A stretch of 28,254 bases of DNA, taken from a virus. This document shows positions 1 to 28,254 of this stretch, piece by piece; position 1 is the stretch's first letter; each line of letters starts with the position of its first letter. Under the pieces are notes generated by a model. That model made no database searches and was not told where the DNA came from. It was given only the letters and a program-made list of their open reading frames with translations. Where the stretch lies: IMG/VR virus record IMGVR_UViG_3300029892_000014, positions 1-28,254 of that record. The stretch is one strand, 5' to 3'. Position numbers and translations under genes: made by a program.

Positions 1-21
1 TGCATCGAGGCGGGCGCATGA
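1..21 (+). CDS. 3' end of an upstream gene (partial)
   Basis: The first 21 bases read as six codons (C-I-E-A-G-A) and a TGA. That stop overlaps the ATG of the next gene as ATGA, the junction style used throughout this phage. Only the C-terminal tip is visible, so no function can be given. The call rests on the overlap pattern and frame alone. Confidence 0.35.
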   Translation, partial: CIEAGA

Positions 22-275
22 GCGAACAACTCGCCATCGACTTCGACGCGCGCAAGCACGCGCGCCGCCGCGACCCGGCGACGGGCAAGGCCGCGGCAAG
101 GACGGCCGGCGGCATGAAGCGAGACCAGCTCCCGCCGCACAGCACGCGCCGGCCGCGCATGCCGATGCCGCGCTACACCGCCTACGAGAACGCCAAGCGC
201 GAACTGCCCAAGGATCTGACGCCGCAGCAGTACGAGGCGGCATGCCGTGCGCTGGCCAAGAGGTTGGGGGTCTGA
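18..275 (+). CDS. small basic phage protein, unknown function
   Basis: This encodes 85 residues. The N-terminal half is rich in Arg and Lys with no clear fold. The C-terminal half, roughly residues 50-85, looks like a short helical unit (YTAYENAKRELP, then LTPQQYEAACRALAKRLGV) of a kind often seen in small early phage proteins. A GAGG at 7-10 sits seven bases before the ATG. The stop overlaps the next ATG by one base (TGATG). The position just ahead of the primase-helicase suggests an early or replication-associated role, but that is inferred from context only. I do not recognise a named family. Confidence 0.65.
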   Translation: MSEQLAIDFDARKHARRRDPATGKAAARTAGGMKRDQLPPHSTRRPRMPMPRYTAYENAKRELPKDLTPQQYEAACRALAKRLGV

Positions 276-379
276 TGCGCACCGCGGCTGTGTTCCTGCG
301 GTTACTTTTCGCCGGCCGGTGGCGGATGCTTCGGCACGCGCGCTGGATCGCGGATTACGAACGTGAGGCGCGGCGATGA
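275..379 (+). CDS. 34-aa basic micro-ORF coupled to the primase gene
   Basis: A 34-residue ORF fills the gap between the preceding gene and the primase-helicase. Its ATG overlaps the upstream stop as TGATG, and its own TGA overlaps the primase ATG as ATGA. The product starts with a hydrophobic patch (AAVFLRLLFAG) followed by a strongly basic stretch (RWRMLRHARWIADYEREARR). It could be a tiny amphipathic or DNA-interacting protein, or simply a leader ORF coupling ribosomes into the primase gene. The double overlap is the main evidence that it is translated. No family is recognised. Confidence 0.5.
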   Translation: MRTAAVFLRLLFAGRWRMLRHARWIADYEREARR

Positions 380-2097
380 AAGACTGGTCCCAGACTGGCA
401 TCGACCTGCGCGGCAAAGCGGGCGGCGAAATCAAGACGACCTGCCCGCGCTGCTCTTCCTCGCGGAAGAAGAAGAACTATCCATGCCTGAACGTCAACAT
501 CGACGAGGGCGTATGGCACTGCTGGCACTGCGGCTGGGCCGGTTCACTGAAGCAGGGCGAGTTCCAGCGACCGACGCTTGCGAAGGCCTACCGGAAACCC
601 GACTACGTTAGCCGGGCCAAGCCGCTGCCCGACAAGGCGCAGGAGTGGTTCGCGAAGCGCGGCATCACGCAGGCGGTGCTGCAGCGAAACATGGTGGCCA
701 CCGGCTCGGCCTACTTCCCGCAGTGCGAGGAAGAGCGCGGCTGCGTGATGTTCCCGTACCGGCGGCGCGGCGAGGTCGTCAACGTCAAGTACCGCACCTT
801 CGACAAGCTGTTCCGCATGGAGGGCGGCTGCGAGCGCGTTTTGTACGGCCTGGACGACATCGGCGAGCGGCTGGTGTGGGTCGAGGGCGAGATCGACAAG
901 CTGTCGGTCGAGGTGGCGGGCATCACTTCCTGCGTGAGCGTGCCCGACGGCGCACCAGCGCCGGACAGCAAGAGCTACGAGAACAAGTTCGACTTCCTCG
1001 ATGCGCCCGAGATCGGCCGCGCCTCGGTGCACGTCATCGCGGTGGACAACGACGCCCCTGGCCTGCGTTTGCGCGATGAGCTGATCCGGCGGCTGGGCCC
1101 CGAGAAGTGTCGCATCGTCGACTGGCCGGACGGCTGCAAGGACGCCAACGACGTCTTGGTGCAGCTCGGCGTCGACGTGCTGCTTGACTGTCTGAACGGC
1201 GCGCGCGAGCTGCCGATCGTTGGCGCACACGAGGTGACTGACTACCTGGATGACATCCAGCGGCTGTACCGCGAGGGTGTGCCGCGCGGTGTCAGTACCG
1301 GCTGGTCATCGGTCGACGAGCACTACAACGTCCGGCCTGGCGATGTGACTGTTGTCACCGGCGCTCCTAACTCCGGCAAGTCCGAATGGCTGGACGCGCT
1401 GATGGTGAACCTCGCCGGCCTGCATGGCTGGCGCTTCGGTGTGTACTCGCCCGAGCAAGGCTCACCGGCCGAGCACATCGCGAAGCTGGCCGAGAAGCGC
1501 ACTGGCAAGCCGTTCAACCCGGGCAAGAACGAGCGCATCAGCCCCGCCGGGCTGGATCAGGCGTTGACGTGGATCGGCGATCACTTCACCTGGATCGCGC
1601 CGGAGGAGCCGAGCCTGCGCGCGCTGCTCTACGTGGCGCAGCAGCTGGTTCTGCGACGCGGTGTCCGCGGGCTGGTGTTCGACCCGTGGAACGAGATCGA
1701 GCACAGCCGGCCGCGCGACCAGACGGAGACCGAGTACGTGGGCGAAAGCCTGCGCGCGATCCGCCAGTTCGCGAAGTCGCACCAGGTGCACGTCTGGGTC
1801 GTCGCGCACCCGCAGAAGCTGCAGAAGGACCCGAAGTCTGGGCAGTACCCGGTAGCCGGTCCATACGAGATCAGCGGCTCGGCGAATTGGCACAACAAGC
1901 CCGACGTGTGCATCAGCGTGTGGCGCAAGCGCGGCCCGGATGCCGGCGACGGGATGGTCGAGATCCACGTCCAGAAGGTGCGCAGCAAGTACGTCGGCCG
2001 GCTGGGCATGGTGCAACTGCAATGGAACGCATTGACCGGGCGCTACTCCGACCCGGCCGCCGCGGACCGCTACAGGAACAAGGGGATCGAGGAATGA
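376..2097 (+). CDS. T7 gp4-like primase-helicase
   Basis: This 573-residue protein, close to the 566 of T7 gene 4 protein, should act at the replication fork, unwinding DNA and making RNA primers. An N-terminal zinc finger is visible with C23, C26, C49 and C52. A TOPRIM primase core follows, with the E170-G-E-x-D motif and the acidic pair D224/D226 (VDND). The C-terminal half is a DnaB/RecA-type hexameric helicase with Walker A at residues 329-336 (GAPNSGKS) and Walker B near D436 (GLVFDPWNE). A later VWVVAHP stretch fits the sensor-like helicase motif. The start is fixed by an ATGA overlap with the micro-ORF, and the stop overlaps the next gene in the same way. It is probably cotranscribed and coupled with the replication protein downstream. 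Confidence 0.95.
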   Translation: MKDWSQTGIDLRGKAGGEIKTTCPRCSSSRKKKNYPCLNVNIDEGVWHCWHCGWAGSLKQGEFQRPTLAKAYRKPDYVSRAKPLPDKAQEWFAKRGITQAVLQRNMVATGSAYFPQCEEERGCVMFPYRRRGEVVNVKYRTFDKLFRMEGGCERVLYGLDDIGERLVWVEGEIDKLSVEVAGITSCVSVPDGAPAPDSKSYENKFDFLDAPEIGRASVHVIAVDNDAPGLRLRDELIRRLGPEKCRIVDWPDGCKDANDVLVQLGVDVLLDCLNGARELPIVGAHEVTDYLDDIQRLYREGVPRGVSTGWSSVDEHYNVRPGDVTVVTGAPNSGKSEWLDALMVNLAGLHGWRFGVYSPEQGSPAEHIAKLAEKRTGKPFNPGKNERISPAGLDQALTWIGDHFTWIAPEEPSLRALLYVAQQLVLRRGVRGLVFDPWNEIEHSRPRDQTETEYVGESLRAIRQFAKSHQVHVWVVAHPQKLQKDPKSGQYPVAGPYEISGSANWHNKPDVCISVWRKRGPDAGDGMVEIHVQKVRSKYVGRLGMVQLQWNALTGRYSDPAAADRYRNKGIEE

Positions 2098-2960
2098 CTG
2101 CGGACCTGCCGCAACCGCTTGTGCCGGCCGACGTGGACCTGCGCAACTTTGGCTACCTGCAGCTGGATGTGCTCCGGCTGCGCGACTCGGATCTTGCCGC
2201 ACTGTCGACCGGCGACGAGTTCAAGGCCGCCGTGATGCTGTGGTGCGTGGCCTGGCACCAGGTGCCCGCTGCTTCACTGCCTGACGACGATCGCCTGCTT
2301 GCTCGGTTCAGCGGCGCCGGCCCGCAGTGGAAGAAGGTCCGCGAAGGCGCGCTGCGTGGTTTCGTGAAGTGCTCCGACGGTCGGCTCTATCACCGAATCC
2401 TGGCCGAGAAGGCGATGGAGAGCTGGGCCAAGAAGATCGCTCAACGTGAGCGCACGGCTGCGGCGACAGCAGCGCGTGAAAAGCGGCGACGTGCGCAGTC
2501 TGAACAACGTGACGTTCAACGTGACGTTCAACGTGACGTTCAACGTGACGTTCAACGTGACGTTCAACGTGACGTTCAACGTGACGCAGAACGTGACGTT
2601 CTCCAAGGGAGAGGAGAGGAGAGGAGAGGAGAAGAAAAGAAAGAAAAGACTTCCCGGCCTGCGGCCGGCGAAGGTTTGCCCGATCCGCCGCCAGACCCGG
2701 GCCGGGAACTGTGGGCGAATGCGGTGCAGATGCTGCGCGACCAGGGCGTGAGCGAAGCATCGGCTCGCAGCTTCATCGGCCTGCAGTGCCGAACGTGGGA
2801 CGACGACACCGTCGCGGAAGCGTTCTCGGCCGCTGCTGGGCAGGCGAACGTCAAGGCCTACGTGCTTGCGGTGCTCAAGGGCAAGCCGAAGAAGGGCGAG
2901 AAGCCGGCGGGCGTTGAGTTTCGGCATGGGCAGGCAACGATTGGCGGCTTTGTGCCGTGA
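2094..2960 (+). CDS. DUF1376 (YdaU-like) replication protein with internal QRDV repeats
   Basis: This encodes 288 residues. Residues 10-115 match the DUF1376/YdaU type (DVDLRNFGYLQLDVLRLRDS, then TGDEFKAAVMLWCVAWHQVP and CSDGRLYH), a winged-helix-like domain common in phage replication-initiation genes. Residues 138-169 are eight tetrapeptides: six QRDV, then QRDA and ERDV. A Glu/Lys/Arg-rich linker comes next, and then a compact C-terminal domain of about 80 residues (LWANAVQMLRDQGVSEASAR, later AYVLAVLKG). The ATG overlaps the primase stop, and longer in-frame ORF upstream of it is only a shadow of the primase gene. The repeat DNA looks like replication iterons, so the protein may bind its own gene as lambda O does. 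The family call is solid; the initiator role is inferred. Confidence 0.85.
   Translation: MTADLPQPLVPADVDLRNFGYLQLDVLRLRDSDLAALSTGDEFKAAVMLWCVAWHQVPAASLPDDDRLLARFSGAGPQWKKVREGALRGFVKCSDGRLYHRILAEKAMESWAKKIAQRERTAAATAAREKRRRAQSEQRDVQRDVQRDVQRDVQRDVQRDVQRDAERDVLQGRGEERRGEEKKEKTSRPAAGEGLPDPPPDPGRELWANAVQMLRDQGVSEASARSFIGLQCRTWDDDTVAEAFSAAAGQANVKAYVLAVLKGKPKKGEKPAGVEFRHGQATIGGFVP
2505..2600 (+). repeat. eight tandem 12-bp iteron-like repeats
   Basis: Six identical copies of CAACGTGACGTT run from 2505 to 2576. A seventh unit (2577-2588) ends in CA instead of TT, and an eighth (2589-2600) begins with G. Each unit contains the dyad AACGT-G-ACGTT, a 5-bp inverted repeat around one base, as expected for a protein-binding iteron. 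The period is a multiple of three, so the reading frame is kept and encodes QRDV. Location inside a replication-protein gene, immediately before a purine tract, resembles the lambda origin inside gene O. Confidence 0.85.
2605..2649 (+). other. 45-nt pure purine tract next to the iterons (candidate unwinding element)
   Basis: Every base from 2605 to 2649 on the + strand is A or G. The first part is GGAGA-type repeats. The last 20 or so bases are mostly A and form one of the most AT-rich patches in this GC-rich window. Strand-asymmetric, A-rich DNA beside iterons is the arrangement of the lambda origin, so this could be the region that melts first. It also encodes the Glu/Lys/Arg linker of the replication protein. 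The role is inferred. Confidence 0.5.
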
Positions 2961-2991
2961 CTCGCGCGCGCGTTTTGACGAGGGGAAGACG

Positions 2992-3165
2992 ATGGACTTC
3001 GAGATTCATCCGGCCGGCACTGGTCTGCGCTTGGCGGAACTACACGCCGATCTCGTGCGCGAGCGAAACCGCATCGCGTACGTGCTGCGGCTGCTCGACG
3101 ACTACCGCGAGCGCGGGGCGCCGTTTCCGACCTTCGAGCAGCTGATGCGCGCGTTGCTGGGGTGA
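2992..3165 (+). CDS. 57-aa hypothetical early protein
   Basis: A 57-residue acidic/helical protein (MDFEIHPAGTGLRL, then ELHADLVRERNRIAYVLRLL). The ATG at 2992 is preferred over upstream in-frame codons because it clears the stop of the previous gene and has a GAGGGGAAG ribosome site just before it. Its TGA overlaps the GTG start of the zinc-ribbon gene as GTGA. No domain is recognised. The single long helix suggests a small regulatory or accessory protein for replication or recombination genes, but this is context only. Confidence 0.65.
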   Translation: MDFEIHPAGTGLRLAELHADLVRERNRIAYVLRLLDDYRERGAPFPTFEQLMRALLG

Positions 3166-3383
3166 GCGAATGCGAGCTGTGCCGAGCGAACCGCGGCGAG
3201 TACCGGCTCAGTTGCACGGAGTGCTGCCTGCGCCTGATCCGCTCGACCCCGGCGCATGGGGCGAGGGCGGCGATGTGGGCGCACCTGCGGCGCAGCCTGA
3301 GCGACGAGCAATGGCAGGCAGTGCGATCCGCCTGGTCATCCTGGGCGAGCCCGCCAGCAAGGCCAACAGCCGGCAGATCGTGA
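3162..3383 (+). CDS. small zinc-ribbon-like protein
   Basis: This encodes 73 residues from a GTG start that overlaps the previous stop. Cysteines C4, C7, C18, C21 and C22 form a CxxC...CxxCC pattern typical of a small zinc-binding ribbon, followed by a helical tail (AAMWAHLRRSLSDEQWQAVR). Similar little Cys-pair proteins accompany recombination genes in phages of Burkholderia and relatives. The last 73 bases overlap the RusA gene in another frame. There, third-position G/C bias favours RusA, so the C-terminal tail of this protein may be under little constraint. Metal binding is inferred from the cysteine spacing. Confidence 0.65.
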   Translation: MSECELCRANRGEYRLSCTECCLRLIRSTPAHGARAAMWAHLRRSLSDEQWQAVRSAWSSWASPPARPTAGRS

Positions 3384-3736
3384 CCATCTTCCAGCGCGCG
3401 GCGGTCATCAAGTCGGCCAAGGCCCGCGCATACGAGCGCGATGCGCTGCGCCAGATCCCGCCGGCGGCGCGGGTGCGGCTCGATGGCCCGGTGCGCGTGA
3501 CGCTGCGCATCTGGTACGCGACCGAGCGGCCCGACCTGGACGAGTCGGTGCTGCTGGACGTGCTGCAGGATCGGTACACGGGCAAGGGCGAGCAGCGCCG
3601 ACTGGTCCAGGCCGGCGTCTTCCGCAACGATCGCCAGGTGCGTGAGAAGCACGTCTACCACGCGATCGACCGACGCAACCCGCGCGCCGAGATCCTGGTC
3701 GAGCCGCTGGCGCCGCAACAGGGCGGGCTGTGGTGA
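3311..3736 (+). CDS. rusA: RusA-family Holliday junction resolvase
   Basis: With the ATG at 3311 the product is 141 residues, near the usual RusA length of about 120. RusA enzymes are dimeric, Mg-dependent nucleases that cut Holliday junctions and branched DNA made during phage replication and recombination, readying concatemers for packaging. Family marks are the N-terminal strand (IRLVILGEPASKANSR), the acidic cluster RPDLDES (D75, D77), D83, and D107 within the VFRNDRQV signature. An earlier in-frame ATG at 3170 would add 47 low-complexity residues that overlap the zinc-ribbon gene, so it is not preferred. The insertion between D83 and D107 (QDRYTGKGEQRRL) is slightly longer than usual. 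Confidence 0.85.
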   Translation: MAGSAIRLVILGEPASKANSRQIVTIFQRAAVIKSAKARAYERDALRQIPPAARVRLDGPVRVTLRIWYATERPDLDESVLLDVLQDRYTGKGEQRRLVQAGVFRNDRQVREKHVYHAIDRRNPRAEILVEPLAPQQGGLW

Positions 3737-3740
3737 TCAG

Positions 3741-4004
3741 TTGAACTCGATTGCCAACAAGCAGCGCGTCGACTGGTTTCGCGTGCTGGTCGACCTCAAG
3801 CGCGCGCAGCTCAGCCTGCGCGCGATCGAGGATCTGACCGGCATCAGCCGCAGCTCGCTCGACCGCTACAAGGCCGGCGGCGAACCGACCCACGCCGACG
3901 GCGAGCGCCTGATCCAGCTCTGGTGCGAGGCCACCGGCATCTGGCGCGATCACCTGCCGATGATGGGCGCAAACGTCCCGGATTCGGGACGCGCGTTGCG
4001 CTGA
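3741..4004 (+). CDS. small helix-turn-helix DNA-binding protein
   Basis: This encodes 87 residues from a likely TTG at 3741. A longer in-frame ATG start (3642) would lie deep inside the RusA gene. Residues 24-44 (LSLRAIEDLTGISRSSLDRYK) form a clear helix-turn-helix, followed by the EPTHADGERLIQLWCEATG signature seen in small phage regulators or CRISPR-independent DNA-binding proteins of this size. It probably acts as a transcriptional switch between the early genes on its left and the head genes on its right. The last codons encode NVPDSGRALR and contain one copy of the dispersed palindrome, so it may bind its own gene and the two other copies. The weak ribosome site and rare start codon suggest low or coupled expression. 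Confidence 0.7.
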   Translation: MNSIANKQRVDWFRVLVDLKRAQLSLRAIEDLTGISRSSLDRYKAGGEPTHADGERLIQLWCEATGIWRDHLPMMGANVPDSGRALR

Positions 4005-4016
4005 GAATCGGCGCCA
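3971..4016. promoter_or_regulatory. dispersed palindromic element, copy 1
   Basis: A perfect 7-bp inverted repeat (CGTCCCG at 3974-3980, CGGGACG at 3985-3991) with a GATT loop is followed by a TTGCGCTGA-GAAT-GGCGCC segment. The same layout recurs at 8335 and 23701. This copy covers the last codons of the helix-turn-helix gene and lies about 55 bases before the first head-module gene. No T-run follows, so it is not a typical terminator. A protein operator is the leading interpretation. Confidence 0.55.
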
Positions 4017-4044
4017 GACAACGCAACTGCTCAGCGAGGATCCG

Positions 4045-4332
4045 ATGACAAGTCGTGCCGTACGCGTTCCAGGCTCTCCGACCAAACCGTCCGTCGATGG
4101 CGAACAGGCGACGCAAAGCGCCGGCCATCAGGATGCGGCCGCGGTTGCCGCACGCGATGCCGCTGCCGATGCGGTGGCCGATGCATCGAGCGAGCCCGCG
4201 AAGCCGGCGCCTGTGGGCAGCCGCCCGCATCCGTCGACGGTCGACCCCAAACGAATCACCGCGCCTGTGCTCACGTCTCAGGGCTGGATTTGCCCGGACA
4301 CCGAGGGCCGGGTCGACAACACGCGCAAGTGA
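4045..4332 (+). CDS. small hypothetical protein at the head-module start
   Basis: This encodes 95 residues with a good GAGGA ribosome site seven bases upstream. The first 60 residues are Ala/Asp/Pro-rich and probably disordered. The end carries VLTSQGWICPDTEG, like the 'VLTxxGWxxP' tail of small proteins found just before portal genes in many podoviruses. It opens the structural module after the early region. No enzymatic motif is visible. Function is unknown; a minor virion or assembly role fits its place. Confidence 0.6.
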   Translation: MTSRAVRVPGSPTKPSVDGEQATQSAGHQDAAAVAARDAAADAVADASSEPAKPAPVGSRPHPSTVDPKRITAPVLTSQGWICPDTEGRVDNTRK

Positions 4333-4341
4333 CCGACTTCC

Positions 4342-4641
4342 ATGTGCACTGGCGTTGAGCTCGCACTGGCAGGTGCTGCGGCCGCTGGCGTTGCCGGGAC
4401 CGCGCTATCGGCCGACCAGCAGCGCAAGGCTGCCAGGGCGCAGCGCGACTCACTGCTGCGCGCCGAGGCCGAGCGCAGGATGGCCGAGGATCGCGCAGCG
4501 CAGGACGCCGCGCTCGCGGCGGGCGCCACGCGCCAGCGCCGGCGCGCACAGTCGACGCTCAGCCAGGCCGCCGGCGCCGATCGCTCAGGCGGCACGATCT
4601 CGAGTCTGCAGGTATACGGCAAGCAGGCGCTTGGGCAATGA
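4342..4641 (+). CDS. small putative virion-associated protein beginning MCTG
   Basis: This encodes 99 residues. A short Ala/Gly-rich hydrophobic N-terminus (MCTGVELALAGAAAAGVAGT) is followed by a charged helix (residues 25-70) and a Ser/Gly-rich tail ending LQVYGKQALGQ. Its stop overlaps the portal ATG. The MCTG[VL]E opening is shared with the gp14-like protein at 13457, so the two may be distant relatives or share an assembly tag. Small proteins with this layout are common directly upstream of T7-type portals. The ribosome site is weak. Confidence 0.6.
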   Translation: MCTGVELALAGAAAAGVAGTALSADQQRKAARAQRDSLLRAEAERRMAEDRAAQDAALAAGATRQRRRAQSTLSQAAGADRSGGTISSLQVYGKQALGQ

Positions 4642-6296
4642 TGCATGGCGACCTCGGCAAGCGGATCTGCGAGCGCCTTGCCGCGCTGAAGTCCGACCGC
4701 TCGCAGCATGAGCAGACCTGGCGCGAGTGCTTCGACTTCACTTGGCCGCTGCGCGGCGAGGGGTTCAACGCCGAGGCCAACAACGCCGCCAGCGCTCAGA
4801 CCAAGCGGGCGAAGCTGGTCGACTCCACCGGCACCGACTCGGCGCGGATCTTGGCGTCGGCGCTCATGTCGGGCCTGACGCCGGCGAATAGCCGCTGGTT
4901 CGCGATCACGGTCGATGGCGCCAATGACGAGGAACGCCAGTGGCTCGACATGTCGGCCGACGTGATCTGGCAGTCGATCCACTCGGCCAACTTCGACGCC
5001 GAGGCATTCGAATCGTGCATGGACGCGGTGGCTGCCGGTTGGTTCGTGCTGTTCGTGGACTATGACACCGACGAGCAGGGCGTGCCGATCGGCCTGAAGT
5101 TCGAGCAGTTTCCGCTGCACACCTGCTACTTGGCGGCCAGCAAGCGCGGCGGCCGGATCGACACGCTCTATCGCGAGTACCGGCTGACGGCCGAGCAGGC
5201 GCTCGCCGAGTTCGGCGAGGATCAGCTCAGCGAGAACATTCGCCGGGCGGCCGCCGACAAGCCCGACGACCGCTTTGCCTTCGCGCACGCGATCTATCCG
5301 CGCAAGGGCAAGCGGCCGGGCGCCGTGCTCGGCCGCGAGCTGCCGTTCGCCTCGGTGCACGTCGAGCTGGTCGGCCGGCGCGTGGTGCGCGAGTCCGGCT
5401 ATCACGAGCAGCCGTTCGCCGCGCCGCGCTGGTCGCGCATCACTGGCTCGCAGTACGCGGTCGGGCCGGTGTTCGATGCGCTGCCCGATATCAAGCAGCT
5501 CAACGAGCTGGCAACGATGGAGCTCAGCGCGGCCGACCTGGCGGTGTCGGGCATGTGGATCGCCGAGGATGACGGCGTTCTCAACCCGCGCACGGTCAAG
5601 GTCGGGCCGAATAAGATCATCGTGGCGAACAGCGTCGACAGCATGAAACCGCTGACGACGGGCGCGGACTTCCATGTCTCGTTCTCGATGAAGTCGCAGC
5701 TGCAGGCCTCGATCCGCAAGGTGCTGATGGCAGACCAGCTGCAGCCGCAGGACGGGCCGGCGATGACGGCAACCGAGGTGCACGTGCGCGTCGGCCTGAT
5801 CCGCCAGTTGCTCGGCCCGATCTACGGCCGGATGCAGGCCGAGTACTTGCAGCCGCTGGTCGAGCGCTGTTTCGGCCTGGCGCTGCGCGCCGGCGTGCTG
5901 CCGCCGATGCCGCGCACCCTGGCCGGCCGCGACTACGCGGTGACCTACCAGAGCCCGATCGCGCGCGCGCAGAAGCTCGAGGACGTGGCGGCGATGGATC
6001 GATTCGAGGCCACGCTGCAGGCCGAGCTGGCGGTCAAGCCCGATGTGGTCGACGTCTACGACTTCGACAAGGCCGCGGCCAAGCGCGGCGAGCTGCTGGG
6101 CGTGCCGGCGGATCTCATGCGCAACGAGCGCCAGCTGCGGGCGCTGCGCCAGGCGCGCATCGCACAGCAGAAGCGCGAGCAGGCGCAGGCGGCGACCGCG
6201 ATGGCGGCGCAGGCCACGGTTGAGGGCAAGCCAGGCGCAGCAGCCGCCGGCCTGGTGCAAGCCCAAGCGGCGAACGCCGAGGCGATGGCGGCATAA
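4638..6296 (+). CDS. portal (head-tail connector) protein, T7 gp8 type
   Basis: This encodes 552 residues. It belongs to the T7-type head-tail connector family, which forms the twelve-subunit ring at the packaging vertex, binds terminase and later seats the tail tube. Family-like segments include TWRECFDFTWPLRG (residues ~30), MSGLTPANSRWFAITV, the SCMDAVAAGWFVLFVDYD stretch and LNELATMELSAADLAVSGMW. The last 60 residues are a Gln/Ala-rich helix (ARIAQQKREQAQAATAMAAQ), expected in the connector's inner barrel or crown. The start is ATG-ATG overlapping the previous stop. Length agrees with the family's roughly 530-560. Confidence 0.9.
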   Translation: MMHGDLGKRICERLAALKSDRSQHEQTWRECFDFTWPLRGEGFNAEANNAASAQTKRAKLVDSTGTDSARILASALMSGLTPANSRWFAITVDGANDEERQWLDMSADVIWQSIHSANFDAEAFESCMDAVAAGWFVLFVDYDTDEQGVPIGLKFEQFPLHTCYLAASKRGGRIDTLYREYRLTAEQALAEFGEDQLSENIRRAAADKPDDRFAFAHAIYPRKGKRPGAVLGRELPFASVHVELVGRRVVRESGYHEQPFAAPRWSRITGSQYAVGPVFDALPDIKQLNELATMELSAADLAVSGMWIAEDDGVLNPRTVKVGPNKIIVANSVDSMKPLTTGADFHVSFSMKSQLQASIRKVLMADQLQPQDGPAMTATEVHVRVGLIRQLLGPIYGRMQAEYLQPLVERCFGLALRAGVLPPMPRTLAGRDYAVTYQSPIARAQKLEDVAAMDRFEATLQAELAVKPDVVDVYDFDKAAAKRGELLGVPADLMRNERQLRALRQARIAQQKREQAQAATAMAAQATVEGKPGAAAAGLVQAQAANAEAMAA

Positions 6297-6305
6297 GGGG
6301 CAAGC

Positions 6306-6515
6306 ATGTCTGCAGGTTCCAACACCACTCGCAAGAACGCCGCCACGGTCAGCACGGCGGTCAAGCAGGGCAACGGCGACATCCTGGTAAACGGGTCGAT
6401 CACCGTCACGGTGCCGACCTACTTCGCCAACGGCCATGTCGTCACGCACAAGCCGCTGGCAGTCGAATCGCCGGGCGCGGTCGACAGCTTCGGCCGCATT
6501 CGTCGCCACGCCTGA
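6306..6515 (+). CDS. 69-aa hypothetical structural-region protein
   Basis: This encodes 69 residues with an AAGGGGC ribosome site. It is mostly beta-type sequence (GDILVNGSITVTVPTYFANG), with no cysteines or membrane segment. It lies between the portal and the Bbp19-like gene, where podoviruses often keep tiny head-associated proteins. No family is recognised. A decoration or adaptor role is possible but unsupported beyond its position. Confidence 0.6.
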   Translation: MSAGSNTTRKNAATVSTAVKQGNGDILVNGSITVTVPTYFANGHVVTHKPLAVESPGAVDSFGRIRRHA

Positions 6516-6524
6516 GGCGCGGCG

Positions 6525-6779
6525 ATGCCCAGGACTGGCGAGCCGCCCAAGGCGCGGCCGCAGGACTACGCCGATCTGTTCGAGTCGGATCCGCGCGGCG
6601 CGCTGATCCTCGAGGATCTGGTCGCCCGCTTCGGCGGCAATCCCTATGTGCGCGGCGGTGTCGAGGCGGCGCGCGAAACCGACTACCGCGCGGGCCAGCT
6701 GCGCGTGGTGTCGTACATCCTCGACCAGATCAACCGCGCCAATGGCGCAGAGGTGAGCGACGATGTTGAAGCGAGGTGA
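6525..6779 (+). CDS. Bbp19-like phage protein
   Basis: This encodes 84 residues resembling the small Bbp19 family named after Bordetella phage BPP-1: the DYADLFESDPRGALILEDLV block, FGGNPYVRGGVEAARETDYR, then a final helix (VVSYILDQINRAN). Members lie between portal and scaffold genes in podoviruses of Bordetella and Burkholderia. Their exact role is not established; an assembly or minor head function is usual to suppose. The 3' end overlaps the scaffold gene by 17 bases, which implies coupled translation. The family call is from memory of the motif pattern. Confidence 0.75.
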   Translation: MPRTGEPPKARPQDYADLFESDPRGALILEDLVARFGGNPYVRGGVEAARETDYRAGQLRVVSYILDQINRANGAEVSDDVEAR

Positions 6780-7719
6780 GCGATTTCCCGTCATGGAAGC
6801 GGCGGGCGCGGACGGTGCCGCGGCGGGAGGTGGAGCCGGCGGCGCTGGTGCGGCGGCTGGTGCGGGGGCTGGCGCAGGCGCCCAGGGTGCTGGCGCCGCT
6901 GGGGCTGACGCTGGATCGCAAGGCGCTGCGGGTACTGGCGCGGGCGCTGGTGCGCAGGGCGGGCAGAGCCAAGGCGCGGCGCAAGGCTCGGCGCTGAGCC
7001 AAGGCGCCGGTGCCGTAGCGGCGAGCGATCTCGATTGGCTGCCCGAGAAGTTCCGCGTGATGGGCGCCGACGGCAAGGAGCTCGACCTCGGCGCCTCGGC
7101 GCGCAAACTTGCCGAGAGCTACACCGGCCTCGAGAAGAAGTTCGGCGCCGGCGAGGTGCCGCCCAAGTCGCCCGACGAGTACCAGCTCACGGCCGACGGC
7201 CTGCCCGATACCGTGAAGCTCCAGGATCTGCAGCAAGATCCGAAGCTCAAGGAGTTCCTGAAAGCGGCGCACGCCAAGGGCATGACCAACGCGCAGGTGC
7301 AGCTGGTCGTCGCCGAGTTCTACAAGCTGGCGCCGCAGCTGCTCGGCGGCGCGAAAGCGCTCGACACCGACGCGGTGATCGGCGAGCTGAAACAGGCCTG
7401 GAAAGACGAGCCGACATTCCGGCAGAACATGGGCCTCGCGTACAAGGCCGCGACCGCGCTGGGCAGGAAAGCCGGCGTCGACTGGGAAGCGGCCGGCCTC
7501 GGCGACAACCCGGCATTCATCAAGCTGATGGCATCGATCGGCGCCGAGGTGGGCGAGGCCGGCCTGCCTGGCGGCGGCGATGCGCCCGGCGCCGAGACGG
7601 TGCAGGAGCTGATGGCGAGCGAGGCGTACTGGAACGCCAAGCACCCCGACCATAAGCGCGTTGCCGCCAAGGTGCAGCAGTTCTACGCGGCCAAGTTCGG
7701 CAACCAGCCGGCGGTCTAG
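6763..7719 (+). CDS. scaffold/capsid assembly protein
   Basis: This encodes 318 residues. Residues ~11-85 are an extreme Ala/Gly/Gln tract of GAGAG and GAQG runs, clearly low complexity. The rest is acidic and helical (LDWLPEKFRVMGADGKELDL, then SYTGLEKKFG and SPDEYQL), a pattern typical of T7 gp9-like capsid assembly proteins. The C-terminus (ASEAYWNAKHPDHKRVAAKV) is the kind that contacts coat protein. Such scaffolds guide procapsid formation and then leave. The 6763 start has AGGTGAG five bases upstream; a second ATG at 6793 would also keep the whole scaffold region. Confidence 0.8.
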   Translation: MLKRGERFPVMEAAGADGAAAGGGAGGAGAAAGAGAGAGAQGAGAAGADAGSQGAAGTGAGAGAQGGQSQGAAQGSALSQGAGAVAASDLDWLPEKFRVMGADGKELDLGASARKLAESYTGLEKKFGAGEVPPKSPDEYQLTADGLPDTVKLQDLQQDPKLKEFLKAAHAKGMTNAQVQLVVAEFYKLAPQLLGGAKALDTDAVIGELKQAWKDEPTFRQNMGLAYKAATALGRKAGVDWEAAGLGDNPAFIKLMASIGAEVGEAGLPGGGDAPGAETVQELMASEAYWNAKHPDHKRVAAKVQQFYAAKFGNQPAV

Positions 7720-7722
7720 CGC

Positions 7723-8220
7723 ATGCGCAACTGGGGCGTCGCACGCATCGTCTGGCAGGCGCTGTTCGAGCTCGTGTGCATCCCGGTCGCGCTGTTCGGC
7801 GTGCCCATTGCGGTGCTGTTCGCGCGGTGGGACGACGGGCCGACGACTTGGACTGGCGGCGCACCCGACAACGGCCCGCCGACCGTGCGCGGCGATCTGC
7901 CGTGGTGGCTGTCGTGGTTTGGAACGCTCGATGAGAGGCTGCCGGGCGGCATGTACGAGCCGAGTGTGGTCAGCGTCTACAACCGCTGGGGGCGCTACAT
8001 CTGCTCGTGCTACTGGCTCGTGGTCCGCAACCGGATGTTCGGCTTGGCGAAGTTTCTGTTCGGCCGCGCTGATGGCGATCCGTGGTTCGAGTGGCGCGAG
8101 CTCGGCCCCGTGAAGATCGGCTGGGGCTACAAGCGCTACCGCGCGACGCCGCAGGCGCACTGGCAAAACGGTCCGTTCGTGCTCGTGCCGTCGTTCACGA
8201 TCCGCCTGGCGAGGGGGTGA
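7723..8220 (+). CDS. membrane-associated phage protein, unknown function
   Basis: This encodes 165 residues. A strong hydrophobic segment lies at residues ~8-33 (VWQALFELVCIPVALFGVP). A Trp/Pro/Gly-rich soluble part follows (WWLSWFGTLDERLPGGMYEP), then YNRWGRYICSCYWLVVRNRM. I recognise this as an uncharacterised phage protein type but cannot name a function. It starts four bases after the scaffold stop, and its own stop overlaps the next micro-ORF. A membrane protein between scaffold and capsid genes is out of place for a pure assembly module and may be a host-interaction gene. Confidence 0.7.
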   Translation: MRNWGVARIVWQALFELVCIPVALFGVPIAVLFARWDDGPTTWTGGAPDNGPPTVRGDLPWWLSWFGTLDERLPGGMYEPSVVSVYNRWGRYICSCYWLVVRNRMFGLAKFLFGRADGDPWFEWRELGPVKIGWGYKRYRATPQAHWQNGPFVLVPSFTIRLARG

Positions 8221-8330
8221 TGCACACCGAGAGCATCCTCTGGCGATTCCTCGGCAGCCGACGCGCGTTGATCTTCTGCGCCGTGCTCGCTGCTGTGATC
8301 GCTCTTGCCCTATATGGCTGCGCCAACTGA
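8220..8330 (+). CDS. 36-aa single-pass membrane micro-protein
   Basis: The ATG overlaps the previous stop by one base (TGATG), with GAGGGGG just upstream. The product has 36 residues: a basic stretch (WRFLGSRR), then one membrane helix (ALIFCAVLAAVIALALYG) and a C-A-N tail. The charge pattern predicts the N-terminus inside. It is probably made together with the membrane protein before it. No family is recognised. Confidence 0.6.
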   Translation: MHTESILWRFLGSRRALIFCAVLAAVIALALYGCAN

Positions 8331-8334
8331 CTGC

Positions 8335-8380
8335 AAATGTCCCGGACTCGGGACGGCACTTGCGCTGATGATTTCGCCCG
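8335..8380. promoter_or_regulatory. dispersed palindromic element, copy 2, in the capsid leader
   Basis: GTCCCG (8339-8344) and CGGGAC (8349-8354) flank GACT and are followed by TTGCGCTGATGATT and GCCC. It closely matches the copies at 3971 and 23701. This one is the only intergenic copy, in the 190-base leader between the micro-protein and the capsid gene. The rest of that leader (8381-8520) holds no convincing gene. A regulatory site for capsid expression is likely. Confidence 0.6.
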
Positions 8381-8520
8381 ATCGGCCCGCGGTGGCGCGC
8401 GGAGAACCGTGGCAGTAAGGCCAGCAGACATGCGCAGAACGCCGGCGCGTGCAGCTCGATCGCAGGCCCGGGGCGACCTGGACAACCTGGCAGGCGGATC
8501 CATCAACCTGTGAGGCTTCT

Positions 8521-9396
8521 GTGAACGCAACCCTTACCGCTGCCTTTGTCCAGCAGTTCCACGACTCGTTCGTGCTGGCTGCTCAGCAAAAAGTCTCGCG
8601 CCTGCAGGCCACGACCACCGACCGCGGCATGATCCAGGGCGCATCCTTCACCATCAACGACATGGGCGCCGTCGACGCCCAGCAGGTGACGAACCGCTAC
8701 GGCGACACCGAGTGGACGATCCCCGACCACGGCACGCGCCAGGCGCTCATGACCGACTGGGATCTCGCGCTGCCGGTCGACAAGAACGACCTGCCGAAGC
8801 TGCTCGCCAATCCGCAGGGCTCGTACCTCGAGTCGTCCATCGCCGCGCACAACCGGCGCAAGGACAAGATCATCTATCAGGCGCTGATCGACACGGTGCT
8901 TCGCAATACCGACCAAGCAGGCAGTTTCTCGCCAACGGCGCTGCCGTCGACTCAGATCATCCTGAATGGCGGCACCGGCATGACCAAGGCCAAGCTGCTG
9001 ACCGCGCGCAAGCTGTTCCGCAAGAACGAGAGCGACGACAACAACGGCCAGGAACTGTTCATCACCTACGACGGTGAGACCCTCGAGGATCTGCTCGCCG
9101 ATACCACGCTGACGTCGGCCGACTTCCTGGCCGTCCAGATGCTGCAGTCGGGCGACCTCAAAGGCAAGTGGCTGGGATTCAACTGGATCCCCTACGAGAA
9201 TCTGCTGGTCACCGGCTCGGTGCGCTCGAACGTCGCATGGACCCGCACCGCCTGCCACTTCGGCATGGGCGAGAACATCGTGACCGACGTCGGCCCGCGG
9301 CGCGACAAGCGCAACACGATCCAGGTCTACACGTCCATGTCCCTCGGCGCTGGACGCGCCAAGGAAACCGACGTGGTGCGGATCGATTTCGTCTAA
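8521..9396 (+). CDS. major capsid protein
   Basis: This encodes 291 residues from a GTG at 8521, with TGAGG five bases upstream. An in-frame GTG at 8449 would add 24 low-complexity residues. The opening (TLTAAFVQQFHDSFVLAAQQ), the middle DWDLALPVDKNDLPKLL, and the end (RNTIQVYTSMSLGAGRAKET, DVVRIDFV) match the 'phage capsid protein' family of BPP-1-like podoviruses, which should adopt the HK97 fold. It builds the icosahedral shell. Placement after the scaffold and before an intrinsic terminator agrees with a highly expressed coat gene. Confidence 0.9.
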   Translation: MNATLTAAFVQQFHDSFVLAAQQKVSRLQATTTDRGMIQGASFTINDMGAVDAQQVTNRYGDTEWTIPDHGTRQALMTDWDLALPVDKNDLPKLLANPQGSYLESSIAAHNRRKDKIIYQALIDTVLRNTDQAGSFSPTALPSTQIILNGGTGMTKAKLLTARKLFRKNESDDNNGQELFITYDGETLEDLLADTTLTSADFLAVQMLQSGDLKGKWLGFNWIPYENLLVTGSVRSNVAWTRTACHFGMGENIVTDVGPRRDKRNTIQVYTSMSLGAGRAKETDVVRIDFV

Positions 9397-9423
9397 CCCG
9401 CTGTCGACCGACGAGAGGCAATC

Positions 9424-9891
9424 ATGGCGGAAGTTCTCAGCACCCAGCAAACCAACATCGGCAACGGCGTCAAGTCGCTCGGCATCGAGGACTCGGCGCG
9501 CGTGCGCCGGTTCCTGCGCGAGTACGTCGCTCCGGCCAGCTCGCCTCCGGCGATCGCCGACACGATCTATTGGGGCACGCTGCCGCGTGGCGCGCGGATC
9601 CTGCGCTCGAATCCGGGCCAGATCAGTTGCAGCGCCGGTACGTCCTTGAGCACGCTCAACGTGGGCCTGCGCACCACGAAGGACAAGACCGTGGTGAGCG
9701 CGACGCAGCTGTCGACCGCGCTCGACGTCGCGGCCGCCGGCCAGAAAGCGCTGGTCGGCGGCGCGGCCTACGCGAACGGCGTCGCCGAGGCGCCACTGAC
9801 CGAGGAGTGCGACGTCTACTCGACTGTCGCCGGCGCGGCCATCGCGGCCAACCAGCGCATCATGCTCGAGATCCTGTACGTGCTCGACTGA
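9424..9891 (+). CDS. capsid-associated structural protein (possible decoration protein)
   Basis: This encodes 155 residues with GAGAGG five bases before the ATG. The sequence is beta-rich and Ala/Ser/Thr-rich (YWGTLPRGARILRSNPGQIS, ALDVAAAGQKALVGG), with no enzyme motif. It sits directly after the capsid gene and before the terminator, where podoviruses of this group keep a head cement or decoration protein. Sharing the capsid transcript implies high expression. The structural role is inferred from place and composition. Confidence 0.65.
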   Translation: MAEVLSTQQTNIGNGVKSLGIEDSARVRRFLREYVAPASSPPAIADTIYWGTLPRGARILRSNPGQISCSAGTSLSTLNVGLRTTKDKTVVSATQLSTALDVAAAGQKALVGGAAYANGVAEAPLTEECDVYSTVAGAAIAANQRIMLEILYVLD

Positions 9892-9917
9892 TCGTCGGCC
9901 AGTTGGCCGCCTGAGTC

Positions 9918-9950
9918 CGAAGGGGGGGGCCGCTGTGCTCCCCCTTTTTT
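9918..9950 (+). terminator. intrinsic terminator after the capsid genes
   Basis: AAGGGGG (from 9920) pairs with CCCCCTT (9940-9946) around a G-rich loop of about 13 bases and runs straight into six T residues (9945-9950). It lies 27 bases after a gene stop and just before the tail-tube genes. This is the only clear Rho-independent terminator in the window and recalls the terminator after T7 gene 10. Confidence 0.85.
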
Positions 9951-9964
9951 GTTCCGAGGGTTGA

Positions 9965-10558
9965 ATGTCTGCCTCCGACGTGACGATCTGCAGCAACGCG
10001 CTTCTCATGCTGGGCGCGAAGTCGATCAACGCTTTCAGCGCCGACGAGGGCGACCGCGCGACGCTGGCCGGCAACCTGTGGCCGACGGTGCGCGATGCGT
10101 TGCTGCGGTCGCATCCTTGGAATTGCGCAACCAAGCGCGTGCGCCTGGCGCCGCTGGCGCAGGCTCCCGAGTTCGACTACTCGGCGCAGTTCCAACTGCC
10201 GGCGGACTGGCAGCGCACGCTGCAGGTTGGCACGCGCGAGTATCCGGTCGACTTCCGGCAAGAAGGCCGGCTGATCCTGGCCAACGCGACCGATCTGCCG
10301 CTCGTCTACATCTTCCGCAATGAGGACGTCGGCAGCTGGGATCCGGCGCTGGTGCATGTGGCGACGCTGCAGATGGCCGCAGCAATGGCGTACGCGATCA
10401 CCCAGTCGGCCTCGCTGGCCGCGGCGATGGCGGACAAGGCGGCGGCCGCGCTCAAGCTCGCCAAGGCCTATGACGGCCAGGACAACCCGCCGGAAACGAT
10501 CGACGACGCGCCGCTGTACCAGTCGCGATTCAACAACATGACGACGCGGTTGCGCTGA
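9965..10558 (+). CDS. tail tube protein A (T7 gp11-like)
   Basis: This encodes 197 residues. The opening (TICSNALLMLGAKSINAF), the SHPWNCATKRV segment and the closing helix with PPETIDDAPLYQSRF match T7 gp11-type 'tail tubular protein A', the adaptor ring that links portal and nozzle. GAGGG lies four bases upstream of the ATG. The stop overlaps the nozzle ATG by one base. It is the first gene after the terminator, so it depends on read-through or its own promoter. I see no convincing promoter in the 14 bases between. Confidence 0.9.
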   Translation: MSASDVTICSNALLMLGAKSINAFSADEGDRATLAGNLWPTVRDALLRSHPWNCATKRVRLAPLAQAPEFDYSAQFQLPADWQRTLQVGTREYPVDFRQEGRLILANATDLPLVYIFRNEDVGSWDPALVHVATLQMAAAMAYAITQSASLAAAMADKAAAALKLAKAYDGQDNPPETIDDAPLYQSRFNNMTTRLR

Positions 10559-13008
10559 TGCCGCGTATCACCTACCTGCAAACCAACTTCACGGCCGGCG
10601 AGCTGTCGCCGCGCATGTGGGGCCGGGTCGATATCGCCAAGTACGGCAACGGCGCGAAGTCGCTGCGCAATGTGCTGGTGTGGCGCCATGGCGGCGCGCG
10701 CCGGCGCTACGGTTCCCGCTACGTTGGGGCCACCAAGGCCAGCGCCGAGGCGCGGCTGATCCCGTTCGTGTTCTCGCGCGATGACGCCTACGTGCTCGAG
10801 TTCGGCGCCAACTATCTGCGGGTGTTCAAGAACGGCGGCCAGGTCGAATCCTCGCCTGGCGTGCCCTACGAGCTTGCCACGCCTTACAGCTTGGCGCAGG
10901 TGCAGGCGCTCGACTACGCGCAGAACGCCGACACCCTGTTCCTGTATCACGTTGACGTGCCGATCCAACGGCTGGTGCGCCTGGCCGATGACCGCTGGCA
11001 GATCTCGGCGGCCGAGTTCATCCAGCAGCCGACGGCCGAAATCGGCCACCGCTTCGAGTCGATCGCGCTCACGCTGTCGGCGGCTACCGTTGGCACCGGA
11101 CGCACTGCCACCGCGACCGCCGCGGCGTTCCTGTCGACCGACGTCGGCCGGCTGCTGTCTGCCGACGGCGGCTTGGCGCGCATCACGGCGTACACCTCCG
11201 CGACTCAGGTCACGGTCGAGATCAAGAAAGCCTTTCAAGGCACGTCGATCGCAGCCGGCGAGTGGCTGATCGAAGCAACGCCGGTCGGCTTTGCCAAGCC
11301 CTTCGAGGCGGCCGGCGAGCCGACCGAGGGAAAGCGCATCACCATCGGCGGCGGCTCGATCACCGGGACCGATCCGATCGTTCAGAACAGCACGGCATCC
11401 TGGGCCGCCGGCGTTGCGACCATGAACACCGCGGCGGCGCACGGATACGCGACCGGCGAGTGGGTGCTGGTCGATGCCGTGGCGCCCGATGGCTACAACG
11501 GCCTCTTTCAGGTCACCGTGACGAGCGCTACCTCCTACACCTACGCGCTGACCGACGATCCGCAGGGCACAGGCGCCGGCGGCACCAGCGCCAGGCTGGC
11601 CGGAGGCAGCGCCGTCAGTGACGTGTGGCGCGCGCAGGACGTCGGATCGATCGTGCGCATCAATGGCGGATATGCGCTGATTCTGACCGTGCACAACCCG
11701 AAAAGCGCGCGGGTGCTGGTGCTGGCATCGATGACCGGACAATCGCTGGCGGCGCCTGGCGGCTGGACGCTCGAGCAACCCGTCTGGTCGGCGCGCTACG
11801 GCTATCCGCGCAGCGGCACGTTCTACGAACAGCGGCACATCGTCGCCGGCTCGAAGCTGTACCCGACGACCGTATGGGGGTCGCGTACGGGCGAACCGTT
11901 CAACTTCGAGGTGGGCGTCGCGGATGACCGCGGGTTTGCCTTCACCATCGCCTCGGATGAGCTCAACCCGATTGCCTACGTCGCGGCCGGCCGCGCGCTG
12001 ATCGCGTTCAGCTATGGGGCAGAGTTCACCCTGAACGGCGGGATCGAGCGGCCCATTGCCCCGACGAACGTGCAGATCCGCGCGCGCTCGACGCATGGTT
12101 GCGAGCTGGTGCGGCCGGTCCGGATCGGCAGCGAGCACCTGTTCGTGCAACGCTCTGGCCGCAAGATCCGCGCCTTCGCCTACAAGGTGACCAATGACGA
12201 CTTCACCGCGCCCGACGTCACGGTGCTGTCGGAGCATCTGACCGAACCGGGGATCGTGGAGCTGGCCTACCAGCAGGAACCGGACGCGATCCTGTGGGCG
12301 GTGCGCGCCGACGGCAAGCTGGCCGCGTGCACCTACGATCGGGATGCGACCGTCGACGTGATCGCCTGGGCGCTGCAGGATACCGCCGGCGCGGTCGAGT
12401 CTGTGGCGGTGATCCCGGCCGGCGACGAGGATCAGGCCTGGCTGATCGTGCGCCGCGTGATCAACGGTGTAACGGTGCGCTATGTCGAGCTCATGGTGCG
12501 AGACCAGCTGCTCGACTGCTCGCTGGCCGGCACCGTGGCGCCACCAGGCGCGACCGTGTGGAACGGCCTGGCGCACCTCGAGGGCGCCGAGGTCGACGTG
12601 GTGGCCGATGACGCGTATGCGGGCCGCTTCACGGTGGCCTCTGGCGCGATCACGTTGCCGCGCGCGGCCGAGTCGGTGCTGATCGGCCTGCCCTACCTGT
12701 CGCAGATCGAGCTGCTGGATCCAGAGCTGCAGACCGGCATGGGCAGTGCGGTCGGCAACTCGATGCGTACCGGCGAGATCACGCTGCGCCTGCTCGACTC
12801 GATCGGCGGCACGATCAACGGCCAGAAGATCCCGACGCGTCAGCTGGGGCCGGCGCAACTGAACACGCCGCCGATCACGCGCTCGGAGCTGTACCGAGTC
12901 GAGAACCTTGGCTGGGCCCGCGGCGAGTCGCCGGTGGTGATCGAGCAGCCGCTGCCGCTGCGCTTCCAGCTGCTGGCGGTCGCGCGCAAGTTCACGGTGA
13001 ACGACTGA
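10558..13008 (+). CDS. tail tube protein B / nozzle (T7 gp12-like)
   Basis: This encodes 816 residues. The start (TNFTAGELSPRMWGRVDIAK, then SLRNVLVWRHGGARRRYGS) is the hallmark of nozzle proteins in short-tailed phages. The hexameric nozzle forms the main tail shaft, carries the tail fibres and acts as the DNA valve. Mid-region segments such as RYGYPRSGTFYEQRHIVAGS and QIRARSTHGCELVRPVRIG are typical of the beta-propeller. Residues ~255-350 include a repetitive Gly/Thr-rich stretch that looks like an inserted Ig-like or carbohydrate-binding domain. Length is near T7 gp12 (794). Both ends overlap neighbouring genes by one base. Confidence 0.9.
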   Translation: MPRITYLQTNFTAGELSPRMWGRVDIAKYGNGAKSLRNVLVWRHGGARRRYGSRYVGATKASAEARLIPFVFSRDDAYVLEFGANYLRVFKNGGQVESSPGVPYELATPYSLAQVQALDYAQNADTLFLYHVDVPIQRLVRLADDRWQISAAEFIQQPTAEIGHRFESIALTLSAATVGTGRTATATAAAFLSTDVGRLLSADGGLARITAYTSATQVTVEIKKAFQGTSIAAGEWLIEATPVGFAKPFEAAGEPTEGKRITIGGGSITGTDPIVQNSTASWAAGVATMNTAAAHGYATGEWVLVDAVAPDGYNGLFQVTVTSATSYTYALTDDPQGTGAGGTSARLAGGSAVSDVWRAQDVGSIVRINGGYALILTVHNPKSARVLVLASMTGQSLAAPGGWTLEQPVWSARYGYPRSGTFYEQRHIVAGSKLYPTTVWGSRTGEPFNFEVGVADDRGFAFTIASDELNPIAYVAAGRALIAFSYGAEFTLNGGIERPIAPTNVQIRARSTHGCELVRPVRIGSEHLFVQRSGRKIRAFAYKVTNDDFTAPDVTVLSEHLTEPGIVELAYQQEPDAILWAVRADGKLAACTYDRDATVDVIAWALQDTAGAVESVAVIPAGDEDQAWLIVRRVINGVTVRYVELMVRDQLLDCSLAGTVAPPGATVWNGLAHLEGAEVDVVADDAYAGRFTVASGAITLPRAAESVLIGLPYLSQIELLDPELQTGMGSAVGNSMRTGEITLRLLDSIGGTINGQKIPTRQLGPAQLNTPPITRSELYRVENLGWARGESPVVIEQPLPLRFQLLAVARKFTVND

Positions 13009-13454
13009 TGATCCGGCAGGCAGCGATCGCTGACGTACCGCGGCTGGTGGAGCTCGGCGCGCAGATGCACGCGGAGTCGCCGCGCTTCTCGCGCCTGGCG
13101 TTCGACGCCGAGAAGCTGGCGGCCTTCCTCGGGTCGGCGGTCAATGCGCCGCATGTGCTGGTGCTGGTGGCCGAGCGCGATGACCAGATCGTCGGCGGCT
13201 TCGTCGGCCTGGCGCTCGAGCATTGGTGCTCGCGCGACCTGGTGGCGACCGATTTGGCGCTGTTCATCGAGCCGCGCAAGCGCGGCGGGCTGATCGCCTC
13301 GCGCCTGGTGCGCGCCTACCTGGACTGGGCCGAGCGGCGCGGGGCCAAGCTCATCCAGCTGGGCATCACGACGGGCGTGGCGACGCTCGCGACCGAACGG
13401 CTGTACGAGGTGCTGGGACTGTCCCGGTGCGGCTCGATTTACGAGGTGCTCTGA
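13008..13454 (+). CDS. GNAT-family N-acetyltransferase
   Basis: This encodes 148 residues with a typical GNAT fold: an N-terminal IRQAAIADVPRLVELGAQM, a central beta strand (HVLVLVAERDDQIVGGFVGL), and motif A at residues 83-100, where R90-K-R-G-G-L-I-A should bind the acetyl-CoA pyrophosphate. It would transfer acetyl to an amine on a protein or small molecule; the substrate cannot be read. It is coupled by one-base overlap to the nozzle gene. Acetyltransferases at this spot recur in some podoviruses, so it could modify a virion protein or be carried as a host-takeover enzyme. Confidence 0.85.
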   Translation: MIRQAAIADVPRLVELGAQMHAESPRFSRLAFDAEKLAAFLGSAVNAPHVLVLVAERDDQIVGGFVGLALEHWCSRDLVATDLALFIEPRKRGGLIASRLVRAYLDWAERRGAKLIQLGITTGVATLATERLYEVLGLSRCGSIYEVL

Positions 13455-13456
13455 CC

Positions 13457-13948
13457 GTGTGCACTGGACTTGAAATGATGGCCGCCGCGCAGGCCGGCAG
13501 CGCGCTGGCCGGTGGGTATGCGCAGATGCAGGCCGGCAGCGCGCAGGCCGACGTGCTGAACGCACAGGCCGCGGCCGAGCGCGACGCGGCCAAGCAGCGC
13601 GCCGCCGAGGTCCGCCGGCAGATCAGCCAGGCACGTGGCAGCGCTCGAGCTGCGCTGGCCGGCGCCGGCGTCGATGTGACGCAAGGAACGCCGCTGGCGA
13701 TCGATCAGGACATTGCGCGGCGCGGCGAGCAAGAGGCACTGATGACGCTCCTCACCGGCGAGCGGCGTGCGCGCGAGGCGCAGTTCGCTGCCGACCAGGC
13801 GCGCGCGGTCGGGCGCTCGGCGCTGGCGCAGAGCGTGGTCGGCGCGGTCGGCGCCATGTCGCGCGGACGCTGGGGCGGCCAGTCGCAGCGCCAGGTGACC
13901 AACTACTCGCCCTTCCTCGAGGGCGAGAACCCGTTCGCGGGGCGCTGA
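13457..13948 (+). CDS. internal virion core protein, gp14-like
   Basis: This encodes 163 residues from a GTG at 13457, three bases after the acetyltransferase stop. The layout is that of T7 gp14: a hydrophobic Ala/Gly N-terminus with a cysteine at position 2 (MCTGLEMMAAAQAGSALAGG), a long Gln/Ala/Arg helix, and a Gly/Ser-rich end (GRWGGQSQRQVTNYSPFLEG). In T7 this protein joins the ejected trans-envelope channel. The SARAALAGAGVDVTQGTP motif also fits that family. The MCTG opening is shared with the protein at 4342. Confidence 0.8.
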   Translation: MCTGLEMMAAAQAGSALAGGYAQMQAGSAQADVLNAQAAAERDAAKQRAAEVRRQISQARGSARAALAGAGVDVTQGTPLAIDQDIARRGEQEALMTLLTGERRAREAQFAADQARAVGRSALAQSVVGAVGAMSRGRWGGQSQRQVTNYSPFLEGENPFAGR

Positions 13949-15990
13949 TGGCACGCATCCCTACCGCTCAGCCTGACGTCACGCTGGGCAACGTGATCGC
14001 GCCGCCGCAGCAGGCGGTATCGCAGGATCCGCGCGCATTCGGCATGGGCATCGCGGCCGAGGCCGAGCGCCTGGCGGCGCGCGGTGTGGCCGACGCCGAA
14101 GCCGAGCTCGCGCGGCAGCAGGCCGAGCAGCGCCGACAGCAGCTGCAGGCCGAGGCTGAGCGCCGGGCGCAGGAACGAGAAGCGCGCCGCGTGCAGGCGA
14201 TCAACGCGCAGGCGCGCGTGGTCAATGACCTGGCCGATCTGCAGGATGAGGTAGGACGCGGTCTGGCCGACGGCTCGATCGACAAGGCCAGCGCCGGCGA
14301 GATCTGGCAAACCCGCTCGGCCGAGATCCTGAAAGCCGGGATCGAGGGCGTCGACGCCGAGCACCGGCCGCTGGTCGGGGCCTCGCTGCTCGACAACATG
14401 GGCCGGGCGCAGCGCGACCTGCGCCGGCTGCTGGCGGCGCGCGATCGGCAGGACATTGCGCAGGGCGTGGCCGCGCATCTCGAGGAAATGCAGCGCTTCG
14501 CGGCGCGCGGTGGCGCGCAGGCGGATGAGGCGATCCGCAACGTCGAGGCCTTCATTCCGTCGATCGCGGCGCAGGCGGGCCTCGATGCGCAGCGCACCGT
14601 GCAGGGCTTTCGCGAGCGCGTGCGCTTCCGCCAGGCTGCGGACCTGGTGATGGCCAACCCGTCCGAGGCGTTGCGCACGCTGCGCAACCCCGACACCTTC
14701 CCAGAGCTGGATCCAGACAAGCGTGCTGGCCTGATTGCGCAGGCCGACGCCGCAGTGCTGCGGGCGCAGGAACGGGCGCGCATTGAGGCCGAACGCCTGG
14801 CGCGCGAGCAGGACCGAGTATTCAATGCCGCTGCGGCGGTGTTCGAGTCCGGCCGCACGTTCACCGCCGACTATGCCGACCAGGTGCTCGCCAAGCTCAA
14901 GGGCTCGCCCTACGAGGGAGCACTGCGCCAGATGATCCAGCTCGGGCCGTCGAACGTGGCCGCCGCGACGCTGCCGATCGAGCAACAGCGTGCGCAGCTC
15001 GATGCGCTGCTTTCGAAAGCGAACGCCGAGGGCAGCAATCCGGCGCTGGAGAAGGAGATCGGGCGCCGGCAGAAGGTGCTCAGCGCGGCCGAGCGCGACG
15101 CCAAGGACGATCCTCTCGGCGCGGCGCTGGATCGTGGCGTGATCCAGTCGATCGCGCCGCTCAACCCGCTCGACCTGGGCACGCTGCCGGCGGCGCTGGC
15201 GCAGCGCACGGCGGTGGCGCAGGCGGCAGCGACTTGGGCGGGTCGCCCGGTGTCGCCGCTGCGGCCAGCCGAGGCCGAGCAGCTGGCGCGGGCGATCAAG
15301 GCCATGCCAGTGCAGCAGCGCGCGGCAACCGTCAGCCTGATCGCGCAGGCGGCGCCGGATCCGCAGTCTCTGCGAGCGATGGCCGGCCAGATCGCCGGCA
15401 CGGATCAGGCACTCGCCACCGCGTTCGTGCTGGCCGCAGACGGCAACAAGACCTCGAAGGGCCGCACGGTGACCGAGCTCTACCTGCGCGGCGCCGAGGT
15501 GCTGGCCACCAAGGAAACCAAGGGCGAGCGCGATCGCGAGCTGCGCGCCGCAGCCACGATCCGCGGCAACATCGTCCAGGCGATCGGCGATGCCTACTTC
15601 TCGCCGCAGGCGCGCGACCTGTACGTCGATGCGGCCATCAAGATCCAGGCGGCGCTGCAAGCCGAGGGATCGAGCAACGCCGACGAGGTGGCGGTGTCGC
15701 TGGCTACCGGCGGCATCGTCCACCGCAACGGCCGGCCTGTGGTCAAGCCGTACGGGTGGAGCGATCGGGATTTCGATCAGTGGGTCAAATCGACCCAGCA
15801 AGCGCTGAAAACGGCCGCTGGTGAGTTCATCGCCGGCGGATCAAGGCTGACTGGCGAGCAGCTGGCCGCAGCGCTTCCTGGCGCCCGCATGGCCAATGTA
15901 GGCGCCGGGCAGTACGTGCTGGTCGGACCGGGTGGGCAGATCGTGCGCCGAGCTGACGGCTCGCCGCTGGTGCTGGACGCGCAGCGATGA
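13948..15990 (+). CDS. internal virion/ejection protein, gp15-like position
   Basis: This encodes 680 residues. Residues ~35-95 form a long Ala/Arg/Gln/Glu coiled coil (ERLAARGVADAEAELARQQA onward), followed by largely helical sequence with repeats of paired helices to about residue 500. There is no membrane segment. The C-terminus is more globular (GRPVVKPYGWSDRDFDQWVK, then GARMANVGAGQYVLVGPGG). The order gp14-like, then this, then large ejection proteins mirrors T7 genes 14-15-16. It is therefore likely to be part of the internal core and periplasmic tube. Both ends overlap neighbours (TGATG and ATGA). Confidence 0.8.
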   Translation: MARIPTAQPDVTLGNVIAPPQQAVSQDPRAFGMGIAAEAERLAARGVADAEAELARQQAEQRRQQLQAEAERRAQEREARRVQAINAQARVVNDLADLQDEVGRGLADGSIDKASAGEIWQTRSAEILKAGIEGVDAEHRPLVGASLLDNMGRAQRDLRRLLAARDRQDIAQGVAAHLEEMQRFAARGGAQADEAIRNVEAFIPSIAAQAGLDAQRTVQGFRERVRFRQAADLVMANPSEALRTLRNPDTFPELDPDKRAGLIAQADAAVLRAQERARIEAERLAREQDRVFNAAAAVFESGRTFTADYADQVLAKLKGSPYEGALRQMIQLGPSNVAAATLPIEQQRAQLDALLSKANAEGSNPALEKEIGRRQKVLSAAERDAKDDPLGAALDRGVIQSIAPLNPLDLGTLPAALAQRTAVAQAAATWAGRPVSPLRPAEAEQLARAIKAMPVQQRAATVSLIAQAAPDPQSLRAMAGQIAGTDQALATAFVLAADGNKTSKGRTVTELYLRGAEVLATKETKGERDRELRAAATIRGNIVQAIGDAYFSPQARDLYVDAAIKIQAALQAEGSSNADEVAVSLATGGIVHRNGRPVVKPYGWSDRDFDQWVKSTQQALKTAAGEFIAGGSRLTGEQLAAALPGARMANVGAGQYVLVGPGGQIVRRADGSPLVLDAQR

Positions 15991-18900
15991 ACCCGGCCGA
16001 TCTGCGATCCCCGTTCGCGGCGGAGATTGCCCGCGCGCTGGCAGTGGATCCGACTTCGGCGCCACTGCAGCCGGCTCCGCCCGGGATCTGGTCAGGCCTG
16101 GGCGGCGCCGTGCGCGACTTCGTGCCGGCCGCGCTGGGCGAGGCGGCGCGGGCGACCTATCGCTTCGTCACCGCCGGCGCCGACGACGTGATGCGACGCC
16201 AGCAGCAGGAAGTCGATGACTTCACGGCCGAGGCGATCCTGCGCCGGCGCGTCGAGCTGGACGAGCGCCGTAGCCGCACCGATGCCGAACTGCGCGACTT
16301 CGTGCAGCGCTTCACGCCTGACCCGGCCACGACCGGTGCCGGCGCGCAGGTGGTGTTCGGCCTGGGCAAGACGCTCACCAAGGCGATCCCATCGGTGTTG
16401 GCCGCCGGTCCAGTCGGTGGTGCGGCGATCACTGGCGCGCTCGAGGGCGGCGCGGAAACGCAACGGCTGGAAGATCAGGGGGTCGACACAGCGACGGCCA
16501 CGCGCGCCGGTGTGGCGACCGGCGTGCTGACCGCGGTCGGATTCGGACTGCCGGCTGCCGGCTCGACGCTCGCGCGTACCGCCGGCTTGGTGGCCGTCGG
16601 CGGGCCCGGCGGGTTCGTCGCACAGCAGGCGGCTGTCGGCTACATCCTGGACAGCGCCGATTACTCGACGATCGCGCAGCAGTACGATCCCTTCGACCCG
16701 GTGGGCCTGGCGGTGTCGACGTTGGCCGCCGGCGCGTTCGGCGCGGCCGGCATGGCGGCCGCGCGGCGCGGTGGCCGGCCGGCGCTGGTGGTCGATCCAG
16801 AGACCGAGGCCGCGGCGCGCGCGGTGCAGCTGTCCGAGCAGGCGGCCAACACTGGGATTCACCAGCCGGGCGACATGGACGGCGCGGCCAAGCATCTCGA
16901 GGCGCTGGCCGCCGCTGCGCGCCAACTCGAACAGGGCCGCCCGGTGGACGTGGCGACGGTGGCCAAGGTCGACGGCCATGTGCTCGCTGGCAAGTTGGCG
17001 GCGGCCGATATCCCCCGCTCGACCGATGCGCTGACGCCGGAACAGCGGGCGATCGAGAGCCGGTTCGCCGAGCAGATCGCCACCGACTACCCGGCCGCGG
17101 TGGCGCGCTACAACGCGCGCGAGGACGCCAAAGGCGGCAAGGTGCTCAACACCGACATCGCGCGCGAGGTGTCGGACGACTACCTGCGCGATCGCACGCA
17201 AGCGGCCGCGGTACATGAGCCTGCCAGCTGGCTCATCAAGCGCCTGTATGCGCAGAAGCTGGCCGAGCCGCCCAAGCCGGGCGAGTACCCGATCGTCGCT
17301 TTCACCGCGGGCGGCACCGGCGCCGGCAAGACTTCGGGCGTGAAGATGGTCCCCGAGGCGCAGCAGATCACCGAGCGCGCGCAGATCATCTACGACACCA
17401 ACATGAACACGCTGGGGTCCGCGGTCGACAAGATCGAGCAAGCGCTGGCGGCGGACAAGAAGGTGGCGATCATTTACGTCTACCGCGATCCAGTCGACGC
17501 GCTTGTCAACGGCGCTCTGCCGCGCGCGATGCGGCAGGAAAAAGAATTCGGCAGTGGCCGCACCGTGCCGCTGCACGAGCACATCAAGACGCACGTTGGC
17601 GCGCGTCAGGTCATCGAGCAGCTGGCGGTCCGTTATGCCGGCGACGAACGGGTGCGCATCACCGTCATCGACAACAGCCGCGGGGCCGGGAAGGCGAAGA
17701 AATCAAGGCTTTCCGATATCCCCAGCGTGCGATACAATGAGATCGCGCCGAAGGTACGTGCGGCGCTTGAAAGCGAACGTGAAGCAGGAAAAATCTCAGA
17801 AGCCGTCTACCGCGGTTTCGCCGAGCCAGGCGGAAAGCAAGCGGATGCTGGACGAGTTCGAGAAGCTGATCGAAACGTCGTTCCTACCGTCCCTGAACAA
17901 GGCAGCGGTGGAATCCGCGCAGTCGCCGGCGCAGCCCGCCAAGAAGTAGCTGGCAACACCGCGACGGTCGTCACCGAGCGCGGCCTCTCCCTCCCCGTCC
18001 GTTACAAGGTTGTCGACGCGCGCGAGCTGGTGACGTCGCACGACGACGCGCTGCGCGCCAATCCCGCGTTTCCCGCTGAGCTGCAGCCGCGTGACCGCAC
18101 GCGCGCCGCCAGCGAGGCGCAGATCGCCAAGATCGAGGGCGCGATTAATCCCGAGCTGCTGGCCGAGTCGCCGAAGGCGGCCGACGGTGCGCCGATCGTC
18201 GGCGCCGATCGCGTGGTCGAATCGGGCAACGCGCGCACGATCGCGCTACGCCGCGCCTACACCAGCGGCAAGGCGGACGGCTACCGCGCCTGGCTGGTCG
18301 ACAACGCCGACCGCTTCGGCATGAAGGCGGCCGACGTCGACAGAATCGAGTGGCCTGTGCTGGTGCGCGAGACTGCCGGCAAGTACGACCGCGCCGAGTT
18401 CGCGCGCCAGGCCAACGAAGCAGCGCAGGCGCGCATGTCGGCGCCGGAGCAGGCCAAGGTCGACGCGCAGCGAATGCCAGATCTCGACCGCCTGGTGACC
18501 AACGAGGACGGCACCATCAACGTGCCGCAGTCGCGCGAGTTCATTCGCGACTTCTTCGATTCCGTGGTGTCGCCGGCCGAGCTGAACGACATGATCGCCA
18601 GCGACGGACGGCCGAGCGTGGCCGGCTTGGCGCGGATCCGCAATGCGCTGTTCGCCAAGGCCTACGGCGACGCCGAGCTGGTGGCGATGCTGACCGAGAG
18701 CACGGACGCCAACATCCGCAACATCCTAGGCGGCCTGATGCGGGCGGCGCCGGCGGTCGCCAAGCTGCGCGACCAGATCGCCGCCGGTGCGCGCCAGCCG
18801 CTCGACTTCTCGAAGGATCTGGCCACCGCCGCGCGCCTGTTCTCGCGCCTGCGCAGCGAGGGAACCAGCGTCGAGTCGTTCCTGTCGCAAGGTGCGCTGA

Positions 18901-19319
18901 TCGACTCGCCGGTGACGCCGGAGGTTGCGGCGCTGCTGCGCGGCCTGGCCGACAATGCGCGCAGCGCGCCGCGGATCGCCGACATGCTGCAGCGGATGAT
19001 CGGCGCCGTTGACGCGCTGGGCGATCCGCGCCAGGGCGGCATGTTCGATGCCCCGGCCGCCGGCGTGCGGGACGTGGCCGAGGCCGCCACCGGCGCCATG
19101 CGCGAGGAGCAGGCGACGGCCGCCACCGCGCAGCAGTCGATCGAGCTGCAGGCGGCGCGCGAGGCGGTGGCCACCAGGCCCGACCTGGCGGTGAAGATCA
19201 GCGAGGACGAAAGCGTGCCGGCGGCGCAGCTGCTCGAGCAAGCCAAGGCCGACGCTGACGCGCTGCGCGCCGAGGCCGCCGCCTACCAGGCCGCGGTCGC
19301 TTGTGCACTGAGGGGGTAG
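15987..19319 (+). CDS. polyvalent ejection protein with zeta-toxin-like kinase and DdrB/ParB-like region
   Basis: This encodes 1110 residues. Residues ~120-260 hold several Ala/Gly-rich hydrophobic stretches that could enter a membrane. Residues ~400-615 resemble a zeta-toxin P-loop kinase: GGTGAGKTS at 442-450, a VAIIYVYRDP strand and the EAVYRGFAEPG close. Residues ~660-800 (LPVRYKVVDARELVTSHDD, then RDRTRAASEAQIAKI and VVESGNARTIALRR) match the DdrB-like ParB-superfamily domain of phage polyvalent proteins. The remainder is helical. It lies among ejection proteins, so it is probably injected with the genome and may act on the host early. Codon bias in 17770-17950 favours another frame (see the overlapping ORF). 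Confidence 0.8.
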   Translation: MNPADLRSPFAAEIARALAVDPTSAPLQPAPPGIWSGLGGAVRDFVPAALGEAARATYRFVTAGADDVMRRQQQEVDDFTAEAILRRRVELDERRSRTDAELRDFVQRFTPDPATTGAGAQVVFGLGKTLTKAIPSVLAAGPVGGAAITGALEGGAETQRLEDQGVDTATATRAGVATGVLTAVGFGLPAAGSTLARTAGLVAVGGPGGFVAQQAAVGYILDSADYSTIAQQYDPFDPVGLAVSTLAAGAFGAAGMAAARRGGRPALVVDPETEAAARAVQLSEQAANTGIHQPGDMDGAAKHLEALAAAARQLEQGRPVDVATVAKVDGHVLAGKLAAADIPRSTDALTPEQRAIESRFAEQIATDYPAAVARYNAREDAKGGKVLNTDIAREVSDDYLRDRTQAAAVHEPASWLIKRLYAQKLAEPPKPGEYPIVAFTAGGTGAGKTSGVKMVPEAQQITERAQIIYDTNMNTLGSAVDKIEQALAADKKVAIIYVYRDPVDALVNGALPRAMRQEKEFGSGRTVPLHEHIKTHVGARQVIEQLAVRYAGDERVRITVIDNSRGAGKAKKSRLSDIPSVRYNEIAPKVRAALESEREAGKISEAVYRGFAEPGGKQADAGRVREADRNVVPTVPEQGSGGIRAVAGAARQEVAGNTATVVTERGLSLPVRYKVVDARELVTSHDDALRANPAFPAELQPRDRTRAASEAQIAKIEGAINPELLAESPKAADGAPIVGADRVVESGNARTIALRRAYTSGKADGYRAWLVDNADRFGMKAADVDRIEWPVLVRETAGKYDRAEFARQANEAAQARMSAPEQAKVDAQRMPDLDRLVTNEDGTINVPQSREFIRDFFDSVVSPAELNDMIASDGRPSVAGLARIRNALFAKAYGDAELVAMLTESTDANIRNILGGLMRAAPAVAKLRDQIAAGARQPLDFSKDLATAARLFSRLRSEGTSVESFLSQGALIDSPVTPEVAALLRGLADNARSAPRIADMLQRMIGAVDALGDPRQGGMFDAPAAGVRDVAEAATGAMREEQATAATAQQSIELQAAREAVATRPDLAVKISEDESVPAAQLLEQAKADADALRAEAAAYQAAVACALRG
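17767..17949 (+). CDS. possible overprinted 60-aa gene inside the polyvalent gene
   Basis: In the +1 frame, a TTG at 17767 (or GTG 17779, ATG 17845) opens up to 60 codons. The product has a Lys/Gln/Ser-rich start and a helix (ESKRMLDEFEKLIETSFLPS). Across 17780-17946 almost all of its codons end in G or C, as in real genes here, while the long gene's frame ends mostly in A or T. A TACAAT at 17733 resembles a -10 box, but no good -35 is seen. It follows directly on the zeta-like kinase, so it might be a partner or antitoxin of a formerly separate toxin gene. Expression is unproven. Confidence 0.4.
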   Translation: MKANVKQEKSQKPSTAVSPSQAESKRMLDEFEKLIETSFLPSLNKAAVESAQSPAQPAKK

Positions 19320-19322
19320 AGG

Positions 19323-21767
19323 ATGCGCGCGGAGTGCGTGGACGCGATTGCGCGGGTGCTTGGCAAGGCGCCGAGCGCGGCGCAGGTGAAGCGGATCGAG
19401 GCCGATATCGTGCAGCACATGCGCGACTTCGCGCGCGCGGATCCCGCGAAGTACGCCGCACTGTCGATGGCCGATCGGTTGCAGGAAGCGGCGGCGCGCG
19501 CGATGCAGGCCAAGCTCGATGAAGCAGCGCTGAAGGAGCGGCGCGCGGCGCTGCAGGTGACCGCGGCGGCCAGGCTGCGGTCGCGATACGAGGAACGCCG
19601 CGCGCTCGGCGGCACTGGCGCACGGGCCGTCTATGAGCTACTGGATCAGGTGTCGATCTACAGCAAGGGCGTGGCGCGCGAATACTTCGCCAAGATCATC
19701 GACGCGATCGAGGCCGCCGAGCCGCGATTCCTTGGGCTGATCGAGAACGGCGCGGCGGTGCGCGACTTCGTGCGCGAGGTGCTGGCACCCGGTTCCACGG
19801 GAAACGGCATCGCGGCCAAGGGCGCGAAGGCCTGGCTCGACACCATCGAGCAGATGCGCCTGCGCTTCAACGCGGCCGGCGGCAGCATCGGAAAGCTCGA
19901 CTACGGCTACCTGCCGCAGCCGCACGACAACGGCCGGGTGCGCCTGGCCGGGCGCGACAAGTGGGTGGCCGACACGCTGCCGCTGCTGGATCGGTCGCGC
20001 TACGTCGACCTCGAGGGCCGGCCGATGGACGATGGTGCACTGACGGCCATGCTGCGCGACGCCTACACGACGATCGTCTCTGACGGGCTGAACAAGCTCG
20101 AGCCGGGTCAGTTCCGCGGCACTGGCGCGCGCGCGAACCACGGCAGCGAGCATCGGGTGATTCACTTCGCCGACGCCGACGCCTATCTGCGCTACATGGA
20201 GCAGTACGGGCACGGCTCGGTGTTCACCGCGATGCAGGGCCATGTATCGCGCCTGGCGCGCGATATTGCGCTGGTCGAGCAGATGGGCCCGAATCCAGAG
20301 TTGGCGTTTCGCACGATCGATGACGTGGCGCAGCGTGATGACGGCGGCGTGCGCCTGGTCGGCGGCTTCGGCGTCAGCACGCGCCAGCTCTGGGCGACGC
20401 TCTCGGGCTACTCGGCGCAGGCCGAGCACGTGCGCCTGGCCGAGATCGCGCAGGGCGTGCGCAACCTGCAGGTGGCGGGCAAGCTGCAAGGCGCGCTGCT
20501 GTCGAGCGTGACCGATCTCGGATCGCTGGTGCTGACGGCGCGCTTCAACAGGCTGCCGGTGTGGGACACGCTGGCGGCAGTGATCCGTTCGTTCGGCTCC
20601 GACACTCAGGCCTACGCCAACCGGGCCGGTCTGATCGCCGACACGATCATCAGCGACATGAACCGCTGGGGCGAGTCGAACCTGCGCGACGGCTGGACGG
20701 GCCGCTTGGCCAACACGACGATGAAGGTGTCGCTGCTGAACGCCTGGACCGACGCCATCCGCCGCGGGTTCTCGGTGACGATGATGGCCGGGCTGGGGCG
20801 GCTGCTGCGGAATGGAGGCAATTCGCCGACCTGGGCGCAGCTCGACGCTGTGACGCGCGCGCACCTCGAGCGCAAGGGTGTGACCGAAGCCGATTGGTCG
20901 ATCTGGCGGCAGGCAACGCTCGAGCAATGGCGCGGCCAGCCGATGCTGACCCCAGAGGCCGTGCGCGCGGTCAATGATCCTGGCGCGGCACAGGCGGCCA
21001 CGCGCCTGCTCGGTGTGATCGCCGACGAGGCCGAGTTCGCCAGCGTGGCGCCCGACCTGTACACGCGGGCGGCCGTGGAGCGCGGCACGCAGAAGGGCAC
21101 CATCGAGGGCGAGCTGCTGCGGTCGATCGCGCTGTTCAAGGGCTTCCCGCTGGCGATGATCTCGCGCCACTGGGGGCGGGTGGCCGACACCTGGCGCAGC
21201 GGCGATCGCGCGAGCGCGGTCGGCTACGGATCCGGCCTGGCGGTGGCGTTGACCACGCTCGGCGCACTGGCAGTCCAGCTCAAGGAACTGGCGGCCGGCC
21301 GCGATCCGCGCGATATGACCGAGGCGAAGTTCTGGGCGGCGGCCGCGGTGCAGGGCGGCGGCGCTGGCATCCTCGGCGATCTGGCCTACACCGGCGCCGG
21401 AGGCTACTCGCGCGCCGGCCTGCCCAACTGGTTCAACCTGGCCGGGCCGGTGTTCTCGACCGCGGCCGAGGCGATCGACCTGACGGTTGGCAACGCGGCG
21501 CAGTTTGCGCGCGGCCAGGACACCCACATTGGCGCCGAGGCGCTGCGGTTCACGCGCTCGAACACGCCTTTCGTGAATCTCTGGTACGCGCGCGCTGCGC
21601 TCGATCAGGCGGTGTTCCATGATCTGCAGGAGTACCTGTCGCCCGGCTACCTGGCCAAGATGCAGAGCCGGATCCGCCGCGACTTCGGCAACGACTATTG
21701 GTGGCGTCCGGGCGGAGATATGCTGCCCGAGCGGGCGCCGGACCTGGGCGCCGCGCTGGGGAATTGA
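19323..21767 (+). CDS. large internal virion/DNA-ejection protein, gp16-like position
   Basis: This encodes 814 residues. It is helical and Arg/Ala-rich at the start. It has one hydrophobic stretch near residues 635-660 (GYGSGLAVALTTLGALAVQL) and a conserved-looking end (FVNLWYARAALDQAVFHDLQ, EYLSPGYLAKMQSRIRRDFG, NDYWWRPGGD) that I associate with the last ejection protein of BPP-1-like podoviruses. It should travel into the host with the DNA and help form the channel across the periplasm and inner membrane. No lytic transglycosylase motif (as in T7 gp16) is visible. A GGGGGTAGAGG ribosome site precedes the ATG. Confidence 0.8.
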   Translation: MRAECVDAIARVLGKAPSAAQVKRIEADIVQHMRDFARADPAKYAALSMADRLQEAAARAMQAKLDEAALKERRAALQVTAAARLRSRYEERRALGGTGARAVYELLDQVSIYSKGVAREYFAKIIDAIEAAEPRFLGLIENGAAVRDFVREVLAPGSTGNGIAAKGAKAWLDTIEQMRLRFNAAGGSIGKLDYGYLPQPHDNGRVRLAGRDKWVADTLPLLDRSRYVDLEGRPMDDGALTAMLRDAYTTIVSDGLNKLEPGQFRGTGARANHGSEHRVIHFADADAYLRYMEQYGHGSVFTAMQGHVSRLARDIALVEQMGPNPELAFRTIDDVAQRDDGGVRLVGGFGVSTRQLWATLSGYSAQAEHVRLAEIAQGVRNLQVAGKLQGALLSSVTDLGSLVLTARFNRLPVWDTLAAVIRSFGSDTQAYANRAGLIADTIISDMNRWGESNLRDGWTGRLANTTMKVSLLNAWTDAIRRGFSVTMMAGLGRLLRNGGNSPTWAQLDAVTRAHLERKGVTEADWSIWRQATLEQWRGQPMLTPEAVRAVNDPGAAQAATRLLGVIADEAEFASVAPDLYTRAAVERGTQKGTIEGELLRSIALFKGFPLAMISRHWGRVADTWRSGDRASAVGYGSGLAVALTTLGALAVQLKELAAGRDPRDMTEAKFWAAAAVQGGGAGILGDLAYTGAGGYSRAGLPNWFNLAGPVFSTAAEAIDLTVGNAAQFARGQDTHIGAEALRFTRSNTPFVNLWYARAALDQAVFHDLQEYLSPGYLAKMQSRIRRDFGNDYWWRPGGDMLPERAPDLGAALGN

Positions 21768-21769
21768 AG

Positions 21770-22120
21770 ATGCGGATTGACCAATACGAGAAGCTGCAGG
21801 CGCTGACCGAGAAGCTGGCCGACGTGCTGATTGACGAGCTCAACCCGGACGAATGGCCGGGCGCGGGGATAAAGCCGGCGACGATGGACCGCGACACCCG
21901 CGGCGATCGGTACTGGTGCAAGAAAAACGCGGCCGCCACGCTGTCGGCGCTGACGCGGCTGCATACCATCATCGGCCTGGTGCAGCGCACGGCGCCACCG
22001 CCGGCTACCGAGGATGCGGACGACGACGACCTGGAGAAGGAAATCGAGTCGGCAGAACGCGCGGCGCTGCGCGCGATCGAGGCGGCGCAGGCGCGGGCCA
22101 AGCGTGGGCGTGGGAAATAA
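21770..22120 (+). CDS. putative terminase small subunit
   Basis: This encodes 116 residues, starting two bases after the previous stop and overlapping the large terminase start by about 11-17 bases. The first 85 residues are a helical block (LTEKLADVLIDELNPDEWPG, GDRYWCKKNAAATLSALTRL) and the rest is an acidic then basic helical tail (DADDDDLEKEIESAERAALR). Small terminases recognise the packaging site and hand DNA to the large subunit. No clear helix-turn-helix is seen. The call rests on size, helix content and coupling to the large subunit gene. Confidence 0.6.
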   Translation: MRIDQYEKLQALTEKLADVLIDELNPDEWPGAGIKPATMDRDTRGDRYWCKKNAAATLSALTRLHTIIGLVQRTAPPPATEDADDDDLEKEIESAERAALRAIEAAQARAKRGRGK

Positions 22121-23783
22121 GCCAGCCAGCTTCGCCGCGTTCTTCTGGGTGTGGGCGCGGCGCCAGCGCTGGCAAGTGCCGGCCTTTCACTGGGTGATCG
22201 TCGCCTGGCTCGAGGCGACGCGCGACCCGGTGCGCGTGCTGATGGTGTTTCGCGGCGCGGCCAAGTCGACGCTCTACGCGATCTGGAAGGCTTACGAGCT
22301 CTGGTGCGATCGCTCGCACCGATCGCTGCTGTGGTCGACCGACACCAAGCTCGCCAAGAAGATGACGCGCGACGTGCTCAACGTGCTGCGCAATCATCCT
22401 TGGTGCCGCGGGATGCTGCCGCCGGTCAACGGCGCCGAGGAGTTCTGGGTCAACGGCGCCACCGACGCGCGCAATCCGAGCATGGCCGCCTTCGGCGTGC
22501 TGTCGAACGCCACCGGCGGCCGGGCCGACGCGATCGATTTCGATGACGTCGAGGTGCCGAAGAACATCCGCACCGCCGAGGCACGCGAGAAGCTGCGCGA
22601 CCGCATCGGCGACTCGGCGTTCATCGTGGTGCCGGGCGGGCAAAAAACCTACATCGGCACGCCGCACACGCACGACTCGATCTATACCGAGCAGATCGCA
22701 TGGGGGGCCGCTGTGCTGAAGATCCCGCTGTTCGCCAAAGCTCAGCGCATCAAGGACACCAGCAAGTCGACGCGCTATCTGCTCGCCTTCCCGCCGGACG
22801 ACGATGGCTATTACGTGCTGGCCGGGATCGGCAAGTTCGCGCGCCTGCTGGTCGAGGGGCGCGACTACACCATCGAGCGCGGCGAGCTGGTGTTCAAGCA
22901 CCCGCCGGCAGTGGAGCTCGACGTCTACACCGGCTGCGCATGGCCAGAGCGATTCACGCGCGCCGATATCGAGCGACGCCGCAAGGACTCTCGCACGCTC
23001 AACGCCTGGGACTCGCAGTATCAGCTCGAGGCGAAGCCGCCGCAGCAGGTGCGCCTCGATCCCGATCGACTGATCCCCTACGACGTCGAGCCCGACGTGC
23101 GCGTGGTAAACAACTCGGTGGTGATGATGCTCGGCGGCGCGCAGATCGTCTCGGCGCGGCTGCGCCTGGATCCGGCCAGCGGCAAGCCAAACAGCGACGT
23201 GAGCGCGCTCGCGCTGATCCTGCAGGATGCCGATGGCCGCCTGTACTGGCACCGGGCGCTCGCGCTGCTCGGCGAGCTCGCAGAGATCGATGACCGCGGC
23301 CAGATCAGCGGCGGCCAGGCCGAGCAGGTGTGCGACGTGGTGGCGCAGTACCAGCTGTCGCGCCTCGAGGTGGAAACGAACGGCATCGGCGGGCACGTGC
23401 CGTCGATCCTACGCGGCGCGCTCAAGCGGCGCGGCTTGGCGTGCGGCGTGTCGGAGATCAACGCCACCGGCGACAAGAACATGCGGATCCTCGGCGCGTT
23501 CGAGGCGCCGCTGAGCGCCGGCTACCTGTGGGCGCACGTTTCGGTGATCGATGCGGTCGAGCACCAGATGCGCGACTGGAACCCGGCGGTGCGCGATCAG
23601 CCGGACGATCACCTGGACGCCGCCGCAGGCGCGATCCTGGCCGAGCCGGTGCGCATCGGCAAGCGCGTCACGCCGGCGCGAGCGGCGCCAGGACGAGGCG
23701 AAATGTCCCGGACTCGGGACGGGGTTGCAGTTGATGATTGGCGCCCGAGCGCGGGCGTGTTCGAGGTCGAGTTCGAACGTTGA
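22104..23783 (+). CDS. terminase large subunit
   Basis: This encodes about 557-559 residues from GTG 22110 or 22104; the earlier ATG at 22014 lies fully inside the small-subunit gene. It pumps DNA into the procapsid and cuts the concatemer. Counting from 22110, the ATPase P-loop is FRGAAKST (K52), Walker B is AIDFDD (D145-D146), and nuclease acidic residues are D364 (DVSALALILQD), E422 (LEVETNGIGGH) and D503 (DDHLDAAAGAI). The P-loop has Ala where most have Gly before the Lys. Near the 3' end the gene carries a copy of the dispersed palindrome (23701-23746). Confidence 0.9.
   Translation: MGVGNKPASFAAFFWVWARRQRWQVPAFHWVIVAWLEATRDPVRVLMVFRGAAKSTLYAIWKAYELWCDRSHRSLLWSTDTKLAKKMTRDVLNVLRNHPWCRGMLPPVNGAEEFWVNGATDARNPSMAAFGVLSNATGGRADAIDFDDVEVPKNIRTAEAREKLRDRIGDSAFIVVPGGQKTYIGTPHTHDSIYTEQIAWGAAVLKIPLFAKAQRIKDTSKSTRYLLAFPPDDDGYYVLAGIGKFARLLVEGRDYTIERGELVFKHPPAVELDVYTGCAWPERFTRADIERRRKDSRTLNAWDSQYQLEAKPPQQVRLDPDRLIPYDVEPDVRVVNNSVVMMLGGAQIVSARLRLDPASGKPNSDVSALALILQDADGRLYWHRALALLGELAEIDDRGQISGGQAEQVCDVVAQYQLSRLEVETNGIGGHVPSILRGALKRRGLACGVSEINATGDKNMRILGAFEAPLSAGYLWAHVSVIDAVEHQMRDWNPAVRDQPDDHLDAAAGAILAEPVRIGKRVTPARAAPGRGEMSRTRDGVAVDDWRPSAGVFEVEFER
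23701..23746. promoter_or_regulatory. dispersed palindromic element, copy 3
   Basis: AAATGTCCCG-GACT-CGGGACG, then TTGCAGTTGATGATTGGCGCCCG, is nearly the same as copy 2. It lies within the last codons of the large terminase gene and about 100 bases before the tail-fibre gene. It is in a different reading frame from copy 1, so the DNA rather than a peptide is what is conserved. It probably marks a control point for the tail-fibre block. Confidence 0.55.
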
Positions 23784-23819
23784 CCGCTGGCCCGAGCGCT
23801 CCACGCGCGCGAGGCCTGA

Positions 23820-24494
23820 GTGACCGTTTCCACCGCTGTCCCGAGGATTGATTATGCCGGCAACGGCGTGACAGTCCTTTTCACGTTCGACTTCAAGATC
23901 TTCAAGGCGGCCGACCTTGAGGTGACGGTCGACGGGGTGGTGGTCACCAACTACACGCTGTCGATCGCGACGCCGCCGGCCTATGGCGGGTCGATCACGT
24001 TCGCGACGCCGCCGGCCAATGGCAGCAAGGTTGTGCTCAAGCGCGTGCTGCCGTTCTCGCGCTCGACCGATTACCAGAACGGCGGGGAGCTGCCAGAACA
24101 GACGCTGGACGATGACCAGGATGCGCCGGTCATGATGATTCAGCAGCTCGCCGCCGACGTCGACGTGCGGCTCGGCAGCGTCTTGCGCGTGCCTGCTAAC
24201 GAGGCGATTCCGGAGCTGTCGGCAGCAGCGTCGCGAGCGAACCTGCTGCTCGGATTCAACGCGGTCGGCGATCCGGTGATGGTCCCGCCGGCGACGTCTG
24301 GCGGCGGGTTCGTAAATCCGATGACGGCAGCCGGCGACCTGATCGCCGGCGGTGCCGGCGGCGCGGCAACGCGGCTGTCAATCGGATCGGACGGCCAGGT
24401 GCTGACTGTGGTTGGTGGCGCGCCGACATGGGCGGCGGCCACTGGCGGCAGCGGCGGGCAAGACGCGTTGCAGCGCTCGTGGCAAGGGGTGTGA
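23820..24494 (+). CDS. tail fibre, T7 gp17-type N-terminal module
   Basis: This encodes 224 residues from a GTG with GAGG upstream. Residues 1-125 (DYAGNGVTVLFTFDFKIFKA, GSKVVLKRVLPFSRSTDY) match the domain that attaches T7-like tail fibres to the nozzle. The remainder is a Gly/Ala-rich stretch (PMTAAGDLIAGGAGGAATRL) common in short fibre shafts. There is no long shaft or tip, so receptor binding is likely supplied by following proteins. The gene follows a copy of the dispersed palindrome. Confidence 0.85.
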   Translation: MTVSTAVPRIDYAGNGVTVLFTFDFKIFKAADLEVTVDGVVVTNYTLSIATPPAYGGSITFATPPANGSKVVLKRVLPFSRSTDYQNGGELPEQTLDDDQDAPVMMIQQLAADVDVRLGSVLRVPANEAIPELSAAASRANLLLGFNAVGDPVMVPPATSGGGFVNPMTAAGDLIAGGAGGAATRLSIGSDGQVLTVVGGAPTWAAATGGSGGQDALQRSWQGV

Positions 24495-24497
24495 AGA

Positions 24498-24827
24498 ATG
24501 GCGTTCATTGAGAAGGGCAACGACGGGGTGTTCAACGGCACGACGCCGGTCGACGTGGCGCCCGCCCCGGCTGCAGCCACCCGTCGGATCGTGCGTAACG
24601 TCGTCGTGCACAACCCGGACACGGTGGCTGCGGTCGTCACTTTGCGCATCGACAACGCCGGGGCCAAACGCAACCTGCCAAAAGTCACGCTGCAGCCGGG
24701 GGAGTCGGCGGTCTACGCCGATGTGATCGTGCTCGACACGACCGGCAAGAAAGTCGAGGGCGTGCTCGATGCGGCGCACACGACGACAGCACCCAGTTTC
24801 GTGGCGGCTTACGCAGATGTGACGTGA
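24498..24827 (+). CDS. small beta-rich tail-region protein
   Basis: This encodes 109 residues, starting three bases after the tail fibre, with AAGGGG/GAAG before the ATG. It looks like an all-beta, jelly-roll-like protein (RIVRNVVVHNPDTVAAVVTL, LQPGESAVYADVIVLDTTGK). Similar small proteins sit beside tail fibres in many phages and may form a collar or fibre tip. No catalytic residues are seen. Function is inferred only from place and fold impression. Confidence 0.65.
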   Translation: MAFIEKGNDGVFNGTTPVDVAPAPAAATRRIVRNVVVHNPDTVAAVVTLRIDNAGAKRNLPKVTLQPGESAVYADVIVLDTTGKKVEGVLDAAHTTTAPSFVAAYADVT

Positions 24828-24833
24828 TGACCG

Positions 24834-25664
24834 ATGCAGCGACGCGCGCTTTTAAAAGCGGCGGCACTGGCGCCGTTATGTGCGCTGCCGGGCTGCGGCC
24901 CGTGGAGTGGAGACGATATGCGAGTGTTTGACGCCGCCGGGCGCGAGAAGGTCTTCGATGCACTCGAGCCCAACGAGGCCGATTACTGGATCCGGCTGGC
25001 CGCGCTGTTGGATCCGGCCGCGTTCGTGCTGCACCAGGGCGGCGGGTTCAGCGTGACCGTGCCTGACGGGGGTCGATGGTACGCGCTGAACATGTGGAAC
25101 TGCAGGCTTGGCGCCACCGGCCCGACCATCTGGTGCCGGCGGTCGCCAACGCTGTGGGATGCGATTCCTCTGCCACAGGGCACGAACATCCAGGACAACG
25201 GGTCGACCGGCATGCTGTACGTGTGCAAGCCGGAATTGGTTTCCAGCGGCGCCAAGTACCGCGATCCGCGCGGCCTGTTTTTCGAGCGCATGGCACGGCT
25301 CAAGACGCTGCCGCTGTACGCCGCGTCGGTATCGATCGCGGCCGGCGCTAGCGTTACCAACAACGTGGGGTCGGCGCTGCTGCCTGCGGATTTCACGAAC
25401 GGACTGATCGTGGCCCAGTTCGCGATGGACGTGGCCTGGGTAATCACGGCGGCCACGACTGGGGCGAGCGAGGGCATCTTGAACCTAATGGACGAAATCA
25501 GCGACGCCCACGCCGTACGAGTCGCCGGTTCTTCCATCGTCCCCTTCCAGCGGGCCGTGATGCCCTACGTAAAGGTGCACGCCGGCAACCAGGACGGGGC
25601 GAGCGGCCTGTCACTGGCCGGCAATGGTGGCGTGCTCTATCACAAACTTCCGTCGGATTGGTGA
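24834..25664 (+). CDS. tail-region protein, possible lipoprotein signal at the N-terminus
   Basis: From ATG 24834 the product has 276 residues and begins MQRRALLKAAALAPLCALPG-C, a good Arg-Arg plus lipobox (L-P-G-C) signal. From ATG 24918, which has GGAGA four bases upstream, it has 248 residues and no signal. The body is beta-rich with many aromatic residues (WYALNMWNCRLGATGPTIWC, DPRGLFFERMARLKTLPLY). No family is recognised. As a tail protein the short form fits; as a lipoprotein the long form could block superinfection. A 34-codon ORF at 24827-24931 in another frame also overlaps this start. Confidence 0.65.
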   Translation: MQRRALLKAAALAPLCALPGCGPWSGDDMRVFDAAGREKVFDALEPNEADYWIRLAALLDPAAFVLHQGGGFSVTVPDGGRWYALNMWNCRLGATGPTIWCRRSPTLWDAIPLPQGTNIQDNGSTGMLYVCKPELVSSGAKYRDPRGLFFERMARLKTLPLYAASVSIAAGASVTNNVGSALLPADFTNGLIVAQFAMDVAWVITAATTGASEGILNLMDEISDAHAVRVAGSSIVPFQRAVMPYVKVHAGNQDGASGLSLAGNGGVLYHKLPSDW

Positions 25665-25671
25665 GCGTCGT

Positions 25672-26388
25672 ATGCGTGTTATCGCTGCATCGGGTCTGAC
25701 GACGCGTCTGCGCGCATCGCTACGCTCGCCCGCTGCAGCCCCGACCAAGTTTTCCGGACTGTGGTCGCGCAGCAGCGGGGAGCGCGGTCAGATCACAGCG
25801 CACACATCGCTGAATCTGACGAGCGCGCTAACCATCGAGTTTTGGGCCTTCCCGTTCGACGACATCGTTGCCTTTCCGGTGCTCGTAAACAAAGGGGCGG
25901 TCAACACCGCTTATACAGTCCTGATCAACGCATCGGACCAGATGCAGGTGACGATCAAGCCGGCGGGGGCTCAGGTGGACTGCGCAGACACGGTGGCCGT
26001 GACGCGCAATGCCTGGACGCATTGGGCGGCGACCCTCGATGGTACGGATCTGCGGCTGTACAAGAACGGCACTCAAGTTAATGTGGTTGCGTGCGCTGCG
26101 GCGTCTACCAACGCAGGTGATCTGTGGGTCGGCGGCTCGGACAGCGCGACAGCCAACGCATACGCCGGCCTGATCGATGAGTTGCGAATCTGGAACGTGG
26201 TGCGCTCGCAGGCCGAGATCGACGCCAACAAGGCAGTGGACATTGCCCCGGCGACCGCTGGACTCGTTGCGTATTACAAATTCAGCGAGGGGCGTGCGCG
26301 TACCGCCGCAAACTCCGTACCGAGCGGTGGTCCCGGAAGCATGTCTCTGCAGAACTCAGACCAGTGGTCCATCGCCACCCCTTTCTGA
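25672..26388 (+). CDS. LamG/concanavalin-like lectin-domain protein, likely receptor-binding
   Basis: This encodes 238 residues from ATG 25672, which has GGTGAG six bases upstream; an earlier in-frame GTG lies inside the previous gene. Residues ~40-215 are a LamG-like jelly roll: SALTIEFWAFPFDDIVAFPV, NAWTHWAATLDGTDLRLYKN, and the closing GLIDELRIWNVVRSQAEI signature. Such domains bind sugars or proteins at the host surface. Its position after the short tail fibre suggests it forms the tip or spike that recognises the host. It may be swapped between relatives. Confidence 0.8.
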   Translation: MRVIAASGLTTRLRASLRSPAAAPTKFSGLWSRSSGERGQITAHTSLNLTSALTIEFWAFPFDDIVAFPVLVNKGAVNTAYTVLINASDQMQVTIKPAGAQVDCADTVAVTRNAWTHWAATLDGTDLRLYKNGTQVNVVACAAASTNAGDLWVGGSDSATANAYAGLIDELRIWNVVRSQAEIDANKAVDIAPATAGLVAYYKFSEGRARTAANSVPSGGPGSMSLQNSDQWSIATPF

Positions 26389-26417
26389 CCTTGAAACGCT
26401 CGACCACAGACACAGAC

Positions 26418-26735
26418 ATGGAACCACCGAAAGACCCGACGGCCTACGGGCTGCTCACGTACGCCTGGGTGATCGCCCTGTCGTTCGCCGGCGGCGTGGT
26501 GAGCTTTCTGCGCCGCGTGCGCGAGGGCTCCGTGCGCCCGTTCAACGTGGTCGAGCTCATCGGCGAGGTGTTCACTGCCGGCTTTGCCGGGCTGCTCACC
26601 TTCTGGATGTGCGAGGCCGCCGAGATCAACCCCCTGCTCTCGGCGGTGTTCATCGGCGTATCGGGGCACATGGGGTCGCGCGCGATCTTCCTGCTCGAGC
26701 GCTACCTCGAAACGAAGCTGCCGCCCCGCCAGTGA
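26418..26735 (+). CDS. LydA-like holin
   Basis: This encodes 105 residues with three hydrophobic segments: about residues 10-30 (LLTYAWVIALSFAGGVVSFL), 43-62 (VVELIGEVFTAGFAGLLTFW), and 66-88 (LLSAVFIGVSGHMGSRAIFL). The layout and VVELIGEVFTAGFAG resemble the LydA-type holin family. Holins form timed lesions in the inner membrane so the endolysin can reach the wall. There is little ribosome site before ATG 26418; TTG 26391 and GTG 26364 are possible longer starts. A two-start, timed arrangement is therefore possible but not shown. Confidence 0.8.
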   Translation: MEPPKDPTAYGLLTYAWVIALSFAGGVVSFLRRVREGSVRPFNVVELIGEVFTAGFAGLLTFWMCEAAEINPLLSAVFIGVSGHMGSRAIFLLERYLETKLPPRQ

Positions 26736-26742
26736 GGCAACC

Positions 26743-26847
26743 ATGAAGGCACGCTACCGCTACCGCTGCGCAGTCACCGGCCGCTATGTCTCGGCCGAGT
26801 ACGCGCGCCGCCATCCGCGCACCACGCTGCGCGAGCGCGTCAAGTAG
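26743..26847 (+). CDS. 34-aa 'VTGRYVS' micro-protein
   Basis: This has 34 residues with GAGG six bases before the ATG. The sequence (RCAVTGRYVSAEYARRHPRT) matches a tiny, widely spread protein type with a 'VTGxxVTxxYAxxxPxTT' core found in phages and bacterial genomes, of unknown function. It lies in the gap between the holin and the coiled-coil membrane protein of the lysis cassette. Confidence 0.65.
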   Translation: MKARYRYRCAVTGRYVSAEYARRHPRTTLRERVK

Positions 26848-26850
26848 ACC

Positions 26851-27399
26851 ATGTTCGAAACAATTCTCGGCGCAGCTTCTGGCGGCCTCCTGCCGGCGCT
26901 CGGCGCGCTCGGTGGTGCGGTCATGCGATGGGTGGCCGCGCGCCAGCAGCAGGCGGCCGAGCGCGACAAGATGGCGCATGAGCTGGCAATGCTCGAGGCG
27001 ACGGCGAAGATCGAGGATCGCCGCGCCGAGCAGCGCCTGGCGGAAATGAGCCGGGCGAGCGAGATCCAGCTGGCCGCGATCCGCGCCAAGGGCGAAGCCG
27101 ACACACAGGTCGAGGAGCAGCGCGCGCTCGGGCTGGCGCTGCAGGCGCAGCTCGCGCCGTCGGGCAATCCGCGGATCGATGCGCTGAACGCGAGCGTGCG
27201 GCCGATCCTGACCTACTGGTGGTGCATGGTGCTTTACACCGTGGGCAAGGGGCTGCTGGTCATTGCGCTATTCGCTGACGGCCGCGCACCTGATGCCAAG
27301 ACCGCCGCCAGCATCCTGATGACCGACTTCGACCAAGCGATTGTCGGCTCCATGCTCGGCTTCTGGTTTGTCGATCGCGCGCTCCGCAAGGGGCGCTGA
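26851..27399 (+). CDS. coiled-coil membrane protein of the lysis cassette
   Basis: This encodes 182 residues. A short hydrophobic N-terminus (LGAASGGLLPALGALGGAVM) is followed by a long charged helix (residues ~28-90). A C-terminal half follows with two hydrophobic segments (YWWCMVLYTVGKGLLVIALF, then DFDQAIVGSMLGFWFVDRAL). It resembles the holin-like three-membrane-helix proteins next to endolysins in proteobacterial phages. It may regulate holin timing or act as a second holin. The stop overlaps the endolysin ATG by one base, so the two are probably made together. Confidence 0.7.
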   Translation: MFETILGAASGGLLPALGALGGAVMRWVAARQQQAAERDKMAHELAMLEATAKIEDRRAEQRLAEMSRASEIQLAAIRAKGEADTQVEEQRALGLALQAQLAPSGNPRIDALNASVRPILTYWWCMVLYTVGKGLLVIALFADGRAPDAKTAASILMTDFDQAIVGSMLGFWFVDRALRKGR

Positions 27400-27878
27400 T
27401 GCCCTTCGACGGCCGATCGCTGATCGGCGAAGCGCTCGACCAGGCGCTGCCGGTCATCGCCTACTATGAGGGCTGCGCCGCTCGCGTGCCGCGCACCGGG
27501 CTCTATGTCCCGTACCTCTGCCCGGCGGGTTACTGGACGATCGGCTACGGCCGCCTGGTGCCGCGCGATCATCCACCGATCACGCACGGCGAGGCGCGCA
27601 TGTTCCTCGAAACCGACACTTTGCGGCACCTGCGCTACGCGCTCGAGGCCTCGCCGATCCTGGCGTGCTACCCGCGGCGGCTGGCCGCGATCACTTCGTT
27701 CGTGTTCAACCTGGGCGCCGGCGCCTACCGGGCGAGCACGCTGCGCCGTTGCATCAACGCGCAGGACTGGGACGGCGCGCGCATGCAGATCGTGCGCTGG
27801 GTGCGCGGCGGCGGTAAGGTGCTGCCCGGCTTGGTGAAGCGGCGCCAGGCCGAGGCCGAGCTGCTTGGCCGGGTGTAA
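27399..27878 (+). CDS. GH24 endolysin (T4-type lysozyme)
   Basis: This encodes 159 residues, the usual size. It hydrolyses the glycan strands of peptidoglycan. The catalytic Glu is E24 (AYYEGC). The second catalytic position, Asp20 in T4, is C41 here, and Thr is T47 in YWTIGYG, keeping the five-residue spacing between the last two. Cys in that slot is known in lambdoid endolysins. The GYGR end (usually GYGH) is less typical. AITSFVFNLGAGAYRASTLR is the conserved family helix. No export signal is visible, so it should depend on the holin. Confidence 0.9.
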   Translation: MPFDGRSLIGEALDQALPVIAYYEGCAARVPRTGLYVPYLCPAGYWTIGYGRLVPRDHPPITHGEARMFLETDTLRHLRYALEASPILACYPRRLAAITSFVFNLGAGAYRASTLRRCINAQDWDGARMQIVRWVRGGGKVLPGLVKRRQAEAELLGRV

Positions 27879-28044
27879 ACCGGGTGTAATTCGGGGGCCG
27901 AAATGGGCCGACCTCACCGCCGAACTGCGCGGCGCAATCATCACGCTCATGGTGATCGCCGGCTGGAACGGCGTGCGCGACTACTGGATGGGGTCGAGCG
28001 AGGGCAGCAACCGCAAGACCGAAATGATGCGGCGTGAACGTTGA
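27865..28044 (+). CDS. small single-pass membrane protein after the endolysin
   Basis: A TTG at 27865, preceded by GAGG and overlapping the endolysin end, opens 59 codons. The ORF carries WADLTAELRGAIITLMVIAG, a likely membrane helix, and a basic tail (NRKTEMMRRER). Third positions are strongly G/C in this frame, supporting real coding from about 27890. The exact start is uncertain. It stands where a spanin is expected, but no Rz-like coiled coil or lipobox is seen. Confidence 0.5.
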   Translation: MAGCKPGVIRGPKWADLTAELRGAIITLMVIAGWNGVRDYWMGSSEGSNRKTEMMRRER

Positions 28045-28059
28045 TGCACGGGAGGCGAC

Positions 28060-28149
28060 ATGAAGGACCCGCTGTCCGATGAGGAACGAGAAAGCGGCCT
28101 GACCGACGTGCTGGGGCTGGCGGTGTGGCTGATCATCCTCACGGGTTGA
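28060..28149 (+). CDS. 29-aa membrane micro-protein at the end of the + strand module
   Basis: A near-perfect GGAGG stands four bases before the ATG. The product has 29 residues: an acidic start (MKDPLSDEERESG) and one hydrophobic segment (LTDVLGLAVWLIILTG) that ends at the stop. The strong ribosome site is the best sign that it is translated. It is the last + strand gene; past it the coding strand switches. No family is recognised. Confidence 0.55.
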   Translation: MKDPLSDEERESGLTDVLGLAVWLIILTG

Positions 28150-28182
28150 ACGTGTAATCGGTCCACTGAATCTTGGTGTCAT
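28139..28182 (-). pseudogene. remnant of a Gp37/Gp68-family phage gene N-terminus
   Basis: On the minus strand, 28177-28142 reads TKIQWTDYTFNP and then TGA. That phrase is the start signature of Gp37/Gp68-type phage proteins, normally followed by W-x-G-C. The ATG at 28182-28180 overlaps the stop of the minus-strand gene to its right, as a real start would, but is one base out of frame with the signature. The homology stops right at the end of the + strand micro-ORF. It looks like a frameshifted, truncated remnant left by recombination. Confidence 0.55.
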
Positions 28183-28254
28183 TTCGCCTCGTCCTTCGGC
28201 AGCACCGCGAGGATGCGGTCGCGGCGCTCGATCAGGGCCATTTTTGCCGACCCG
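28179..28254 (-). CDS. C-terminal end of a minus-strand gene (partial)
   Basis: The minus strand from the window end reads 24 codons ending ALIERRDRILAVLPKDEAK and TGA at 28181-28179. Third positions are mostly G or C, as in real genes of this phage. The stop overlaps the next minus-strand ATG as ATGA. It marks a second, oppositely oriented transcription unit entering from the right. Too little is visible to name it. Confidence 0.5.
   Translation of the reverse strand, partial: GSAKMALIERRDRILAVLPKDEAK

Follow-up and report, generated by a model that had tools for sequence, protein, structure and literature searches.

In phage lambda and the Stx phages the replication origin lies centrally within the initiator gene, where dyad iterons stand beside an AT-rich tract at which the duplex opens, and the number of iterons differs between phages (PMC7466680). 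In SPP1 the initiator gp38 binds direct repeats within its own gene (oriL), beside an AT-rich opening element, and is accompanied by a loader and a DnaB-type helicase (PMC6316719). The Rac prophage also has an active origin, oriJ (PMC3945230). In the stretch of DNA analysed here, a virus record of 28,254 bases (the window), an array of dyads and an adjoining purine tract occupy the middle of a gene for a DUF1376 protein (Table 1), and we consider it very likely that together they form a lambda O-type origin of phage replication located within a gene. A sequence-only reading of the same DNA had proposed a lambda-like origin at this place, a proposal that now gains support, at the level of sequence, from codon use, changes of reading frame, the position between two protein domains and the adjacent purine tract. 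The details that it had measured, eight dyad iterons followed by 45 purines inside the DUF1376 gene, are all correct to the base, and its identification of the next gene upstream as a primase-helicase is borne out by matches to PHROG 239 and Pfam.

Table 1. Features of the putative origin locus in the window.
Feature	Position	Strand	Basis or remark
Primase/helicase gene, 573 aa, directly upstream of the DUF1376 gene	376–2097	+	PHROG 239, Pfam
DUF1376 replication-initiator gene, 288 aa, containing the origin candidate	2094–2960	+	PF07120, PHROG 22470
N-terminal globular domain, predicted winged-helix-like	2106–2438	+	AlphaFold2 pLDDT 97, pTM 0.89
Long basic helix prolonging the N-domain, MESWAKKIAQRERTAAATAAREKRRRA; proposed specificity helix, class RTxxAT	2394–2501	+	
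Eight 12-bp dyad iterons, AACGT-n-ACGTT, core CGTnACG	2505–2600	+	Head-to-tail repeats
Conserved junction box CCAAGGGAGA; CCAAGGGACA in most relatives	2603–2612	+	IMG/VR contigs
Purine tract of 45 bases with GGAGA repeats and an A-rich tail; proposed site of opening/loading	2605–2649	+	
Separate C-terminal module, presumed helicase/replisome contact	2650–2960	+	Shared with L002

The ORF that holds the array was matched by the Pfam scan to PF07120 (DUF1376) with E = 4e-12 and 46.8 bits, above the curated cut-off of 30.1, and to PHROG 22470, annotated as 'replication protein', at 1e-46. The model of its N-terminal domain gives weak matches in BFVD to the N-domains of phage DUF1376, replisome-organiser and Lin1244-like proteins. 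In the AlphaFold2 model of the extended domain, residues 97–132 form a single continuous helix (block pLDDT 91–96) that carries the class-defining residues described below. The array lies ∼400 nt inside the gene and is placed between the DUF1376 domain with this helix on one side and the C-terminal module on the other. The upstream ORF matches PHROG 239 (DNA primase/helicase) at 2e-83, with Toprim_2 and AAA_25 above the Pfam cut-off and DnaB_C just under it, and its stop overlaps the start of the DUF1376 ORF. Downstream are small ORFs and then a RusA-like gene. Other family members, unlike the window, have a loader and DnaB downstream. As replication neighbours, a DnaC-type loader and DnaB are present in Hali, Solano and D14L, and DnaB in phi297. 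DUF1376 genes are also found in two circular records listed as plasmids in PLSDB, both phage-like genomes (L240, Herbaspirillum, 43 kb; L241, Acinetobacter, 41 kb). The cumulative GC skew of the window shows no turn near 2.5 kb and is uninformative, nearly all genes being on one strand. At the far end of the window an exact 11-bp tandem, CCGGGTGTAAA, is located at the end of the lysozyme ORF (27869–27889).

Consecutive dyads within a gene that encodes a DNA-binding protein would also fit autoregulation, in which the array serves as an operator through which the DUF1376 protein represses or otherwise regulates its own gene or operon and no replication starts there. The layout as such does not discriminate between the two readings, but the sites are far from the start of the gene, they regularly adjoin the purine tract and the C-terminal module, and the neighbouring genes encode helicase, loader and primase. 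An operator is thus considered unlikely.

The array consists of six copies of CAACGTGACGTT followed by CAACGTGACGCA and GAACGTGACGTT. The 11-mer AACGTGACGTT, a dyad around one free centre base, is perfect in seven of the eight units and has seven further matches in the window, all with two mismatches. Under the phage's own codon usage, the encoding of QRDV as CAA-CGT-GAC-GTT has a probability of ∼2e-4 per unit, a value that applies to single units, since copies made by slippage are not independent of one another. Chance is far from sufficient to explain the array. The iteron copy number is variable, either biologically or through assembly, because a second contig (L080) is identical to the window over 4,937 bases without mismatch, the sole difference being one 12-bp unit (seven units versus eight). 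This contig (DYFW01000028.1, 28,143 bases) is filed under a Thiobacillus denitrificans MAG obtained from mine metagenomes and represents a phage nearly identical to that of the window; from its context the host of the window may be Thiobacillus or a neighbour. The dyad has one other home: the 21-mer AACGTGACGTTCAACGTGACG is present in eleven viral contigs without DUF1376 (L068–L078), which share an unrelated type of gene, encoding the conserved peptide VNVTFNVTA, and have two units only. This occurrence was taken as coincidence.

The near-identity of the units in the window, the difference of a single unit between near-identical contigs and the location between two protein domains would all suit a mere coding repeat, that is, a charged, flexible linker that expanded by slippage and the DNA of which has no role of its own. 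The relatives, which were gathered from phage records, IMG/VR and GTDB genomes, speak against this. The core CGTnACG is found in 22 non-redundant genes, mostly with 12-bp spacing, and is kept in all three reading frames despite unrelated peptides: 107 units are in frame 0 (Arg-Asp/Asn/His), ten in frame 2 and seven in frame 1. The ten units in the Val-Thr frame include every unit of L142, L168 and L226 (peptide SVTD), and in L144, L148 and L153 units occur in two frames within one gene. Arg-[DNHY] pairs are written as CGT-NAC in 110 of 120 cases in the array compared with four of 87 in the remainder of these genes (Fisher 7e-41). The rare CGT codons are fixed, while the centre base of the dyad, which changes the residue in the main frame, is free (56 G, 35 A, 19 C and 14 T). 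Perfect type A dyads number 102 versus 36.5 expected under synonymous recoding; the corresponding values for two control stretches of the same genes are 286 versus 276 and 275 versus 251. Because the core is maintained in three frames with a CGT-NAC codon bias, a free centre and an excess over synonymous recoding, there is strong evidence from these comparisons that selection acts on the DNA rather than on the peptide. The sequence-only reading had held that relatives keeping the QRDV peptide and losing the DNA dyads would speak against an origin; the opposite is seen, as L142, L168 and L226 drop QRDV and keep CGTnACG. The coding-repeat explanation is largely refuted by the codon and frame data together with the dyad excess, and we regard it as very unlikely.

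At the equivalent place, other members of the family carry different dyads, including TGTnACA, GTCCCnnGGGAC, TGCCnnGGCA, TTCCnnnGGAA and others. The AACGTGACGTT type is only one among several iteron types in the family, a diversity that had not been foreseen. The dyad type matches the segment just past the DUF1376 domain without exception in the 80 classifiable genes, as judged with helix-class regular expressions that were written after viewing the data: RTxxAT is paired with CGTnACG (22 of 22 genes), RTxxARxA with TGTnACA (11 genes), TECARIKK with GTCCC/GGGAC (37 genes) and RSxxxNxxRW with ATCCC/GGGAT (ten genes). In a further nine genes of these helix classes the repeat type was unassignable. 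The ATCCC/GGGAT iterons (class D) are poorly defined, because they show no dyad excess (13 versus 24 expected under synonymous recoding). In the held-out set of 69 genes, which is the only independent one, the frozen rules found the expected dyad in eight of eight genes of class j, 16 of 19 of class c, three of four of class b and two of three of class a, the class a expression having misfiled one gene (L256) that belongs to class j by its repeats; cross-hits between these classes were almost absent. In a tree built from only the DUF1376 domain the repeat type changes 19 times, versus 40.7 times with shuffled labels (minimum 32). The correspondence between helix and dyad is observed, and the causal relationship behind it is inferred, because the helix-coding and iteron DNA are adjacent and linkage alone could preserve the pairing.

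The same correspondence bears on the idea that the array is a phage partition (centromere-like) or recombination site bound by another protein. Iteron arrays serve partition systems too, and the two circular PLSDB records contain family members; against this, the repeat type tracks the helix class of the DUF1376 protein, and neither the window nor the annotations of most relatives contained a recognisable partition gene, although phi297 does have one that is ParA-like. We consider a site of this kind highly improbable.

A comparison of the window with L002 reveals a modular exchange. The C-terminal parts are identical at 267 of 311 bases (86%) and the N-domains at 217 of 345 (63%), and the repeats are unrelated. 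Helix and iterons have changed jointly with retention of the C-terminal module, as would be expected if the N-terminal part and the iterons form one specificity unit. We are nearly evenly divided, leaning slightly against, on the wider reading that these genes represent a large phage initiator family in which the intragenic origin can be exchanged as a cassette and the iterons are recognised, through a legible code, by a short basic helix. The proposed code would pair RTxxAT with CGTnACG, RTxxAR with TGTnACA, TECARIKK with GTCCCnnGGGAC, RAAKRW with TGCCnnGGCA and DRxRK with TTCCnnnGGAA. In such a cassette the purine tract and C-terminal module would stay in place while helix and iterons swap together, and replication specificity could change in one recombination step. 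A pair of helices would enter the major groove much as a bZIP basic region does, without demonstrable homology. The class-B helices (RTEAARRAR) resemble the basic region of GCN4, but a PDB search with a profile built from 11 of them returned no chain at E values up to 10, and bZIP homology was rejected, with only the analogy kept. If the proposal is correct, several natural helix–dyad classes would make origin specificity testable by swapping a few residues.

The purine tract stands out in the window, where the second-longest purine run is 13 bases, and its tail has 71% A+T over positions 2630–2650. It is a GGAGA variant with an A-rich tail; in relatives the tract is usually (GGGACA)n. Of the 45 IMG/VR contigs with an exact match to the 20-mer CCAAGGGACAGGGACAGGGA, 44 have a same-strand DUF1376 domain 112–271 nt upstream; in the exception the match begins 82 nt from a contig edge. 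This pattern was drawn from family members, and the informative part is its exclusiveness; the DNA of the tract is by itself enough to detect further family members among contigs. Translation of the (GGGACA)n tract occurs in three frames, as Gly-Gln at 66 loci, Gly-Thr at 22 and Arg-Asp at five (17, seven and one, respectively, at held-out loci). In a profile of 91 family genes the purine fraction is 0.90, partly owing to the choice of anchor, and then 0.84 in the first two 15-nt blocks past the box, after which the GC content falls to 0.50 and returns to 0.64–0.69 downstream. A 30-nt stretch with at least 26 purines is present in 140 of 214 genes and its pyrimidine equivalent in two of 145. 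The purine tract is itself a conserved DNA element, which the sequence-only reading had not anticipated. An AAAGATC box, mostly AAAGATCAAGAG, is located 3′ of the tract in five Pseudomonas-phage-like members (L007, L013, L014, L016 and L018). Coding-strand G-clusters favour R-loops and GGGACA repeats can yield four G-runs, but it is highly improbable that the tract is a regulatory RNA or an R-loop or G-quadruplex element in transcription, with the iterons secondary, as the Rfam search gave no match, the window tract past the box has GG and not GGG runs, and tract and iterons co-occur.

The sequences show the conservation at the level of DNA, the arrangement of the parts, the match of helix and dyad and the modular exchange; for the intragenic origin, we infer from these features binding, opening, helicase recruitment and origin activity as follows. 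The initiator, through its predicted winged-helix DUF1376 domain and basic helix, would bind the 12-bp dyad iterons as dimers in the middle of its own coding sequence. Crowding of initiator on the array may strain the adjoining purine/A-rich tract and lead to opening, with the purine strand of the opened tract providing an asymmetric landing site. The C-terminal module would then recruit the replicative helicase, which here is probably the upstream primase-helicase and elsewhere in the family would be a DnaC-like loader with DnaB. The tract, purine-rich yet only moderately AT-rich, speaks against an origin, as does the gene order of the window, which is unlike that of lambda O–P. The architecture is of a known kind, while the initiator family, the iteron classes and the helix–dyad match look undescribed. 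In a literature search that missed most subscription journals, no paper was found that ties DUF1376 to a replication origin, and GGGACAGGGACA appeared in two unrelated papers only. DUF1376 still carries the label 'unknown function'; if the proposal is correct, many phages and prophages of Alpha-, Beta- and Gammaproteobacteria gain an origin predicted to the exact base, together with an initiator whose binding site is predicted too.

Among known systems, a fold search of the PDB with the N-domain model gave no significant match. The RepA_N-type plasmid initiators 4pql, 4pt7 and 5kbj were the top-ranked solved structures, a weak likeness (Foldseek E ∼0.1, Z ∼4) that is no evidence of membership. 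The likeness to SPP1 and the Gram-positive replisome organisers consists of the layout and the weak BFVD fold matches of the N-domain; the differences are the lack of a significant sequence match, other iterons and another tract, and Gram-negative hosts. In the Rac prophage of E. coli K-12, the DUF1376 gene ydaU is followed by an ATP-binding gene and contains, in the equivalent region, repeats together with a purine stretch that is A-rich, although YdaU is a distant DUF1376 member with other repeats. These repeats (L242:2972–3140) are built around TGTTCAAACA with an 11-bp inverted pair, followed by AAAGATACAGATAAAGATC, and are a candidate for the Rac origin. As in lambda, the origin candidate of the window is inside the initiator gene, between the DNA-binding and C-terminal parts, and has several dyad iterons under constraint at the DNA level. 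The lambda iterons are imperfect inverted repeats of ∼19 bp compared with the 12-bp units of the window, and its opening tract is AT-rich, whereas the tract of the window consists of G/A repeats; the purine asymmetry is strong, and in the family profile the GC content falls only to 0.50 compared with 0.68 downstream. In lambda O–P the loader gene is directly downstream, whereas in the window a primase-helicase fusion gene is upstream. No Pfam match to the lambda O family was obtained, the window and 22 of 22 relatives being matched by DUF1376 and none by the O family. The locus would work like a lambda-type intragenic origin, yet with an initiator that is not a lambda O protein, because the sequence scans give DUF1376 only.
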